DNA from: Candidatus Saccharicenans sp. | Lineage (GTDB): Bacteria > Acidobacteriota > Aminicenantia > Aminicenantales > Saccharicenantaceae | Length of the DNA: 64,000 nucleotides | Direction: 5' to 3' | Assembly (NCBI GenBank): GCA_030017715.1 | Contig: JASEIU010000001.1 | Span: 272,677 to 336,676 of the forward strand | Notes under the pieces: generated by a model | Database searches by the model: none | Seen by the model: the letters and a program-made list of their open reading frames with translations, nothing else | Told to the model about the DNA's origin: nothing | In this document: positions 1 through 64,000 of the stretch, piece by piece | Layout: the number at the start of each line of letters is the position of its first letter | Position numbering within the stretch: the stretch's first letter is position 1 | Made by a program: the position numbers and the translations under genes

Positions 1-182
1 TTGAGCCAGGTGGCAAAGATATCAACGCATTTTTTTGGCTCATGCCCTTCCCAGCCACCCCAGACAATCAGGACCTTTTTTCGCGGTGTTTCATCTGCGG
101 TCCATGATCGGCTGAAGAGAAATGAGCAGCTTATTACCACTAACAAAAGGGTAATACCGGTTAAGGAAAATAATCTTCTCAA
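1..182 (-). CDS. ThuA-like domain protein, N-terminal part (cut by window edge)
   Basis: This minus-strand frame runs off the left edge, so only about 60 residues are visible. A TTG start at 182 follows an AAGGAG ribosome site. The first residues form a hydrophobic signal ending in VISC, which fits a lipobox, so a lipoprotein is likely. The mature part begins [18 protein letters not shown]; the [13 protein letters not shown]-type motif is characteristic of the ThuA family (trehalose utilisation, class I glutamine amidotransferase-like fold). ThuA proteins commonly neighbour Gfo/Idh/MocA oxidoreductases and DUF1080 proteins, both of which follow here. Exact substrate cannot be told. An opposite-strand frame over the same bases is a shadow. 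Confidence 0.75.
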
Positions 183-549
183 GGCTTTTCTCCTTTTCTA
201 CCTCATCGAATAGCAGTATCCAATAAAAGAATAATCTGGTCAAATCCTTAATCCGGTCCGGGTGAAAATGGATTGATTATTTTGTTCTTACTCGCCTTTT
301 TTGCAACACATTTTTCCTGTTTTTCCTGAGGCTGCTTATTTTTTCCCCGGACATGTTTTCCAGCCGATTATCCATTTTGCTTGTGTGGTCATCTTTTCTT
401 ATCTTGGGATCAAGTCCGATCTCCTGAAGTAATCGGAAACTAAATCTGGCCAATCCTTGATCTTCTCTCGGGGAAAATGGTCAATTTCTACACCAGAGAG
501 AAGGACAGATTGATTTGCCGGCAGTTAAGCTGTTAATATAGTTTGCGTC
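183..549. other. Intergenic region with an imperfect direct repeat
   Basis: No gene seen. Two roughly 45-base stretches at about 235-280 and 447-490 resemble each other: both contain TGG(T/C)CAAATCCTT-like text, then CGGGtGAAAATGG. They may be a decayed duplication. No clear promoter was recognised for either flanking gene. Confidence 0.4.
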
Positions 550-1062
550 ATGGATCTGGTGCTGTTTGAAAGTAAGATAAAATATGACACCTGGTTTAAG
601 TTTATTCTGATTCTACCAGTTCTTCTTTTTGTAATTCTGGGAGTTCTGTTTTTTCTCGACACTCGGGGGCAGGAAATCTTTCCCGATCAATCCGCTGAAG
701 AATCCGGCCAGGCCTGGGCGATAATGCTGGCCGCTGGCTTTCTTATGCTGGCAATTTTCTGGCTTGTTCTTCCGAAATCGATAGCAGTTATTCCGGAAGG
801 AATTGTGCTCAGGTTCAGGGCCTTCAGCTGGAAGATACCATTTGAAACCATTTCCTCTGTACAACCAGTCTCAGGGATATTTGTCTTCTGGGGCCATTCC
901 TGGATCACTTCCTTTAGCCACCAGATAGAAATAATCCGGAGAGGCAGGCTTAAAATCAGGATCTGCCCGGATAACCGCCGGCAATTTCTGGAGCAGGCAC
1001 AAATAGCCCTGTCTGACTGGAAGAGAACTCATACGGCCTGGAAAGCACCGGGCTATCTGTAA
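550..1062 (+). CDS. Hypothetical membrane protein with two N-terminal TM helices and a PH-like soluble part
   Basis: A 170-residue protein. Residues about 17-36 and 58-77 are strongly hydrophobic and read as two transmembrane helices, joined by an acidic loop. The C-terminal 90 residues start with PEGIVLRFRAFSWKIPFETISSV, reminiscent of bacterial PH-like domains in which a beta-rich domain follows two helices. No catalytic motif is visible. The ATG at 550 has no obvious Shine-Dalgarno sequence. The neighbour on the right converges from the minus strand with only 6 bases between. Function unknown; the PH-like assignment is an inference from layout. Confidence 0.65.
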   Translation: MDLVLFESKIKYDTWFKFILILPVLLFVILGVLFFLDTRGQEIFPDQSAEESGQAWAIMLAAGFLMLAIFWLVLPKSIAVIPEGIVLRFRAFSWKIPFETISSVQPVSGIFVFWGHSWITSFSHQIEIIRRGRLKIRICPDNRRQFLEQAQIALSDWKRTHTAWKAPGYL

Positions 1063-1068
1063 ATCTGG

Positions 1069-1878
1069 TTAATTCAGTTCCCGCAGCCAGATGTTCCGGA
1101 ATCTTACCGGATGGCTGTGGTCCTGAAGCATCAGCGGTAGTTTCGGAGCATGGGCTTTGTACGGGGGGCGTGCCTTGTGAGCCGTCGGGCCGGTGAGCTC
1201 CGCGTCGTGGTGGATCAGAATGCCGTTATGGAATACAGTCATCCGGGCCGGTCTTACCAGCTGTCCGCTGCTGCCGAATTCGGGCGCGATGAACACGATA
1301 TCATAGGTCTGCCATTCTCCGGGCTGGCGGCAGGCGTTGACCAGCGGGGGATACTGTCCGTAAATAGCTCCGGCCATGCCGTCGGCATAGGTTTTGTTTT
1401 CGTGAGAGTCGAGCACCTGGACTTCATACATTCCCATCAGGAAAACGCCGCTGTTGCCGCGGTCCTGGCCTGAGCCTTTTGGAGGCTTCGGCGCCATCCA
1501 CTCGATGTGTAGCTGGCAGCTTCCGAAGCCGTGTTTTGTCTGAATGGCCCCGGTTCCGGGAACCACTTCCAGGTAGCCATTTTCAACCTTCCAGCGAGCC
1601 GGCTGTCCTTTGGAGTCGACCCAGTTGAACAGGTTCTGGCCGTCAAAAATAACCACGGCATCGGAGGGGGGAGGAAGGGGCGGCAGCGGCGGGCCCGGGA
1701 TAACCACCGGCGGGAGAGGCCTTTCCGGGTCGTGAATGGCCCACTGGTCAAGAGATTTTTTCTGTTTTGCTTCGTTGCCCCTGGCCCCGATGGCCAGAGT
1801 AATCGAGATGCCGGAGACCAGAATAAAGAGAAGAAGAGCAAAGTAAATTTTAGGCTGGTTTCTTCTCAAAGTTTTCAT
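1069..1878 (-). CDS. DUF1080 (3-keto-disaccharide hydrolase-like) exported protein
   Basis: A 269-residue protein with a hydrophobic N-terminal signal (residues 11-30), a proline-rich linker with LPPVVIPGPPLPPLPPP, then a DUF1080 domain. Family marks include VIFDGQNLFNWVDSKG, RWKVENGYLEV, GNSGVFLMGMYEVQVLDS and the closing FRNIWLREL. DUF1080 is a concanavalin-like fold; members are implicated in hydrolysing 3-keto-glycosides made by Gfo/Idh/MocA-type dehydrogenases. An AGGAGGAAAG ribosome site precedes the ATG at 1878. The 295 bases between it and the upstream oxidoreductase hold no gene I can see. The proline-rich linker suggests attachment at or beyond a membrane surface. Confidence 0.85.
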   Translation of the reverse strand: MKTLRRNQPKIYFALLLFILVSGISITLAIGARGNEAKQKKSLDQWAIHDPERPLPPVVIPGPPLPPLPPPSDAVVIFDGQNLFNWVDSKGQPARWKVENGYLEVVPGTGAIQTKHGFGSCQLHIEWMAPKPPKGSGQDRGNSGVFLMGMYEVQVLDSHENKTYADGMAGAIYGQYPPLVNACRQPGEWQTYDIVFIAPEFGSSGQLVRPARMTVFHNGILIHHDAELTGPTAHKARPPYKAHAPKLPLMLQDHSHPVRFRNIWLRELN

Positions 1879-2173
1879 TTCTTTCCTCCTCAGCCTCAGC
1901 TGTTTGGTGTAAGCATAACCGTCCTGAAGATTGGAGCATCTTCAGGAGCAGCTGCTTTTCTTGCCTGTTATCTAATCTATTTTTTAATTATTAAAAAGCT
2001 CCGATATCAAGATTCTAATATGAACCTTTTGCTTTCGTTCCGCAATTGCCGGCACTTTCGGGGTCCAAAAGCGTTTTCTGCGTTTTCAGATTCGGTTTTC
2101 TCTTGTTGCCTTACCCTGACCTTTTCGCTCCTTTCGGGCGGAATCGATATCTTAATCCACCGGTCTATGTTTT

Positions 2174-3574
2174 TTAGAGCTCCCAGCCCGAACGATATTC
2201 TTTATGCAGATACTGATTGGCTTCGGGCAGGTTGGTGAACTGGAAGTTCTGGCTGTCCCATTCCAGCACCACATTGTCGTCCTTGAAGCGGAGAGCGATG
2301 TTGCCCAGGAGCATCATCTCGGTCAGCGGGCCGGAGTAGGAAAAATCGGTTGTGGATTTCTTCCCTTCCTTGATGGCGGCTATCCATTCTTCATGAATGC
2401 CGGGTGAGCGGGGGATTGTTTTCTCGGGGCGTTTGTAGTCGCGCATCAGCTCGTCGGGCAGCAGGCGCGGGTTTTCTCCGTAGGTGCTGCAGACCAGCAA
2501 TCCTTTATCGCCGACAAACAGGCAGCCGCCGCCGTCGTCGCCCAGCCGACGACCCTTCGGCAGCTCTTTGGGTCTCGGCGGCATCAGACCGCCGTCGTAC
2601 CAGACGAGTTTTACGGGCGGCAGACCGTCACGTTCGGGAAATTCGTAGCTAACGATTTCAGCCAGCGGATAGGAATCCCTGGTGAATTTGGTGGAGCTGG
2701 CCTGGACACGGATCGGCGCTCCGAGTTTCAGGGCCCAGAAAGGCTGGTCTATCAGGTGGGCTCCCATATCTCCCAGAGCCCCGGTGCCGAAGTCCCACCA
2801 GCCGCGCCAGTTGAACGGACAGTAAGCCGGATGGTAGGGCCGCCAGGGGGCCGGGCCGAGCCACAGATCCCAGGAGAGAGTGGGCGGACAGGACGGAATT
2901 TCCTTTGGAGCCTCTATTCCCTGGGGCCAGATTGGCCGGTTGGTCCAGACGTGAACTTCCCGCACCGGGCCGATGGCTCCGTCCCAGATCCATTCACAGA
3001 TCAGCCTGGCTCCTTCTTTGGAGTGACCCTGGTTGCCCATCTGGGTGACCAGGTTTCTTTTTTCGGCTTCCTGACGCAGCAGCCGGGCTTCCTTGACCGT
3101 ATGGGTGAGCGGCTTCTGGACAAAGACGTGCTTTCCCATCTTGATGGCCATCATGGCAATTGCGGCGTGGGTATGGTCGGGCGTGCTGACGGTGATGGCG
3201 TCTATAGTTTTTTCCCGTTCCAGCATCTCACGGAAATCGCGATATATGTGTGCCTTTTCATATTTGGCTTTGTGCTCGGGGAGATGGTGGTCGGAGGTCA
3301 GGAACTTTTCCATCATCGTGGCGTCGACATCGCACAGGGCCACGATGTTCTCGCTGCTGACGGACTGGACATCCGAAAATCCTTTGCCCCCGACTCCGAC
3401 GCAGCCGATATTCAGGGTATCGCTCGGGGCTTTTTTCTTCTTGTCTTTCTGCGCGCCGATCACATGGCGGGGGACAATCATAAACCCGGCGGCCGAAGCG
3501 GCTGTTTTTCCAAGGAATTCCCGACGGCTGAGTGACCCGGATAGTTTATTGGCTTTTATTTCTTTTTCAGTCAT
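2174..3574 (-). CDS. Gfo/Idh/MocA family oxidoreductase with Tat signal
   Basis: A 466-residue protein. The N-terminus carries SRREFLGKTAASAAGFMI, a twin-arginine signal, so export in folded form with bound NAD(P) is expected. The Rossmann part has LNIGCVGVGGKG and ALCDVD; then VSTPDHTHAAIAMMAIKMGKHVFVQKPLTHTV, whose EKP-type motif is QKP here, and GNQGHSKEGARL typical of the exported subfamily. A C-terminal GFO_IDH_MocA beta-sheet domain carries WDFGTGALGDMGAHLID. The ATG at 3574 follows a GGAGGT-like site. Neighbouring DUF1080 and ThuA genes suggest oxidation or further processing of sugars or glycosides outside the cytoplasm. Confidence 0.9.
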   Translation of the reverse strand: MTEKEIKANKLSGSLSRREFLGKTAASAAGFMIVPRHVIGAQKDKKKKAPSDTLNIGCVGVGGKGFSDVQSVSSENIVALCDVDATMMEKFLTSDHHLPEHKAKYEKAHIYRDFREMLEREKTIDAITVSTPDHTHAAIAMMAIKMGKHVFVQKPLTHTVKEARLLRQEAEKRNLVTQMGNQGHSKEGARLICEWIWDGAIGPVREVHVWTNRPIWPQGIEAPKEIPSCPPTLSWDLWLGPAPWRPYHPAYCPFNWRGWWDFGTGALGDMGAHLIDQPFWALKLGAPIRVQASSTKFTRDSYPLAEIVSYEFPERDGLPPVKLVWYDGGLMPPRPKELPKGRRLGDDGGGCLFVGDKGLLVCSTYGENPRLLPDELMRDYKRPEKTIPRSPGIHEEWIAAIKEGKKSTTDFSYSGPLTEMMLLGNIALRFKDDNVVLEWDSQNFQFTNLPEANQYLHKEYRSGWEL

Positions 3575-3780
3575 TTTAACCTCCTGTTCATATATTGCTT
3601 ATTATAGAAACAGGCCTGAGGTCAAGAAGAATTATGGCTGTTGGAAATCCGGCCGACAGCCTCGCCCATCGAAAATTGCCCGATTTATGGACAGGGTTAA
3701 ATTCCGGACGGACTGGAGGTTTATGTCTTGCCAGGTTGGAGAGATAAACCTATATTTAAGGTGAGGGATTGTGAGGGAAA

Positions 3781-4878
3781 GTGATGAACTTGGCCCAAAA
3801 ATGCAGCCGGCGCCGATTTATGCTGACGGGTCTGAGTGGCCTGGCGGCCGGATTGGGCGGCTGGCTGCAAGGGCCTTCTCTTGAGGAGAAATCAGAAACC
3901 AGGGGCGGCTCCCGTGTGGTTCAGGCCCGGGGAATAAAAATGACCGAGAACAGCTTCGAGCCGGCTTACTTAAGACTCCACCAGAGCGGTGAATTGAAGC
4001 CTCGCGGCCAGGAACTATGGGAGATTATGAAAGAGTGCCGGCTCTGCCCGCGAGAATGCAAAAAAGACAGGTTCAAGGGAATTAAAGGCGATTGTCAATC
4101 CGATTACCGGTTGAAGATTTCGGCTTTTCATCCCCATTTCGGAGAGGAGCGGCCGCTGGTCGGCAGGGGAGGCTCAGGGACCATTTTTTTCTCCAATTGC
4201 AGTCTGAGATGTGTCTTCTGTATTAACTGGGAGATAAGTCAGGGCGGGGCTGGTAAGCACCGAAGTCTTGAAGAACTGGCGGGCATGATGCTGGAGCTGC
4301 AGAGGATAGGCTGCCATAACATCAATTTGGTGACCCCAACCCATTATCTGCCGCACATACTGCTGGCCCTGGATATGGCTGCCGGAAGGGGGCTGCGGCT
4401 TCCGATCGTCTACAACACCCATGGCTGGGAAAAAGAAGAAATACTCAAGTACCTGGACGGAGTGGTGGACATCTATCTTCCTGATTTCAAGTACTGGAGT
4501 CCGTCGGTAGCTTCCCGTTTGTCTTCGGGCGCGAGAAGCTATCCGGAGTTGGCCAGAAAAGCCATGCTGGAAATGAACCGTCAGGTGGGGGTGGCCAGGC
4601 CGGCGGCCAACGGGCTGATGTACCGCGGCTTGATGATCAGACACCTGGTCCTGCCCAACCGTCTGGCGGGCTCTAAAGCAATCCTGACCTGGATAGCTGA
4701 GAATCTGCCCGGGGATACCTATATAAACATAATGTCACAATATCAGCCTGCCTACCGAGCCAGGGAATATCCTCAAATTGCCAGAAGCATTACCAGGTCT
4801 GAATACCGGGAAGTCGTGGAGCATGCCAGAAGCCTTGGCCTGACCAACCTGGATATCCAGGGTTACTGGTGGTTGTGA
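3781..4878 (+). CDS. Radical SAM protein, PflX/PFL-activase-like, with N-terminal Tat-type signal
   Basis: A 365-residue protein. The radical SAM cluster motif is NCSLRCVFCINWEISQ (C-x3-C-x2-C). An upstream cysteine set, CRLCPRECKKDRFKGIKGDC, is typical of the PflX (COG1313) branch of pyruvate formate-lyase activase homologs. The extreme N-terminus, CSRRRFMLTGLSGLAAGLG, is a good twin-arginine signal, unusual for an enzyme that needs SAM and an electron donor. A possible internal start is the ATG at 3940, preceded by GGGGAA, which would remove the signal and give a cytoplasmic protein. The reaction and substrate are unknown. No glycyl-radical enzyme is encoded nearby. The gene is monocistronic. 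Confidence 0.85.
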   Translation: MMNLAQKCSRRRFMLTGLSGLAAGLGGWLQGPSLEEKSETRGGSRVVQARGIKMTENSFEPAYLRLHQSGELKPRGQELWEIMKECRLCPRECKKDRFKGIKGDCQSDYRLKISAFHPHFGEERPLVGRGGSGTIFFSNCSLRCVFCINWEISQGGAGKHRSLEELAGMMLELQRIGCHNINLVTPTHYLPHILLALDMAAGRGLRLPIVYNTHGWEKEEILKYLDGVVDIYLPDFKYWSPSVASRLSSGARSYPELARKAMLEMNRQVGVARPAANGLMYRGLMIRHLVLPNRLAGSKAILTWIAENLPGDTYINIMSQYQPAYRAREYPQIARSITRSEYREVVEHARSLGLTNLDIQGYWWL

Positions 4879-4913
4879 AAATTGGGGACACAATCTACAT
4901 TTCCCAATTTTTT
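4878..4913. repeat. Short interspersed repeat, copy 1
   Basis: Begins at the radical SAM stop codon and has inverted ends AAAATTGGG and CCCAATTTT around GACACAAT, able to form a hairpin. The GGGGACACAAT core recurs at 5674-5703 (reverse), 15397-15430 and 19663-19698 (reverse). It looks like a REP-type miniature element; no transposase is present in this window. Confidence 0.7.
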
Positions 4914-4957
4914 CCAATTGTTTTCATCGCCGTTTCTTTTGGCTGAAAGCTGCTGAG

Positions 4958-5506
4958 TCATTTCCGGCTGATTTCGCCGCGTCGCAGCCGTCGATAAAGC
5001 TCCAGGGATTCCTTGATGATCTGAATGGCTTCTTCCGGTCCCATAAACTCTTCGACGATTGATTGTTTGTTTTCCAGAGCTTTATAGTCTTCAAAGAAAC
5101 GCTTAATTTCTTTTAAGGCGTGTGTCGGAAGCTGATTATGATGGGTATAATCTGCATAGAAGGGATCGGCTACAGCAACGGCAATTATCTTGTCATCCAG
5201 ACCTTTTTCATCGCGCATGCGCATTGCTCCGATAGCTCTGGCCTGAACGACAGCCAGGGGATGGACCGACTCCTGCATCAGGACGAGAACATCAAGAGGA
5301 TCGTTATCGTCACAGAATGAGCGCGGAATAAACCCATAGTTAGCCGGATAGAAAACAGCACTGTACAGTACCCGATCGAGCCGCAAGAAGCCAGATTCTT
5401 TGTCAAGCTCATACTTGTTCTTACTCCCTTTAGGAACCTCAATCACCGCCGGGAAAACCTTTTCGATTAACGTGTCATCCACGTATATGTCATGCCAGGG
5501 ATGCAT
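4958..5506 (-). CDS. ppa: Inorganic pyrophosphatase, soluble family I
   Basis: A 182-residue protein of the usual bacterial family I length. It hydrolyses pyrophosphate to two phosphates in the cytoplasm, pulling biosynthetic reactions forward. Visible family marks are EVPKGSKNKYELDKESG, the substrate loop with VFYPANYGFIP, and the metal-binding CDDNDPLDVLVL with its aspartates. The C-terminal region GLDDKIIAVAVADP and FFEDYKALENK is also typical. ATG at 5506 follows an AGGAGAATAAG site. It converges with the radical SAM gene and is divergent from the cysQ-like gene; no operon partner is evident. Confidence 0.95.
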   Translation of the reverse strand: MHPWHDIYVDDTLIEKVFPAVIEVPKGSKNKYELDKESGFLRLDRVLYSAVFYPANYGFIPRSFCDDNDPLDVLVLMQESVHPLAVVQARAIGAMRMRDEKGLDDKIIAVAVADPFYADYTHHNQLPTHALKEIKRFFEDYKALENKQSIVEEFMGPEEAIQIIKESLELYRRLRRGEISRK

Positions 5507-5673
5507 CTTATTCTCCTGCTTTTTAACTGCTTACTTTATCATGTTATCACGTTGGCTCGGGATGGACAATTTTTGCCTTGAGCCAGATTAAAACCGGGGA
5601 TAATAATTCTATTGCCTGATCAGAGCAGAAGAGTCGGTATCAGACTTAAGGAGACTCCGTTTCCTCCAGGCAT

Positions 5674-5703
5674 AAAAATATGGTAAATATGTATTGTGTC
5701 CCA
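5674..5703 (-). repeat. Short interspersed repeat, copy 2 (degraded), overlapping the start of cysQ
   Basis: Read on the minus strand it gives GTGGGACACAATACATATTT followed by ACCATATTTTT, matching the other three copies with several changes. The GTG start of the downstream gene lies inside it. Confidence 0.55.
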
Positions 5704-6562
5704 CATATTAAGCAGAAAGAATCTGGAAGAGCTGCTGGCTCTTATCGATCAGGCCGGAGCGGCGATCTTAGAGGTTTATAACCGCGCCGGCGGTGATTTC
5801 TCCATGGAGCTCAAAGAGGACCGCACTCCGCTGACCGAAGCCGACTGCGCCTCTAATTCAATAATCACTGAAGGGCTGCGCCGATTGTTCCCCGAGGTCC
5901 CCTTGATTTCTGAAGAAAACAGGGAAATTCCTTATGAGGTCCGCCGGAATTTTGAGTTCTGCTGGCTTCTCGACCCCCTTGACGGAACCAGGGAATTTTT
6001 GCAGCGAAACGGAGAATTCACCATTAACCTGGCTCTGATTCATAGGGGACAGCCGGTAGCCGGATTTATCTCCGTCCCCTGTCAGAATCTTTTTTATTAT
6101 GCCATTAGAGGAGAGGGGGCATATAAAATAGAGGCGTCCAGGCCCGGCGGTTGCGGAGAAAAAGAGCCTCGGAGAGAAAACGAGCTGGACCTCAAGAATA
6201 TATTTCCACTGCCGGGAGTCCGGCTGCGGGCCGCTGAGTTTTCGATGGCTCAGCCCGGCCTGGCAGTGGTGGCTTCCCGTTCCCATTTTGACGAGCAGAC
6301 GAGGGCTTTTGTAGAAAAGCTCAATCAGCCGGAGCTCACAAACCGCGGGTCATCACTTAAATTTGTGATGCTGGCTGAAGGGGTGGCGCACCTTTACCCC
6401 CGACTTGGCCGGACGATGGAGTGGGATACCGCTGCCGGGCAGGCAATCCTGGAAGAAGCCGGCGGTCAGGTGATGGATTTTTACGTCCGCCGCTCGCTTA
6501 CCTATAACAAGGCATCTCTGGAAAACCCGCCCTTTTTAGCCACCGCCCGCCTTCAGCGATGA
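5696..6562 (+). CDS. cysQ: 3'(2'),5'-bisphosphate nucleotidase / inositol monophosphatase family, CysQ-like
   Basis: A 288-residue member of the inositol monophosphatase superfamily. It probably removes the 3' phosphate from PAP/PAPS-type nucleotides. Metal-site motifs are visible: KEDRTPLTEAD, LISEENREIPYE (the SEE motif), FCWLLDPLDGTREFLQRNGEFT (DPLDGT) and TMEWDTAAGQAIL (WDxAAG). The DPLDGTREF string is the CysQ type rather than general IMPase. The only in-frame start after an upstream TAA is the GTG at 5696, which lies inside a repeat copy and has no Shine-Dalgarno sequence. The real start may therefore be non-canonical or recently created. Confidence 0.88.
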   Translation: MSHILSRKNLEELLALIDQAGAAILEVYNRAGGDFSMELKEDRTPLTEADCASNSIITEGLRRLFPEVPLISEENREIPYEVRRNFEFCWLLDPLDGTREFLQRNGEFTINLALIHRGQPVAGFISVPCQNLFYYAIRGEGAYKIEASRPGGCGEKEPRRENELDLKNIFPLPGVRLRAAEFSMAQPGLAVVASRSHFDEQTRAFVEKLNQPELTNRGSSLKFVMLAEGVAHLYPRLGRTMEWDTAAGQAILEEAGGQVMDFYVRRSLTYNKASLENPPFLATARLQR

Positions 6563-6639
6563 GAAGAAGTTCAGCAATTTCCCGTCACTAATTGAATGGA
6601 GGAGTAAAGTCAGGCTATAATTAATCTGAGAATGAAGAA

Positions 6640-7560
6640 ATGAGAGAAAGCATATATTTAGAATTTTTAAACCTCAATGACGAATCTCAAGTTAAGAATT
6701 TTTTCTTTAGTACACTTCTAGAAACTAACCATGATTATGGTTTTTTTGTCGATTGGAGTAAGGTTAAAGACAATGTTAAAAAATTTGATTTTGAACTAAA
6801 TCTTTTAAACGCTCTTATAAGGAATCCCCAATTTGATGAAACATTAATCCAGATATTAAAAAGATACCCTGAGGTGTTACCCTGTATCCCCCTGCTGTTA
6901 GCTGTTCGAGGAGAAGAGATAAAGATAGTAGAGGATTTATTTACTGAAGAGATTAGAATAATTGATTTTATTTTTTCAAATCACGATCTAAAAGATCGGG
7001 AAATTGGTCAGATATTGGTTTTCTTTGAAAAAACGGGCTTGAAAAAATTCTTCATGGAACTTGCAACGTCCAGCCTAAAGGATTATCTGTATGGAATCGA
7101 GGTTGGCACCGATTCCAATGCCAGGAAGAATAGAAGTGGTCAAATAGTTGAAATATATTTACATAAAAAGATATCAGAAATTATAGAAAAAGCAGAAAGT
7201 AGAATGGTGTTGATAGAACAACAATATTTTAAGAATCTTAATAAAAATGTTATACCTATTCCCCGGGGTTTGGAGGATAGAAAGTTTGATGTCGTAATAA
7301 TAAAGCCTGGCAAAGCCATCAATATTGAAATGAACTTCTATAACGTGGGCGGTTCTAAACCACAGGAAATTGTTGATTCTTATATTAACAGACAGAGAGA
7401 ATTGAAGAGAACGGGATGGGATTTTATCTGGGTTACCGACGGTCCAGGATGGAAAACTGGAAGAAGTCAAATGGAAAAAGCACTAAATGAGATTGATTTT
7501 GTTCTGAATTTGAAAATGGTTAATGTAGGTTTATTAGAAAAGATTTTAAGAGACATTTAA
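6640..7560 (+). CDS. Type II restriction endonuclease, DpnII/MboI family
   Basis: A 306-residue protein with the DpnII-family core GIEVGTDSNARKNRSGQIVE at about residues 149-168, followed by KFDVVIIKPGKAINIEMNFY, which reads as the D...E-x-N variant of the PD-(D/E)xK nuclease site, and then SYINRQRELKRTGWDFIWVTDG. DpnII itself cuts GATC; the target here cannot be deduced. The gene is strikingly AT-rich (some 60-base lines are near 20 percent GC) compared with GC-rich flanks, and uses A/T-ending codons. Together with the methyltransferase 22 bases downstream it forms a two-gene restriction-modification cassette likely gained by transfer. Confidence 0.88.
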   Translation: MRESIYLEFLNLNDESQVKNFFFSTLLETNHDYGFFVDWSKVKDNVKKFDFELNLLNALIRNPQFDETLIQILKRYPEVLPCIPLLLAVRGEEIKIVEDLFTEEIRIIDFIFSNHDLKDREIGQILVFFEKTGLKKFFMELATSSLKDYLYGIEVGTDSNARKNRSGQIVEIYLHKKISEIIEKAESRMVLIEQQYFKNLNKNVIPIPRGLEDRKFDVVIIKPGKAINIEMNFYNVGGSKPQEIVDSYINRQRELKRTGWDFIWVTDGPGWKTGRSQMEKALNEIDFVLNLKMVNVGLLEKILRDI

Positions 7561-7582
7561 AATAATGAAGGAAAATTCCATT

Positions 7583-9139
7583 ATGTTCGAATCAGATGAA
7601 AAATTAGAAAAGGCTATAATAGATGATAAGGCTAGGGGAATTCCAGATAAAGAAATAGGTAGAAAATATGGTGTTACACATAGATTTATAGAAAAAATTA
7701 TTACCCGCCGCAGAGGAATTAATGTAAGCAGTATCAATAAAAGGAAAGGAATAAAGTTTTTAGAACCGTCAGAATTTTCCTTACAGGAAGGCTCTGTATG
7801 GAGCTTTAAGCAGAGAGGAAATTGGGCTACACATAGCGGAGAATACAGGGGAAATTTTTCGCCCTATATCCCCAGGAATATAATTCTACGATATTCAAAT
7901 CCAGGAGAATTGGTACTGGATATGTTTTGCGGTGGGGGAACGACTGCCATTGAAAGTAAGCTGCTGGGGAGACGGTGTATAGCTTCTGATATAAATGAAA
8001 AGGCTATAGAATTTGCCAGGGAAAATCTTGATTTTAATTTTAATCCGTTGCAATTTCCTGAATTGCCAATTAAAAAGATATTTGAACCTGAATTATATGT
8101 TAAAGACGCAAGAGACCTATCCTGGATTAAGGATGAATCAATCGATTTAATTTGTACTCATCCACCTTATGCCAATATTATTCAATATACTGATAATAAG
8201 GCGGCAGACCTTTCATTCCTTGATATAGAGGATTTCTTAAAAGAAATGCAAAAAGTAGCTGCCGAAAGCTTCAGAGTAATAAAGCCTGGCAGACAATGTG
8301 CATTATTAATAGGTGATACAAGAAGAAAAAGACATGTTGTGCCGATTGGGTTCTGGCTTATTGATGTTTATCTTAAAACAGGTTTTGAATTAAGAGAGTT
8401 AATAATAAAAAGACAACACAACTGTAAAACTACTGGTTTTTGGTATGATAAGAGCATAAAGAATAATTTTCTTCTCCTTGCTCATGAATACCTGCCTGTT
8501 TTCGAAAAGCCTTACAGAAAGAATAAAAGGAGCAAAGTAACCGAACAAAAAAGTTCCTTGAATTTAAAAAAGGTTCAGGTTCCCAAGAAATATATAGCTC
8601 AAACATTAGAAACAACAACAGTATGGGTTTTCCCTGATGACAGAAGGGACCAGTTGTTGTCTGATAATCTTATAAAGCGCTATGCTTCTGATGATGGTTA
8701 TATAAAAATTGTTATTGACAAGCAATTAAAATGCGGGGGACCAAAAGAGCTGAGATTTAAAAAGGATCACTGCAAACTCATATGGATTGATTCCCCTGCC
8801 CTTGCAGGAGAGTTGAGTTTTGGAATTGGGGAATATTTAGAAGCCGTAGCAAAAATGGTTAAGCAAGGAACAGACCTGCTTGAAACTGAAGGCTTTTTTG
8901 CCATTGAGACCAGGGATGTGAGATACAATGGTAAGATTATTCCTTTTGCTAAACTCATAATCGAAATGTTGAAAAATGAGCCCCTATGGCTTAAGGAAAT
9001 TATTATTGTAACTTCAGAAGACGGAAAGCCAAATTTAAAACAAATAGGGGACTATATTCATAACACTGCAGAAAAATCAGATCCAGAATATCTGCAGATT
9101 AATCACAGTTATTTGTTGATATATGAAAAGAACTGCTGA
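7583..9139 (+). CDS. DNA methyltransferase (N6-adenine or N4-cytosine type), partner of the DpnII-like nuclease
   Basis: About 518 residues from the ATG at 7583, chosen because AAGGAA lies 9 bases upstream; an ATG at 7565 is the alternative and adds six residues. An N-terminal helix-turn-helix-like stretch (DKEIGRKYGVTHRFIEKII) is followed by SAM motif I LDMFCGGGTT, then motif IV THPPYANIIQY. Motif I precedes motif IV, so it is not the usual beta-class order. The last 190 residues look like a second, degenerate methylase half: LIWIDSPALAGE sits where a DPPY motif would be, followed by EYLEAVAKMVKQGTD and GFFAIETRDVRYNGKIIPFA. This is not a Dam-type enzyme, the partner usual for DpnII. AT-rich like its neighbour. 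Confidence 0.85.
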   Translation: MFESDEKLEKAIIDDKARGIPDKEIGRKYGVTHRFIEKIITRRRGINVSSINKRKGIKFLEPSEFSLQEGSVWSFKQRGNWATHSGEYRGNFSPYIPRNIILRYSNPGELVLDMFCGGGTTAIESKLLGRRCIASDINEKAIEFARENLDFNFNPLQFPELPIKKIFEPELYVKDARDLSWIKDESIDLICTHPPYANIIQYTDNKAADLSFLDIEDFLKEMQKVAAESFRVIKPGRQCALLIGDTRRKRHVVPIGFWLIDVYLKTGFELRELIIKRQHNCKTTGFWYDKSIKNNFLLLAHEYLPVFEKPYRKNKRSKVTEQKSSLNLKKVQVPKKYIAQTLETTTVWVFPDDRRDQLLSDNLIKRYASDDGYIKIVIDKQLKCGGPKELRFKKDHCKLIWIDSPALAGELSFGIGEYLEAVAKMVKQGTDLLETEGFFAIETRDVRYNGKIIPFAKLIIEMLKNEPLWLKEIIIVTSEDGKPNLKQIGDYIHNTAEKSDPEYLQINHSYLLIYEKNC

Positions 9140-9166
9140 TCGGTAGTTGTAAGTTTTCTTTTTTAT
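9131..9166 (+). terminator. Weak terminator-like hairpin after the restriction-modification cassette
   Basis: AACTGC pairs with GTAGTT (one G-U) around a short loop, then GTAAG and a T-rich tail TTTTCTTTTTT. The stem is short, so activity is uncertain. Confidence 0.3.
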
Positions 9167-9194
9167 GAATGATTTAAATTTCAGGTTTCAGGCC

Positions 9195-10736
9195 TTATGA
9201 AGGCATAATATCGGAACAGATCAGATGGGCGGCCAGTTCGCCGGTTCGCATGGCGGTCGGCACGCCGCCCATAAACAGTTTGCTGGCGGCATAGATCCCG
9301 ACCATCAGCAGGTTACTGATCGGGGTTTCCACCAGCAGCTTCCGGCCAAAGCTTTCTGTCTTATCGCTGCTCCAGCTCCAGCCGGCAATCGACCCCTCGA
9401 ATCTGTGTCCCCAGTCCTGATAGGTTAGCGGGGTGGCCACTTCCATCAGTTCGATGGCTTCGCTCAGGCCGGGCAGCACTTCTTCGGCCAGTTTCACCAG
9501 CTTTAAGGCCAGGGCCGTCTTGTGGGCCTTATATTCCGGCACTCTCTTTTTCTCGCCCGTCCGGAAACGAGCAAAATGCTTATAATCAAGCCCCGCCTTG
9601 AGCACCAGCCCGATGCGTCCGACCGGCGCCTGGCGGGGCTCGTTGTCGCTCCAGCGGCAGATCTCTATTTCCCCGTTCTCCAGGTTCAATTCGTCGGTTC
9701 CAGTCCGAACACCCTGTTTTTTCCCGGGGCTATAAAAAAGATGGGTGGCTCGCATCCGGCTGAAGTCGCACCTCGCGGGATTGAGGCCGAGATAAAGGCA
9801 CAGTTCCGAGGCGGTATAAGGAATGGTTCTGATCTTATCATGGAAATCTTTACCGACCGCCTCCGGCTCCACAAGCTCCAGAAAAGTCGTCTTGTAGTCG
9901 GCGTTGCAGACCACCCAGTCTGCCCCGACCAGACTATTATCTTCTGTAATCACGCCCCTGGCCAGGCCGTTCTCCACGACGATCTTTTTTACCGACAGCC
10001 CGAAGTATAATTCGCCGCCGGCCTCCCTGATGACTGCCGCCAGCTTATCGCTGAGTTCGTGTGTTCCCCAGGAAGGATACCAGATGCCCTCGACCGACAT
10101 AATCTGCCACATCATGGCCAGGGTCAGACAGGACAGGGCCGGCTCGGCCGTGCCCATCGAGCCCAGGAAGTTGATTAGCTCCGGGTTCTTCAAGTGCTGG
10201 CGGAGAAAATCCAAAGCCCGGTTTTTAGAAAATTTGGCCAGCCTGGTTTTTCTGCTTTCCGAATATTCCGATTTTACCAGTTTTTCCTGCAGAGTGTTCA
10301 GTTTCTGCGGCAGATAGTCAGGACACCAGCGATATAAATCGTGAACGAGTTTCATGGCTGGTTTGAGTTCCTGAAAGATCTTTTTCAGGCCGGGTCTTTC
10401 CTCAGGAAAAAACCCGCTCAGTTCCTCGCGCAGTTCGTCTGGCGGTCGCGAATAGACCAGGTCCATTTCCGGTGTTATCAGTTGAAAATGGTTTCGCTTG
10501 AATTCCAGATGTTCTCTGATCCCCAGGAAGGCCAGCAGGCTGCTGACGTAGCCTGGATAGCTGAACGATAGAGGACCCATCGGGAAGTAGTAAGCACCGC
10601 GCCGGAAGACGTAGCTGGTGCCGCCGGGATGGGCGTCCTTTTCCAGCACCAGGACCTTGACTCCCTTTCTGGCCAGAGCAGCCGCACAGGTCAATCCGCC
10701 CAGGCCGGCTCCCACCACTATGACTTCATACCGCAT
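9195..10736 (-). CDS. FAD-dependent NAD(P)-binding oxidoreductase, phytoene desaturase / retinol saturase-like
   Basis: A 513-residue flavoprotein. The N-terminal dinucleotide-binding motif is VIVVGAGLGGLTCAAALARKG followed by VLVLEKDAHPGG, the CrtI/RetSat layout. A C-terminal FAD-contact motif is LLMVGIYAASKLFMGGVPTAMRTGELAA, close to the GxG...A-x-x-G(A)R signature of the amine oxidase superfamily. AGGAGCGGGGAAAG precedes the ATG at 10736. No carotenoid or isoprenoid gene is adjacent, so the true substrate (polyene, lipid or quinone precursor) is unknown. The gene stands alone between the convergent methylase and the HEAT-DUF1080 gene. Confidence 0.85.
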   Translation of the reverse strand: MRYEVIVVGAGLGGLTCAAALARKGVKVLVLEKDAHPGGTSYVFRRGAYYFPMGPLSFSYPGYVSSLLAFLGIREHLEFKRNHFQLITPEMDLVYSRPPDELREELSGFFPEERPGLKKIFQELKPAMKLVHDLYRWCPDYLPQKLNTLQEKLVKSEYSESRKTRLAKFSKNRALDFLRQHLKNPELINFLGSMGTAEPALSCLTLAMMWQIMSVEGIWYPSWGTHELSDKLAAVIREAGGELYFGLSVKKIVVENGLARGVITEDNSLVGADWVVCNADYKTTFLELVEPEAVGKDFHDKIRTIPYTASELCLYLGLNPARCDFSRMRATHLFYSPGKKQGVRTGTDELNLENGEIEICRWSDNEPRQAPVGRIGLVLKAGLDYKHFARFRTGEKKRVPEYKAHKTALALKLVKLAEEVLPGLSEAIELMEVATPLTYQDWGHRFEGSIAGWSWSSDKTESFGRKLLVETPISNLLMVGIYAASKLFMGGVPTAMRTGELAAHLICSDIMPS

Positions 10737-10815
10737 CTTTCCCCGCTCCTATTTTAACAGAAGACCGAATGATAACCTAACCTGGAAAGTGTTATGGCTC
10801 AGGCCTTTTTCTGTG

Positions 10816-13800
10816 CTATTTGAGCGGTTGTTTTATTTCTCGGAGGTAAAGGTTCTTAAAATATAGCGGGGTATTGTGGGCCTGAAGCTCTATCTGACCG
10901 CAGCGGTAGATTGGCTTGTCGCGCTCCCAGTAGTTTTCCATGACCACATTATCCACCACCAGCCGGCCATTAAGATAGACCGTAACCCGTTCGCCAACCA
11001 TCTTGATGTAGAAAGTGTTCCAGGTGCCGACGGGATTGTCGGCCGGCCGGGTCGGTTGGTTGGGGTTTTTCTGGTTGTTATAAAGCCCTCCCGACCCTTC
11101 CGGCCACTGAGCCGGGTCCCAGATCTGAACCTGGGGCGAACCTCGAAGGTAGATTCCGCTGTCGCCGCCGGGCTCAATCTTCCAGTCTACAAACAGCTCA
11201 AAATCACAGTAGTCTTTAACGGTGCACAGGCTATGACCCTGTCCGTCAAAAACCAGCTCACCGGCCACTACCTTCCAGTGCTGCCTCATATCTTCGTTAG
11301 CTTTCTGCTGGGCTATACGAAGCTCTTCAGGACTCATCTTGGCCCGCTGCACCGGGTCGCCGACCAGGCCCTTCCAGCCGTTAAGGTCTTTGCGGTTAAA
11401 GAGAGGCTCGAATCCTTCCTGCCTGAGCAGCCGGTCGAGGTATAGTTCTGTTTCTTCAATTTCCAGGTCGTCTCTGAGGAGGGTCAGGGCGTGCTTCAGG
11501 ATCATGATGGTTTCAAAACCGCTCAGCCCTTCTTCGCCTGATGAAGGCCTGGCCAGCCGGCAGGCCATGACTGCGGCTCGTTCCCGGAAATTATCGTCGG
11601 TGAAAAAATTGGCAATTTCTCTCAAGGCCCTCGGATCTCTAAGGCTGCCCCAGGCGGTGAAGAGCAAATTCTTTTCGTCCGGATAGGCAGCCAGAGGCTT
11701 TATCTCATTGAGCACCTTTATCTTCTGTTCCCGGTCAGCGGTCGGGTCTTTCATCAACCTGGCCAGCGCCTGAAAAGCCAGGTAGCGGTGTGTCCGGTTG
11801 TCGCTGTTCTTGATCTGGTTGACCAGGTGAGTGGCGGCTTCAAAATCGGGCCAGTTGCTGAGCGCGGCCAGAGCGGCCGTTTTTATTTCCGGGCTTCTGT
11901 TATTAAGAAAATTGACCAGGCTGCTCAAACAGGCCTGTCCTCCGACCTGGGGCAGCAGCCTGACCAACTCGGCCCGCTCTTTTTCCGACTTCCGGCTGAG
12001 CAAAGCCAGGGCTGTTTTCTGCCGCAGCTCTGAATTCTGAATTTTATTCAAGGCGCCGATGATAGCTTTTTGAAAACCGGGGGCCAGCGAGGTGTCGGGC
12101 AAAGCCAGGTATCTTTCTACCAGCCAGGTCAGGTCATTGCCGTCAACAACCTGAACCAGGGACCCGACGGCGGCCTTTTTCAGTTCCGGATTTTCTGCTT
12201 CGCAGGCCGCCAGGACTTCCTTTTTCCAGCTTGAGTCCAGCTGCTCCTGCAGGTCGCGAAGCACAGCGATTTTGCCGCTATCCGAAAGCGACGGAAAGGA
12301 CTCTCGGACCGCGGGCAAATAGCTCTGGCCCCGGAGCGACTTGAAGAGGTCCAGAATCAGTCCGGCCTCAGCTTCGGTTCGGTTTAAGCCGGCCAGCAGG
12401 CGAGGGACAGCCTCCTCTTTCTTCAGGGCGAAAAAGCTCCTGATGGCAGCGCGCCTGACCACTTCGTCCGGGTCATCAAGGTAAGGCTCTATAACCTCAA
12501 TCTTGGCCTGAATTTCAGGGCTTCCCAGGAACTCTATGACTGCTGCCCGGTTAACCGGGGGAAGACCAGCCAGGTTCTCCACCAGCTCTTTAATAAGTCC
12601 GGGCCAGCGGTATTCTCTGGCCAGCCTCAGGGCCTGCTGGCGGTAGGCGGGCTGCTCGCTCCAGACCGCTTTGATCAGGTCGGAGATCGACTTTTCAGCG
12701 GCAATTTCGGCTATCAGGTTCAGAGCTTCGCAGCGCAGAGAAGATTCGTCCCCGACGATAAGAATTTCTGTGGCCCGTTGAGCGATCTCCAGAGCCCGGT
12801 CTTTATGCCCTTCCTCAGCCAACCTGCGAGCAAAGCGCAGGTAAAGTTCCAGACTATGCCTTCGCTCCTGCGGGCCGGCGAGAGTGGGAATGGAAGCCAG
12901 CAGTGGCTCGGATGAAGGTTCGGCTATTTCAGCCAGGGCGGCCAGGGCTGAGTATCTAATTTCCGGGTCAGAGTCGGAAGCCATGACTCGCAGCCGGGGG
13001 AGCGCTTTCCGGCTGCGCAAGTTTCCCAGGGTCAGAATGATCGAGGGCTGCGATGCGGAGGGGATCCGGTCCAGGTTATTGATCAGGATATCTTCCAGTT
13101 CCGGTCCTTTAACCCGGAGCATGGCTTTGAGGGCATATTCAGTCAGGTCAGGATTTTTTAGGAAAGCGGCCAGCCGGCCCAGATGCTTAGGGCTGACCAC
13201 ATACTGGACTTCTTCCAGAAGGAATTTTCTTATTTCGTCTGACGGGGCCTGGACGGCCAGCTTCAGCAGGTCATCGGCCAGGAGCTGTCTTTGCTCTTCC
13301 TGCCCTGGCCGGCCGCTCCGGGTAACCAGGCCGTCGAGAGCAAAGCGCACCAGGCTGTCATCCTTCTCTCCGGGGGCTGCCAGGCGGCGGCCGAGCTCGT
13401 AAACAACGGACGAACCGGCACTGAGCATCTCAGAGAAAATTTTTTCCGCTTCCTGCTGATTGCCGGCCGGAAGCTGCCGCAGCCATTCGTCAACCTGATT
13501 CCTGATGTTCTCAGGAACAACTGCGGGCTGAGGGCGAGAAACTGTAGCCGATGGTTTGACCGGGGGTTGATAGCAGGCTTGAAAAAAAGAGGCAGCAGCC
13601 AGCGTGATCAGGGAAATTGCGAGCAGGCGGGACTGATTAAACGGATTAACCTGTCGGGAGGCTGAACTTTTCCTTAATTCAGAAGAGAACGCGAGCCAAT
13701 TCGTGGTGTTCAGAAGGCTGTTTATCTGACCCGGCGTCAATTCCCCGAACCGGCATTTTCGTCGGGCCCGTGATTTCAAAAAGAAAATTGAGCCGATTTT

Positions 13801-13908
13801 CTGACGAACTAAAAATATTAAAATCGGAAAGGCCGAGCTTCCCGGCTGATTCCTGAGCCTATTTTTTTCCATTTTCTTTTGCTCTTTGCTTTTTATTTTT
13901 TCTTTCAT
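10816..13908 (-). CDS. Large HEAT-repeat plus DUF1080 protein, probable lipoprotein (start uncertain)
   Basis: The open frame spans 1030 codons from an ATG at 13908. A hydrophobic segment RLLAISLITLAAASFFQACY at residues about 94-113 ends in FQAC, a loose lipobox, so the first 85-90 residues are probably not translated or the start is non-canonical. No ATG, GTG or TTG lies close upstream of the hydrophobic segment; the nearest is a TTG at 13740. Residues about 150-800 are tandem HEAT repeats (LAALAEIA, VRRAAIRSFFAL, IKTAALAALSNW). Residues about 820-1028 form a DUF1080 domain: FEPLFNRKDLNGWKG, GGDSGIYLRGSPQVQIWDP, GTWNTFYIKMVG. HEAT-DUF1080 fusions occur in exported sugar-processing loci. Confidence 0.82.
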   Translation of the reverse strand: MKEKIKSKEQKKMEKNRLRNQPGSSAFPILIFLVRQKIGSIFFLKSRARRKCRFGELTPGQINSLLNTTNWLAFSSELRKSSASRQVNPFNQSRLLAISLITLAAASFFQACYQPPVKPSATVSRPQPAVVPENIRNQVDEWLRQLPAGNQQEAEKIFSEMLSAGSSVVYELGRRLAAPGEKDDSLVRFALDGLVTRSGRPGQEEQRQLLADDLLKLAVQAPSDEIRKFLLEEVQYVVSPKHLGRLAAFLKNPDLTEYALKAMLRVKGPELEDILINNLDRIPSASQPSIILTLGNLRSRKALPRLRVMASDSDPEIRYSALAALAEIAEPSSEPLLASIPTLAGPQERRHSLELYLRFARRLAEEGHKDRALEIAQRATEILIVGDESSLRCEALNLIAEIAAEKSISDLIKAVWSEQPAYRQQALRLAREYRWPGLIKELVENLAGLPPVNRAAVIEFLGSPEIQAKIEVIEPYLDDPDEVVRRAAIRSFFALKKEEAVPRLLAGLNRTEAEAGLILDLFKSLRGQSYLPAVRESFPSLSDSGKIAVLRDLQEQLDSSWKKEVLAACEAENPELKKAAVGSLVQVVDGNDLTWLVERYLALPDTSLAPGFQKAIIGALNKIQNSELRQKTALALLSRKSEKERAELVRLLPQVGGQACLSSLVNFLNNRSPEIKTAALAALSNWPDFEAATHLVNQIKNSDNRTHRYLAFQALARLMKDPTADREQKIKVLNEIKPLAAYPDEKNLLFTAWGSLRDPRALREIANFFTDDNFRERAAVMACRLARPSSGEEGLSGFETIMILKHALTLLRDDLEIEETELYLDRLLRQEGFEPLFNRKDLNGWKGLVGDPVQRAKMSPEELRIAQQKANEDMRQHWKVVAGELVFDGQGHSLCTVKDYCDFELFVDWKIEPGGDSGIYLRGSPQVQIWDPAQWPEGSGGLYNNQKNPNQPTRPADNPVGTWNTFYIKMVGERVTVYLNGRLVVDNVVMENYWERDKPIYRCGQIELQAHNTPLYFKNLYLREIKQPLK

Positions 13909-14073
13909 GGTCTGAGCAAGCGCTGCCGGCCGAGATGGAAATTCGGATTTGATTCGGAGCCGAACGGAAAAGATTGTTGGCGATAAAGGTTCCTTTCATG
14001 AGATTCTCGCATCCGGTTTCTCTTATTCTTCTCGTTCATATATCATCCTGTGCTTTAACAGCCCGGAGGGCTT

Positions 14074-15345
14074 TCAAACCGACTCCAGCAGTTCGTTCCA
14101 GGGACTTCGCATCGGTTCGTTGATCAGCAGATTCGCCTGCTTGTCGCCGATGAATACCTGGCGCTCGGGGTCAAAACGCAGGTTTCGGCCGAGCCTGACG
14201 GCGATTTTGGCCAGGTTGACTAAGGTGCAGGAGCGGTGGGCGTTTGCTTCGTTCAGAGCGAATTTGCGCCTTTCGCGGACAGCCTGATGAAAATCGGTCA
14301 CCTGCGGTTCGGGGTCCGGCAGCGTTTTGAGTTTTTCGGCAAGGCCGGGGATGGTGCTTCTTAGCCCGGGATAGAGCATTCCCTCCGGCCCTTCGATGAA
14401 CGGAACGTCCTTTCGCTGGTTTTCTCCGTCCAGGATTATTTCACAGCCGTCAGAATAGCGCAGGACAATTTTTCTCCACCGGCCGCAGGCGTCGGGATGC
14501 TGCTGCGGGGCGTCGACTTCGATTTCGACCGGACTGGTGTGGTCCTTTTCTAAGATGTACTGAACCGGGTCGAGATAATGCATGCCCATATCGCCCAGGC
14601 CGCCGCCGTCATAATCCCAGTAGCCGCGGAAGGTTACGTGAACGCGGTGGGGGTGATATGGTTTATAAGGAGCCGGACCGAGCCAGAAATCATAATCGAG
14701 TTCGGGCGGAACCGAATGTGGCGGGAGGTACGTTTTCCCCTGCCAGTAGAATTTCCAGTCGAAGCCGGTAGCGCCGCTTATAGTTATTTTCAGAGGCCAA
14801 CCGAGGAGCCGGTTTTCGACGATCTTTTTTATGGGTTTTACCGGCGTTCCGAAGCCATAGAAGGTGCCTTCGAACCTGAACCAGGTGTTGATCCTGAAGA
14901 TGCGGCCGTAACGCCGGACAGCTTCGACCACTTTTTGCCCTTCCCCGATTGTCCGGGTCATCGGCTTTTCGCACCAGATGTCCTTGCCGGCCCGGGCGGC
15001 GGCGATGGACATCAGAGCGTGCCAGTGAGGCGGGGTGACGATATGGACGATGTCAATCTCAGGCCGGGCTAAGACTTGGCGGAAATCAAAATAACCTTTG
15101 ACGCCGGGACCGGCCAGCTCCAGGGCTTCTTGCAGGTGATTACGATCGACATCGCAGACGGCCAGAAGACGGCCCGGGTAGCGAAAGTGAGCCTTGCCCA
15201 TACCGCCGACGCCGATAATGGCTCTGGTTAATTCGTCACTCGGCGGAATGTATCCCTGACCTCCCAGCACCCGGCGGGGAACGATGAGCAGCCCGCAGGA
15301 AGCTACCAGGCCGGTTTTGAGAAAATTTCGTCTCGAAATCGTCAT
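14074..15345 (-). CDS. Gfo/Idh/MocA family oxidoreductase with Tat signal, second copy
   Basis: A 423-residue protein with a twin-arginine signal, SRRNFLKTGLVASCGLL, then a Rossmann domain (RAIIGVGGMGKAHF, LLAVCDVDRNH) and IVTPPHWHALMSIAAARAGKDIWCEKPMTRT with the catalytic-region EKP intact. The C-terminal domain has DYDGGGLGDMGMHYLDPVQYIL. It is diverged from the copy at 2174-3574, which carries QKP. The two probably act on different sugars outside the cytoplasm. It lies upstream of the HEAT-DUF1080 gene on the same strand with 165 bases between, and may be co-transcribed with it. Confidence 0.88.
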   Translation of the reverse strand: MTISRRNFLKTGLVASCGLLIVPRRVLGGQGYIPPSDELTRAIIGVGGMGKAHFRYPGRLLAVCDVDRNHLQEALELAGPGVKGYFDFRQVLARPEIDIVHIVTPPHWHALMSIAAARAGKDIWCEKPMTRTIGEGQKVVEAVRRYGRIFRINTWFRFEGTFYGFGTPVKPIKKIVENRLLGWPLKITISGATGFDWKFYWQGKTYLPPHSVPPELDYDFWLGPAPYKPYHPHRVHVTFRGYWDYDGGGLGDMGMHYLDPVQYILEKDHTSPVEIEVDAPQQHPDACGRWRKIVLRYSDGCEIILDGENQRKDVPFIEGPEGMLYPGLRSTIPGLAEKLKTLPDPEPQVTDFHQAVRERRKFALNEANAHRSCTLVNLAKIAVRLGRNLRFDPERQVFIGDKQANLLINEPMRSPWNELLESV

Positions 15346-15396
15346 TTTATTCTTGAGAAATATCTTTTATCCCAATCATGACAATTTATCAACCTG

Positions 15397-15430
15397 AAAA
15401 AGGGGGACACAATACTAATTCCCCAATTTT
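15397..15430. repeat. Short interspersed repeat, copy 3
   Basis: Reads AAAAGGGGGACACAATACTA then ATTCCCCAATTTT; nearly identical to the reverse complement of copy 4 at 19663-19698 and close to copy 1. Lies between divergent genes. Confidence 0.75.
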
Positions 15431-15595
15431 CCTGGACCAGGAAACCGGGGGACCGCAGAGAAGCCAGGAAGCCAGGCCCGAGCTCCAGCCTCTTTTCCTG
15501 GTTCAAAATTTTTTTGCCTTGTGGTAAGAATAAGTAAACCATGCGGATCATACAGACGTATGGAAAGGCGAGAAGTAAAAAGGAGGTGGAGAAAA

Positions 15596-15823
15596 ATGGA
15601 AAAGAAGGTGTGTACCAATTGTGGATTTGCGGGCAGCCCCAAAAAGTACACCAGGGGCAGCCTGGTCTGGGAGGTCATTCTCTGGCTGCTGGCAATCATC
15701 CCGGGAATTTTTTATTCTGTCTGGCGGATTTCTACCCGTTATGAGGGATGTCCGGTTTGCGGAGCTCCTCATATGATTCCGGAGGGCGCCCCGCGGGCCC
15801 AGGAATTTATCAAGAAGAGCTAA
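15596..15823 (+). CDS. Small zinc-ribbon membrane protein
   Basis: A 75-residue protein starting at the ATG at 15596, which has a strong AAGGAGGTGGAG site just upstream; a longer open frame upstream is not needed. A CTNCG pair at the N-terminus and a CPVCG pair near the C-terminus flank one transmembrane segment (VWEVILWLLAIIPGIFYSVW). Such split CxxC pairs can form one zinc ribbon in a hairpin with both ends on the cytoplasmic side only if the segment re-enters, or may act separately. Function is not recognised. It stands alone. Confidence 0.75.
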   Translation: MEKKVCTNCGFAGSPKKYTRGSLVWEVILWLLAIIPGIFYSVWRISTRYEGCPVCGAPHMIPEGAPRAQEFIKKS

Positions 15824-16230
15824 AGGGGTGCGAGCAAATTTCCTGGCGACACCGGTAATACCTCCAAAATGATCTGGGGGAAGGTTAAATTTAAGAGCTG
15901 AGAAAATAAAAATCAATCGTTTTTTTTGCCTCAGACCCGGTCAAAGCGCAGAGGGCAATGTCTTTTAATTCTCGAGCCGTGACGTTTCCCCGGGTTCATC
16001 CCTCTCTCGGTCAAAAGAAATCTATGCCTTAAACAGCCAGAAATATTTTTTGTCAACCAATCCGGAGCGGATTTAAAATGAGACAGTAGCCATCATGGCC
16101 CATCGTTTTCGCCTCTGATCTTTATCGGTTGTCCGATGTTTCTCTTGCCCGTCGTATGCCGGCTGATTCCGGCCATCGGTCTGGCTTGCCCGACTTGAAA
16201 TATATCTGTAAACTCTAAGGAGATTAAATA
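15824..16230. other. Intergenic region upstream of the GH28 gene
   Basis: No gene seen. A weak sigma-70-like pair TTGTCA (16050-16055) and TAAAAT (16074-16079) with an 18-base spacer may drive the downstream gene. Just before that gene, AAGGAG at 16218-16223 precedes a five-codon reading frame (16231-16248, MEGPR) whose TGA overlaps the GH28 ATG. Confidence 0.35.
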
Positions 16231-16244
16231 ATGGAGGGCCCCCG

Positions 16245-17819
16245 ATGATTAAACAGATCGAAAGAAAAGAGTCCGGGGTATCGTCCTGGGAAAAAACTGC
16301 CGCCTCCAGCGATTGGCTGCCGGCAGCGACGACTCGTTTTTTTATTGTTATCGGTATTTTTATATTTCTTTTTCTTATCTTTAGTCCGTCCATAAGTCAG
16401 GCGGCCGATTACAGGGCCTCGCTCTTCGGAATCAAGTCCAACGGAACGACCCTCAACACGCGATCGATTCAGAAGGCCATAGATTTTATCCATGAGAATG
16501 GCGGCGGAAGGCTGGTGTTTGATGTCGGGCGGTATCTTACGGGGACGATCTATCTGAAGTCGAACGTAACCATACATCTTCTCGAAGGGGCGATTCTGGT
16601 CGGCTCGCCCAATCCTTTTGATTATGACACTCACCGGAACTGGACGGCCCTGATCTTCGCCCTGGAGCAGGAAAACGTCGCAATTACCGGAGAAGGAGGG
16701 GTTATCGACGGGCAGGGTTTTATAGTCGCCAACAACCTGGTGGATATCATTCACAAGGGGCTGGTAAAGGACCCGCTTCGCAACGACCGGCCGCGGGAAG
16801 GCATCAGGCCGCAGAACATTTATTTCTGGCGCTGCCGGAATGTTCGCATCGAGGGCCTCACCCTGAAAGACCCGGCCAGCTGGAACCAGCAGTATGACCA
16901 GTGCCAGAACGTGGTCATCCGGAAGCTTATAATCGACAGCAAGTCCTACTGGAATAACGACGGTGTCAATATCGTCGACTGCGACAATTTTGAAGTTTCC
17001 GATTGCTACATCGACGCCGCCGATGACGGAATCTGTTTGAAATCGCACGACGAGAAGGCGGTCTGCCAGAACGGTTACATCCACGATAATGTGGTGCGCA
17101 CCAGCGCCAACGGCATTAAATTCGGGACGGCGTCTCTCGGCGGATTCAAGAATATCAAGATTGTTAACAACGTCGTTTATGATACTTACCGCTCGGCCAT
17201 CACTTTTGCGGCCGTCGACGGCGGTTTTGTCGAGGATGTGGTCGTTGACGGCCTGAAGTCGATGAACACCGGCAACGTGATTTTTTTGCGGGTGGGCGAA
17301 CGCTGGCGGCCGGGGAAGAAGGGCAGGATGAAAAATATTTCGATTTCCAACGTTTACGCTGAAGTGCCGGCGACCAAGCCTGATGCCGGGTACAATTACG
17401 AGGGCCCCTGGGAACACCAGCCGAGAAATATTTCGCCCTCCTCAATTGTCGGGCTGCCGGGAGCTTTGATTGAGAATGTTACCCTGAAGAATATTGAAAT
17501 CAGGCATCCGGGCGGAGGCGACCCGAATTTTGCCCGGGTGGGGGTGGAGGAGCTGGATCAGGTGCCGGAACTTCCGGCCAGCTACCCGGAGTTTTCGATG
17601 TTCCGCGAACTTCCGGCCTGGGGTTTTTATGTCCGGCATGCCAGGGACATCACTCTCGAAAATGTGAGGCTGGTCGCGACGAAAAAAGACTACCGTCCGT
17701 CGATTGTGCTTGATGACGCCCATTCAGTGCGGATTAAAGGACTGAAGGTTGAAGAACCCGGTCCGAAAAAGCAACCAGTTTATTCTCATAAATGCACTGA
17801 TGTGAAAATAGAAAAATAG
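16245..17819 (+). CDS. Glycoside hydrolase family 28 (polygalacturonase-like), exported
   Basis: A 524-residue right-handed beta-helix enzyme. A long N-region precedes the hydrophobic signal RFFIVIGIFIFLFLIF with cleavage likely after SQA. GH28 features: LFGIKSNGTTLNTRSIQKAIDF, GGGRLVFDVGRYLTGTIYLKSNV, then WNNDGVNIVDC and AADDGICLKS, which supply the three catalytic aspartates (approximate residues 238, 259, 260). The usual GHG motif is replaced by ANGIKFGT, so activity may be on something other than plain polygalacturonate. Repeated NI/V-x-NVxVxD rungs follow. It converges with the S10 peptidase. Translation may be coupled to the five-codon leader upstream. Confidence 0.88.
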   Translation: MIKQIERKESGVSSWEKTAASSDWLPAATTRFFIVIGIFIFLFLIFSPSISQAADYRASLFGIKSNGTTLNTRSIQKAIDFIHENGGGRLVFDVGRYLTGTIYLKSNVTIHLLEGAILVGSPNPFDYDTHRNWTALIFALEQENVAITGEGGVIDGQGFIVANNLVDIIHKGLVKDPLRNDRPREGIRPQNIYFWRCRNVRIEGLTLKDPASWNQQYDQCQNVVIRKLIIDSKSYWNNDGVNIVDCDNFEVSDCYIDAADDGICLKSHDEKAVCQNGYIHDNVVRTSANGIKFGTASLGGFKNIKIVNNVVYDTYRSAITFAAVDGGFVEDVVVDGLKSMNTGNVIFLRVGERWRPGKKGRMKNISISNVYAEVPATKPDAGYNYEGPWEHQPRNISPSSIVGLPGALIENVTLKNIEIRHPGGGDPNFARVGVEELDQVPELPASYPEFSMFRELPAWGFYVRHARDITLENVRLVATKKDYRPSIVLDDAHSVRIKGLKVEEPGPKKQPVYSHKCTDVKIEK

Positions 17820-17877
17820 CGGGCGACTCCAGAACCGATTGCCCTGTAAAGCGTTGAATTATTGTTGCCTGTTTGTT

Positions 17878-19500
17878 TTATTTCGTGGCCCAGGAGATGA
17901 AGCTGGCCAGGTCGTTTTTTAGTTTCTTGAGCGACGGCTGGTGGATGTACATCATGTGTCCGGCCTCATAATAACCCATTCGCACCCGGTCCTTGAATGA
18001 ACCGTCAAGCATCAACTGGCTGAATGTGTATTCGGTTCCAAAAAACGGAGTGGCCCCGTCGTAATAGCCGTTGCAGCAAAAAACCTTGAGAGCTGTATTC
18101 TCGGCCATGGCCTGCCTCAATATTTCGGCCACATAGAGAGACCCATCCCTGGAGCTGCGGCCGGCAGCTCGGGTTACACCAGGAAGTCTGGACTGGCCCG
18201 GTTGAAAATTGAAATTCCAGGGATAGACATTGCCGTAAATGGCATAAGGAACTTCTTTTTTATAATTAAGAACCGTTCCGACATAATTATTAAGGGCAGC
18301 CGCGAAAGAACCCATAATCAAGGCGCTTGACGGGTCGTATTCGTAGCTCTCGCCGGCGGCGTCAGCGTCCCGGCCGGTAAAACGGCTGTCCAGCCGGCCA
18401 ACCGTCAGTCGCCGGTCGCGAAGCAATTCTTTGACGAAGCGGTCGTGCCGCACCCGGAGGTTCGAGTTTTTCAGGTAATCAGGCGACAGGCCGGTGAATT
18501 CTGACAATTTTCTGGCGACCGCTTCGACCTCCCCGGCTGTGAGCAGATTTCCCCGGAGCAGGGCCGGCATATATTCTTTTATCGTAAGTTCCCTGGCAGC
18601 CTCGAGCAGGACCGGCAGCTCCCGGTTCTGGCTAATCGGTGGAAGTTTCTTGTGGTACCAGGCGGTGGCAGTGTAATGCGGCAGAAATATCGCATAGGAC
18701 AGGTTGTTTCCCGGATTAAAGGATAGGGTGGCGAAATCCAGCACGCTCGAGAGCAGGATGATGCCGTTGAGGTAAATGCCATAAGTCCGGTTCTGGAGGA
18801 TACCCGAAAGCACCGCCGCCCTGGTTGTTCCATAGCTTTCGCCCAGCAGAAACTTGGGCGAGCCCCAGCGGTCGAATTTCGTCAGGTAGATGCGGATGAA
18901 TTCGGCAAAGGCGTTGCCGTCCTCTTCCACACCGTGAAACTGGCTTCCCTCCTGGCCAGGCAACGGGCGGCTGTAGCCGGTGGAAACAGCGTCAACGAAC
19001 ACCAGGTCAGTCACATCCAGCAGCGAATAATCGCTGTCGACCACGCCGGCCGGCATTTTTAGGGGATACCCCTCATCATCCATGGTGACTCTTTTGGGCC
19101 CGATCCCTCCCAGGTGCAGCCAGACGGTTGAAGAACCGGGGCCGCCGTTAAAGCAGAACATAATCGGCCTGGTTGCTTTATCCTTGACCTCGTCCCTGGT
19201 GTAAGCCACGAAGAACATAGAAGCCCCGGGCGTTTCGTCCTGTTTCAATACGGTCAGCTCTCCGGCCGTGGCCGTGTAGGGCACAACCTTGCCCTCTATC
19301 AACACTTGGTGTCTGGTGACGGAAAAGGGGCGCGGTTCCGGAAGCGGGGTTTTTTTTGCTTCCCGGGCTTGAGCCTGAGCCTTTTCCGCGACTTCGGGTC
19401 GGGCTGGCCTGGCGGTCTGGGAAAGCAGCGGAGTTGAAATCATGGATATGGAAAAAATGAAGATTAGGCCTGCCAGAACCGGCTTGAGATTGCTTTTCAT
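17878..19500 (-). CDS. S10 family serine carboxypeptidase-like peptidase, exported
   Basis: A 540-residue protein with a signal peptide (LAGLIFIFSISMISTPLLSQ). The alpha/beta-hydrolase catalytic set of peptidase family S10 is visible: FCFNGGPGSSTVWLHLGGIGP for the oxyanion region, FLLGESYGTTRAA with the nucleophile serine, NGYYDGATPFF with the aspartate, and YYEAGHMMYIH with the histidine. It likely trims C-terminal residues from peptides in the periplasm or outside. GGGAGGCAAAC precedes the ATG. It adds to the many peptide-degrading functions of this window (M14, M29-like, isoaspartyl dipeptidase, POT and OPT transporters). Confidence 0.92.
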   Translation of the reverse strand: MKSNLKPVLAGLIFIFSISMISTPLLSQTARPARPEVAEKAQAQAREAKKTPLPEPRPFSVTRHQVLIEGKVVPYTATAGELTVLKQDETPGASMFFVAYTRDEVKDKATRPIMFCFNGGPGSSTVWLHLGGIGPKRVTMDDEGYPLKMPAGVVDSDYSLLDVTDLVFVDAVSTGYSRPLPGQEGSQFHGVEEDGNAFAEFIRIYLTKFDRWGSPKFLLGESYGTTRAAVLSGILQNRTYGIYLNGIILLSSVLDFATLSFNPGNNLSYAIFLPHYTATAWYHKKLPPISQNRELPVLLEAARELTIKEYMPALLRGNLLTAGEVEAVARKLSEFTGLSPDYLKNSNLRVRHDRFVKELLRDRRLTVGRLDSRFTGRDADAAGESYEYDPSSALIMGSFAAALNNYVGTVLNYKKEVPYAIYGNVYPWNFNFQPGQSRLPGVTRAAGRSSRDGSLYVAEILRQAMAENTALKVFCCNGYYDGATPFFGTEYTFSQLMLDGSFKDRVRMGYYEAGHMMYIHQPSLKKLKNDLASFISWATK

Positions 19501-19662
19501 GTTTGCCTCCCGCTAAATCAGGAAATTTAGAAGATGTCCCCATTTTATAAATTGAGGGGCGGAAGTTTGTCAAACAGAATTTTCTTGGTGGAGTTTTATG
19601 GCTGCCGACCGTACGGGCCGAAATGGCCGGAAAGCGGGAAAAAGGGGGGTGGAGCCCCTCCT

Positions 19663-19698
19663 AAAAAATTGGGGAATGAGTATTGTGTCCCCCGTTTT
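19663..19698. repeat. Short interspersed repeat, copy 4
   Basis: Plus strand reads AAAAAATTGGGGAATGAGTA then TTGTGTCCCCCGTTTT; its reverse complement matches copy 3. A shorter related piece, TGTCCCCATTTT, occurs at about 19535-19546. It lies just past the GH29 stop codon. Confidence 0.75.
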
Positions 19699-19710
19699 GA
19701 TAGCTGATGG

Positions 19711-21489
19711 TCATGGAGAAGCAGCTGCTGCCGGTTTCAGGATTACCTTCTCCAGTTTCAGGGCATTGTTGTTGGCGATGGAAGTTATTTTGAACCTTAA
19801 AACATGCTTACCGGCTCCAAGTTCTAACTCACCCAGGCTGTGGGTGGCCGGAAAATAGATTGAAGGGGAAGGCTCTGACTGGCCCCGCAGAATAGTTTTA
19901 TCGTCAATTTCCACCAGGAAGGAGCTTTTTCCGCCCCACTGGTAGGCATAGGAAGCCAGAAGCTCATAGCGCCCGGCCCGGGGGAGTTCAAATTCCCATT
20001 CAGGGTAATCATTTACGTTCTGCCAGTTGGTCAGCATGGTTGTCCGGTAAAAATAGTCTAAATAAGCCCGCTGTCCCATCTGCGACCTGATTTCAGCTAA
20101 GTAGACCGGGAGCTCAAGGATTCCGTCAGCTCCGGGAGCAAGTTTGTAAGGCTCAGCCTGAGGAGTGCCCTCAACCTCGACCACCACTACCGTAGCCACC
20201 CTGTCCAGGGGTTCTTCCGGCAATTTTATCGTCAGGTCCTTTTCCCTTCTCGAATAGCTGAGTTTTTCCCCCGTTGCCAGGAGATATACTTTCTGCACCT
20301 TATTCTTCAATCCGGGGAGAACGATTTTTTTCTCAACCGGCCAGCCCATAATGTGGATGTATAGGCGGTTTTCTTTCACCGTGCAGCGCCCGAAAAACGG
20401 CAGTCTTTCAAAGACGCTCGGCTGGCAGCCGTAGATGGCTTCGCCGTTAACTTTAAGCCAGGCGCCGATCTGCCGCAGCCGTTCGACAAACTCCGATTGT
20501 ATCTTGCCGTCCGGTCGGGGCCCGATGTTCAGAAGGAGATTGCCTCCCTTGCCGGCGATTTCAATAAGCTGCCGGATGAGCTGGGGAGCGTTCCGGAATT
20601 CTGTTTCGTAGTGGTTGTAGCCCCAACCGTTGAAGTTCATAGTCAGACAGACTTCCCACAGTCTGAGACTTCCGTCCTCGTTTCGCCAGCCGCTCGCCGG
20701 CACGTAATTTTCCGGCGTGCCAAAATCGCCCAGGCCCGGAGCCCGGTTGAACAGCCGGTCATTGATGATGATGTCCGGCTTGAGCTGTCTGAGCATCTGC
20801 CCGATGCCCACGGCGTCGTAGTCTTCGTTCTTATGCTCCCATTCGCCGTCAAACCAAAGTATGGCCGGCTGGTACTTGAGCACCAGCTCCTGCAACTGAC
20901 TTTTCATGAAGCTGACATAGCGCTTAAAATCGGCTCCCTTTACCGGCCGGTCTTTTTCCCAGCTCCGCCGCGGCAGATAATCCGGGTGGTTCCAGTCCAT
21001 GATCGAATAGTAAAAACCGATCGGCATATTTTCCCGGCGGCAGGCTTCCACCAGCATGCCCAGCAGGTCCTTCTGAATCTTAGCCTTCAGGCTGTCAAAC
21101 TCGCTAAAGGCGCTGTCGTAGATGCAGAATCCGTCGTGATGCTTGGAGGTGATGACGATGTATTTAACGCCGGCTTCCTTGGCCAGCCTGACCCATTCCT
21201 CCGGGTCGTAATTAACCGGATTAAAGTTCAGGGCGATTTTCTGATATTCAGGCAGGGGAATCTGGAGAAGTTCCCGGGCCCATTCTTCCCGGCCGATCTG
21301 AGAATAAACTCCCCAATGGATGAAAAGCCCGAACTTAGCTTCGCGGAACCATTGCCGGCGGTCTGGCCGGGTTGGGTCCGCCCCGGCTCTCCCGGCAGTC
21401 AACCCGGCAATAAAAAACACCAGCAATCCGGCGACCAGATACCTTTTCTGGCCTCGAATAGTCTGCGGAACGATTTTCGTTAGGATCAT
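19711..21489 (-). CDS. Alpha-L-fucosidase-type glycoside hydrolase, family 29
   Basis: A 592-residue protein with a signal peptide ending near AGRAGA. The GH29 catalytic barrel starts RRQWFREAKFGLFIHWGVYS, continues YIVITSKHHDGFCIYDS and FYYSIMDWNHPDY, and carries the nucleophile aspartate in AILWFDGEWEHK (about residue 212). GGNLLLNIGPRPDG is another family mark. The last 130 residues form a beta-sandwich domain that resembles a carbohydrate-binding module. It is expected to cleave alpha-linked fucose (or a related sugar) from glycans outside the cytoplasm. The sulfatase-like gene upstream on the same strand fits glycan breakdown, but the 250-base gap leaves co-transcription open. Confidence 0.92.
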   Translation of the reverse strand: MILTKIVPQTIRGQKRYLVAGLLVFFIAGLTAGRAGADPTRPDRRQWFREAKFGLFIHWGVYSQIGREEWARELLQIPLPEYQKIALNFNPVNYDPEEWVRLAKEAGVKYIVITSKHHDGFCIYDSAFSEFDSLKAKIQKDLLGMLVEACRRENMPIGFYYSIMDWNHPDYLPRRSWEKDRPVKGADFKRYVSFMKSQLQELVLKYQPAILWFDGEWEHKNEDYDAVGIGQMLRQLKPDIIINDRLFNRAPGLGDFGTPENYVPASGWRNEDGSLRLWEVCLTMNFNGWGYNHYETEFRNAPQLIRQLIEIAGKGGNLLLNIGPRPDGKIQSEFVERLRQIGAWLKVNGEAIYGCQPSVFERLPFFGRCTVKENRLYIHIMGWPVEKKIVLPGLKNKVQKVYLLATGEKLSYSRREKDLTIKLPEEPLDRVATVVVVEVEGTPQAEPYKLAPGADGILELPVYLAEIRSQMGQRAYLDYFYRTTMLTNWQNVNDYPEWEFELPRAGRYELLASYAYQWGGKSSFLVEIDDKTILRGQSEPSPSIYFPATHSLGELELGAGKHVLRFKITSIANNNALKLEKVILKPAAAASP

Positions 21490-21742
21490 CAGGACCTATT
21501 TTATGGTTGACTATCAGACAAAATCAATAGAGTTGCCCGGATAACGGTCAGGCCCTGCTTGAGATAGAATTAGGAGGGGAGAAAGGCTCGTGATTCATTG
21601 GTTACTCCAAAAATAATAATTGACCCTGACAGAGTGCGACCCCTGGCCCCGCTTCTTCGGGCTTAGCTCATCCGGTCTTCGGGCAGCCGAGGTCTCAAGA
21701 GCGCTGTTCAGCTTGCGGGATGAAAATCCCTGCTGGTTGGGC

Positions 21743-23983
21743 TCACCGAATAATAGACTTAAGTCTGGCCAGGCGTTCCCGGGCCCTGGCCACGTTCTCC
21801 GGATCTTCGCCGCTGGTATCGGCCAGGTACAGTTCAAAAGCCCTGGCGGCTTCAGGCAGCCGGTCCGTTTCCAGGCAGGCGACGGCCAGGTTCAGGTAGG
21901 CGGCCGGCGATGGCTTGAGCCGGATGACCTTTTCCAGCACCGGCAGGCTCTTTTCGTATTCACCGAGCAGGTTGTAGATAACGGCCAGGTTCAGATTATA
22001 AAAAGTGTTTTCCGGAAAATCGGCGGCCAGCCCGGCATAGACTTCGGCCGCCTCCTTCTGGCGTCCTGAACGGGCCAGGTTTTCGGCCCTGCTCAGGCGA
22101 ATCATTTCATTTTCAGGTTCGATCAGCAGCGCCCGTTCGGCATAACTCAGGGCTTCATCGATTTTCCCCTGATTTTCACTGACCATCAGAGCTACGACCA
22201 GGGCGTCGTAATTGGACGGGTTAATCGACAGGGCCCGGCCGGCTGTTTCCACGGCCTCAACTGTTGCCCCGGCTAAAGACAAGGTCTGAGCCAGTTTAGC
22301 CAGAAGGCGGTCAGACCCGGGCAGAACGTCCAGCCCGCGTTTTAAGGTGGCCGCTGCTTCCAGGTGATTTTTCTGAAGGCCCTGGACTCGAGATAGATTA
22401 AGATAGCTGGACTCCAGACCCGGGGCTATTTCTATCAGGCGTAAATAAGCTTTTTCGGCTGCCTCCAGCTGCCCTTTTAGCTCCAGCAGGCCGGCTTCCT
22501 GGTAAGCCTTCAGCTCTTCCAGCCGTTCCTTGGGGTCGGGCAGGGCTCCCGAGGTTTGAAGCCCGGCCACCTGCAGGTAACCCAGAGAGCGCAACCTTTC
22601 CCTTTCGGCCGGCGTCATTTCACGTCGGGCAGTGGCCAGGCCGCTGGCCGCGGTTATTATCTTTTCCAGCCGGCTTCTGAGCCGGGCTGCGGTGCGGTGC
22701 CCATCGGAATAAAGATTGTTATTCTCACCGGGGTCGGTTTTCAGGTTATAGAGCTCCGGTAGTGGGGCCTGAATATACTTCCAGTCTTCGGAGATGATTC
22801 CCAGCAGTTCCGACCAGCCGTAATTTTCCCGGGGGAAAAAGCTTTCCAGATAGATGTCGGCCGATTTTAGTTTCCCTCCCAGCAGAAGAGGCTTCAGGCT
22901 CTGTCCATCCATCTGCTCTGTCGGCTTCAGCCCCAGGATGTCAACCACTGTTGGCATGAGGTCAATCAGCCGGACTGGCTGATTTATGACCTGTCCAGAA
23001 GGCAGTCCGGGGCCGACCACGATAAAAGGCACCCGGACCGACATTTCATACAGGAAAAGCCCGTGTCCCTGCTCCACCTTTTCCCCAAAAGCCTCGCCGT
23101 GGTCGCCGGCGATTACGATGAGTGTCCGGTCGTAACAGCCGTAAATTTTCAGGAGCTCGACCACCCGGCCGACGTACTTGTCCATGAAGGCGATTTCACC
23201 GTCATAGGGGTCGGCTTGAAATTTACGGGCAAATTCTGGAGGAGGATTGTAGGGAAAGTGCGGGTCGAAAAAGTGAACCCAGGCAAAGAACCGAGAGCTG
23301 TAATTTTTCTCCAGCCAGCGGTAGAAAGCCTCATAGACGCGGTCGGCCGGCCGTTCGGCATCATAGGTTTTGAAGGCCCGGCCTGGTTCAAAAACGTCGT
23401 CGTAAGTTTCGAAACCCTGGTCCAGCCCGAACCGGGAATCGACTGAGAAGGAAGCAACAAAGGCGGCTGTCCCGAAGCCACGCTCCTTGAGGATTTCCGC
23501 CAGGGTGGTGAATTCTGGCTGCAGAGAGTAGTTGCCGTTATTATGAACACCGTGCCGGCAGGGATTCAGCCCGGTCAGGATGGAGGCGTGGGAGGGCAGA
23601 GTCAGCGGAACCTGGCAGTAAGCGTTCTGAAACCTGGTGCCGGCGGCGGCCAGCTCGTCCAGGTTGGGGGTCGAGCCTCCCTGGTAACCATAACAACTGA
23701 GACGGTCAGCCCGGGTAGTATCCAGGGTTATAAGCAGCACATTCCAGTGGCCGGTTTCAGGTAGCGCCTGGCCGGGAACAAATTTTTCTCTGAAGATGAG
23801 GAAAACAGCGGCCAGAATAACGAGCAGGGCAGAGGCAACCAGTAAACCTCTGACCCTGGCGCCCTTCCGGCCGGGTGGTTGAGTTTGATTATCTTGCCCC
23901 GGTGCTGTTTTTGCCGGCCTGACCGAGGGCTGTTTTCCCGGCCTGGAGATTGGATTAGGTTTTCTTCTCTTCTTCTTGCTCAT
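21743..23983 (-). CDS. Sulfatase-like alkaline-phosphatase-fold protein with TPR repeats
   Basis: A 746-residue protein: basic cytoplasmic tail, one TM helix at about 46-63, a sulfatase-fold domain (about 78-480), then TPR repeats to the end. Metal-site motifs NVLLITLDTTRADRLSCYGY and VIAGDHGEAFGE are present. The position of the formylglycine motif C/S-x-P-S-R reads T-L-P-S-H (residues 128-132), so it cannot be matured like a true sulfatase; a threonine nucleophile, as in phosphate- or phosphoglycerol-transferring relatives, is more likely. The TPR array (LESSYLNLSRVQGLQ, PSNYDALVVALM) suggests protein partners. Fold is certain; substrate is unknown. Confidence 0.9.
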   Translation of the reverse strand: MSKKKRRKPNPISRPGKQPSVRPAKTAPGQDNQTQPPGRKGARVRGLLVASALLVILAAVFLIFREKFVPGQALPETGHWNVLLITLDTTRADRLSCYGYQGGSTPNLDELAAAGTRFQNAYCQVPLTLPSHASILTGLNPCRHGVHNNGNYSLQPEFTTLAEILKERGFGTAAFVASFSVDSRFGLDQGFETYDDVFEPGRAFKTYDAERPADRVYEAFYRWLEKNYSSRFFAWVHFFDPHFPYNPPPEFARKFQADPYDGEIAFMDKYVGRVVELLKIYGCYDRTLIVIAGDHGEAFGEKVEQGHGLFLYEMSVRVPFIVVGPGLPSGQVINQPVRLIDLMPTVVDILGLKPTEQMDGQSLKPLLLGGKLKSADIYLESFFPRENYGWSELLGIISEDWKYIQAPLPELYNLKTDPGENNNLYSDGHRTAARLRSRLEKIITAASGLATARREMTPAERERLRSLGYLQVAGLQTSGALPDPKERLEELKAYQEAGLLELKGQLEAAEKAYLRLIEIAPGLESSYLNLSRVQGLQKNHLEAAATLKRGLDVLPGSDRLLAKLAQTLSLAGATVEAVETAGRALSINPSNYDALVVALMVSENQGKIDEALSYAERALLIEPENEMIRLSRAENLARSGRQKEAAEVYAGLAADFPENTFYNLNLAVIYNLLGEYEKSLPVLEKVIRLKPSPAAYLNLAVACLETDRLPEAARAFELYLADTSGEDPENVARARERLARLKSIIR

Positions 23984-24259
23984 GAATCAACCGAATACCT
24001 GGCCCGAGCCAGACCCAATCATTATAACTTATCTGGCGGCTATTCCCAAAGCGAGAGGCAGGTTATGGGCTGGCCTGAACCAGAGTGAGAAAACTCCGAA
24101 CCGGATTACGTCTTAATTAGTGAAACGAGCTAACAGAACACAAGTCCGAGCGGGCGTTATTTACCAGAAACAATTTGTCCGAAAAGGCGGCTTACCGGCC
24201 GCTGATTACAACATTCTTCACTTCTTATTCTTTTTATTCCAGTTTATGGTGACAGAGCA

Positions 24260-25621
24260 ATGGCCGGAACCCAGCTGGTGTCCAGAATATTTGAGGTCAT
24301 CGGCGAAGCGCTGCAGGTTGACCATTTTCAGCTGGTGGCCTTTGATTACAGGCAGCGACCTTTCTTTCAACAGCTCAGAGGAAAAAAACCGGCTCTGGGC
24401 GAAGCTGAGCGCCTGAACCTGGTCAACCGGGCCCTGGAAAGGGGAGAGTTTCTATCCGGCCGGGGCAACCACGGGCAGGATATCTTTGCGGCCTGTTACC
24501 CGTTCTGTTCTCAGGGGCGCCGGCTGGGCTTTGCCTACCTGGAAAAGCACAAGCCCGGGGCGGCCCTCACCGAAACAGAAAAGGACATCCTGTCGTCGGC
24601 TCTGCCGATGGTCAAACTGCTGACTCAGGAAAGCTCTCCGCCGGAAGAGGTGAAAATCCAGTCCGGAAACACCGAGCTTGAATTCCTGGGGCTCAGCCAG
24701 CCCTTCCGGTTGATTAGGGAGTTGATTGATAAGGTTAAAGAGGTCAACTCACCGGTTCTGATCAGCGGCGAGAGCGGGACGGGGAAAGAACTTATAGCCC
24801 GCCTCATCCACCACGGCGGTGTCCGCCGCCGCGGCCAGTTCGTGGCTGTCAACTGCAGCGCCATCCCCGATAACTTACTGGAGTCGGAGCTGTTCGGTTA
24901 CGCCAGGGGCGCCTTCACCGGAGCCCTGCGCGATAAACCCGGCCTGGTGGAAGAAGCTAGCGGCGGCACTTTCTTCCTGGATGAGGTCGGCGATCTGTCG
25001 CTCCAGCTTCAGGCTAAAATTCTCAGGGTTCTGCAGGAGAAAGAAATCAGGCGCCTCGGCGAAAACCGCAACCGCCGGGTGGATGTCAGATTTATCAGCG
25101 CTACCAACCGCCATCTGGAGCAGGAGGTCGCTGCCGGGCGTTTTCGCCAGGACCTGTATTTTCGTTTGAGAATAGTCACCATTGAAGTCCCGCCTCTTCG
25201 CCGCCGGCCGGAAGATATCCTGGTTCTGGTCAACCATTTTCTGGATAAATATTCGCGGGAAATGAACAGGCCGCGGGCTTTCTTCTCCCCGGCCGCCCTG
25301 GAGCTTATCCTGAAATATGAATGGCCGGGCAATGTCCGCGAGCTTCAGAACGAAATCCAGCGGGTGCTGGTGCTGGCCGGGCCCGGCCAGGTTCTGGACG
25401 AAGAACTACTGTCCAATGACATCAAGAAAGCCAGGGACCGGCCGTTGCCCGACCGCTGGGATTATTCCCGGGCCAAGGCCGAGTTTGAGAAGAAATTCCT
25501 GGGCGAAGCCCTGCGCCATTTCAATTTTCATCGAGCCCGGACGGCCGCGGCCATCGGCCTGACCCGCCAGGGGCTGTTCCGTCTAATTAAAAAATACGGG
25601 CTGGACCGGGAGCTAAATTGA
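24260..25621 (+). CDS. Sigma-54-dependent transcriptional activator with GAF-like sensor
   Basis: A 453-residue bacterial enhancer-binding protein. Residues 1-120 resemble a GAF sensor rather than a phospho-receiver. The AAA+ domain has Walker A GESGTGKE (170-177), the sigma-54 contact loop GAFTGA (217-222), and Walker B GGTFFLDEVGD (236-245), followed by the SATN, FRxDLYFRL and WPGNVRELQN marks. A Fis-type helix-turn-helix lies at the end (RTAAAIGLTRQGLFRLIKKYG). It should activate sigma-54 promoters in response to a small ligand. The only good -24/-12 site I found in the window is at 56405-56421, 31 kb away; whether this protein controls it is untested. Confidence 0.95.
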   Translation: MAGTQLVSRIFEVIGEALQVDHFQLVAFDYRQRPFFQQLRGKKPALGEAERLNLVNRALERGEFLSGRGNHGQDIFAACYPFCSQGRRLGFAYLEKHKPGAALTETEKDILSSALPMVKLLTQESSPPEEVKIQSGNTELEFLGLSQPFRLIRELIDKVKEVNSPVLISGESGTGKELIARLIHHGGVRRRGQFVAVNCSAIPDNLLESELFGYARGAFTGALRDKPGLVEEASGGTFFLDEVGDLSLQLQAKILRVLQEKEIRRLGENRNRRVDVRFISATNRHLEQEVAAGRFRQDLYFRLRIVTIEVPPLRRRPEDILVLVNHFLDKYSREMNRPRAFFSPAALELILKYEWPGNVRELQNEIQRVLVLAGPGQVLDEELLSNDIKKARDRPLPDRWDYSRAKAEFEKKFLGEALRHFNFHRARTAAAIGLTRQGLFRLIKKYGLDRELN

Positions 25622-25660
25622 GTTGAAGGGTGGGTTTTTTTCTGTTAGATTCTTACTGCT

Positions 25661-25975
25661 ATGGAAAATATAAAGAAAAATGAAAAAGGGGAGAAGGTCT
25701 TTCAACTGGTTTGCCCGCACTGCGGCGCCCGGCTCTGGGTGGATTCGAGCTTGAAGGAAATCATCCAGTCGGAAAAGGGACAGAAAAAGAAAGCTTCCTT
25801 TGACGAGCTTCTCCTTAAAGAGAAAAGGAAAGCCGAAGAGATCGGGGAGAAGTTCGATTCGACCGTGGAGCTGCGCCAGAAAAAACTGGAACAGGCCAAG
25901 CAAGCCTTCGAGCAAGCCCTGAGCCACCTGGACGAACTGGAAAAAGAGGTTGAAGAAGAGAAAGAAAATAAATAA
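25661..25975 (+). CDS. Small zinc-finger and coiled-coil protein of unknown function
   Basis: A 104-residue protein. The N-terminal part has LVCPHCGARLWVDSS, a single CxxCG knuckle with no second cysteine pair. Residues 35-104 are charged and heptad-like (EKRKAEEIGEKFDSTVELRQKKLEQAKQ), predicted to be one long coiled coil. A single CxxC suggests that zinc binding would need dimerisation, which the coiled coil could supply. It lies 40 bases behind the sigma-54 activator on the same strand, so co-transcription is likely. No Shine-Dalgarno sequence is obvious. Known function: none recognised. Confidence 0.7.
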   Translation: MENIKKNEKGEKVFQLVCPHCGARLWVDSSLKEIIQSEKGQKKKASFDELLLKEKRKAEEIGEKFDSTVELRQKKLEQAKQAFEQALSHLDELEKEVEEEKENK

Positions 25976-26022
25976 CCATCGGCCGGCCTGATTTTTTTAT
26001 TTTTCAGGCGCCCCTCTATTCA

Positions 26023-26043
26023 CCGGCCCGAAAAACGGGCCGG
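26023..26043. terminator. Hairpin between convergent genes, possible terminator
   Basis: CCGGCCCG, five A, CGGGCCGG: a perfect 8-bp stem in the gap between convergent genes ending at 25975 and 26171. Only a short T-poor tail follows. A T-rich stretch, GATTTTTTTATTTTTC, lies just to its left at 25990-26005 and could serve the plus-strand genes. Confidence 0.45.
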
Positions 26044-26170
26044 ATTTAACCTGGCGGCCGGCTTTCGAGTTCTTGCCCGCTCCCGAAATTAACCTTGACC
26101 AGGGGCCCGCCTCGGGCTCTTGGCCTGACAGGTTGCCTTAATCTTTTTTTTATTTCCGCCGGCTGCGGGC

Positions 26171-27607
26171 TCAGCTCCCGGGCCGGGTCTCGTCGTCGCG
26201 GATTTTCCGGGCCATGGTAAAACCGGTAAAGCCGAAGACGGCTAAGATGATCACCGCGAAATAATTGGAAAAGGCATAAAACAGGTAGGAAAAAGTCGAC
26301 ACGCCCAGGGTCCCGGTGATGTACACACCGGCCATGCTCCAGGGGATGAGCGGCACGATTATCCCGCCGCTCTCTTCGATTATCCGCGACAGGTTTTTGG
26401 CGGCCAGCCCTTTTTTCCTGTAGGCCTCAGCCAGCAACTCGGCCGGGATGATCATCGACAGATAAGAACTCCCGGTGATGAGGGCCGACAGGATGGCGGT
26501 GCCGATGGTGGTCAAAACCAAACTCCAGACCCGATCGGCGAATTTCATTATTTTTTCCAGGATCACCGCCAGCATGCCGGTCTTCTGCATTATGCCGCCG
26601 AAGCTGAAGGCGGTGAAGGCCACCAGCTGGGTTTCCATCATACTCATCAGCCCGCCCCGGGAAATCAGGCGGTCAACGGCTTCCAGCCCGGTCCGGGCCG
26701 AGTAGCCCGAGTTGATGGCCTGAGCCACCTCGACCAGTCCGGCCTTCTGGAAGATGACGGCCAGAACGACGGCTGCGGCCGAGGAGATCAGCATGCCCGG
26801 AATGGTCGGTTTTTTGCTGAAGGCGTAATAGAAGACGATTAAAATCGGCAATAGGAGCAGCAGGTTGAAGTTGAAATTTTTTTCCAGGGTGGAGGTAATT
26901 TGCTGAATTTTTTCCCGGTCGAATTCCCGGCTGCCGTATCTCAGGCCCATAAAAAAATAAATCACCAGCCCGATCAGCCAGGCCGGGGTTCCCGACCAGA
27001 ACATGTGCTTGATGTGGTCAAACAGGTTCGAGCCGGCGGAGACCGCGGCCAGGTTGGGGATATCTGAAAGCGGCGACATCTTGTCCCCGAAATAAGCTCC
27101 GGCCACGATGGCTCCGGCTGCCGGCCCGAGCGGAATCCCCAGGCCCATGGCGATGCCGATGAAGGCCACGCCCAGGGTGCCGATCGTCCCCCAGGAAGTG
27201 CCGCAGGCTAAGGAAGTCAGGCTGCAGACGAAGCAGGTCGTCACCAGGAAGTACTTCGGGGAGATGAGCTTGAGGCCGTAATAAATTATCATCGGTATGG
27301 TGCCGCTGGCAATCCAGGTGGCTACCAGAATGCCGACTGCCAGCATGATCAGGATGGCCGGAAGAGCTTTCCTGATGCTGTCCACTATTCCGGTTTCCAT
27401 GTCCTTCCAGGAGTATTTAAGGTAAGCTCCGAGGCAGGCGGTGATGAAGGCCGCCGCCACCAGCAGCACCTGGGCTTTGATGCGGTAAACACCATAGCCT
27501 ATGCCAAGCAGAAGGGCCATGGAAATCAGGGGAATAAGGGCCAGGCCGAAGGTTGGTTTTTTCTGTCCGGCCCGGACTTCCGTCGGGGCAGTTTTTTTTT
27601 CGTCCAT
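26171..27607 (-). CDS. nhaC: Na+/H+ antiporter, NhaC family
   Basis: A 478-residue inner-membrane protein with about 11-12 hydrophobic helices. NhaC-family marks include SLACGTSWGTIGTLGVAF, GAIVAGAYFGDKMSPLSD and ITGSSYLSMIIPAELL. It exchanges external protons for internal sodium (or another amine or malate-type exchange in some relatives). GGGAG precedes the ATG at 27607. The isoaspartyl dipeptidase gene lies upstream on the same strand with 59 bases between, so they may be one transcript; an NhaC paralog next to a metabolic gene sometimes acts as a substrate exchanger, which is inference here. Confidence 0.9.
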   Translation of the reverse strand: MDEKKTAPTEVRAGQKKPTFGLALIPLISMALLLGIGYGVYRIKAQVLLVAAAFITACLGAYLKYSWKDMETGIVDSIRKALPAILIMLAVGILVATWIASGTIPMIIYYGLKLISPKYFLVTTCFVCSLTSLACGTSWGTIGTLGVAFIGIAMGLGIPLGPAAGAIVAGAYFGDKMSPLSDIPNLAAVSAGSNLFDHIKHMFWSGTPAWLIGLVIYFFMGLRYGSREFDREKIQQITSTLEKNFNFNLLLLLPILIVFYYAFSKKPTIPGMLISSAAAVVLAVIFQKAGLVEVAQAINSGYSARTGLEAVDRLISRGGLMSMMETQLVAFTAFSFGGIMQKTGMLAVILEKIMKFADRVWSLVLTTIGTAILSALITGSSYLSMIIPAELLAEAYRKKGLAAKNLSRIIEESGGIIVPLIPWSMAGVYITGTLGVSTFSYLFYAFSNYFAVIILAVFGFTGFTMARKIRDDETRPGS

Positions 27608-27666
27608 CTGTTTCTCCCGCTCTCAGCCGGGTTGGGTCTCTTCCGGCTGGAGGTCATCAGGCGAAA

Positions 27667-28833
27667 TTATATGGTGAAGGTTCCACGGACTTTTAGTTGA
27701 CCTTCCTCCATGGCCACCCGGCCGCGACTGAGAACATATTTGGGCTGGAGAGAGTCATCGAGGAGTAGCAGGTCGGCCTCATAGCCCGGGGTCAGCTTTC
27801 CTTTTCCCGGCAGCCGGTAGAAATCGGCCGCGTTTCCGGAAAATACGGCCGCGGCTTCTTCCAGCGACAGAATGTTTTCCTTCACCACTTCCCGGAAAGC
27901 CCGGATGAAATCCTTCTGGCTGGCCACGGTCAGAGCCACCAGCTCGCCCTGCCGGTTAAACACCGGCAGGCTGCCGTTGGCGTCAGAGCTGACGGTGACC
28001 CGGGTGAGAGGTAATCCGAGCGTTTTAATCCGTCCGAGCGCCTCAGGCACGCTGACTTCATCCGGGTCGTGGGGTTCCGGTCCGCAGGTCAGGTCGATAT
28101 AACCGCCCCGCCTGACCCATTCCAGGGCCTGGGAGAAAAGGCGGCGATTGCGGTTGGCATGGGTGGCGATAACCTGGGTGGCTGGAAGCTCGCTTTCCTC
28201 CAGCAGTCTGAAGAAGTATTCCAGGCCGCCACGGCCGTCGCCCAGATGAAAATGAGCCACGCCGGCTTTGCCGCCCAGCATCCCGCCGACCCGGCATTCA
28301 GCCACCAGCTTGATGAATTCATCGAAAGTGGGCTGGGAAGAGCGATGGTCGGATAGAGCGATTTCTCCGGCTCCGATGACTTTGTCGATCAGGGCTATAT
28401 CGGAGCGGACGCTTCCGGTTATGGTCGGGGTGGGCAGATTATAGGCTCCGGTATAAATCCAGGCGCTGAGGCCTTCTATCTCCAGCGCTCTGGCTTTAGC
28501 CAGGAGAGAGCTCATATGCCGGGTGACGCTGTCGGTGCCGAGACAGCCGATGACCGTGGTCACCCCGCAGCTCAGGCAATCTTCAACTCTTATTTCCGGC
28601 GCTCTGGTGGCCGGGCCGCCTTCGCCTCCGCCGCCCAGGATGTGGACATGGGGGTCGATAAAGCCGGGCAGGGCAGTCAGTCCGTTCCCTTCTATAATTC
28701 TGGTTTCCAGGCCTTCCAGTTTCAGGCTTCCGGCTTCTGCCACGGCGGCAATTTTTTCTCCGGCCAGCAACAAATCCCACAGCCGGTTACCGGTCCGGCC
28801 GACAATCTTGAGGTTCTTAATCAGGATAAACAT
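27667..28833 (-). CDS. iadA: Beta-aspartyl (isoaspartyl) dipeptidase, amidohydrolase family
   Basis: About 388 residues from the ATG at 28833, which has GAGGG just upstream; a GTG at 28869 would add 12 residues without a better site. It cleaves isoaspartyl dipeptides formed by spontaneous protein damage. Amidohydrolase metal motifs are visible: GFIDPHVHILGGGGEGG, then TGAYNLPTPTITGSVRSD, ALSDHRSSQP, GVAHFHLGDGRGGL, QVIATHANRN and VSSDANGSLPVF with the catalytic aspartate. These are specific to IadA rather than general dihydroorotases. It fits the peptide-based metabolism suggested by other genes here. Confidence 0.93.
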   Translation of the reverse strand: MFILIKNLKIVGRTGNRLWDLLLAGEKIAAVAEAGSLKLEGLETRIIEGNGLTALPGFIDPHVHILGGGGEGGPATRAPEIRVEDCLSCGVTTVIGCLGTDSVTRHMSSLLAKARALEIEGLSAWIYTGAYNLPTPTITGSVRSDIALIDKVIGAGEIALSDHRSSQPTFDEFIKLVAECRVGGMLGGKAGVAHFHLGDGRGGLEYFFRLLEESELPATQVIATHANRNRRLFSQALEWVRRGGYIDLTCGPEPHDPDEVSVPEALGRIKTLGLPLTRVTVSSDANGSLPVFNRQGELVALTVASQKDFIRAFREVVKENILSLEEAAAVFSGNAADFYRLPGKGKLTPGYEADLLLLDDSLQPKYVLSRGRVAMEEGQLKVRGTFTI

Positions 28834-29048
28834 CTGGCCCTCACTTTCAGGGTGAAAATAAATTAACACTCTTTTGACGGGCTGACAAGAAAATTCCTTC
28901 TGGTTAACAGAGAAGAATATAGTTAAAATGATGGCAGAGATAATTGGAAACCGAAAAAAGCCTGATAAACATTTTTTCCCGGGGCGTCGTTTTATCTATG
29001 AGATGAGACGAGAGGCGGAAAGTTAGGTTTTCAGGCAGCCAGACCTGA

Positions 29049-29612
29049 ATGACAGATAGAACCCGGCTTTTGAGACTTCTGGAAGATTATGGAGGCGACC
29101 TTATATCTTTTGCCCTGAGCCTGGTTGGCAACCGGTCCGAGGCCGAGGATGCCTGCCAGGACATGGTGGTGCAGATGCTCAAGCGCTGGGATAAAGTCGA
29201 CGCCGACCGGAACCTCAAAAGCTGGACTTTTACCATACTGTACAGGAAGTGCCTGGACCAGATTAATAAGCACCGGCGGTTCCTGCATTTTTTTAACCGG
29301 GCGGCGGTCGATTATTCTGAACTTCACCAGAACCCTTCGGAAGACCGGTGGCCGGAGTCAATCAGCGAGGATCTCCTGGACCGTTTGAGACTGAACGAGA
29401 GAACCTGTCTGTTTCTCTGGGCCAGAGAAGGGTACAGCTCTGAGGAAATAGCCGGCATCATCGGCTGCTCTCCAGGCACTGTCCGGGTGCACCTGTTTCA
29501 GGCCAGGAAGAAATTAAAAAGGTTGATGGAGGGGGGAAATGAAAAGAGGGTTAATGAAAAAAAAGAATTAGTTGCTTTTTCGCCGGGCTGCTCTGGCGGC
29601 TCGTTCCCCTGA
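29049..29612 (+). CDS. RNA polymerase sigma-70 family (ECF-like) sigma factor
   Basis: A 187-residue protein. Region 2 is seen in FALSLVGNRSEAEDACQDMVVQML and NLKSWTFTILYRKCLDQINKH; region 4 in LRLNERTCLFLWAREGYSSEEIAGIIGCSPGTVRVHLFQARKKLKRLM, which contains the helix-turn-helix. This is the size and order of an extracytoplasmic-function sigma factor. The tail after residue 160 (GGNEKRVNEKKELVAFSP) overlaps the start of the next, frame-disrupted gene, so the true C-terminus may differ if the A8 tract at 29557-29564 is a sequencing or slippage site. The next gene encodes a zinc anti-sigma-like motif, the usual partner. Confidence 0.92.
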   Translation: MTDRTRLLRLLEDYGGDLISFALSLVGNRSEAEDACQDMVVQMLKRWDKVDADRNLKSWTFTILYRKCLDQINKHRRFLHFFNRAAVDYSELHQNPSEDRWPESISEDLLDRLRLNERTCLFLWAREGYSSEEIAGIIGCSPGTVRVHLFQARKKLKRLMEGGNEKRVNEKKELVAFSPGCSGGSFP

Positions 29613-29843
29613 CCTCTTTCAGGCGCGGGCTGCTGAAGATTCATCCTGACGGCTGTCAACGCTGCCGGCAGGAACTGGTCAGGGCGGAAGAAACCCGAAA
29701 GATTCTGGCTGCGGTTGAAGGCGTTTTTCCCCGAAGGCTCCTGGCTATGGCGGCTGCCGGCCAAAGCTGAACTGCTTGTTAAGAGAAAGGACGAGCTGGA
29801 AGCCAAAGCCAGGCATTGCCGCCAGCTCCTGGCCGACCTGTAA
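29539..29843 (+). pseudogene. Anti-sigma-like zinc protein, disrupted by two frame changes
   Basis: GGAGGGGGGAA precedes an ATG at 29539 (second ATG at 29554), but that frame stops after MKKKN at an A8 tract. One base fewer in the tract continues as ISCFFAGLLWRLVPLTSF and then GLLKIHPDGCQRCRQELV, which holds H-x3-C-x2-C, the ZAS zinc motif of anti-sigma factors. A second frame change near TTTTTCCCC (about 29730) is needed to reach GSWLWRLPAKAELLVKRKDE and the stop at 29843. Position directly after an ECF sigma gene fits its anti-sigma factor. It is a decayed gene, an assembly error, or made by slippage; the sequence alone cannot decide. Confidence 0.6.
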
Positions 29844-29852
29844 ATTCTTTAT

Positions 29853-29879
29853 CCGGCTGAGGGGGGAGCGGTCAGCCGG
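29853..29879 (+). terminator. Hairpin after the sigma/anti-sigma pair
   Basis: CCGGCTGA and TCAGCCGG form a perfect 8-bp stem around an 11-base G-rich loop. No T-run follows, so it may be a weak or factor-assisted terminator or an mRNA-stabilising structure. Confidence 0.4.
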
Positions 29880-29940
29880 TCATTTCGGCGATGAAAATTG
29901 TTTTGAAATTTCGTCCGGTCTGGGCTAAAATAATTAGCCC

Positions 29941-30708
29941 ATGCCGAGGACTTTTGAAGAAGAACTGAAGAGTTTTGAAAAGGTCATCCTGAGAATAAGT
30001 AACCTGGCTCTCTTTCCCAAAAAGATTTCAGTCCGGGGTGCCGAAAACTTTGTCCGGGAAGGTCCCAACATCTTAGTCGGCAACCATGTCGGCAGCTACA
30101 AGGATGTGGCCGTGCTGTTCAAGACTGTGCCCAGGCCGATTTTCTTCACCGCCAATAAAATGATATTTTCAAAAGAAGAATTCAGTTTTCTGGTTCGAAA
30201 ACATCTTTTCCGCAGCATGAAAAATTTCGGCTTGATGATTCATTTCCTGCTGAATCCGTTTTTTACCCTTATTGTTCGTTATATATCGTCCAACATAGCT
30301 AAGGTTGGTTACATTCCGGTCGACCTCTATGAGGGCCGGGCGGCCGCCGTCAGGAAATGCCAGGAATATTTGAAACTCGGACGGGCGATTGTCCTGCTTC
30401 AGGGCCGAGGCCACTTTAACGATGCCGACCCCAACCCCTATGTGGCCCGTTTCCGCCACGGACCGGCGGCCATGGCTTATAACCTTTATAACGAAGAGCG
30501 GCTGGATGTTCCGGTCACCCCGCTGGCCTTTTTTGGTACCCACATTCCTTTCGGGGTTCCGGCCACCATTCAGGTCAACGTGGGAGAACCTTTGTTTATC
30601 AGCCGTTGCTGGGTCGAAAATGACAGCCGGCAGACGGTCGAGAATTTCCGCCGGACTCTGGAGAGAACCGTCAACCGGCTGTTCCAGGAGCTTCTTCGTA
30701 ACCGGTGA
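29941..30708 (+). CDS. PlsC-family 1-acylglycerol-3-phosphate acyltransferase-like protein (divergent motifs)
   Basis: A 255-residue protein. NILVGNHVGSYKDVAVLFK matches the position of acyltransferase motif I, but the spacing is H-x5-D rather than the usual H-x4-D. The motif III region reads AIVLLQGRGHFND in place of the FPEGTR type. PVTPLAFFGTHIPFG corresponds to the final motif. A hydrophobic stretch (LMIHFLLNPFFTLIV) suggests membrane association. It would transfer an acyl chain to a lysophospholipid or a related alcohol, but the altered motifs make the substrate and activity uncertain. It is 72 bases upstream of the POT transporter gene on the same strand. Confidence 0.78.
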   Translation: MPRTFEEELKSFEKVILRISNLALFPKKISVRGAENFVREGPNILVGNHVGSYKDVAVLFKTVPRPIFFTANKMIFSKEEFSFLVRKHLFRSMKNFGLMIHFLLNPFFTLIVRYISSNIAKVGYIPVDLYEGRAAAVRKCQEYLKLGRAIVLLQGRGHFNDADPNPYVARFRHGPAAMAYNLYNEERLDVPVTPLAFFGTHIPFGVPATIQVNVGEPLFISRCWVENDSRQTVENFRRTLERTVNRLFQELLRNR

Positions 30709-30779
30709 GTTGCCGGCCGGTTGATAGATTTCGGGCAACCGGGTTAATCAATTTAGAAAGCCAAAAAGGAGAGTGAGTT

Positions 30780-32462
30780 ATGTTCAAAGGACATCCGAAG
30801 GGATTGTTTGTGGCCTTTTTTGCCAACATGGGAGAAAGATTTGGTTTTTATACTATGGTCAGCATCTTCGTCCTGTTCCTGCAGGCCAAGTACGGAATGA
30901 CGCCGGGGCAGACCGGTTTCATGTACGCCACCTTTATGTTTTTCGTCTATTTTTTCCCGCTGCTGGGCGGATTTCTGGCCGACCGGGTGCTGGGTTACGG
31001 CCGGACGATCAGCATCGGGCTGGTGGTCATGTTTTCCGGATACCTGCTGCTGGCCCTGCCGACCCGGTTTCAAACCGGATTTCCGCTGGTGGTGGCGGCC
31101 CTGGCCACCATTGCCCTGGGAACTGGCTTGTTCAAGGGCAACCTCCAGGCTCTGGTGGGCAATCTTTACGATGACCCGAAATTCAGCCATCTGAGAGACC
31201 GGGCCTTTACCATTTTTTACATGGGAATCAATGTCGGGGCCATGTTCGCCCCCTCAGCCTCTGAAGTTGTTTCCAACTTTATCCTGAAGAAGAGCAACTT
31301 CTTTTATGACGCCCGAATCCCGGCCCTGGCTCACGATTTCCTTAACGGGAAGTTAGCCGAGGTCAACCAGCTTCTGGACCTGGCCCAGAAGCAGAATCCG
31401 GCCGTCACCGTAGACGGACTCAGGACGTTTTCCGAGACCTACCTGGGAACTCTGGGCAAGTCCTATCATTTCGGCTTTGGCGTGGCCTGCCTGAGCCTGA
31501 TTATCTCGATGCTGATTTTCTGGGGTTTCAGAAAATATTACCGGCAGGCCGATATCACCGAAAAACAGAAAGAAAAATCGGCCGAACTGAAATCCCAGAT
31601 TATAGAATTAACCCCGGAACAGACCAAACAGCGCCTGGTGGCCCTGGGATTGGTTTTTCTGGTGGTCATCTTCTTCTGGATGGCCTTCCACCAGTCGGCG
31701 GTCACCATGACCTTCTTCGCCCGGGACTATACAGTTAAGCAGGTGGGAAAACTAACCAACCTCTGGTTTGACCTGGGTGGATTGCTGCCGCTTTTCCTGT
31801 CCATCCTGGGCCTGGTCTTCCTGGTGAAAAAGGGCGTGTCTAAGGGAGGCCGGATTGCCGGCGGCCTGACTTTAATCATTTTTGCGGTCCTGAGCTATCT
31901 GCGTTACAATTCCTATCCCGAAGTCAGCCCCTTCCAGCCCCAGCGCTTCCAGCATTTTAATCCCTTCTTCATAGTAGCCCTGTCGCCGCTGATTATCGGC
32001 ATTTTTTCTTACTTGAATAAAATCGGCAAGGAACCTTCGGCTCCCCGTAAGATTGGCATCGGCATGCTGCTGACGGCGGCTTCTTTTTCCATCCTGGTCA
32101 TTGCTTCGCTCCGATTGCCCAGCCCGGCCGAACTGGGAGGCAGGGTGGCTCCGCCGGAACACCTGGTTTCGGTCTACTGGTTGATCAGCACTTATTTTCT
32201 GCTGACCATAGCCGAGCTGTTCTTGAGCCCGATGGGCATTTCCTTCGTTTCCAGGGTGGCTCCGCCCAAGTATAAAGGCCTGATGCAGGGCGGCTGGTTC
32301 GCGGCCACGGCCACCGGCAACTATCTGGTGGGTCTGGTGGGCTATCTCTGGATGAAAGTCCCGCTCTGGGCCCTGTGGTCGATTCTGGTTGTGGCCTGTC
32401 TGCTGTCGGCGGCCTTTATGTTCAGCATCATGAAGCGGCTGGAAAAAGCGGCCTCAAGTTAA
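30780..32462 (+). CDS. Proton-dependent peptide transporter, POT/PTR family
   Basis: A 560-residue inner-membrane protein of the major facilitator superfamily. The POT signature is in FFANMGERFGFYTMVSIFVLF (E-R-F-x-Y/F-Y) and in GLFKGNLQALVGNLYDD and FYMGINVGAMFAP. About 12-14 hydrophobic helices are visible, with a long loop at 160-230. GGAGAG precedes the ATG. It imports di- and tripeptides with protons, in keeping with the S10, M14 and other peptidases around it. The LpxR-like gene follows 3 bases to 45 bases later and is probably co-transcribed. Confidence 0.93.
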   Translation: MFKGHPKGLFVAFFANMGERFGFYTMVSIFVLFLQAKYGMTPGQTGFMYATFMFFVYFFPLLGGFLADRVLGYGRTISIGLVVMFSGYLLLALPTRFQTGFPLVVAALATIALGTGLFKGNLQALVGNLYDDPKFSHLRDRAFTIFYMGINVGAMFAPSASEVVSNFILKKSNFFYDARIPALAHDFLNGKLAEVNQLLDLAQKQNPAVTVDGLRTFSETYLGTLGKSYHFGFGVACLSLIISMLIFWGFRKYYRQADITEKQKEKSAELKSQIIELTPEQTKQRLVALGLVFLVVIFFWMAFHQSAVTMTFFARDYTVKQVGKLTNLWFDLGGLLPLFLSILGLVFLVKKGVSKGGRIAGGLTLIIFAVLSYLRYNSYPEVSPFQPQRFQHFNPFFIVALSPLIIGIFSYLNKIGKEPSAPRKIGIGMLLTAASFSILVIASLRLPSPAELGGRVAPPEHLVSVYWLISTYFLLTIAELFLSPMGISFVSRVAPPKYKGLMQGGWFAATATGNYLVGLVGYLWMKVPLWALWSILVVACLLSAAFMFSIMKRLEKAASS

Positions 32463-32507
32463 GTTTTGTCTGGCGGCCGGCCCGGTTTTCAAGCCCCCGG
32501 GGAAAAT

Positions 32508-33623
32508 ATGAGCCGGAGACGGCTACAGGTCAATGAGTCTCTGATGCGGCCGATTGTGAAACTCAAAGTCAAGGCTTGCCGGGCCGGGATAGCGGCAGTT
32601 TGCCTGGGCTTAATGATCCTGTCGGGAAGCTTTGAACTCCGGGCCCAGTTCAAGCCGCCGGCCAGGGACCGGGGCAGCCTGGTTTTTTCGCTGGAAAATG
32701 ATGTCTGGCTGAAGCAGGATGAGGGTTATACCAACGGTGTCCAGTTGATGTGGGTTACGCCCGAACTCAAGCCCGACCGGGGATCTCCCTTTCTTCGCTG
32801 GCTGGCCGGGCTGAACCGGAGAGTGCTCGGCGGGAAAAACAGAGGCGCAGAGGAATCCGGAACCACGTCCTATGAGAGAAGGGCCGGTCTGTCGCTGGTC
32901 CAGGGAATGTTCACTCCTGACAATCTGTCGGAGAAAGAATTGATACCGGATGACCGTCCTTATGCCGGCCTTCTTTATGCCGGGCTGGGTCTGGTCAGGC
33001 TGAGCCCGGCTGATCAGGATTCGGTCGGAGTGGCCGTGGGCGTTGTCGGTCCGCTATCGCTGGCCGGGGCCATACAGCGCTGGCTTCACCGGACCTATGG
33101 CTGGACCTACCCTGAGGGCTGGGAAAACCAGCTCAAGAACGAACCCGTGCTGGAGCTGTGGTTTAACCGGCTCTGGACTCTGGTGCCGGCCCGGGCTGCT
33201 TCCCGCGGACTGCAACCGGTGGTTAAAGCCGGAGTTGGGGCTCAGGTCGGTAATCTGCTGATAGCTTCAATGGCAGTGGCCGACCTGAAGCTCGGGTTCA
33301 ATCTTGAACCGCAGATGGATGCTTTCACCGCCGCCCCGCTATTCAACCACTTTGTTGCCGGCCGGGCCACAAGAACTTCTGTTTATGCTTTCGTCAGACT
33401 GGAAGGTCGGGCAGTGGCCAGGAATTTGCTCCTTCAGGGCAACACTTTTCAGGAGAGCCATGGGGTTGATATCCATCATCTTTATGGCCAGCTTTCATCC
33501 GGCCTGGCTTATCAGTCGCCACAGGCTGGGTTGATAATTTATTTTGTGATAAGGACCAGGGAATTTATCGGTCAGAAGTATAGAGAGCCTTATTTCGGCC
33601 TGACCTTTTCCTTTAACCTCTGA
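32508..33623 (+). CDS. LpxR-family outer-membrane lipid A deacylase-like protein (DUF2219)
   Basis: About 371 residues from the ATG at 32508 (GGGGAAAAT upstream); another ATG at 32544 would put the hydrophobic signal IAAVCLGLMILSGSFELRAQ nearer the start. Family marks: GSLVFSLENDVWLKQDEGYTNGVQ, the E-N-D and Y-T-N-G motifs of LpxR, and LIPDDRPYAGLLYAGLGL. Alternating strands and a terminal YFGLTFSFNL, ending in an aromatic-rich strand, fit a 12-stranded outer-membrane barrel. LpxR removes 3'-linked acyl chains of lipid A. This supports a diderm host. Confidence 0.87.
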   Translation: MSRRRLQVNESLMRPIVKLKVKACRAGIAAVCLGLMILSGSFELRAQFKPPARDRGSLVFSLENDVWLKQDEGYTNGVQLMWVTPELKPDRGSPFLRWLAGLNRRVLGGKNRGAEESGTTSYERRAGLSLVQGMFTPDNLSEKELIPDDRPYAGLLYAGLGLVRLSPADQDSVGVAVGVVGPLSLAGAIQRWLHRTYGWTYPEGWENQLKNEPVLELWFNRLWTLVPARAASRGLQPVVKAGVGAQVGNLLIASMAVADLKLGFNLEPQMDAFTAAPLFNHFVAGRATRTSVYAFVRLEGRAVARNLLLQGNTFQESHGVDIHHLYGQLSSGLAYQSPQAGLIIYFVIRTREFIGQKYREPYFGLTFSFNL

Positions 33624-33869
33624 GCCGCTGAAGCAGCCGAGACGGGTCAGGTTGCGGCCAAGCCCGGGGTGACCTGCGGTCAGAACAAAAGGTGAAAGAC
33701 CGGTGAGGAAAGATATGGAGATTGGCTTTTTTGAGTAAAGTTGAATTGACCGGCAGCCGGGATGAGAGAGCCGGGAAGTTTGATGAGCTTATTTCAGGCC
33801 ACCCGAATTTGAAAAAAAATAACGGCTGAGGAATGATAGAAAAAATTTTAGACTTAGGACAGGAGACAG

Positions 33870-34493
33870 ATGAGCCTTAAGAACATAGCTGTCTTTTGCG
33901 GTTCGCAAAGCGGACGGGATCAAATCTATGCCCGGAAAGCCAGGGAGCTGGCCAGAGCTCTGGCTCGACGGAAGCTGACTCTGATTTTTGGGGGCGGCGG
34001 AATCGGACTGATGAAGGAAGTGGCCGAGGAAATGCTGGCGTCCGGGGGCCGGGCGGTCGGAGTCATCCCGAGAAACCTCCTGGAGCGAAACCTCGGCTTT
34101 TCCGGCCTGTCGGAAATGATTGTGGTCAATGATATGCACGAACGAAAGGCCACCGTCGTCAGGATGGCCGACGGCTTTATTGCCCTGCCCGGAGGCTGGG
34201 GAACGCTGGAAGAGATTTTCGAAGCCCTGACCTGGGCTCAGCTTGGCTATCATGGCCGGCCTTGCGCCTTTCTGAATGCGGCCGGGTATTTCGACCCGCT
34301 GCTGGAGTTTATAAACCGGGCAGTGAACCAGGGATTCCTGCTGCCTGAGCATCTGAACCTGTTTACCAGGAGTGAGGATCCGGAAGAAATCCTGCGATTT
34401 ATAGAAGGCTACCGACCGCCGCTAATTCTTGACCCGATCTGGAATCTCAATCCAGACGAGCTTCCCGGTTCAGGCCGGAATGAAAAGGATTAA
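33870..34493 (+). CDS. LOG family nucleoside 5'-monophosphate phosphoribohydrolase (TIGR00730-like)
   Basis: A 207-residue Rossmann-like protein. LNTIFGGGGIGLMKEVAEEML-type sequence (LIFGGGGIGLMKEVAEE) and PGGWGTLEEIFEALTWAQLG are the nucleotide-binding signature of the LOG family, annotated in bacteria as cytokinin riboside 5'-monophosphate phosphoribohydrolase or AMP/nucleotide nucleosidase. VCGSQSGRD-type N-terminus (VFCGSQSGRD) is also typical. AGGAGACAG precedes the ATG. In non-plant-associated bacteria it probably works in purine nucleotide turnover. It stands alone; 246 bases before and 252 bases after hold no gene I can see. Confidence 0.92.
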   Translation: MSLKNIAVFCGSQSGRDQIYARKARELARALARRKLTLIFGGGGIGLMKEVAEEMLASGGRAVGVIPRNLLERNLGFSGLSEMIVVNDMHERKATVVRMADGFIALPGGWGTLEEIFEALTWAQLGYHGRPCAFLNAAGYFDPLLEFINRAVNQGFLLPEHLNLFTRSEDPEEILRFIEGYRPPLILDPIWNLNPDELPGSGRNEKD

Positions 34494-34745
34494 GGTGTCA
34501 GAAGGGAAGACCCGCGGCCTCTGAGGAGGTTACAAGAGCCTGGTGCATATAGGACCTTCGCCTCCGCTTGAATTTTAACGCTGGCTGCTAAGATTGACCT
34601 TAAACTGCCTGATGCCGTCGGGAGGCAAAGGTTATCTTATCGGTCGGCAACCCGGCGGCCGAAAAATTTAAGCCGCCCCAGAGTGGAAATTCGAAGCTTC
34701 TCTCAGCCGGGATACAGATCCCGTTCAGAAAGCCGGCAACGCCGA

Positions 34746-36107
34746 TTATTCTGAACCTTCAGCTGTTTTTCTGGTGTCATTGACGGGGCGAGCCAGGCGA
34801 CGCATGGCCAGGTAAAGCGGAAAGCCCAGGATCAGAAATATGGAACCCAGTAAGGCCTGACGCGGTCGGGACATCAGGACATTAATCGTTATGCTCAGCA
34901 GAAAGAAAATGAATAACGCCGGCAGAACCGGATACCCTGGGACACGGAAGCCCCGGTAATTCTCTGCTCTTCTCCCCGCTCTGGCCCGAAGCACGAATAT
35001 GGTGGAAGCCACCACGGCGATACCCAGGCTGTCCAGGAACATCACGTAATTGACGATATTTTCGAAAGTCCGGAGAAAGGCCAGGCTCAGCAGCATGAAT
35101 GCTCCCAGAAACAGCAGACCAAATTCCTGGACCTGGGTTCTGGGATTAATCTTTTTGAAAATGCCCGGCAGGGTCCGGTCTTCGGCCATGGCCAGGTAGG
35201 TGCGGGGAAGCTGCATCAGGATGGCGTTGAGAAAACCCAGAGCCGAGAGAAATATGGCCAGAGAAACTAATCTGTAACCGGCCGGCCCGAAGACCGCACG
35301 GGCGGTTTCGGCTGCCACCAGACGGGCCGAGCTCATCCCGGGCAGACCCAGGACCCGCCAGTAAGCCAGATTGATCAACAGGTAGCAGCCGATGACGATC
35401 AGCATTCCGAAAATGACGGCTCGCGGCAAATTCCGGCTGGAATCCTTTAGGTCGGCTCCCAGGTTGATGGTCTGCTGGTAGCCGCCGTAACTAAAAAATA
35501 CCGAGATGAAGCCGAGACCGAGGGCCAGCCACCAGGGATGGTTTTGCTCCAGCGAGGCCTGGCGGATTTCCGGGCCGCTGTGGCCGCTCAGCAGTCCGGC
35601 CAGGGCGAGCGCCAGAATCAGAATTATTTTTGACAGGCTGAGAATATTCTGAGTCCGGGCTCCTGACTTGATGCCGATGTAATTCAAAACCAGCAGGACG
35701 ACGACCATGGCCAGAGCCAGGAGAAGAGTGTGGCTGGAGGTTCTGGCCCGTTCCGGAAGGATGACGGGCGTCAGATACTCGGCGCCGATCAGAGCCACCC
35801 CAGCCCCGCTGGCAGTGTTGATGATAAAGACATTGGCCCAGTTGAGCATAAAAGCCAGCAGAGAGTTGTAGCTTTCAGCCACAACCTTATAATAGGAACC
35901 GGGTTGCGGGAAGCGGGCTCCGATTTCGGCGAAGGTCAGGGCTCCAACCAGGGTGATGAGACCGCCGGCTATCCAGGCGGCAAAGAACAGAGCCGGGGTT
36001 CCGGTTGCCGAGGCCACCATGGCCGGGGTACGGAAGATGCCGATACCGATGACCAGGCTGACCACGATCATGGTAACGTCGAAGGTGTTGAGTCTGGCTT
36101 TAATCAT
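34746..36107 (-). CDS. APC superfamily amino acid permease
   Basis: About 453 residues from the ATG at 36107 (MIKARLNTFDVTMIVV); a longer frame from 36143 begins with an unlikely hydrophilic extension. Twelve hydrophobic helices are visible. The first helix carries IVVSLVIGIGIFRTPAMVA, the G-I-G-I-F motif of amino acid-polyamine-organocation carriers, and later ITLVGALTFAEIGARFPQPGS, where the family's conserved A-E/L-x-x-x-P-x-S/G-G is seen. It is expected to import or exchange amino acids. The basic C-terminal tail (RRLARPVNDTRKTAEGSE) is cytoplasmic. Confidence 0.9.
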   Translation of the reverse strand: MIKARLNTFDVTMIVVSLVIGIGIFRTPAMVASATGTPALFFAAWIAGGLITLVGALTFAEIGARFPQPGSYYKVVAESYNSLLAFMLNWANVFIINTASGAGVALIGAEYLTPVILPERARTSSHTLLLALAMVVVLLVLNYIGIKSGARTQNILSLSKIILILALALAGLLSGHSGPEIRQASLEQNHPWWLALGLGFISVFFSYGGYQQTINLGADLKDSSRNLPRAVIFGMLIVIGCYLLINLAYWRVLGLPGMSSARLVAAETARAVFGPAGYRLVSLAIFLSALGFLNAILMQLPRTYLAMAEDRTLPGIFKKINPRTQVQEFGLLFLGAFMLLSLAFLRTFENIVNYVMFLDSLGIAVVASTIFVLRARAGRRAENYRGFRVPGYPVLPALFIFFLLSITINVLMSRPRQALLGSIFLILGFPLYLAMRRLARPVNDTRKTAEGSE

Positions 36108-36214
36108 ATTTATCTCAGGTATCCAACAACACCGGCCCGGCAATTCTTACCGGTCGGAATAGTTTAGAATTATCTCCGAGTTGAGGCCGGAAGGCAAATA
36201 AAACTTTTGGGTGT

Positions 36215-36616
36215 CTAATCAGCAAAGAGCTGAAAGATTTCTCTTTTCTGCCAGAGGTAATAGATAGCCCAGAAACAGTAAATCAGGCTGGGGATGACAA
36301 TTCCTATCCGGAACAGACCGGTCAGGGCTGCCACCAGCAGGACATCGAACAGCCACATTCCCACCCCCAGCAGGCCAAAGACGTATCCGGTTTTCTTGAA
36401 GCGCAGCAGCCCGAAAGAACTGATTATCAGAAAAACCGACATTACCAGGTCAGGCACGGCGAAGCCATTGTAAAGATTGTCGGGAACGGGCAGGGTTTTG
36501 GGGAAGCGATGAGCCAGCAGATGACCGGTCCAGAAAGCTATGGTCATCAGGGCCACAAACAGGTTGATTACCCCGATTATCACCAGACCAAGAATAAACC
36601 TTCTTTCTTTGTCCAT
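36215..36616 (-). CDS. Hypothetical four-helix membrane protein
   Basis: A 133-residue protein with four hydrophobic segments, at about 8-30, 52-72, 78-98 and 103-122. No conserved catalytic or metal motif is visible; charged residues are few and mostly at the ends (MDKERR, QKREIFQLFAD). I do not recognise the family. It lies upstream of the amino acid permease on the same strand with about 107 bases between, so it may be co-transcribed. The reading frame has clear GC-rich third positions, supporting that it is real. Confidence 0.75.
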   Translation of the reverse strand: MDKERRFILGLVIIGVINLFVALMTIAFWTGHLLAHRFPKTLPVPDNLYNGFAVPDLVMSVFLIISSFGLLRFKKTGYVFGLLGVGMWLFDVLLVAALTGLFRIGIVIPSLIYCFWAIYYLWQKREIFQLFAD

Positions 36617-36783
36617 CTGAACCTCGATTCAGATATCAGATTGAATGATATAACATCCGACCGCTATTTGTAAGCCCGGGCTGATTCATATTACTGTTAA
36701 TGGCGGATGCCGGAGATTCCTCCTGTCCGGTTTTATGGTCTTCTGACCGGGAGATTTCAGCCGCCAGATTCCGGTTGGCGATT

Positions 36784-37521
36784 TTAATCCTCTCCGCCCA
36801 GCCCTTTGTTGAAGACCGCCGTCAGGAAGCGTCGGTCGCGCTCGGACAGGGTCAGGCGGCCGAAAAGGTCGTACAGCAGGTCGGTGACGTGTTCGCGGTT
36901 GGTGTCATGCATGAAACCCCGCTTCTCCAGCTTTTTCAGAATTAGCTTTATGCAATCTTCCTGCTCCTTGCGGGGGATGGGCGGCGCCGTCTGGGGCACC
37001 GGACTGGAACCTGATTCCCGGAAGATGGCATAAAGGCTGAGCAAAACAGCCGCCGCTAAATTATAGGAAGGTTGCCGCCCGGCCTGGGGAATGAAGTAGA
37101 CAAAATTAGCCCGGCGCAACTCCCGGTCGGATAAGCCGGTCCTTTCGTTGCCAAAGACCAGCCCGACTCTGGTCAGGGCCGGAAAGCTTTTGATTTTTTC
37201 CAGCATTTCATCAACAGTCAATATTCGGAAGGCTTTTCTCTGCCTGACGGTTGAGGCCAGAACCAGGTTCAGGTCGGAGACGGCTTCTTTCAGAGTCGGA
37301 AAGAAAGAAGCTTTTTTTAAAATTTCGGCAGAGTGAACGGCGGTTCTTAAGGCGTCGGGTCCGGTTTCCTCCAGGCCAACGATTCTCAGGTGCGAAAAAC
37401 CGGTGTTTTTCATGGCCCGGGCCACCAGACCGATATTTTCCTGGTTTTCCGGGTTGACCAGGATAACACTGAAACGGTCTCTCTGCAGGCGGTCCTCCGG
37501 GAGAAGATAAGGAAGCTTCAT
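36784..37521 (-). CDS. SPOUT RNA methyltransferase, TrmJ/TrmH group 1-like
   Basis: About 245 residues from the ATG at 37521; a TTG at 37566 would add 15 residues but has no ribosome site. The trefoil-knot SPOUT fold is recognisable: VILVNPENQENIGLVARAMKNTGF (motif 1), VGLVFGNERTGLSDRELRRA (motif 2) and PSYNLAAAVLLSLY (motif 3). This is the TrmJ (YfhQ) pattern, which methylates the 2'-oxygen of tRNA position 32 in known members. A C-terminal helical extension (about 165-245) is present, as in TrmJ. Stands alone on the minus strand. Confidence 0.88.
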   Translation of the reverse strand: MKLPYLLPEDRLQRDRFSVILVNPENQENIGLVARAMKNTGFSHLRIVGLEETGPDALRTAVHSAEILKKASFFPTLKEAVSDLNLVLASTVRQRKAFRILTVDEMLEKIKSFPALTRVGLVFGNERTGLSDRELRRANFVYFIPQAGRQPSYNLAAAVLLSLYAIFRESGSSPVPQTAPPIPRKEQEDCIKLILKKLEKRGFMHDTNREHVTDLLYDLFGRLTLSERDRRFLTAVFNKGLGGED

Positions 37522-37753
37522 GTTGAGATTATATATTAATTGCAGGTCGAAAGGGATGAGGCCCAAGGCCGGGAACCGGTGAAGTTTTGTTCCGCCGGTT
37601 TTCCAGGCAGGCGCAGCTCGAACCGCTGCCGGAAAGAAGGGGACCGGAATTTTTATGGCAGTGCGGAAACAATCATGTCAATAGCTTGAACTCCTGAGCG
37701 GCCGGGGCGGGGAACAACCTTTCCTGCAGGCAGAAGCAACCGGAGGTTAAGGG

Positions 37754-39658
37754 CTAAGTTGTTTTACCGAAAGTGAAACTCTTCTTTTCTATCAGGTTCA
37801 GGCAATGCTCCACAACTTTTGAGTCATAGAGCTTCCCCGAGTTAGCCCTGATTTCCTCCAGGGCCGCATTCATTCCCAGTGCTGGACGGTAGGGTCGGTG
37901 AGAAGAGATGGCTTCGATCACGTCAGCCACACAGATTATCTTGGCTTCCAGCAGAATCTGCTCATCCTTAAGTCCACGCGGATAGCCCGAACCGTCGATT
38001 TTTTCGTGGTGCTGGAGTATTATCTCGGCTACCGGCCAGGGGAAGTCTATGCCTTTCAGGATGTCGTAGCCGACCTGAGAGTGCGTTTTTATCAACTCCA
38101 TTTCAATGTCTGACAGCCGACCGGGCTTGTTGAGAATTTCCGGCGGAACGGCGATTTTTCCCAGGTCGTGGATGACGGCCGCGAAACTGACGGCCTGGAC
38201 CCGGGAGTCGTCCAGTCCCATTTCGCGGGCGATGGCTTCGGCCAGCTCGGCCACCCGTTCCTGGTGGCCGGCAGTGTAAGGGTCCCTGACCTCGACCGTT
38301 CTGGCGGTGGCCCTGATAATTCCCTGCAGAGTCTTTTCCAGATCCCGGGCGGCTTTTTGCCTTTCGGTCACATCAAGGATGATGGCCAGGAAACTCTTTT
38401 TGCGGGCCACTTCCACCAGCTGGAGGTGAACTTCGACCGGGTAACTCGAGCCGTCTTTACGGAGATGAATGGTCTCAAAAAGCTGTTTCTCCCGGCTGCC
38501 GTCCAGCAGGGGCCTGAGGAGAGCGGCAAATTTTGGCGGGTCGAATTCCGGTTTAAGATGAAGCGGAGTAAGACCGGTCAGTTCCTCCAGCGAATAGCCG
38601 GTATTGTCGAGGGAGGCCCGGTTGGCATAGGTGAATCTCAAAGTTTCCGGGTCAAAGATGTAAATTTCGTTATGGCTTTCTTCAATTACCCGCAGCAGTT
38701 CTTCCTTTTCCTGCAGGGCCATTACTCTTTCGGTGATGTCGCTGACATAATTCAGAGTGGCCGGACGTCCTTCCCAGTCTATTTTAACCGCCGTTATTTC
38801 CACCCAGCGGACGCTACCATCCCGGGCAAGGAATCTGAATTCGTAGGTAGGCTGGAATGATTCTTCCCCCAATCGTCTCAGGTGTTTTTCCCAGACCATT
38901 TTCCGGTCGTCGGGATGGATAAAATCCAGAAAGGGTTTTCCGATGATTTCTTCTTCATTGTAGCCATATTCCAGAGCTTTCTTATTAACCAGCTTGATCA
39001 CTCCGTCCTGAGCCACGATGATCAATTGACCGGCGTTGTCAAAAAGCACCCGGTATTTTTCTTCGCTTTCCCTGAGTTTTATTTCAGCCAGCAGCCGTCT
39101 GTTCTCGCCCTGCAGGAGAAGGCCGGTCAGAACCGTGGCCGGGGGGAAAATCAACAGGATGGGCAGCCATATACGGCCAATTACTGCCAGCCCGGCCGGC
39201 CAGGGGATTATCAGCAACTGACAGGCCAGCATTACCAGATGGGCCAGGAAACCGAACCCGTAAAGCTCGTAGGCACTGAGCTTGCCGATCCTGGCCCTGA
39301 AAATATTGCGGAAAGCCAGACCGGTGGCCGCGCAGAAAATTATCGTGGCCAGCCCGGCCCAGACTCCCTGCCCTCCGAGGTAAGCCCTGTAACTTAGGGA
39401 GATAAAAGATGCGGTTGTCGCCGGCCAGAATCCGCCATAGAGTCCGGCCAGGGAAATGATTATTGAACGGCCGTCATAGATTACTCCAGACCCGTATTTA
39501 TAAGCGACGCTCATGGCAACCACGGCTGTCAGGCCGAAAACCAGGCCGGTCAGGATTTTCCCGGCCCTTTTTTCCAGAATGGTTAGTCGAAGAATTAGAC
39601 TGTAGAGGGTAATCAGGGCGAGGATAAGAGAAACATTTAGTATCAGAGAGATATACAT
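37754..39658 (-). CDS. Membrane sensor with 5TM-LYT, two PAS domains and HD-GYP phosphodiesterase
   Basis: A 634-residue signalling protein. Residues 1-190 hold several TM helices of the 5TMR-LYT type (GRSIIISLAGLYGGFWPATT is the characteristic part). PAS 1 spans about 195-320 (ESEEKYRVLFDNAGQLIIV, ending YVSDITERV) and PAS 2 about 325-440 (EIYIFDPETLRFTYANRASL, ending IILDVTERQ). The HD-GYP domain follows with AGHQERVAELAEAIA, VIHDLGKIAVP, and HHEKIDGSGYPRGL. These domains normally hydrolyse cyclic di-GMP; all the metal-binding and GYP residues appear intact. No diguanylate cyclase domain is present, so it should lower cyclic di-GMP in response to an envelope or redox signal. Confidence 0.95.
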   Translation of the reverse strand: MYISLILNVSLILALITLYSLILRLTILEKRAGKILTGLVFGLTAVVAMSVAYKYGSGVIYDGRSIIISLAGLYGGFWPATTASFISLSYRAYLGGQGVWAGLATIIFCAATGLAFRNIFRARIGKLSAYELYGFGFLAHLVMLACQLLIIPWPAGLAVIGRIWLPILLIFPPATVLTGLLLQGENRRLLAEIKLRESEEKYRVLFDNAGQLIIVAQDGVIKLVNKKALEYGYNEEEIIGKPFLDFIHPDDRKMVWEKHLRRLGEESFQPTYEFRFLARDGSVRWVEITAVKIDWEGRPATLNYVSDITERVMALQEKEELLRVIEESHNEIYIFDPETLRFTYANRASLDNTGYSLEELTGLTPLHLKPEFDPPKFAALLRPLLDGSREKQLFETIHLRKDGSSYPVEVHLQLVEVARKKSFLAIILDVTERQKAARDLEKTLQGIIRATARTVEVRDPYTAGHQERVAELAEAIAREMGLDDSRVQAVSFAAVIHDLGKIAVPPEILNKPGRLSDIEMELIKTHSQVGYDILKGIDFPWPVAEIILQHHEKIDGSGYPRGLKDEQILLEAKIICVADVIEAISSHRPYRPALGMNAALEEIRANSGKLYDSKVVEHCLNLIEKKSFTFGKTT

Positions 39659-39893
39659 ATAGACTATCCCTTAAGCCAGTTGTTTCCCCCAAACCAACCG
39701 GGGCAGATTCCGAACATCACCTTAACCTGCTTCCCGAATTATAATCAATTAATTAAATAAAATGCAATGAGAATTTTCTTATGGAAGAGAGTCAGAGGGT
39801 GTTTCTGTTTTTCTGCTCGTGAGTTCCTGGAATTTTAGTAATCCTGGAATGGATTATCTGGCAAAAATCGGAAAATGAGCACGGAGTTCCTTC

Positions 39894-41075
39894 TTAAATT
39901 TCCCGGACAGCCTTCTCAATTCGGCTCAGGGCTTCGGCCAGAGTTTTTCGTGAACAGGCTAAGTTCATGCGCTCGAAACCTTCCAATTCAGGCCCGAAGA
40001 TCGGACCCTCATCGAAATAAATCCGGGCTTTTTTCAAAAAGAATTCATTGAGCTCTTTCTGAGGGAGCCCAAGGTCCCGGCAATCCAGAAGAGCCAGGTA
40101 AGTTCCTTCAGGTTTGAGAAATTTTATCCGGCCGATGCGTTCTTCAAAGTACCGACGGGCATAATCCATGTTTTCTTCAAGGTAAGCCACCAGTTCATCC
40201 AGCCAGGCCGCCCCATGAGTATAGGCAGCCTCTAAAGCGACCAGCCCAAAAATGTTATTGACCGTAAGCCCCAGGTTTTCCAGCTGGGTTTTATACAGGG
40301 TCAGGAGTCTCTGATTGGGTATGATGACCAACGAGGTGGTCAGGCCGGCAATGTTAAAAGCCTTGCTGGGCGCGGTCAGGGTGATTGTCCTGGCCGCGAT
40401 TTCAGGCGACAGAGAAGCGGTTGGAATATGCCTGTGCCCTCGGAAGACATGCTCGGCGTGGATTTCGTCCGACACAATCAGCAGGTCATACTGCCGGCAG
40501 ATATCAGCCAGTTCTTCCAGCTCCTGGCGTCTCCAGACCCGACCCACAGGATTATGAGGAGAACAGAGGATGAGCATTCTGGTGCGGCGGTCGATCTTTT
40601 TTCTGAGGTCATCGAAATCCAGGCTCCAGAGGCCGTTTTCAAAGCGCAGGGGATTTCGCACCACACGCCGCCCGTTGTTTTCAACGGCTGAGAAAAACGG
40701 ATAATAGACCGGGCTCTGGATGATGATTTTGTCTCCAGGAGCAGTATAGGTCTGAATACAGATGTTGAGCGCCGGAACCACTCCATGGCATCTTGACAGC
40801 CATTCCCGTTTTATCTCCCAGTTATGACGAACTTTCATCCAGTCGATGATGGCCGACCAAAAAGATCTGGGGATGAAGGGATAGCCATAAGCCCCGTGCT
40901 GAGCTCTTTTTACTACTGCCTCCACAACCTCGGGCGGAGCCGGGAAGTCCATATCAGCCACCCACATCGGGATCACTTCCGGCACTCCCAGCACCTGCTC
41001 GCAAAATTCCCATTTGAGGGAACAGGTGTTGCGCCTGTCGAGGACCGAGCCAAAGTCATACTTTTTATTATGCAT
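39894..41075 (-). CDS. patB: PatB/MalY family C-S lyase (cystathionine beta-lyase-like), PLP-dependent
   Basis: A 393-residue fold-type I aminotransferase homolog. The N-terminus KYDFGSVLDRRNTCSLKWEF is the PatB/MalY signature, followed by VIPMWVADMDFPAPPEVVEAV and AYGYPFIP. LILCSPHNPVGRVW and IVSDEIHAEHVFRGHRH carry the cofactor-binding N and D; TAPSKAFNIAGL carries the PLP lysine. It splits cystathionine or cysteine S-conjugates to a thiol, pyruvate and ammonia. The 573 bases upstream hold no recognised gene. No SAM or other riboswitch was found. Confidence 0.92.
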   Translation of the reverse strand: MHNKKYDFGSVLDRRNTCSLKWEFCEQVLGVPEVIPMWVADMDFPAPPEVVEAVVKRAQHGAYGYPFIPRSFWSAIIDWMKVRHNWEIKREWLSRCHGVVPALNICIQTYTAPGDKIIIQSPVYYPFFSAVENNGRRVVRNPLRFENGLWSLDFDDLRKKIDRRTRMLILCSPHNPVGRVWRRQELEELADICRQYDLLIVSDEIHAEHVFRGHRHIPTASLSPEIAARTITLTAPSKAFNIAGLTTSLVIIPNQRLLTLYKTQLENLGLTVNNIFGLVALEAAYTHGAAWLDELVAYLEENMDYARRYFEERIGRIKFLKPEGTYLALLDCRDLGLPQKELNEFFLKKARIYFDEGPIFGPELEGFERMNLACSRKTLAEALSRIEKAVREI

Positions 41076-41648
41076 TCTTCTTTCCTTTACGATATTTGAG
41101 GACTATGCCTTTAGCCTTATTAAAAAATGGATATTAATTTTAGTCGAGGCTGCCATGGATAGCAACCTCGCAAAAAATGCTTAACAAATGCTTTTCAGAT
41201 TCTTAAATTAAAAACCGAAAGCTTTGGATGGAGGAGGCTCAGGATGGGGGTGCTGAGCAAGGGCAGTCAGTTTGAGGCAGACATATGAAAGTTATCCGGC
41301 CAGGAGGATCTTGAAGAGCCTTTCGTCCCTGATAGTGCCGGATGGGAAAGAGTTTTTATCCGGGCATAGGTCGATGAAGGTTGTGGTTTCAAAGGAGGGG
41401 ACGACGGAAGCGATTAAACCGTTTTCTCTGCCTCAGGGGACTCCTGGAAGAAAGCAAGACCAATTAAAGACATATCTTGACTTATTCTTAAAGCTGGATT
41501 ATATTTCTCAAAATTTGAGAAGATGATTTTTAACGGGCAGGCCGGTTGTTTGCCCTATGGGCAGGGTACTGGTTCTGATTAATTATCCCGGACAATTATA
41601 AGGTAATAAAACAGGTTCTGCTGGCAACTTAATGACCAGGAGGGAAAG
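41076..41648. other. Long intergenic region with small undefined frames
   Basis: A hairpin lies at 41145-41170 (CGAGGCT ... AGCaaCCTCG). GGAGGAGG precedes an ATG at 41244 that opens a 14-codon frame (to 41288) whose TGA overlaps the next ATG (41285), which opens a 9-codon frame. An 84-codon frame (41272-41526) has no recognisable features. These could be remains of a decayed gene; I see no confident coding region. Confidence 0.35.
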
Positions 41649-42449
41649 GTGCAGGCAATCGTTTGTATCAAACAGGTGCCGGATACCACGGAAGTCAAGA
41701 TTGACCCGGAGAGGGGCACTTTAATCAGAGAAGGAGTGCCCAGTATTATCAATCCCTTTGACACCTATGCCATCGAAGAGGCTTTGCGCTGGAAGGAGAA
41801 ACTCGGGGGCAAGGTTACGGTCATCACCATGGGCCCGCCCCAGGCCATAAGCGCCCTTAAAGAAGCTGTGGCCATGGGTGCGGACGAAGCTATATTGCTG
41901 AGCGACCCGGCCTTTGCCGGGGCCGATACCTGGGCTACGGCCTATACCCTGGCCGTAGCCATCAGAAAAATCGGCAGCTTTGACCTGATTTTCTGCGGAC
42001 GGCAGGCCATCGACGGCGATACCGGACAGGTGGGACCGGGGGTGGCCACCCAGCTTCAGATCAACCAGCTAACCTATGTCTGCAGGATTTCCAGCCTCGA
42101 CCTTGAGCAGAAAAGGATAGAAGTGGAGCGTCTGGTGGAAGAAGGAAAGGAAGTGGTTCAGTCGACCCTGCCCTGCCTGATAACCGTGGTCAAAGACATC
42201 AACCAGCCTCGCTATCCGACCATTTTGGGCATCAGGCGTTCGCAGAAAGTTCAGATTCCAACCTGGACTTCCAAAGACCTGGAGGTTGACCCGAAGCTGA
42301 TTGGCCTAAACGGCTCGCCGACCAGGGTGGTAAAGGTAGAAACGCCGCCGGCCCGGGCTGGAAAATGCCAGATCATGCAGGCCGATTCGGTTGAGCAGCA
42401 GGCCGAACTGCTGGCCGAAAAACTCCTGGCCGAAAAAATCATAGTTTGA
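41649..42449 (+). CDS. etfB: Electron transfer flavoprotein, beta subunit
   Basis: A 266-residue protein starting with a GTG after AGGAGGGAAAG. Family marks: VCIKQVPDTTEVKIDPERG, INPFDTYAIEEALRWKE, the AMP/FAD site CGRQAIDGDTGQVGPG, and the C-terminal CLITVVKDINQPRYP. Length and the FDxYAIEEAL and DGDTGQVGP motifs match the branch that includes bifurcating ETFs. It forms a heterodimer with the alpha subunit, encoded 9 bases downstream, carrying electrons between acyl-CoA or other dehydrogenases and carriers in the cytoplasm. Confidence 0.95.
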   Translation: MQAIVCIKQVPDTTEVKIDPERGTLIREGVPSIINPFDTYAIEEALRWKEKLGGKVTVITMGPPQAISALKEAVAMGADEAILLSDPAFAGADTWATAYTLAVAIRKIGSFDLIFCGRQAIDGDTGQVGPGVATQLQINQLTYVCRISSLDLEQKRIEVERLVEEGKEVVQSTLPCLITVVKDINQPRYPTILGIRRSQKVQIPTWTSKDLEVDPKLIGLNGSPTRVVKVETPPARAGKCQIMQADSVEQQAELLAEKLLAEKIIV

Positions 42450-42458
42450 GGTGTGACC

Positions 42459-43658
42459 ATGGCCTTACTTGTAATAAAAAGAGATGCCTGTACCGGGTGC
42501 GGGTTGTGTATCCAGGTCTGTCCCTTCGGCGCCCTTGCCCTCGACAGTGAAAACATCATCACGGTCAGCGAAGCCTGCACCGGCTGCGGAGCCTGTGTGC
42601 CGGAGTGCCCGACGGGAGCCCTGAGCCTGCCGGAAGTTGAAAAGAAAGAGTCTTCCCACCTTGACATCTACCAGGGAGTCTGGGTCTGGGTGGAACAGTT
42701 CAACGGACGGGCCTCGTCTATTTCCTGGGAAATGATAGGAGAGGGAAAGCGTCTGGCCGAAAAGCGCGGGACAATTCTCACCGCTTGCGTGCTCGGGCAC
42801 GAGGCCGAACCGATTGCCAGAGAAGCCATTGCTTACGGAGCCGACCGGGTTTTTTTGGTGGATGACCCCACATTAGAAGTCTACCGCACCGATCCTTACG
42901 CCCGCTGTCTGGTGGAGCTGGTTAAGAAGTACAAACCCGAGATATTTCTGCTGGGAGCCAGCACCCGCGGCCGCGACCTGGCCGGGGCGGTGGCCACTTA
43001 TTTATATACCGGATTGACTGCCGACTGCACCGGGCTGGAGATTGAAGAGGGCAGCAACCTGCTGCTTCAGATCAGGCCGGCTTTCGGCGGAAATATAATG
43101 GCCACCATCAAGTGCGAAAATTACCGGCCGCAGATGGCCACCGTCAGGCATCATGTTTTTGAAATGCCCGTTCCCGATCAAACCCGTCAGGGTCAAATTA
43201 TCAGAGAACAGCCGGTTATGCTGGAAGAACAGATTGCCACCCGGGTTCTGGACCTGATGGTCGAAAAGAACGAGGTCAACATCGCTGACGCCAAAATAAT
43301 AGTTTCGGGTGGACGCGGGCTGAAAGGCCCGGAGGGCTTCACCATCATCCACGAGCTGGCCGATGTTCTGGGCGGGGCGGTCGGGGCCTCCAGGGCGGCG
43401 GTCGATGCCGGCTGGATTTCTTACGCCCATCAGGTCGGCCAGACCGGAAGAACGGTCAGGCCAGACCTTTATATCGCCTGCGGTATAAGCGGTGCTATCC
43501 AGCATCAGGCTGGAATGCGCACGAGTAAAATCATCGTGGCTATAAATAAGGACCCGGAAGCTCCGATTTTTCAGATTGCCGACTACGGGATAGTGGGAGA
43601 CCTGTTTACGGTGGTCCCGGCTCTGACCAGAGCTTTGAAAAAGAGGTTGAATAAGTAG
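42459..43658 (+). CDS. etfA: Electron transfer flavoprotein, alpha subunit with N-terminal 2[4Fe-4S] ferredoxin domain
   Basis: About 399 residues from the ATG at 42459, which has GAGGTG five bases upstream; a GTG at 42453 is the alternative. The ferredoxin part carries two clusters, CTGCGLCIQVCPFGA and CTGCGACVPECPTGA. The ETF domain follows, ending in the FAD-binding SGGRGLKGPEGF, VGASRAAVDAGW, HQVGQTGRTVRPDLYIACGISGAIQHQAGM. Ferredoxin-EtfA fusions are known from electron-confurcating complexes such as caffeyl-CoA reductase. No acyl-CoA dehydrogenase or other partner lies beside the pair here; a terminator follows directly, so the partner is encoded elsewhere. Confidence 0.95.
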   Translation: MALLVIKRDACTGCGLCIQVCPFGALALDSENIITVSEACTGCGACVPECPTGALSLPEVEKKESSHLDIYQGVWVWVEQFNGRASSISWEMIGEGKRLAEKRGTILTACVLGHEAEPIAREAIAYGADRVFLVDDPTLEVYRTDPYARCLVELVKKYKPEIFLLGASTRGRDLAGAVATYLYTGLTADCTGLEIEEGSNLLLQIRPAFGGNIMATIKCENYRPQMATVRHHVFEMPVPDQTRQGQIIREQPVMLEEQIATRVLDLMVEKNEVNIADAKIIVSGGRGLKGPEGFTIIHELADVLGGAVGASRAAVDAGWISYAHQVGQTGRTVRPDLYIACGISGAIQHQAGMRTSKIIVAINKDPEAPIFQIADYGIVGDLFTVVPALTRALKKRLNK

Positions 43659-43731
43659 CCCTCTTGCCTGTTGTCCAGTCAGGCCGGCTATTCCCGTAAT
43701 CCGGGCTGTTAGTTTCAGGAATTCAATCGGT

Positions 43732-43757
43732 CTTGACTTCAGGAGTCAAGTTTTTTT
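43732..43757 (+). terminator. Rho-independent terminator of the etfBA operon
   Basis: CTTGACT, loop TCAGG, AGTCAAG, then seven T: a textbook intrinsic terminator 73 bases after the etfA stop. Confidence 0.88.
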
Positions 43758-43918
43758 AAACTCACCAGTGATGGCCAGCCAGGAATCGGGGTCCGCAAGC
43801 CTCGTGTCTAACCTTGAGATGAAGCGGGACCGGTGAACTTGCAGCCCGCGGCGGAAAGAACTGTCCTGAGATACTTCAGAAACGGATTTTTCATCAAATC
43901 CTAAGAAGGAGGGGAGAA

Positions 43919-46396
43919 GTGGTCGCCAAGATCATAAAACCAGAAAGGGGATTATGGTTCAGCTTTATCTTCATTCTGGGACTTATCATCATCTCCCTGC
44001 TTATTTATCTGCTTCTGAGAACAGCTGCCCGAGAAGGTCAACCGCTCAGCCTGGTCTGGCATGATAATGATAACGATGGTCGGGATTCTCCGGGTGATGT
44101 CATCGAGCTGGACAACGGCCTCATTTACCTCAGGCTGGATTTTGTGGATGTCTGGAAGGGGCATCAGGCCGTAAATCGATTTGAAAATCCGCCTGAGACC
44201 AGGGATCTGGATCCTCGCTGGAATGGCTATTATCTGCAGGAATTACGCTACCGCGGTGAACTATGTTACCGGTATTTAGGCTGGGACAGAGCCCGGGAAA
44301 TGTATCCGACCTTGAGTTCCAACGACGTCATCGGCCTGGTTGGTCAGCCGGAAAGCTATCCGGATAATCCTTTCCTTTCGATGTGGAATGCCAGAGAATC
44401 GGAAAAGAATCCTTCCTATAAATGGTATGTCTATTTTGAAAAGCATGAGGTGGTCAACGATAAGAAGCGAGGTCAGGTTCTGGTGCTGACCGCCGACAAG
44501 GGACAGGGGTTGAGCCACCGTCTGGAAATAAGCCTCAAGGGCCAGAAGTTGGTCCTGGATCACCGGGTTAAAAATGATCAGGACCGGGAGCTGGAGTACA
44601 TCAATCTGCTGACCCTTCCAGCCAGCAGAATAATAAGCACTTCCTTTGGTCCGGCAGAACTGCTTTGTTCCCGCAATATAGAACCGCTGGGATTCACGGA
44701 TAGTTTTACTTTTACCGTTGGTGGTGACGGCCTGGCCGCCTCAGGCATGCTGCCCTGGAAAATAAAAAGGGATACCACCAGCAACTATTTCACCGGCGGC
44801 TGGTGGATACTGCATCAGCATGGCCTTTTTGTCTGGAAATCAGTCAAGATTAAACCCCGGGAAGAAGCGCAGTTTAATCTGGTGGCCGCTTTTTCCGATG
44901 ATGATATTTATTCCCGGTATGAGCGCTATCTGAAGTCCAATGGTCTGACCTTTGAGAAAGTTGACCTGGATGAGGTAGAGAAATATCTGGTGAGCAACGT
45001 TCCCAGGACCATAACAAAAGAGGGCTGGGTTTATCATGCCTATGAATGGCCAACCAACGACTGGCACAACGAGATGACCGGCAAAGCCTTCATGACTATG
45101 TTTTACGTCAGCGGCGACCGGACCTGGCTGCAGTATACGATAAACGCCAACAGGTTCTATCTGGAGAAGATGCGCTGGAACTCACCCGACCATCCTTTCT
45201 ACGGGTATTTCATGGACCAGACAGTGGATATCAAGCAAAGGCAGTGTTTTCTCTGGTCCCAGCCTTACAATGTGGAATCTTTGCTGGCTGAATATCCTCT
45301 GACCGGAAGTCAGACCGTTCGAGAAGCCCTGCTGATAAACTTTGAAAAGGTCCATTCCGGGCTAATGTGGAATCCGGAAGGGAAGAGATGGTACTGGCGA
45401 GCCGTGGTCGATCCGGGAACCAGACCGCCGAAACTCATCTGGAAAGATGACCTCAACACCTTTGACGCCTGCGAGTTTGGAATTGACGTCATGCTGAGCG
45501 CCTATTCTTTTACCGGGAATAAGAAATACTTAGAGCGGGCGGTGGAGGCCATGGAAAACCAGCTCCAGGTTCTGGAAAATTACGGCCTGCTGCTCGAAGA
45601 CCATGCCGGCGAACCATCGGTCAACGTCTTCGCCTTTGCGGCCAAGGCCCTTTACCGCCTCTATGATTACACCGGCGAAGACAAGTGGCTGAATGATGCC
45701 GAGAAAATACTCGATACCATGCTGATGTCCTTTATCCACATGGATAAGTTCCCGGAAGAGTTTTGCTGGCTCAAGGGCGGCGTGGCCAGGAAGGACGGGG
45801 ACTGGACCGGCCAGTTCGGGGAGCCTACCACAGGCACTGACTCTTCGGTGGCCACTGCTCCTACCTATATTCCCTGGATCATGGAAGCCCTGGTGGCCGG
45901 TTACAAACACACCGGCAAGAAGCTGTACCTGGACTACGCTCACCAGTTGCTATGGCATTCGCTGGAAGCTAACAAGAAAATGAAGGAAGCCACCGGCGGA
46001 AAGTTTGAGTTCTGTGGTCACTACAACACCTACAGCCGGAAATTCTACGAGGACGATGACGGGCTGGTCATTGTCTCCAACCTGTACGAGATTCCTTATC
46101 TGAAGATTTTCGAGAAGGGAGCCAGGGTCGAGCATTTTGACCTCCAGGAAATATGGGATGGAGATGGTCGCATCAGGCTGGTCAATCCGACCAACTCCAG
46201 GCTGAAAGCGGTGGTCCACCTGCCGGGCGACTGGACTACGGTCCAGGTTATAAGCCTGGGGCAGATAAGAAATTATTTTTCTGGACAGATGGCTGCCGGC
46301 GGGACCCCGGTCGAGTTCCGGCACAGCGGTCAGGAAATCGAATTTGAGACAGCTCCGATGAGCCTGTACCAGATTGTAAAGGCAGAAACCAGGTGA
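43919..46396 (+). CDS. Membrane-anchored six-hairpin (alpha/alpha) glycosidase-like protein of unknown activity
   Basis: An 825-residue protein starting with GTG after AAGGAGGGGAG. An N-terminal anchor (GLWFSFIFILGLIIISLLIYLLL) is followed by HDNDNDGRDSPGDVIE, a D-x-D-x-D-G calcium-loop-like motif similar to a single dockerin or EF-hand loop. The N-terminal half is beta-rich. Residues about 360-720 alternate helices in the manner of six-hairpin glycosidases and polysaccharide lyases (GWVYHAYEWPTNDWHNEMTG, LLEDHAGEPSVNVFAFAAKALY, YIPWIMEALVAGYKHTGKK). The final 90 residues form a beta-sandwich. I do not recognise the family; a carbohydrate-active role is inferred from the fold pattern. Monocistronic after the etf terminator. 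Confidence 0.75.
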   Translation: MVAKIIKPERGLWFSFIFILGLIIISLLIYLLLRTAAREGQPLSLVWHDNDNDGRDSPGDVIELDNGLIYLRLDFVDVWKGHQAVNRFENPPETRDLDPRWNGYYLQELRYRGELCYRYLGWDRAREMYPTLSSNDVIGLVGQPESYPDNPFLSMWNARESEKNPSYKWYVYFEKHEVVNDKKRGQVLVLTADKGQGLSHRLEISLKGQKLVLDHRVKNDQDRELEYINLLTLPASRIISTSFGPAELLCSRNIEPLGFTDSFTFTVGGDGLAASGMLPWKIKRDTTSNYFTGGWWILHQHGLFVWKSVKIKPREEAQFNLVAAFSDDDIYSRYERYLKSNGLTFEKVDLDEVEKYLVSNVPRTITKEGWVYHAYEWPTNDWHNEMTGKAFMTMFYVSGDRTWLQYTINANRFYLEKMRWNSPDHPFYGYFMDQTVDIKQRQCFLWSQPYNVESLLAEYPLTGSQTVREALLINFEKVHSGLMWNPEGKRWYWRAVVDPGTRPPKLIWKDDLNTFDACEFGIDVMLSAYSFTGNKKYLERAVEAMENQLQVLENYGLLLEDHAGEPSVNVFAFAAKALYRLYDYTGEDKWLNDAEKILDTMLMSFIHMDKFPEEFCWLKGGVARKDGDWTGQFGEPTTGTDSSVATAPTYIPWIMEALVAGYKHTGKKLYLDYAHQLLWHSLEANKKMKEATGGKFEFCGHYNTYSRKFYEDDDGLVIVSNLYEIPYLKIFEKGARVEHFDLQEIWDGDGRIRLVNPTNSRLKAVVHLPGDWTTVQVISLGQIRNYFSGQMAAGGTPVEFRHSGQEIEFETAPMSLYQIVKAETR

Positions 46397-46606
46397 GGCT
46401 GACCGGTCGGGGATTTCTGCGATTGTATTTTTAATAAGCTTAATTAAGGGAAAATTGTAGCCAGGTTGTTAGCGCCCGGTCAGGCTTACACCCGCCATCA
46501 ATTACTTATTGACCGATGGTCGGGAACAGGTCGCAAAAAGAACTTGCCCGGCAAATTGAAAGGGTCAAGCTTTGACTTCAAGCCTGGTCATGACAAATAA
46601 TATAAT

Positions 46607-46627
46607 ATCCTACTAAAATAGTAGGAT
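46607..46627. terminator. Perfect AT-rich hairpin between convergent genes
   Basis: ATCCTACTA, AAA, TAGTAGGAT: a 9-bp perfect stem with a 3-base loop. On the minus strand it follows the small membrane protein gene and is trailed by ATTATATTATTTG, so it could end that transcript. Confidence 0.45.
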
Positions 46628-46658
46628 TTAAGGCCTTCTGGCGGAATCCCCCTGAGGT

Positions 46659-46841
46659 TCAGCGGGAAAGATAGGCCAGGACAGCATGGGCTATGGCTGT
46701 CAGCAGCAAGACCAGCCCCAGGCGACGGTGCCAGAGAAAGTTAATTTTAAGCCACTTCTTCCCGGTACTGACCTGAAAAAGAACCAGGACCAGGTTGACG
46801 CTTCCCAGGATTAAGACCAGAGAAATCCCGGCGATAGTCAT
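46659..46841 (-). CDS. Two-helix small membrane protein with histidine pair, possible heme-binding
   Basis: A 60-residue protein with AAGGGGATC ahead of its ATG. TM1 is about residues 3-23 and TM2 about 40-58. The second helix carries HRRLGLVLLLTAIAH, two histidines 14 apart with an intervening R-x-L-G, a pattern seen in ferric reductase and cytochrome b561-like helices where such histidines bind stacked hemes. Two helices alone cannot complete the heme sites, so oligomerisation would be needed. It lies 11 bases after the exported superoxide-reductase-like gene on the same strand, which suggests electron delivery to it. Heme binding is inference. Confidence 0.7.
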   Translation of the reverse strand: MTIAGISLVLILGSVNLVLVLFQVSTGKKWLKINFLWHRRLGLVLLLTAIAHAVLAYLSR

Positions 46842-46852
46842 ATTGATCCCCT

Positions 46853-47224
46853 TTAATAGGCAACTTTTATTTTAACCGAAACCGGCCCAGCGCTGCCGTG
46901 GAGGTTGCAGTGGGCCTCGGCCACGATTTCGGTTTCGGCCTCGATTTTATGCTTGATTTCCCGGGTGAAATTATCCGACTCGGGTCTATTGCCTGAAGAA
47001 AAGTTCCAGCGGGCAATTTCTTTCCCGTTGGCCATAACCACCAGCCGTTTGGTGAAATGCAGGCTGCTGTTCCCCCGGTGGCTGACCTTGATGATGATGG
47101 TTGCCTCTTCGCCGGCTTTAACAGTGGCCGGGGCATCGATAGAAACGGCCGACTTGTTGGCCAGAAGCGGCAGGGCCAGGGTAGCCAGAAGAAGGGTTAA
47201 GGTCAAAAAGTTTCTTGTTTTCAT
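46853..47224 (-). CDS. Exported superoxide reductase / desulfoferrodoxin-like domain protein
   Basis: About 123 residues from the ATG at 47224, preceded by GAGAGGAGGCAAG; the frame's earlier start is not needed. A Sec signal (FLTLTLLLATLALPLLA) is followed by an immunoglobulin-like domain with VSHRGNSSLHFTKRLVVMANGKEIARWNF and EAHCNLHGSAG. The two histidines in the first motif and the C-N-L-H-G motif match the iron ligands of superoxide reductase center II; the fourth equatorial histidine is not obvious. The N-terminal rubredoxin-type domain of desulfoferrodoxin is absent. Export is unusual for this family. The downstream two-helix membrane protein may be its electron donor. Confidence 0.8.
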   Translation of the reverse strand: MKTRNFLTLTLLLATLALPLLANKSAVSIDAPATVKAGEEATIIIKVSHRGNSSLHFTKRLVVMANGKEIARWNFSSGNRPESDNFTREIKHKIEAETEIVAEAHCNLHGSAGPVSVKIKVAY

Positions 47225-47375
47225 CTTGCCTCCTCTCGCCAATGAAGACTGGCCGCTATAAACAGGGTAAACTCCAGGCGGCTCCTGGTCACCCTGAACT
47301 TAGGCTGCAAATATATTCACCTTCTCCATTATACACTGACTCCAAAATTTATAAGAATAACTAATGCTCGTCCGG

Positions 47376-48206
47376 TTAAAGGTTCTGGTAAACTTCGGGT
47401 CGGCGGTCAGGGAGGAAATGTTTTCTGGCCGGGCAATTTTTTATCAGGCCGAAATCTATTTCGACCAGGAGTATATCTTCCGTTTCTTTTTCTGCCCTGG
47501 CAATGACCTGGCCAGAAGGGTCAACCACGAACGAGCCGCCTGCGAATTCCACTATCTCTTCTTGGCCCACCCGGTTGGCCAGGGCGCAGAAATAACCATT
47601 CTGAAAGGCAGCCACCTGCAGCTCCGCCTCAAAAATTCCGGCCGGCCACTCGCCTTTGGCTCCAGCCTGAGGAATTACCACCAATTCAGCTCCTTTCAGG
47701 GCGAGGGCTCTCATGTACTCCGGAAAATGGCGGTCATAACAGATGGCCACGCCCACCCGCCCGGCGGCGGTCTCAAAAACCCCGGCCCCCAGGTCTCCGG
47801 GATGGTAATAGCCCTTTTCGTGGAAGCCCGGCCCTTCCATGACGTGGACCATTCTGTTGACTCCAAGCAGGCAGCCGTCGCTGTTAATTACAGGGGAAGA
47901 GTCGTAGGTTTTTACTCCGTCAATTTCCAGCAGGTTAAAAATTACCACCACCCGTCGCTCGGCCGCTTTTCTGGCGATTAGCTCGGTGGTGGGGCCCGGG
48001 ACGGTTTCTGCCCATTGCTTGTAGCCTGGTCCGGCCAGATGCTGTGGCAGAAACGGCAGGAAAGACAGTTCCGGAAATACAATAAGGCTGGCGCCGGCCG
48101 AAGCTGCCCGGTCGAGCGCCTCCAGTCCCCTGGCCAGATTCCCCTCACGGTCGAGAGTGTTTTTCTGTTGAATCAGGGCAATTCTTAAATATTTTTCTCC
48201 GCTCAC
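47376..48206 (-). CDS. Nitrilase-superfamily carbon-nitrogen hydrolase, catalytic lysine position altered
   Basis: A 276-residue alpha-beta-beta-alpha protein with GTG start after AAAGGAGGAAC. The glutamate of the E-K-C triad is in LIVFPELSFLPFL, and the cysteine is in VGVAICYDRHFPEYM. In the place of the R-K-x-H motif that bears the catalytic lysine, this protein has GVNRMVHVMEGPGF; a lysine occurs a few residues later in HEKGYYHPGD. The closest general type is the N-carbamoyl-D-amino acid / N-carbamoylputrescine amidase group. It may act on a C-N bond with a shifted lysine or be inactive. It stands alone; 400 bases before it hold no gene. Confidence 0.85.
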   Translation of the reverse strand: MSGEKYLRIALIQQKNTLDREGNLARGLEALDRAASAGASLIVFPELSFLPFLPQHLAGPGYKQWAETVPGPTTELIARKAAERRVVVIFNLLEIDGVKTYDSSPVINSDGCLLGVNRMVHVMEGPGFHEKGYYHPGDLGAGVFETAAGRVGVAICYDRHFPEYMRALALKGAELVVIPQAGAKGEWPAGIFEAELQVAAFQNGYFCALANRVGQEEIVEFAGGSFVVDPSGQVIARAEKETEDILLVEIDFGLIKNCPARKHFLPDRRPEVYQNL

Positions 48207-48604
48207 CAGTTCCTCCTTTTAATTTAATGCCTGCCAGTCTGAGTTTCGACTCTGTCTTTTATTAACTTTATTCTAATTTATGGAGGCTTAAAATTAAAGA
48301 CACTTTGATAACCACCGGCCTGGTTCAGGTCGGCGAAATTCTCAGTTTCCCGGATTAACGTCTTGGGCGCTCAACGGGGAAAGCGCCAGGAATGGGGCTA
48401 AAATGTACAGTCAAATCCGAAAGGTTAAGGTAGCGATTATTATTTTTGGCTTATCCGGCCTTAGAGGGTTTAGCTCCCGGGAGGCCGAGGTCATTTGAAA
48501 GGCTGCTTTAAGAGCTAAAAAATCCTTAGACCGCTGCCCGCCCCGGCGGTTTTCAAAGCGCTCTTTCAGCGGCCGGATAACTGTCTGTTAGTTCAGGGTG
48601 TGTT
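48207..48604. other. Intergenic region between nitrilase and M14 peptidase genes
   Basis: No gene seen on either strand. A small inverted repeat GGCGCT ... AGCGCC lies at 48366-48387, inside otherwise featureless sequence. Confidence 0.3.
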
Positions 48605-51262
48605 TTAGCGATAGATAATTGAATTGAAAAGAAATTTGAAGCTGCCGTGAGCTTGAGCCCTGTGGATGACATCAAATCCCAGCAGGACCACTGTGCCCTT
48701 TCCCACCTCGCAGCTCACGGCTGCTGATTTGTGCTTCAGTTTATCTCCGTTAAGCAGAATGCCACTGAGCAGCGAATCATAGGGCGGATACCAAGCCAGG
48801 TTATGAATCTTAGAGTTGCCGGCCCGTGATTCTGCCTCAGTCAGCTCAAAAACCGGGCTGAAGTAGGAAAAGATAGCCGCTTCTTCCTCCAGGCCAAAGG
48901 TTTCGGGTCTGGAATTATCAACCAGAACTTTTAGGATTGAACCGGGTGAATATACCCGTACCCGGCTGGCTGAGGTGGCCGGCTGGTCTCCCTGGCTGCC
49001 TCTTGACTGGCGCGGTTCGATGATATTCTTGAGGGGCAGCCCGAAATTATCAATCACAAAATCAGACGAGTTTTCCACCGCTATCAGTCGGCCTCCCTTC
49101 TGAACGAAAGAGATTAGGGCCGATACGCCCTCGATCCCCAAGCCGCCGGCATATTCTGGCGGGACTTCCCCCTTGCGCCGTCCTTCGAGAATCACCCAAC
49201 TGGAGATGGACGGCAGGATTAGGTGAGTAATTTTTTTTTCCAGCTGTCCGGCCCGGATATCAGCATTATGGAGTACTTGGAAATCGAATTCAAACTGCTC
49301 GAGAACCCAGCGGGTCCAGCCCTCATCCATGCTGGCCGTCCAGGGTTGATAGATACCCAGACGGTAATCTTTCAGCGGTCTGAGGCGAGCCGGCTCCACC
49401 GAGTCCAGACTTTCTATCCGCAGTCCCAGGCCTTTGCCCAGGGAAACAATCTGTGAAGGATTAACCCGGCTTTTTTCGATTACCAGACTGCCAGCCCGGT
49501 AGGTTTTATTCCCGGCTGAAAATTCCCGATCAGCGTAATTTACTGGCAGGTGGTGCTTCAGCAGCCGGTTGGCCAGAATCAGGCTGTTGTTTGTTCCGCT
49601 GTCAATTACCAGATATTTTCCGCTCCCTGTAATCTGACTGTCGGGAATAGAAATCGGTGTCAGAAGTTTCAGGCTGGCCTCAAATTTATTGCCGGCTTCT
49701 ATCACCCGAAGGCCCATCTGGAGCGGCAGAGTCCAGCTGGCTTCATCATAGGGAAGGTACTGGGCCGGATCGCGACCGGGCGGCAGAGGATAGGATTTGC
49801 TTTCCAGCAAATCCTTGACGAAAGCCCGGTAGGGCTGGGAGAGAAGGACCACATAGGTTCCGGCCGGGTATTCCTGACCGTCAGCTTTGAAGGGTTTGAT
49901 GGCTTGATGGACCTCGGCTCCGTTTTTCTGGATAACTTCCAGCAATTTCAGGGCGGTCGGCAGGTCTTTCTGGTCTGCGGGAATGAGGTAAGCATAGGGC
50001 GGTTCAGTAAATCCTTTATTGATCTGTCGTTCGGCGAACAGGCAGAAATTTTCCATGAATCTTTCTTTTTTTTCGGAGACAGTCCGCAGAAAGGACATGG
50101 CCACAATCAGTTCGTATTCCACTATATCGCGCAGCCGCCACCAGCCTCCGGGCCAGGGTTCAAGGTTGGTCGATAAAATTTCGTTGCCACCACCCGAGAT
50201 TCTGATCTCCGAAGGTCTGATAAAAATCGGCGAGGCTATGTTCACGCTGGCTGCCTCCGACAGTATTCCTAAGGCGTTATGCCTCAGGGGAGCTGCCCGG
50301 TTGGCCGTGTTGTACCAGCTGTCGAAGATGGTGCTGGTGGAAACCCCGGTTTTACCATGACGGGCAAGGCTGATGACTGCTTCACCGGTCAGCTGATAGA
50401 GTTCTCTCAGAAGCAAGGGGTCCAGGTTGGGATTGATAGGGTCCTGGTAGGGTGGCAGAAAAAGCCGCGGTCCACTGGAGCCCATCTGATGAATATCATA
50501 GACGACCAGCGGAAACCATTCCCGGTATAGCACTCTGGCCATCAGTTGTGATTCTTTCTGGGTGAGCATGAACCAGTCGCGGTTGTTGTCGTGTCCGGTG
50601 TAGTAGTGATACAGCCAGGGCATGGAGCTCCCTTCATACGGAGTTTCCAGCGTCCGGTAGTACCAGTCGGTAACCAGGTCGATGCCGTCGGGGTTGGCTG
50701 AGGGTATCAGGAGCAGTATCACCTGGTCGAGAATTTTCTTGATTTCCGGGCTGCTGTCGCTGGCCAGCCTGTAAGCCAGTTCCATCGACATCTGGGAAGC
50801 GGCAATTTCAGTCGAATGAATCGAACAGCTGATGTAGACAACCGCCTTACCCTCTTTTATGAGAGAAGCTTTCTCCTCCGGGTTGAGACCTCTGGGGTCA
50901 TGGAGCCGCGCCTGAATCTTCCGGTATTTTTCCAGGTCAGGCATGTTTTCTTCGGCGGTTATGATGGCCATGATCAGAGCCCGGCCGAGAGTGCTTTTGC
51001 CAAGTTCAACCACATTCACCCGTGCCGATGACTCTGCCAGCAAATTGAAGTAACCGGTTATCTTATTCCAATCGGCCAGTTTGAAATCCTGTCCCGGTTG
51101 AAAGCCCAGATATTTCTCGGGCGGAGTGATTTCAGCAGACAGAAAGCAGGGGAAGACCAGGAAGAAATTAATAAGCAAGACAAATGCGAAAAAACCTGAA
51201 AGAAAGTTTTCCGGTCTTAAAGAAATTGGGTATTTTTTAGTGGCGAGATGACTTAATCTCAT
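48605..51262 (-). CDS. M14 family zinc carboxypeptidase-like protein, exported
   Basis: An 885-residue protein with an N-terminal hydrophobic signal (LSGFFAFVLLINFFLVFPCFLSA). The M14 fold carries the zinc ligands in VVYISCSIHSTEIAASQ (H-x-x-E) and PLVVYDIHQMG (H). IPSANPDGIDLV and SEAASVNIASP are other family marks; the glutamate in SEA may be catalytic. The C-terminal 450 residues form additional domains typical of large M14 proteins in this group, including an ALISFVQKGGRLIAVENSSD segment resembling a glutamine amidotransferase-like fold. GGAG precedes the ATG. It likely digests extracellular or periplasmic peptides. Confidence 0.9.
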   Translation of the reverse strand: MRLSHLATKKYPISLRPENFLSGFFAFVLLINFFLVFPCFLSAEITPPEKYLGFQPGQDFKLADWNKITGYFNLLAESSARVNVVELGKSTLGRALIMAIITAEENMPDLEKYRKIQARLHDPRGLNPEEKASLIKEGKAVVYISCSIHSTEIAASQMSMELAYRLASDSSPEIKKILDQVILLLIPSANPDGIDLVTDWYYRTLETPYEGSSMPWLYHYYTGHDNNRDWFMLTQKESQLMARVLYREWFPLVVYDIHQMGSSGPRLFLPPYQDPINPNLDPLLLRELYQLTGEAVISLARHGKTGVSTSTIFDSWYNTANRAAPLRHNALGILSEAASVNIASPIFIRPSEIRISGGGNEILSTNLEPWPGGWWRLRDIVEYELIVAMSFLRTVSEKKERFMENFCLFAERQINKGFTEPPYAYLIPADQKDLPTALKLLEVIQKNGAEVHQAIKPFKADGQEYPAGTYVVLLSQPYRAFVKDLLESKSYPLPPGRDPAQYLPYDEASWTLPLQMGLRVIEAGNKFEASLKLLTPISIPDSQITGSGKYLVIDSGTNNSLILANRLLKHHLPVNYADREFSAGNKTYRAGSLVIEKSRVNPSQIVSLGKGLGLRIESLDSVEPARLRPLKDYRLGIYQPWTASMDEGWTRWVLEQFEFDFQVLHNADIRAGQLEKKITHLILPSISSWVILEGRRKGEVPPEYAGGLGIEGVSALISFVQKGGRLIAVENSSDFVIDNFGLPLKNIIEPRQSRGSQGDQPATSASRVRVYSPGSILKVLVDNSRPETFGLEEEAAIFSYFSPVFELTEAESRAGNSKIHNLAWYPPYDSLLSGILLNGDKLKHKSAAVSCEVGKGTVVLLGFDVIHRAQAHGSFKFLFNSIIYR

Positions 51263-51546
51263 GGGCGGCTCCTTGGTTTGAACTTAAGACAAAAAATATA
51301 TATTTTTTTTTGTCTTCAATTCAAATGGAATTTTAGTGAGAAGGCATCTCCTTTTCCGTGTTGGCTCGGATTGGAAAAGGTGTCCGGTTACAGCCAGTGC
51401 CCCGCCTTCACTCCTCCTATCCTCCGTGGGAAACCCCTCCGCTGCGGCCGAGAAGAGACTGAGGGCTTGCTGCCTCCCACCTACAATTATTGCCCTAAAA
51501 GCACGGAAATATATATGCTGCCTTTTATTACGGCTGAGCTTGAGCA

Positions 51547-51699
51547 TCAGGCGCAGGCAGGCGGCCTGGTTGTTTTATACCAAATGGTTCCGCAGCAATC
51601 AATGGTGGCAGCAGGGGCCTGTTCACCCTCAACCAGCTTTTTAAGGGCCAGAGTCGGTCTGGCGGATTTGAAGACATCCTCGCGGGAAGGCTCAATCAC
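51547..51699 (-). CDS. Candidate 50-residue peptide with a Cys-containing C-terminus
   Basis: A GTG at 51699 with AGGGTG about 10 bases upstream opens a 50-residue frame: polar, helix-prone residues 1-28 (EPSREDVFKSARPTLALKKL then VEGEQAPA), then DCCGTIWYKTTRPPACA. It has no hydrophobic signal peptide. Third codon positions are mostly G or C, as in real genes here, while overlapping plus-strand frames look like shadows. A leader-plus-core layout as in ribosomally made, modified peptides is possible, but no modifying enzyme is adjacent. Could also be a chance frame. Confidence 0.4.
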   Translation of the reverse strand: MIEPSREDVFKSARPTLALKKLVEGEQAPAATIDCCGTIWYKTTRPPACA

Positions 51700-51729
51700 T
51701 TTTTAGGCACCCTGGTACCAGTCGAGGCC

Positions 51730-52089
51730 TTGACAAGCTGTTTTTTTTACAATTTTTTTGATAAAAGGCTAATGTTCTGGTCGAGAAATTATTTTCAACG
51801 AAAATTAAAAGTATTCCCGGATAGATTCTCTCCGCTCCATAAATTTTTGATTATCTTTGGATGTTTTTCTTTGTCTGAGGATTATTTTTTTGTCGAATCT
51901 GATTTTTCTGATGTAGATATTGAAAACTTTAGAAGAGAGATGGGAATTGAGGCCAGGGATGAAGTAAGGCGGATGGATACACATTGGAGGAATTTGTATT
52001 TGAAATTAAATCGGAATAAGTGGCATTTCTATTATGACTTCTTGATAGTAATTAACCAGATAGATATAAAGGAAGTAATGAGGTATTGA
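51730..52089 (+). CDS. Hypothetical 119-residue protein, possibly decayed
   Basis: An AT-rich frame ending exactly one base before the ATG of the broken beta-propeller gene. No signal peptide or known motif is visible. The second half (DVDIENFRREMGIEARDEVRRM) looks like ordinary protein and HWRNLYLKLNRNKWHFYYDF is aromatic-rich; the first 30 residues may not be real. Given the decay of the next gene, this may also be a relic. Function unknown. Confidence 0.35.
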   Translation: MTSCFFYNFFDKRLMFWSRNYFQRKLKVFPDRFSPLHKFLIIFGCFSLSEDYFFVESDFSDVDIENFRREMGIEARDEVRRMDTHWRNLYLKLNRNKWHFYYDFLIVINQIDIKEVMRY

Positions 52090-52992
52090 ATGAGAAAATG
52101 GAACCGGTTAATGTCAGGCTGTTTAATCTTGCTTTTCTTCAATGATGTTCTTTTCTCCTGTGCGGATTTACCCGGAAAAAATTGATACCATCAGAAGTAT
52201 TTCCGGAAAAGGATGTTTATATTGAGTCGCCGCTGCCTATTGATGTTGATAAAGCGGGCAATGTAAAGGCAGTAGGAAACAGAGAATAAGCGATATTTAA
52301 GTTTGATCCAGAAGGCAAACCATTGCTTACCTTCGGCGGTCCGGGGCAGGGTCCTGGCGACTTACAATGGCCCTACTATTTTGATGTTAACGGGCGAGAA
52401 AAGACAATATTTGTGGCCGATAACATAGGGCTCAGTCTCTTTTCAACAGATGGTACCTTTATCAGAAGATTTAGAACATTTGGGCCGGTTTTATCTGTCT
52501 GCGCTACATCGCACAGTGTGTATCTTCTTCAACCGGGAGAACAGGGTTTAATTAATGAGTATAGCTATGAGGGTAGAGGGATCGGTTCCTTTGAGAAAAA
52601 ATATGAAGTTAATTATTCTCTATATAAGAATATGATAAGAATATGTCCTCAGGCTTAGTAGAGCGTTTTATAAATAGGGGGCTGTTCTGTCTGATGGCCA
52701 GTTTGTCTTTTTTGTTTCTTATTATTTCGGGGATGGGTTCAAGTTTAACTTGAAGGGAGAAAAAATCGCTGTCAGGCCATCAGGCGAGCTGAAGGGAAAA
52801 TCCAGGAATGAAAGGGTATTTTATAAAGAGGGGTTAACCTCAAAAAACTGACTGATTCATGCGCCACCCAGATTGATTAAAGATGCTGCCCTGGCTGATG
52901 GCAAATTATATCTATTAATTACCAGTTTTGCTCTTGATGGAGAGGAAATTGAGTCATCAACTCTTAAGTGTTGTAAACCGATACAAAATTAA
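52090..52992 (+). pseudogene. Broken 6-bladed beta-propeller gene
   Basis: An ATG at 52090 opens a lipoprotein-like signal (LILLFFNDVLFSCADLP) that soon stops. Joining frames gives EVFPEKDVYIESPLPIDVDK, a stop, then KPLLTFGGPGQGPGDLQWPY, FVADNIGLSLFSTDGTFIRR, further stops at about 52658 and 52850, and KDAALADGKLYLLITSF before a final stop at 52992. At least three interruptions are present. The G-x-G-Q-G-P-G-D motif and the S-x-D/E-G-x-F/L repeat match the intact beta-propeller at 54843-55844, so it is a decayed relative in inverse orientation. It could still be a source of recombination with the intact copy. Confidence 0.75.
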
Positions 52993-53134
52993 TTTATCTG
53001 ATGGCTGTTGGTAATTTTAACCAGATAGGAACAGAGCAGAGAGTCCATTCTCAAAAAAACTCAATTTCAGGAATTCGATAATAAGATCGGAGATGGTTTG
53101 TGTCTTAAAAAAAAGCAGAGAAAGCCATTTTATT

Positions 53135-54118
53135 TCAGGATGTAATTTTGGGTTTCAGCTCTGACAGGCCGGCGATCATCTCGCTGACCCGGGTTCGTAA
53201 TTCCTGTAGTTGAGCTTCACTGGCTTCGGCCAGGTTTAGATGGACGCAGTCATTCCTGGTGTCCCACCATTTTTGTATATCTTCTTTCACCTGGTCGCTG
53301 AAAACCTTTCTGAGGGCCAGCTCTTCGAGTTTCTCTGGCATCGGACCCGGCGGATAAATTTTATGCCTGGTCTGGAGTTCGGAAAAGATCTTATTAATCA
53401 GGCATTCCAGTTCCTTTCCGGCCAGGATGCCGGCGATTTCCGGGTCTTTTTCCAGAAAAGACTCGGCCAGGTCCAGGTAATAAATGTTTTCCCGGCGAAG
53501 GCGCTGCAGGGCGTTGCGGGCTGAAATTTTTTTGATCGGATTTGGCTGCTGAAGGTAATTCAGATAAATCTGGTGATAGTCGGGATTCTGCCTCAGATAT
53601 TCTTCGTTCAGCAGGCAGCAGAGGGCAAAGAGAGCCATATCGACGTCGGCTATCCGCTCGAAATCGTAAGCTTCCTGCAGCTCGCTCAGGTTATCCAGGT
53701 AGGTCAAATATTTTTTAACCGGCGTTTCTGCCCGAATGGCCAGCAGATTTTCCACCGGGGCGCTGTAGATACCGTAATGCTGGGGGCAGATAACCCGGAG
53801 CAGGCAGGAGAGAATCTCGATGTTCAGGAAGAGGTCAAAGAGCTTCTGGACCACTCTTTCATTTTTAGGCCCGGGGTTCCGGAAAATCCATTTCATCGCT
53901 TCCAGCTCAGCCGGCTTCAGTTCGGGAAGCTTCCACCAGGCGGGGAAAAGGTTATCCCGTTGCAGAGCTTCCAGATGTCGGCGGGAAAATTCTTCCTGAC
54001 CAAGCCTGACCGGCTCCATGAATTTTTCCAGCCGGCTGAAGTCCAGCGTGCCGCCGTACTTGAGGTTCCCGAGACATTCATACAGACCGAGCAGCCGTTT
54101 CAGGTCGAAGTGGTTCAT
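53135..54118 (-). CDS. Hypothetical protein with HEPN-like C-terminal motif
   Basis: A 327-residue, all-helical, soluble protein. The C-terminal part has GKELECLINKIFSELQT and DIQKWWDTRNDCVHLNLAEA; R-N-D-C-V-H (about residues 288-293) is the R-x4-H motif found in HEPN domains, which in many toxins and defence proteins is an RNase site, and in others only a fold. The N-terminal 200 residues are not recognised. No antitoxin-like partner (such as a nucleotidyltransferase) is adjacent. It lies between the broken and intact beta-propeller loci. Assignment to HEPN rests on this motif and the helical pattern only. Confidence 0.7.
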   Translation of the reverse strand: MNHFDLKRLLGLYECLGNLKYGGTLDFSRLEKFMEPVRLGQEEFSRRHLEALQRDNLFPAWWKLPELKPAELEAMKWIFRNPGPKNERVVQKLFDLFLNIEILSCLLRVICPQHYGIYSAPVENLLAIRAETPVKKYLTYLDNLSELQEAYDFERIADVDMALFALCCLLNEEYLRQNPDYHQIYLNYLQQPNPIKKISARNALQRLRRENIYYLDLAESFLEKDPEIAGILAGKELECLINKIFSELQTRHKIYPPGPMPEKLEELALRKVFSDQVKEDIQKWWDTRNDCVHLNLAEASEAQLQELRTRVSEMIAGLSELKPKITS

Positions 54119-54351
54119 GTCAGCTCATTCCCGTCCGGACCGAGTTCATCAGTTCCTGACTGACAGCTACTAATTTATTAAAAAATAGGGATTTTTCAAC
54201 TGAAAATATTGGCCGGTCCGTGCGGACTGCTGAATTTTAATGGCCGGACCGGAATTATAGTTGTCCCGTCAGGAAAACTCCGGCCGGGCTGAGACGGCTC
54301 AAGGGAGACCAATTCAGTTGCGGGTCGGGGCGACTGCGATTCCGGCGACTT

Positions 54352-54843
54352 CTATTTTCCCGCCAGCTCCAGTATTTTCTTTTTGTTTAAGTCTCTTCTT
54401 GTCTCAAAATCGAGCAACGGATCATCCAGGTGGAAAACTTCTCCCTTTGAATCCAGAACCACCACAAACGGCTCGAGTCTAACCCGGAATCGCCTGAATA
54501 AAGTTTTGCTCCGGTCTTCAATTATTGGATAGCCGAATGAATACCGACGGGCGAACTGAGCCAGCTGCTCCCGGTTTTCGGCCGAAACGCCTACCAGAGT
54601 GACAGGGAGAGCCAGCCGGTCCACAAAATCCTTCATCTCAAATAGTTCTTCCCAGCAGACATGACAGGTCAGTGATATGAACACCAGGACCAGCGGTCGG
54701 TGCCCGTAGCCAGCGATTTCTTCGAGCGAGTTGTAGATGCTGCCCGATAAAGGTTGGCTCTGGCCTGCGAGTAGGGACAAATTAAGCAGAATGACCGAAC
54801 CCAGAAAAACAGAGGTTAAAAAGATGGCAATTGATTCCTTCAT
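54352..54843 (-). CDS. Exported thioredoxin-fold (TlpA/AhpC-TSA-like) protein with CHVC motif
   Basis: A 163-residue protein with an N-terminal signal or anchor (IAIFLTSVFLGSVILLNLSLLAG). The thioredoxin-like fold is shown by RPLVLVFISLTCHVCWEELF, with C-H-V-C as the redox pair, and later VRLEPFVVVLDSKGEVFHLD in the position of the cis-proline loop (L-E-P-F). C-x-x-C with H-V is unlike the CPPC of TlpA. The ATG overlaps the beta-propeller stop by one base (TAATG), so the two are translationally coupled. A role in forming or correcting disulfides of the Cys-pair peptides encoded upstream is inferred from position. Confidence 0.85.
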   Translation of the reverse strand: MKESIAIFLTSVFLGSVILLNLSLLAGQSQPLSGSIYNSLEEIAGYGHRPLVLVFISLTCHVCWEELFEMKDFVDRLALPVTLVGVSAENREQLAQFARRYSFGYPIIEDRSKTLFRRFRVRLEPFVVVLDSKGEVFHLDDPLLDFETRRDLNKKKILELAGK

Positions 54844-55844
54844 TATGAACCTTCCCGATAGATAAAAAGTTCATCTTCGGCGTTCAGAATATAAAAGGTC
54901 GTCCCGTCGGTAGCCAGAAGCCTGATGGCCTGGGGAAATATTATCTTTTCCAGGATTTTGCCCTGCCGGCTGATGACATAGACCTCTTTTCCCGGACCGA
55001 GGTCACCCTGGCCGTCTAATTCAGGTATCAGGAGGTAAAACTTGTCTCCATCCCAGGCCATATTCCAAAAGACGACATCGATTGGTTTCTTTCCGATTTT
55101 AAGAGGGAGCATAATCCGCTTAAGAGGATAGGCTGGGTCCAGTTTAATTTCTTCCGCTATCTTCCCCTCGGACTTAATTTTCAGGATTTGTGGAGTTTTG
55201 TATTTATGAAGAACAAATATATTTCCCTGGGCATCTTTTTGCAGGAAGATTTCATTTATCAGGGTGAAGTAAACCGAATCGGATGAAGGAATAGGGTTTA
55301 GGGCCTTCCATTTCAGTGTTCCCCTGGAATCATAGCAATGCAACAAAGATTCCTGGCTCTGGAACGGATTGGGGCGGCCGGAGACGACAATCCGTTCCGG
55401 ATTGATCACTACCAGGTGAACCGGGATTAGGTCAACTCTGAAGCTGCTCAACAGCTTTCCCTCCGGGCTTAAGATTTTGATTCGGCGATTGAAGGAATCG
55501 GCCACATAGAGTTTTTGGTCATGGATATCAAAACCCATCGGGGCGTCGAATTCCTCTGGACCCTGACCCTGGTTTCCAATGGTCATTTTCAGTCGGCCGT
55601 CTGGTCCGACCAACTTCAGACAATTATCCCCGGTTTCTGAAACCATAAGACCGACCGAAGAAAGTAATAAGGCAAAAGGCTTAAAAAAGAAAGGCCGGTG
55701 CTGTGTTCCGTTGAGACGGACTTCTTTAACTTCCTGGCTCGGCACTGGCTGGCTCATAGTCTCCAGGGGGACAAGGGTCAGAAGAATCGGAAGAAGCAAA
55801 CCAATTATGTTTTTCCCCCATTCCATCCTTGCGTTCGATTTCAT
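54843..55844 (-). CDS. Exported 6-bladed beta-propeller protein
   Basis: A 333-residue protein with a signal peptide (IIGLLLPILLTLVPLETMS). Blades contain NQGQGPEEFDAPMGFDIHDQ and KLYVADSFNRRIKILSPEGK, close to NHL-type repeats and to the 6-bladed beta-propeller family (Pfam PF17170 type) found in Bacteroidota and Aminicenantes. AAGGAGG lies upstream of the ATG, after a strong hairpin that separates it from the two small peptide genes. Its role is unknown; such propellers often bind peptides or glycans. In other phyla the family sits beside short signal-peptide proteins (NVEALA type) and TlpA-like proteins, a layout matched here with a different small protein. Confidence 0.88.
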   Translation of the reverse strand: MKSNARMEWGKNIIGLLLPILLTLVPLETMSQPVPSQEVKEVRLNGTQHRPFFFKPFALLLSSVGLMVSETGDNCLKLVGPDGRLKMTIGNQGQGPEEFDAPMGFDIHDQKLYVADSFNRRIKILSPEGKLLSSFRVDLIPVHLVVINPERIVVSGRPNPFQSQESLLHCYDSRGTLKWKALNPIPSSDSVYFTLINEIFLQKDAQGNIFVLHKYKTPQILKIKSEGKIAEEIKLDPAYPLKRIMLPLKIGKKPIDVVFWNMAWDGDKFYLLIPELDGQGDLGPGKEVYVISRQGKILEKIIFPQAIRLLATDGTTFYILNAEDELFIYREGS

Positions 55845-55875
55845 TACTAGAATCCTCCTTATAATAAATTTAGAA

Positions 55876-55905
55876 AAGGGGCCTGCTTTTATGGGCAGGC
55901 CCCTT
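55876..55905 (-). terminator. Strong hairpin between the peptide genes and the beta-propeller gene
   Basis: AAGGGGCCTGC pairs perfectly with GCAGGCCCCTT (11 bp) around an 8-base loop; on the minus strand it is followed by TTTTC. It lies 7 bases past the second peptide stop, so it should end most transcripts and let a fraction read through to the propeller and redoxin genes. Confidence 0.8.
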
Positions 55906-55911
55906 CGTCAG

Positions 55912-56145
55912 TTACAAAAAGAGGAAAATGTAGCAGAGTATTCTTTTGATCTCGCAGGCCTCGAGGGCGTGACAGGTAGCAATGGGACCCTGGTCAGACA
56001 GCATCACTTCTACCATGCATCTATACCAGATCTTATCACAGATGTTTTCTTCTTCTGCTTGAGAATCAGAGGGCCAGGCCGCAAGAATAGATAGCCCCAT
56101 AAGTATAGCCAGTGCTAAAGCGGTTGTTTTTTTCATTGTTATCAT
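55912..56145 (-). CDS. Small exported protein with twin C-x6-C pairs, paralog B
   Basis: About 77 residues from the ATG at 56145 (MITMKK; GAGAG upstream); a further ATG at 56136 is possible. A Sec signal (TTALALAILMGLSILAAWP) with cleavage near SQA precedes a 45-residue mature part. Cysteines follow C-x6-C-x20-C-x6-C exactly as in paralog A, with an extra cysteine in the x20 segment. Shared positions: W at C1+4, R before C2, and S-D-x-G-P in the middle. The hydrophobic tail YIFLFL is unlike A. Eight bases separate it from A. Family not recognised; a disulfide-stapled helical hairpin is the inferred fold. Confidence 0.8.
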   Translation of the reverse strand: MITMKKTTALALAILMGLSILAAWPSDSQAEEENICDKIWYRCMVEVMLSDQGPIATCHALEACEIKRILCYIFLFL

Positions 56146-56153
56146 CGGCTCTC

Positions 56154-56378
56154 TCAGACGATCTTCATCAAACAATTGCCCAGAGCAATGTCGCAGAGGG
56201 TTAGAGCCAGGGTGGTTCTTACGGGGCCATAATCAGAAGCCAGAGCCCGGGCCCGGCATCTTTCCCAGTTGTCCCAGCAGGAATCAGCCGGATTCTCTGC
56301 CTGCCCGGCCAGCGAAAGCAGCGAAAGTGTAGAAAGAATAAAAATTGTGGTCAGTGTAACGGCCATTGCCTTTTTCAT
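56154..56378 (-). CDS. Small exported protein with twin C-x6-C pairs, paralog A
   Basis: A 74-residue protein with AAAGGAGG before its ATG. The signal peptide (AVTLTTIFILSTLSLLSLAG) is probably cut after GQA, leaving about 47 residues. Mature cysteines: CWDNWERC, 20 residues, CDIALGNC. The i,i+7 spacing would put each pair on one helix face, so two cross-links between antiparallel helices are plausible, as in twin CX9C or CX3C proteins. SDYGP in the linker is shared with paralog B. It is the first gene after a sigma-54-type promoter and a very strong ribosome site, so high, regulated expression is expected. I do not recognise the family. Confidence 0.82.
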   Translation of the reverse strand: MKKAMAVTLTTIFILSTLSLLSLAGQAENPADSCWDNWERCRARALASDYGPVRTTLALTLCDIALGNCLMKIV

Positions 56379-56404
56379 GTTAACCTCCTTTCGCTGCCTT
56401 AAAG

Positions 56405-56421
56405 AGCAAGCAGCGTGCCAA
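56405..56421 (-). promoter_or_regulatory. Sigma-54 (-24/-12) promoter
   Basis: On the minus strand the sequence reads TTGGCACG CTGC TTGCT, a perfect match to the TGGCACG-N4-TTGC(A/T) consensus. A start of transcription near 56395 would leave about 17 bases, including the AAAGGAGG site, before the ATG of paralog A. Confidence 0.8.
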
Positions 56422-56926
56422 CCTCAAGACCCGGCTCTGACTTTCCGGGCTTACCTGTTATTGACGCTGATTTTGGTAAAAAATTCTCATAGCCGAACCT
56501 GCGGGATTCGACCGTGAACAGAAGGGGCACGGACAACGGGGACAGATTGTCGGGAAAACGCCGAGTGAATTGGAAACGTCCTTGAGTATGACCGACCTCA
56601 GAATTGGCCAGCGTCTGCTTTAGTTATAATTGAGGAAGTTACGGGCCGGTCATTTTAAAAACGGTCAACGGGTCAATAATCCTTAACCACGGTCTTCGGG
56701 CCTGTCAAAAAGATTTTACCTCAGAGGTCGGTCGGTATTTCTTTTCAAGAAAAACGGAATCGTGTCCGAACCAGGGTGAAGAAATTAGCCGGATTGAGCT
56801 CTTACGGACATATGGTCGGCCCCGGACAGGCGAATCCGTAGACCTGAAACCTCGTTTAAGCCGGGATGGCGGTGCCGGCGGCTATTTCCGGCTAAACCGG
56901 TCCGGCCGCCTTTCCGGGCTGCCCGG
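56422..56926. other. Upstream regulatory region of the peptide module
   Basis: No gene seen. Possible activator sites: GACCGACCT at 56590-56598 and its reverse complement AGGTCGGTC at 56725-56733, about 170 and 305 bases upstream of the sigma-54 promoter; the second lies in a small palindrome ACCTCAGAGGT (56718-56728). A GGGGACAGATTGTCGGG piece at about 56536-56552 faintly recalls the interspersed repeat. Confidence 0.35.
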
Positions 56927-57874
56927 TCAGATCAGGAATTTACCGTTCTTGGCTATGTATTTTCCCTTGGCGATAATGGTGACTTTATCCACCAGGGCAT
57001 CATAATGGTGCTTGCTCTTGTTCTTGCCGATGCCGTAAGAGTCGCCGATGGCAAAGTGAACCGTGCCGAAGGCCTTTTCCGCTTCCAGCATGTTGGGGCA
57101 GATGCGAGCCCCCGGATTGGTGCCGATGCCGAACTCTCCGATTATGAACCCGGTCTGGTCGGAGCCGATATTCTTCACTATGGCTTCGATACCCTTGCCC
57201 TTCCAGCGCACCAGCCGGCCTTCCTTGAATTCCATCTCGCCGTGACCCAGCCTGTCGTCGATCAGGCTGATAACCAGCCGGCCGGTGAAGGTTTCCTCAA
57301 CCGGACAGGTGTAGCATTCTCCGGCCGGCAGGTTGCCGTGCCGGCCTTTTTTCCCGATGTCGCCGTTGTCATTATGCCACTCTCGTCCCCTGACGCTGAA
57401 GCTGATGTTGGTCCCGGCTTCGTTTTCGATGATTACCCGGTCGGCGTCTTTCATGGCCCGGATGACTTTCTTGGTGAATTCATTCATCCGGCTGAAGTCG
57501 ATGTTGACCAGCCTTTCCATCATGTCGACGGTAATGCCGGGCATCATGCAGATCCGGCTGAGCTTCATTCCCTGGCTGACCATAAAGCCGCGGAAGGGCT
57601 TTTCTTCAATTCTGGCTTCCAGCAAATAAGCGATGACACTGGCTTTCTCCGTCAGCAACTTGAATAATTTGGTGGGACCGTCTATCGGCCGCAGGGTTTC
57701 GGTCATCAGGTAGGTGGTGGTCTCGGCGCCGGCTTTCCTGGCATAAAAGGCCAGGGCCTCGGCTATTTCCAGCTTCTGTTTATCGGTGACCAGGAGAAAA
57801 CTTTCTCCGGCTTTAATTTTAAGGGATTGAAAGATGGCCTTTTCGGCCGCCTGATAAAGTTTGGTGGCTTTCAT
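56927..57874 (-). CDS. M29-like metallo-aminopeptidase
   Basis: A 315-residue protein without signal peptide. Family marks are ENEAGTNISFSVRGREWHND, NLPAGECYTCPVEETFTG, GEFGIGTNPGARICPNMLEAEKAFGTVHFAIGDSYGIG and KSKHHYDALV; the glutamates and histidines here are the metal ligands of the M29/AmpS-type leucyl aminopeptidases. It removes N-terminal residues from peptides in the cytoplasm. The OPT transporter lies just upstream (18 bases) on the same strand, so uptake and cleavage of oligopeptides are linked in one operon. Confidence 0.88.
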   Translation of the reverse strand: MKATKLYQAAEKAIFQSLKIKAGESFLLVTDKQKLEIAEALAFYARKAGAETTTYLMTETLRPIDGPTKLFKLLTEKASVIAYLLEARIEEKPFRGFMVSQGMKLSRICMMPGITVDMMERLVNIDFSRMNEFTKKVIRAMKDADRVIIENEAGTNISFSVRGREWHNDNGDIGKKGRHGNLPAGECYTCPVEETFTGRLVISLIDDRLGHGEMEFKEGRLVRWKGKGIEAIVKNIGSDQTGFIIGEFGIGTNPGARICPNMLEAEKAFGTVHFAIGDSYGIGKNKSKHHYDALVDKVTIIAKGKYIAKNGKFLI

Positions 57875-57892
57875 TTATTCTTTCCTTTCCGA

Positions 57893-59893
57893 TTATTTTG
57901 CTTTCCTGGATTGCCAGTAGACAAAACCGACCAGCAGGATGAAGGCGGCCAGACTGATTATCTGGCCGTACTGGCTGAACCAGCCGGCCGGGGTCCCGTC
58001 CACCCACTTCCCGTTTTCCAGAACCATGGGAATGCCCAGACTGAGATAATGGTCCAGCCTGGCCAGTTTCAGAACTGCCAGCACGATTCCCATCAGAGCT
58101 CCGCCGGCAATAAAACCGGAGGAAATGAGCATGCCTTTATTGTGTCTTTTTTCAGCCAGCTCTTTGTCAGGGCTCGACTTCTTCACCAGGTGGGACAGGA
58201 ATCCGCCCACCAGCAGCGGTGTGGTCAGCTCCAGCGGCAGGTACATGCCCAGGGCCAGCGGCAGCGGGGGAATCTTGCAGAGCTCGGCCACCAGGGCGAT
58301 TGAAGCCCCGATGCCGTAGAGCAACCAGGCCACAGGCTCCCTGGACATCAGGGACCGGATGACCGCGGCCATCAGGTTAGCCTGGGGGGCAGCCAGGGCC
58401 CCGCTCTGGAAGGAAAAAGCCCTGTCCAGGATAAAGATGGCTATACCCACGGCCAGAGCCGAGACTAAAATGCCCGTGAATTTGAATCTTTCCTGGTTGC
58501 GGGGAGTGGCGCCAATCCAGTAGCCGATCTTGAGGTCGGTGATGAAGCTGCCGGAAACGGCCAGGGCAGTGCAGACCACCGCCCCGATCAGCAGGGCTAC
58601 TCCCATGCCTTCCTGGCCGGACAACCCGGCTCCTATTAAAATTACGCTGGAGAGAATGAGCGTTATCAGGGTCATGCCGGAAACCGGATTGGTGCCGACG
58701 ATGGCGATGGCCGTGGCCGCTACCGTGGTGAACAGAAAAGACAGCACCAGACAGATGACCACTCCGATCAGGGCGAATTTCAGGTTAGAAATCCAGAGGA
58801 AATAGAGAAAGATGGCCACTGCCGTGACCAGGATACCGGCGATGATGGAGGACATCTTCAGGTCGCGGTCGGTTCGGATGGTTTCGGCCGAGGCCTGCTT
58901 GCCCTTGAGAATTTCCTTAAAACCGAGTGAGAAAGCCCGGGCCATAATCGGCAGGGACTTGATTATTCCCAGCACCCCGGCCATGAAAATCGCCCCGATT
59001 CCAATGTAGCGAACATAGGTGGTAAATATCTGGACTTCGCTCATCTGGGCGATGGGAATTTTCCCCGGATAGATGGCTCCGGTAAAATGCTGCCCTAAGA
59101 ACCAGATGACCGGGATAAAAGCAAAATGGGACAGCAGTCCGCCGGCCACGATTATGGCGTTGTAGCGAAGACCGATGACATAGCCCAGGCCCAGGAAGGC
59201 TGACAGGGCATCGATCTTCAGAACCATCCGGCTCTTTTCGGCCAGCCTGTCCATGAACGGCAGAAAGCGGAAAGTTATGACTTCATCCCAGAGGCGGACA
59301 CCTATAGCCAGGAACTCGTAGAGGCTGGAAATTATCACTCCCAGAATCAACGGCCTGGCCTGGTCGCCGCCGCCCTCGCCCGAGACCAGGATTTCAGTTG
59401 TGGCCGTGGCTTCGGGGAACGGCAGTTTGCCGTGCTGCTCGAGGCAGAAATAGCGGCGAAGGGGAATCAGGAACAGGATGCCCAGGCAGCCGCCGAGAAA
59501 GGTTGACAGAAAGATCTTAAAGATATCGATCGGCAGGCCGATAATGAACAGGGCCGGAATGGTAAAGATGGCCCCGGCCACCAGGGCTCCGGAGGCGGCG
59601 CCTATGGACTGGATGATTACGTTTTCCAGGATGGTGTTCTTGCGGGAATAAGTGTAACCCAGCCCCACGGCCAGAATGGCAATGGGGATGGCCGCTTCGG
59701 GCACAGTGCCGACTTTAAGGCCCAGGTAAGCCATGGAAAAGGTAAAAAACAGGGCCATGAACAGGCCCCAGAACACCGACCGGGCGGTGACTTCGGGAAT
59801 CAGCTTCTCGGCCGGAACCAGCGGGGTGTACTTTTCGCCCGGGCCCAGCTCGCGGTAAGCTTCGGGCGGCAGAGATTTTCTGGCAGTCTCCAT
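57893..59893 (-). CDS. Oligopeptide transporter, OPT superfamily
   Basis: A 666-residue inner-membrane protein with about 16 hydrophobic helices. Features of bacterial OPT proteins: FTFSMAYLGLKVGTVPEAAIPIA near the start, PFPEATATTEILVSGEGGG (the P-x-P-x-(G/A)-x-A-x-x region), GLGYVIGLRYNAIIVAGGLLS and a central TNPVSGMTLITLI. It imports oligopeptides, driven by protons. AAGGAGGGC precedes the ATG. The downstream aminopeptidase supports a peptide-uptake role; metal-chelate transport, known in some OPT members, is the alternative. Confidence 0.92.
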   Translation of the reverse strand: METARKSLPPEAYRELGPGEKYTPLVPAEKLIPEVTARSVFWGLFMALFFTFSMAYLGLKVGTVPEAAIPIAILAVGLGYTYSRKNTILENVIIQSIGAASGALVAGAIFTIPALFIIGLPIDIFKIFLSTFLGGCLGILFLIPLRRYFCLEQHGKLPFPEATATTEILVSGEGGGDQARPLILGVIISSLYEFLAIGVRLWDEVITFRFLPFMDRLAEKSRMVLKIDALSAFLGLGYVIGLRYNAIIVAGGLLSHFAFIPVIWFLGQHFTGAIYPGKIPIAQMSEVQIFTTYVRYIGIGAIFMAGVLGIIKSLPIMARAFSLGFKEILKGKQASAETIRTDRDLKMSSIIAGILVTAVAIFLYFLWISNLKFALIGVVICLVLSFLFTTVAATAIAIVGTNPVSGMTLITLILSSVILIGAGLSGQEGMGVALLIGAVVCTALAVSGSFITDLKIGYWIGATPRNQERFKFTGILVSALAVGIAIFILDRAFSFQSGALAAPQANLMAAVIRSLMSREPVAWLLYGIGASIALVAELCKIPPLPLALGMYLPLELTTPLLVGGFLSHLVKKSSPDKELAEKRHNKGMLISSGFIAGGALMGIVLAVLKLARLDHYLSLGIPMVLENGKWVDGTPAGWFSQYGQIISLAAFILLVGFVYWQSRKAK

Positions 59894-59936
59894 TTGCCCT
59901 CCTTAATAATTTTAGTTTTATTTATTAAAAAGAGGG

Positions 59937-61859
59937 TTATTCACCCAGCCTTCCCAGGACGTCGTCGGTCACCCGATTAAACAGGTTATAATTGACCCTG
60001 ATCTTCATATCCTGTCGGACCTTCTGCAGGTAGCTGTAGAGGAACATCTCCCGGTTCTGGTTAAGCAGGGTCGCCAGTTCCTGCTCTTTGACCCTGGCAA
60101 AATCTTCCCGGGTGACCTCTTTCCTCTCCAGCACCCTGACCACGGCATAGCCGCTGCCGGTGGCGAAGGGCTCGCTCGGCTGATTCAGGGCCAGGCTGAA
60201 AACCAGTTTGTCCAGCTCGGCTGTATCGTCAATCAGGCTGAGGTACTGGCCGCGTTTATGAGTTTCGGCTCGCTTGTATTCCAGGCCGTTATTCCTGGCG
60301 AAGTCTTCCCAGTTGACTGCCTGAGCATATTTAAGAGAACCAAGCTTTTCTTTCAGCCGGGCTTTTTTCAGCTCTTCTGTGAGGTCGGCCCGCACCTGAT
60401 CCCTGACTTCATCCAGGGCGGCCGGGTGTTCCGGGCTGATTCCTGAGAGTTGCACCAGAGCCAGGCCTTCGTAGGTAAATATGGGGGAGGATATTTCTTT
60501 CTCCTTCAGCTCAAACAGTGCCTGGCTCAGGAAACCTGAGGAATCCACCTGGGGCAGAGGGTCGCCTTTCTTCAGAAGGCCCGTCGGCTGGGCAGTCAGT
60601 CCTTCTCTTCGGGCAGCCTGCTCCAGGTTTCTGGTCTTTCTGGCGACTTTAGCCAGTTTTTCCATCCGGTTGGAAGCCTGATCCCTGGCCTTCTGCTCCA
60701 CCAGGCTGTTCTGAATCATAGCCTTAACTTCAGCCAGCGACCTGGTGATTTCCGGCATTTTTTCGCTGGCCTTAAGAATCGACAGAGCGTTGCCCAGGTC
60801 CTGCGGTTCGGTTACCTGCCCGGCTTCCAGTTGATTGACGGCTTTGATTTCTTCCGGGGTAAAGCTCTGCCAGTCATAATAGCCCCAGTCGCCGCCTGAG
60901 GCAGCCTTGTCGTCCTTCGAGTACTGAGAGGCCAGCCGGGCGAAGTCTTCTCCTGCGGTCAACCGGGAATGAATATTCTTGGCCAGGTCCTGGACCTGCT
61001 GCTTGTCGGCCCGGGTGTAAGGCAGGTAAATCCGGCTGACCTTGACCTTGGCCGGTTCCTTGAACTGGCTGATATTGTCCCTGTAATATTTTTCGATTTC
61101 GGAATCGGAGACGCTGATTTCCTTTTTCAGGTCGTCGGTCTTGAGGAAGACCATCTGTCCTTCGCGCTTTTCCGGAATTCTGTATTTTTCCCGGTTCTGT
61201 TCAAAGTACCGGCTGACTTCTTCTTCGGTCGGGGGGACCGGGAGTTCTATCTTATCGGTTGAGACCACCAGGTATTCTATCTTGACGGTTTCGTTCTGGT
61301 TCCGGTAATTTTCCCAGACTTCATCTTCGGTTACGGCCACTCCGGCCGTCAGCAGTTGATATATTTTATTGATCAGGACGTCGTCTCTCAGGCTGGCTTC
61401 AAATTTCTGGATGGGAATATGGTTCCAGTCCAGGATTCTCTTGTACTCTTCAAAGCCAACGAACTTGCCGTCCCGCTGAAAAACAGGGAAACTCATTATT
61501 TTTTCCTGGAGCTCACGGTCGGTGGCCTTCAGGCCTTTCTTTCTGGCCAGGTGGAGGAGGATCTGTTGCTGCACCATCTGTTCCAGGATCTGCTGGGGGA
61601 GGTTAAGTTGCCGCAACAGGTTTGGGGCGAGGTCGGGATATTCTTTTTTCATGGCTTCCACCCGCTGCCGCAGGACGTTGAAATAGTCCTCGCTTGAGAT
61701 GCTGGCTTTGCCGATCTGAACGATGGTATTTTCCCGACGGGACTCTCCCAGTCGGCCGGCGCCGCCCCAGACGGCAAAGATGGCGATGATAAAGGTGGCG
61801 ATAACAATCCAGAGCACTGGAGCCAGTGATTTGACGTTCTTCCGCATGGTCTTTAACAT
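59937..61859 (-). CDS. ppiD: PpiD/SurA-type periplasmic chaperone with parvulin domain
   Basis: A 640-residue protein with a short cytoplasmic tail and one TM anchor (LAPVLWIVIATFIIAIFAVW), as in PpiD. A SurA-N-like chaperone domain follows (about 40-170), then a parvulin PPIase domain (about 255-345) with AKVKVSRIYLPYTR, FARLASQYSKDDKAASGGDWGYY and GQVTEPQDLGNALSILK, and a C-terminal chaperone part. It is anchored in the inner membrane facing the periplasm and helps fold exported proteins. It begins 4 bases after the HIT gene and is part of the rpsA-HU-HIT-ppiD chain. Confidence 0.92.
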   Translation of the reverse strand: MLKTMRKNVKSLAPVLWIVIATFIIAIFAVWGGAGRLGESRRENTIVQIGKASISSEDYFNVLRQRVEAMKKEYPDLAPNLLRQLNLPQQILEQMVQQQILLHLARKKGLKATDRELQEKIMSFPVFQRDGKFVGFEEYKRILDWNHIPIQKFEASLRDDVLINKIYQLLTAGVAVTEDEVWENYRNQNETVKIEYLVVSTDKIELPVPPTEEEVSRYFEQNREKYRIPEKREGQMVFLKTDDLKKEISVSDSEIEKYYRDNISQFKEPAKVKVSRIYLPYTRADKQQVQDLAKNIHSRLTAGEDFARLASQYSKDDKAASGGDWGYYDWQSFTPEEIKAVNQLEAGQVTEPQDLGNALSILKASEKMPEITRSLAEVKAMIQNSLVEQKARDQASNRMEKLAKVARKTRNLEQAARREGLTAQPTGLLKKGDPLPQVDSSGFLSQALFELKEKEISSPIFTYEGLALVQLSGISPEHPAALDEVRDQVRADLTEELKKARLKEKLGSLKYAQAVNWEDFARNNGLEYKRAETHKRGQYLSLIDDTAELDKLVFSLALNQPSEPFATGSGYAVVRVLERKEVTREDFARVKEQELATLLNQNREMFLYSYLQKVRQDMKIRVNYNLFNRVTDDVLGRLGE

Positions 61860-61862
61860 GAC

Positions 61863-62366
61863 TTATTTCTCCTGTTTCTTTTCTTCCCGTTCGAAGTGAG
61901 GTCTCAGCCGGTTGTAGGTGGCGGTGAGATCCTCGCAGAAAACCCTGGTCTGGCCGATGATCGGCATGAAATTAGAATCGCCGGGCCAGCGGGGGACGAC
62001 GTGAATATGAAAATGCCCGGTCACCCCGGCTCCGGCCGGCTGTCCCAGGTTCAGACCGACGTTGAAACCGTGAGGCCGGTAACTTTTCTTCAGTATCCGC
62101 AGAGCCAGCTGCACCAGTTCGGCCGCCTCGGAGACAATTTCCCGGGGGGCGGTGTCAAAGCTGGCCAGGTGGCGGTAGGGAGCGACCATCAGATGACCGG
62201 TGGTGTAGGGGAAGCGGTTGATGATGATGAAATTGTGACGTCCGCGGTAGAGAATCAACGACTGACGGCTGTCTTTCTTTTTAAGAGCCTCGCAGAAAAC
62301 ACAGTTTTTCATCTTCAGGGCCTTTTTAACATAGTTCAGTCGCCAGGGAGCGGTGCAGTATCTCAT
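61863..62366 (-). CDS. HIT family hydrolase (Ap4A phosphorylase/hydrolase-like)
   Basis: A 167-residue protein. The N-terminus MRYCTAPWRLNYVKKALK matches the APWR-Y start of this HIT branch, which supports the ATG at 62366 over the ATG at 62312. CVFCEALKKKD is a typical zinc-binding-like start. The histidine triad is GHFHIHVVPRW. RHNFIIINRFPYTTGHLMVAPYRH is conserved in the family. Members split dinucleoside polyphosphates or AMP derivatives. Its ATG overlaps the HU/IHF stop in ATGA, so translation is coupled. Confidence 0.92.
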   Translation of the reverse strand: MRYCTAPWRLNYVKKALKMKNCVFCEALKKKDSRQSLILYRGRHNFIIINRFPYTTGHLMVAPYRHLASFDTAPREIVSEAAELVQLALRILKKSYRPHGFNVGLNLGQPAGAGVTGHFHIHVVPRWPGDSNFMPIIGQTRVFCEDLTATYNRLRPHFEREEKKQEK

Positions 62367-62644
62367 TTATTCTGATTGAGCATCTCCTTCAGCAATTTAG
62401 AGGGCTTGAAGTAAAGAACCTTTTTGGGAGGAACCTTAACCAGCTCGCCCGTCCTCGGGTTGCGGCCGGAACGCGGAGCTCGCTGCCGAAAACGAAAGCT
62501 GCCGAAGCCGCGGAACTCGATTTCTTCGCCCTTGAGGATCGCTTCCTTGATAGCTTCGAAGAACAGGTTGACGCCGTCTTCGGCTTCCTGCTTGGAAATG
62601 TTCAGCTCCCGGGAAACGATGTTTACCAGGTCGGCTTTAATCAT
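62363..62644 (-). CDS. HU/IHF family DNA-binding protein
   Basis: A 93-residue histone-like protein. KADLVNIVSRELNISKQEAEDGVNLFFEAIKEAI forms the helical dimer base; IEFRGFGSFRFRQRAPRSGRNPRTGELVKVPPKKVLYFKPSKLLKEML is the beta-arm, with the G-R-N-P-x-T-G intercalating tip typical of IHF and HU. GEEIEFRGFGSF resembles IHF more than HU. It bends DNA; an IHF type would also support sigma-54 promoter activation such as the one at 56405. ATGA overlap with the rpsA stop couples translation. Confidence 0.95.
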   Translation of the reverse strand: MIKADLVNIVSRELNISKQEAEDGVNLFFEAIKEAILKGEEIEFRGFGSFRFRQRAPRSGRNPRTGELVKVPPKKVLYFKPSKLLKEMLNQNK

Positions 62645-64000
62645 GATTCACCCTCCTTTTTGCCGGTGTCCCTGCCGGGCAGGTTCTTGAGCTGTTCCCG
62701 TAAAAGATCACCCAGGGTCAGGCGGTCGCTCTGGCCTTCCAGGTATTTCTGAAATTCCTTTTTCTGCTGGTCCACCTGAGCCTGCCGGAAGCTGAGAGAG
62801 ATCTTCCTGGCCGCCGGGTTGAGCTTGATAATCTTAGCCATCTTCTCTTCTCCGACCTTGAAAACTTCGGCTGGATTTTCTATCCGGTTGTCATCCAGCT
62901 CTGAGTTAAATACCACGCCTTCGATCCCCGGCATGATTTCCACAAAAACACCAAAATCGGCTATCCGGACGATTTTGACTTTGAGCACATCGCCCACCTT
63001 CTGGCGCTGGAAGAAATCTTCCCAGATGTCACCTTCGAGCTGCTTGATGCCCAGAGAGACTTTCTGCTTCTCCAGGTCAACATTCAATAAGACCACTTCT
63101 ATTTCCTCTCCGGCTTTGAGCTTTTCCGAGGGGTGTTTGATCTTTTCCCAGCTGATATCCGAGATGTGCACCAGACCTTCGATATCTTTGTCCATCTGAA
63201 CAAAAGCCCCGAAATCAGTCAGGCTGGTTATCTTGCCCCTGAGTCTGGAACCGGGATTGTGCTTCTGGGCGAACAGCTCCAGCGGATGGGGCGTGACCTG
63301 CTTGAGCCCGAGTGAAATTCGCCGATTTTCCGGGTTGACTTCCAGTACCTGGACCGTCACCTCCTGGCCAACCTGAAGGACTTTTTTCGGATGGACCATC
63401 TTCTTGGACCAGGTCAGGTCGGAAACATGAACCAGACCCTCGACACCTTTTTCCAGTTCCACAAAGGCTCCGAAGTCGGTCAGACTGACCACCTTGCCGG
63501 TAATCCTGGTTCCCGGCTGGTATTTCTGCTCGACACTCAACCAGGGATCCGGAGTCAATTGTTTGTAGCCGAGGGAGATCTTTTCCTCGTTCTCGTTGAA
63601 ATCCAGAACCACCACCTCCACTTCCTGTCCGACCTGAAGAACTTCAGAGGGGTGGCCGACTTTGCCCCAGCTCAGGTCGGAGATGTGCAGCAGCCCTTCA
63701 ACTCCGCCCAGGTCAATGAAGGCTCCGAAGCTGGTCAGGGATTTGACCGTTCCCTTGACCGTGCCGCCCTTGACCAGGCGACCGAAGACGCGACGTTTCC
63801 TCTTTTCCCGCTCATCCTGGAGCAACAACTTGCGGGACAGCACCACATCCTCTTCCTTGCGGTTGAACTTCATGACCTTGAATTTCAAAGTCTGGCCCAG
63901 GAGCGAATCCGGGTCCTTGAGCGGCCGGAGGTCGGCATGGGACTCAGGCAGAAAAGCGTCCAGGCCGACATCCACCGTGTAACCGTTCTTGGCCCTGGCC
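62641..64000 (-). CDS. rpsA: 30S ribosomal protein S1, C-terminal part (cut by window edge)
   Basis: The frame runs past the right edge; about 452 residues are visible, with ARAKNGYTVDVGLDAFLPES at the boundary in place of a start. At least four S1 domains follow, each with G-x-V-x-x-(L/I)-T-(D/S)-F-G-A-F-(V/I) and GLVHVSDLTW or GLLHISDLSW-type sequence (for example KGTVKSLTSFGAFIDLGGVE and GKVVSLTDFGAFVELEKGVE). It binds mRNA for translation initiation on the 30S subunit. The M at 63975 is an internal methionine of the true protein. It heads the chain of genes with HU/IHF, HIT and ppiD. Confidence 0.95.
   Translation of the reverse strand, partial: ARAKNGYTVDVGLDAFLPESHADLRPLKDPDSLLGQTLKFKVMKFNRKEEDVVLSRKLLLQDEREKRKRRVFGRLVKGGTVKGTVKSLTSFGAFIDLGGVEGLLHISDLSWGKVGHPSEVLQVGQEVEVVVLDFNENEEKISLGYKQLTPDPWLSVEQKYQPGTRITGKVVSLTDFGAFVELEKGVEGLVHVSDLTWSKKMVHPKKVLQVGQEVTVQVLEVNPENRRISLGLKQVTPHPLELFAQKHNPGSRLRGKITSLTDFGAFVQMDKDIEGLVHISDISWEKIKHPSEKLKAGEEIEVVLLNVDLEKQKVSLGIKQLEGDIWEDFFQRQKVGDVLKVKIVRIADFGVFVEIMPGIEGVVFNSELDDNRIENPAEVFKVGEEKMAKIIKLNPAARKISLSFRQAQVDQQKKEFQKYLEGQSDRLTLGDLLREQLKNLPGRDTGKKEGES

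What the first reader, a model, noticed from the sequence alone, without database searches (positions are those of the whole stretch)
55912..56378. Tandem exported miniproteins with a shared C-x6-C-x20-C-x6-C pattern
Two adjacent genes encode short signal-peptide proteins whose mature parts differ in sequence but keep all four cysteine spacings, W at C1+4, R before C2 and a central S-D-x-G-P. The i,i+7 cysteine spacing suggests two helices stapled by two disulfides. I know twin CX9C and CX3C families, not a twin CX6C one. Function could be a signal, a bacteriocin-like agent or a structural surface peptide.
Basis: partly seen in the sequence, partly recalled or inferred. Interest (0 to 1): 0.82.

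Follow-up and report, generated by a model that had tools for sequence, protein, structure and literature searches.

The report
Disulfide-hairpin miniprotein operon in Acidobacteriota

Summary
Both 74-aa genes encode a leader and a C-x6-C-x20-C-x6-C domain, and they are paralogues (BLASTP 2e-8). They belong to a real family: of 54 distinct relatives in 43 loci, 49 keep that spacing, one has x17, and four lack C1 and C4. In more distant Acidobacteriota sub-groups the CX6C pairs stay and the loop is 17-29 residues. The family is in 33 of 34 genomes of the window's taxonomic family and 46 of 94 of its order. Pfam and NCBIfam gave no credible match.

The larger finding is the operon: miniprotein, propeller, CxxC redoxin, and often an ABC-2-like permease plus ATPase. 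The first three are consecutive in 38 of 43 loci. A stem-loop follows the last miniprotein gene in 38 of 38 (p<=0.05 against shuffles in 30), suggesting the miniprotein is made in excess. AlphaFold2 gives a helical hairpin. The genus has VKOR (18 of 19 genomes) but hardly any DsbD/CcdA (1 of 19).

Best reading: a disulfide-stapled hairpin, the abundant product or partner of a dedicated periplasmic propeller/redoxin/ABC system. Function is inferred, not shown.

The parts
56154..56378 (-). Miniprotein gene B (74 aa): leader plus C-x6-C-x20-C-x6-C; the copy most like the rest of the order
   Evidence: dN/dS 0.11-0.29 where measurable
55912..56136 (-). Miniprotein gene A (74 aa): tandem paralogue with the same spacing plus one extra Cys; evolves faster
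55875..55906 (-). Stem-loop (13-nt arms, one mismatch, 6-nt loop) 5 nt after the stop of gene A, between the miniproteins and the propeller gene
   Evidence: (z -3.87); equivalents in 38 of 38 loci; compensatory change at 8 of 13 pairs in 11 related loci; not listed by the generic terminator scan
54843..55844 (-). Beta-propeller of the NHL / '6-bladed' kind with an apparent leader, 333 aa; next gene of the operon
   Evidence: PF17170 1.3e-5, over cut-off; AF2 mean pLDDT 89.9, Foldseek NHL domains best E 9.3e-13
54352..54843 (-). Redoxin with an apparent leader, 163 aa, CxxC (CHVC); overlaps the propeller gene by one base
   Evidence: PF00578 2.4e-13; C60, C63 and P125 invariant in 16 of 16 aligned
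53135..54118 (-). Unknown 327-aa protein following the redoxin in part of the genus; not part of the wider operon
   Evidence: no Pfam over cut-off, no NCBIfam; found in 10 of 43 loci
56927..57874 (-). M29-type peptidase, genus-level flanking gene (not part of the system)
   Evidence: found in 13 of 43 loci

Best explanation
The two genes are members of a new family of exported miniproteins that fold in the envelope as an antiparallel helical hairpin held by two nested disulfides (C1-C4, C2-C3). They are the first and probably most strongly expressed genes of an operon for a periplasmic system: the hairpin is the product or small partner made in excess (stem-loop after its gene), the redoxin together with the cell's VKOR-type oxidase makes or corrects its disulfides, the propeller binds it, and where present the ABC-2-like permease and ATPase move the hairpin or a ligand, or drive the complex. 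Shown by sequence: family, spacing, gene order, stem-loop, CxxC, VKOR present and DsbD/CcdA nearly absent. Predicted: the hairpin fold and the leaders. Inferred: disulfide pairing, excess expression, propeller binding, transport role.
For: Twin CX6C kept in 50 of 54, only the loop varying in the distant sub-groups. AF2 hairpin; 34+69 = 41+62 = 103, so the cysteines are level. Joint loss of C1 and C4 in 4 paralogues of one neighbourhood. Miniprotein, propeller and redoxin consecutive on one strand in 38 of 43 loci (in L073 the propeller hit is in two pieces); permease in 23, permease plus ATPase in 20. Redoxin (E<=1e-12) in 39 of 94 order genomes, all 39 with the miniprotein. In another Acidobacteriota class, miniprotein, propeller-like gene, permease and ATPase recur. 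Stem-loop after the last miniprotein gene in 38 of 38, 35 distinct arms, p<=0.05 against shuffles in 30 of 38, compensatory pairs. VKOR in 18 of 19 genus genomes, DsbD/CcdA in 1 of 19 against 10 of 14 controls. Two paralogues (L042, L050) lie divergent from related genes, that of L042 a VKOR-DsbA fusion by Pfam.
Against: No experiment; no direct evidence of binding. The redoxin profile does not hit beside the miniprotein in the two other classes, so it is not indispensable. One locus (G066:C121) has propeller-redoxin-permease-ATPase without the miniprotein, and the window's own locus and 14 more of the 38 lack the permease (some lie near contig ends). In the class of G268 the propeller-like gene has no Pfam match and only HHalign probability 29%, and the permease does not match ours by profile. 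The stem-loop has no long T-run in many loci, so it may stabilise the 3' end rather than terminate; 8 of 38 loci are not below p=0.05. Foldseek found no significant match for the hairpin (best E 2.1).
Confidence: 0.5

Rival explanations
1. An exported peptide acting on other cells (bacteriocin-like or a signal), with the ABC-2-like transporter for export or self-protection and the redoxin as a disulfide-forming accessory protein.
For: Small, cysteine-rich, leader-bearing, apparently made in excess; one operon ATPase (L073) is related to lantibiotic-protection ATPases (TIGR03740, 5.5e-48, below its cut-off); gene A evolves faster; one member matches the NprX pheromone family at 7e-4.
Against: Present in 33 of 34 genomes of its family, with the same OPT/M29 genes upstream in 13 loci; gene B conserved; net charge of the mature part -4 to +1, neutral or negative in 30 of 32; the ATPase matches GldA and DrrA better; a propeller is no usual bacteriocin gene (recalled).
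Confidence: 0.15
2. A redox relay: the miniprotein is a dithiol/disulfide carrier that exchanges electrons with the redoxin, and its cysteines cycle.
For: Strict conservation of the cysteines and of the redoxin CxxC; adjacency. The 29-loop sub-group has an extra C2-x2-C motif in 6 of 6 loci.
Against: No C-x2-C in the 54 members; cysteines two turns apart on one helix and level across the hairpin look structural; no DsbD/CcdA electron supply found in 18 of 19 genomes; no redoxin hit beside the miniprotein in two other classes.
Confidence: 0.13
3. A PedA1A2BC-like uptake or efflux module in which the hairpin is the small periplasmic ligand-binding part of a propeller/ABC-2 transporter for a metal or small molecule.
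For: PedA2 (propeller), PedB (ATPase) and PedC (permease) are the nearest described combination that I found; the propeller of L068 and the ATPase of L073 cross-hit TIGR03866 and TIGR03864 below cut-off.
Against: PQQ dehydrogenases and PedA1-like proteins were not searched for and none was identified among the few neighbours I annotated; the hairpin is small for a usual binding protein; 15 of the 38 operons, the window's among them, lack the permease.
Confidence: 0.17
4. Chance open frames with accidental cysteine spacing.
For: None beyond small size.
Against: Homologues, purifying selection and conserved operon.
Confidence: 0.005

Closest known systems
PedA1A2BC ABC system of Pseudomonas putida (PQQ/lanthanide alcohol oxidation; NCBIfam TIGR03864, TIGR03866)
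   Same: Non-cytoplasmic beta-propeller encoded with an ABC ATPase and permease (passages of PMC12997753)
   Different: No cysteine hairpin or redoxin in the passages seen; part of a PQQ-dehydrogenase cluster with a substrate-binding protein; our proteins score far below the family cut-offs
Twin CX9C / CX3C (CHCH, small Tim) proteins of mitochondria (recalled)
   Same: Two antiparallel helices, two CXnC pairs, nested C1-C4/C2-C3 disulfides, a dedicated thiol oxidoreductase (their features recalled)
   Different: Spacing is six, not nine or three; bacterial, with an export leader; no such Pfam family among the hits
Alpha-hairpinins (Luffin P1, VBP-1, Jug r 2 leader)
   Same: Solved hairpins at ranks 1, 4, 20, 25 and 30 of 62 for the model
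   Different: E-values 2-7, not significant; plant seed peptides with CX3C spacing (recalled)
NVEALA peptides of Bacteroidota (PF14055; context recalled)
   Same: Small exported peptides said to lie near six-bladed propellers (recalled, not tested)
   Different: PF14055 has no match in the window's genome and is not among the families hit by 49 members

Membership tests
Twin CX6C hairpin family (this report) | Leader plus C-x6-C-loop-C-x6-C | tested here: met
   the leader judged by eye
Twin CX6C hairpin family (this report) | Helical hairpin with cysteines level | tested here: met
   AF2 model, block pLDDT 92-94 for residues 31-70; prediction only, distances not measured
Twin CX6C hairpin family (this report) | Followed by a propeller gene | tested here: met
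   38 of 43 loci; 17 of 26 further loci by HMM plus 5 propeller-like
Twin CX9C / CX3C (CHCH) | CX9C or CX3C spacing | tested here: not met
   spacing six in 50 of 54
Alpha-hairpinin | Significant structural match | tested here: not met
   best E 2.1
NVEALA (PF14055) | Match to the Pfam model | tested here: not met
PedA1A2BC-like ABC system | NCBIfam TIGR03864/TIGR03866 at cut-off | tested here: not met
   119.1 of 302.25 bits (L073 ATPase) and 15.4 of 287.3 bits (L068 propeller)
PedA1A2BC-like ABC system | Propeller beside ABC-2 permease and ATPase | tested here: met
   permease plus ATPase in 20 of 43 loci; not in the window's own locus. ABC-2 Pfam over cut-off in 1 of 3 permeases of this group tested (L073), just below in L071, none in L058
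PedA1A2BC-like ABC system | Linked to a PQQ dehydrogenase | not tested
   no search made
Bacteriocin with dedicated immunity | Kills competitors | not testable with these tools
   no assay; composition and conservation argue against
AhpC/TSA-type thiol-disulfide oxidoreductase (redoxin 54352-54843) | PF00578 over cut-off and CxxC | tested here: met
   50.6 bits, cut-off 26; CxxC

The most novel reading that the evidence does not exclude
A new kind of bacterial envelope system in which an abundant twin-CX6C hairpin is exported, oxidised by its own redoxin (a bacterial parallel to Mia40 and twin-CX9C proteins), received by a propeller and coupled to an ABC-2 transporter; it is ancestral or widely shared in Acidobacteriota.
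Probability: 0.3. Interest if true: 0.78.

Novelty: new variant of a known kind. Interest (0 to 1): 0.62.

Why it matters
It defines a family for which Pfam and NCBIfam gave no credible model, gives it a predicted structure, partners and an expression clue, and makes its function testable in heterologous hosts. It also names an uncharacterised propeller/redoxin/ABC operon found in nearly all genomes of one family of uncultured Aminicenantes, and suggests disulfide-stapled helical hairpins with a spacing other than CX9C/CX3C in bacterial envelopes.

Tried and rejected
Chance frames: rejected. Membership in known families: Pfam and NCBIfam scans of 49 members gave only scattered weak hits (best 7.1e-4 for one member, NprX pheromone family; PRK06764 0.0068 for two; HdeA 0.0046 for two). 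PDB sequence search: 30 of 31 hits are antibody chains matched over profile positions 1-19 to 1-26 only, which I take to be bacterial expression leaders (inference); the other is a cytochrome at E 0.9. Plasmids: one hit at E 0.8, dismissed. Weak phylum hits: G305 and G323 have stops inside; G094 has an irregular pattern and no context; G373 was only glanced at on one strand. G510 (E 0.007) was not followed. L148 (11-residue loop, no propeller) and L119 (x20, no neighbour found) stay unexplained. NVEALA context could not be checked: the control genome that matched was not fetched. My first neighbour clustering used a crude gene caller that misreads GC-rich frames; clusters such as c7 and c17 are artefacts, and the HMM maps replace it. 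One search counted 46 rows because the first genes of 8 tandem pairs slipped in (z -1.3 to +1.44 there; 29 of 46 rows below -2, upstream stretches 4 of 45); searches use one row per locus. Papers (full-text searches): 'twin CX6C' 0, 'NVEALA' 0, Aminicenantes with beta-propeller 0, five hairpin terms together 0; propeller/redoxin/small secreted/operon gave one unrelated fungal paper; Saccharicenans two surveys, listing only. Two Ped papers were seen in passages.

Full report
What is there. The two frames are real and as described: gene B 56154-56378 (-) and gene A 55912-56136 (-), 74 aa each, with a leader followed by C-x6-C-x20-C-x6-C. They are paralogues (BLASTP 2e-8). The window lies in a 2.89-Mb genome of 18 contigs. 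Contigs of the same length as those of the same-genus genomes G014 and G015 bear the names Candidatus Saccharicenans subterraneus and Candidatus Saccharicenans sp., so I take the window to be from that genus of Aminicenantes (inference).

A family. A two-sequence profile found matches in 48 of 99 related genomes at E<=0.1, 70 places in all, the last ones weak. I fetched 43 stretches, which hold the 55 places with E<=0.0013 and one of the 15 weaker ones, and iterated locally: 56 hits, 54 distinct. 49 of 54 have C-x6-C-x20-C-x6-C (five of them with a further cysteine, two of these in the leader region), one has a 17-residue loop, and four, from one neighbourhood, keep C2 and C3 but lack C1 and the C4 position (one of them has a cysteine one place further on). 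The profile favours cysteines, so these counts are partly selection. With a wider alignment (A4) the family is found in 46 of 94 genomes of the order at E<=0.01: 33 of 34 in the window's taxonomic family and 13 of 60 elsewhere, four of these 13 weak, of which G086 is backed by a propeller next door. Some of these genomes supplied rows of A4 and match partly by construction.

Further out. In an even draw of 396 genomes of the phylum, profile A2 hit 22, of which 16 lie in the order and two of the other six (G114, G268) held up by context. In the class of G268, 7 of 193 genomes match, and in the class of G114 6 of 9. Contexts show three further sub-groups: loops of 17-18 residues (10 loci in nine Saccharicenans genomes, one in another family), 19 residues (class of G268, 6 loci) and 29 residues with further cysteines, a C2-x2-C among them (class of G114, 6 loci). 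The CX6C pairs keep their length in all of these. Pfam and NCBIfam found no credible family.

Selection. Nei-Gojobori dN/dS between the window's gene B and 9 orthologues is 0.11-0.29 where dS is not saturated (8 of 9 pairs), and for gene A 0.22-0.32 over the full length (5 of 6 pairs) and 0.39-0.56 in the mature part (4 of 6). So gene B is the conserved copy and gene A a faster-evolving tandem duplicate.

The operon. HMM maps of the 43 loci (the window's own is L074; L053 and L054 are nearly the same) put miniprotein, propeller and redoxin consecutively on one strand in 38 (37 if L073, whose propeller hit is in two pieces, is left out). The exceptions are L042, L043, L048, L050 and L051. A permease follows in 23 of 43 and an ATPase after it in 20. 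Of three permeases of this group given to Pfam, PF12679 (ABC-2) was over its cut-off in L073, just below in L071 and absent in L058. The window's own locus has miniprotein B, miniprotein A, propeller, redoxin, and no permease or ATPase. In the 26 further loci, a propeller by HMM follows in 17. In the 17/18-loop group (11 loci: L073, L120, L121, L150-L157) propeller and redoxin follow in all, with permease and ATPase divergent in 9 and co-directional in 2. In the class of G268 a propeller-like protein (5 of 6 loci; profile comparison with our propeller over 257 columns, E 5.8e-4 but HHalign probability only 29%, and no Pfam match in the three tested), a permease and an ATPase (5 of 6) and a further protein (5 of 6; CarboxypepD_reg in the two given to Pfam) follow. 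The permease of that class did not match ours by profile, so its role is equated by position only.

Co-occurrence. The redoxin profile at E<=1e-12 hits 39 of 94 order genomes, and all 39 have the miniprotein; of the other 55, seven have the miniprotein, three of them (G006, G007, G016) with a redoxin below that cut and four weak. Of three redoxin places away from a known miniprotein, two are cut by contig starts and one (G066:C121) has propeller, redoxin, permease and ATPase without a miniprotein upstream. In L042 and L050 the miniprotein is divergent from related genes; that of L042 is VKOR plus a DsbA-like thioredoxin domain.

The stem-loop. Just after the last miniprotein gene, and before the propeller gene, 38 of 38 loci have a stem of at least 8 bp (G-U allowed, at most one mismatch) within 75 nt, with 35 distinct arms. 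Against 60 dinucleotide shuffles, 30 of 38 reach p<=0.05. The stretch upstream of the miniprotein shows nothing (median z 0.06, 4 of 45 below -2). The 8 tandem junctions between miniproteins lack it. In an alignment of 11 related loci, 8 of 13 predicted pairs show a compensatory change. Of the 23 loci in the other sub-groups, 7 reach p<=0.05 within 60 nt, and of 18 loci re-examined within 130 nt, which can reach into the propeller gene, 11 do. In the window it is at 55875-55906 (-). A mixed population of short and long transcripts would leave the miniprotein in excess. This is inference; a 3'-stabilising role is equally possible, and a generic terminator scan did not list it.

Structure. AF2 for gene B (23 sequences): helix 2-24 (leader), 30-47 and 51-73, mean pLDDT 83.1, pTM 0.55, block means 92-94 for residues 31-70. 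34+69 and 41+62 both make 103, so both pairs are level in an antiparallel hairpin. I had no coordinates, so Cys-Cys distances were not measured. Foldseek gave nothing significant; Luffin P1, VBP-1, neurotoxin B-IV and Jug r 2 hairpins are at ranks 1, 4, 5 and 20, 25, 30 with E 2-7. The propeller model (mean pLDDT 89.9) matches NHL domains, best E 9.3e-13.

Redox setting. The redoxin has invariant CxxC and P125 in 16 of 16 aligned sequences. VKOR is found in 18 of 19 genus genomes, in open frames of 307-457 aa, long enough for a fused thioredoxin domain that I did not test there, and DsbD/CcdA in 1 of 19, while 10 of 14 control genomes have it. Without that electron source a disulfide-making or isomerising role is more likely than a reducing one.

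Function. I favour an oxidised hairpin made in excess as product or partner of a periplasmic propeller/redoxin/ABC system (0.5). The nearest described arrangement that I found is PedA1A2BC. In the passages I saw (not the whole papers), PedA1A2BC of P. putida is needed for growth at low lanthanum and is read as an importer (PMC6839425), and PedA2 is a PQQ-associated beta-propeller, PedB the ATPase and PedC the permease (PMC12997753). Our proteins fall below the family cut-offs, so this is 'works like', not 'is'.

Limits. No other phylum was searched with the family profile by the genome search (one search failed); the one scan of genome contigs with narrow patterns brought 17 loci like ours and one doubtful short match in a record called Clostridia (L116, 34% over 41 residues), not followed. 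The named records are metagenome-assembled. Related genomes are not independent. The loci were chosen by the miniprotein, so the context counts describe its neighbourhood, not the reverse.

Noticed in passing
window 52182-52660 (+): A decayed or partial relative of the operon's propeller in the opposite orientation (tblastn up to 2.5e-8 within 52182-52580; open frame to 52658).
   Followed up: partly
window 51556-51720 (-): Remnant (55 aa, 65% identical) of a 489-aa protein that is encoded next to the operon in L052.
   Followed up: no
L048, L062, L064, L065: Paralogues that lack C1 and C4. In L048, L064 and L065 they come after a TonB-dependent receptor (Pfam run on L048 only) and a 346-348-aa protein; in L062 the same two genes are there with two other genes between.
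   Followed up: partly
L158 (G066:C121) 731-3760: Propeller, redoxin, permease and ATPase with no miniprotein gene upstream.
   Followed up: partly
L117, L138-L141: A homologous large protein (frames of 481-763 aa; CarboxypepD_reg in the two tested, L138 and L141) follows the ATPase.
   Followed up: partly
window 48605-51262 (-) and L118 9350-12259 (-): M14-type peptidases, 36% identical over 852 aligned positions, near the miniprotein-propeller pair in two distant Acidobacteriota; could be coincidence.
   Followed up: partly
genus of the window, 19 genomes: VKOR-containing frames in 18 of 19 but DsbD/CcdA in only 1 of 19.
   Followed up: yes
L149 9728-10301: Two tandem, very divergent twin-CX6C proteins (loops 21 and 19) followed by a propeller in another genus of the order.
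   Followed up: partly
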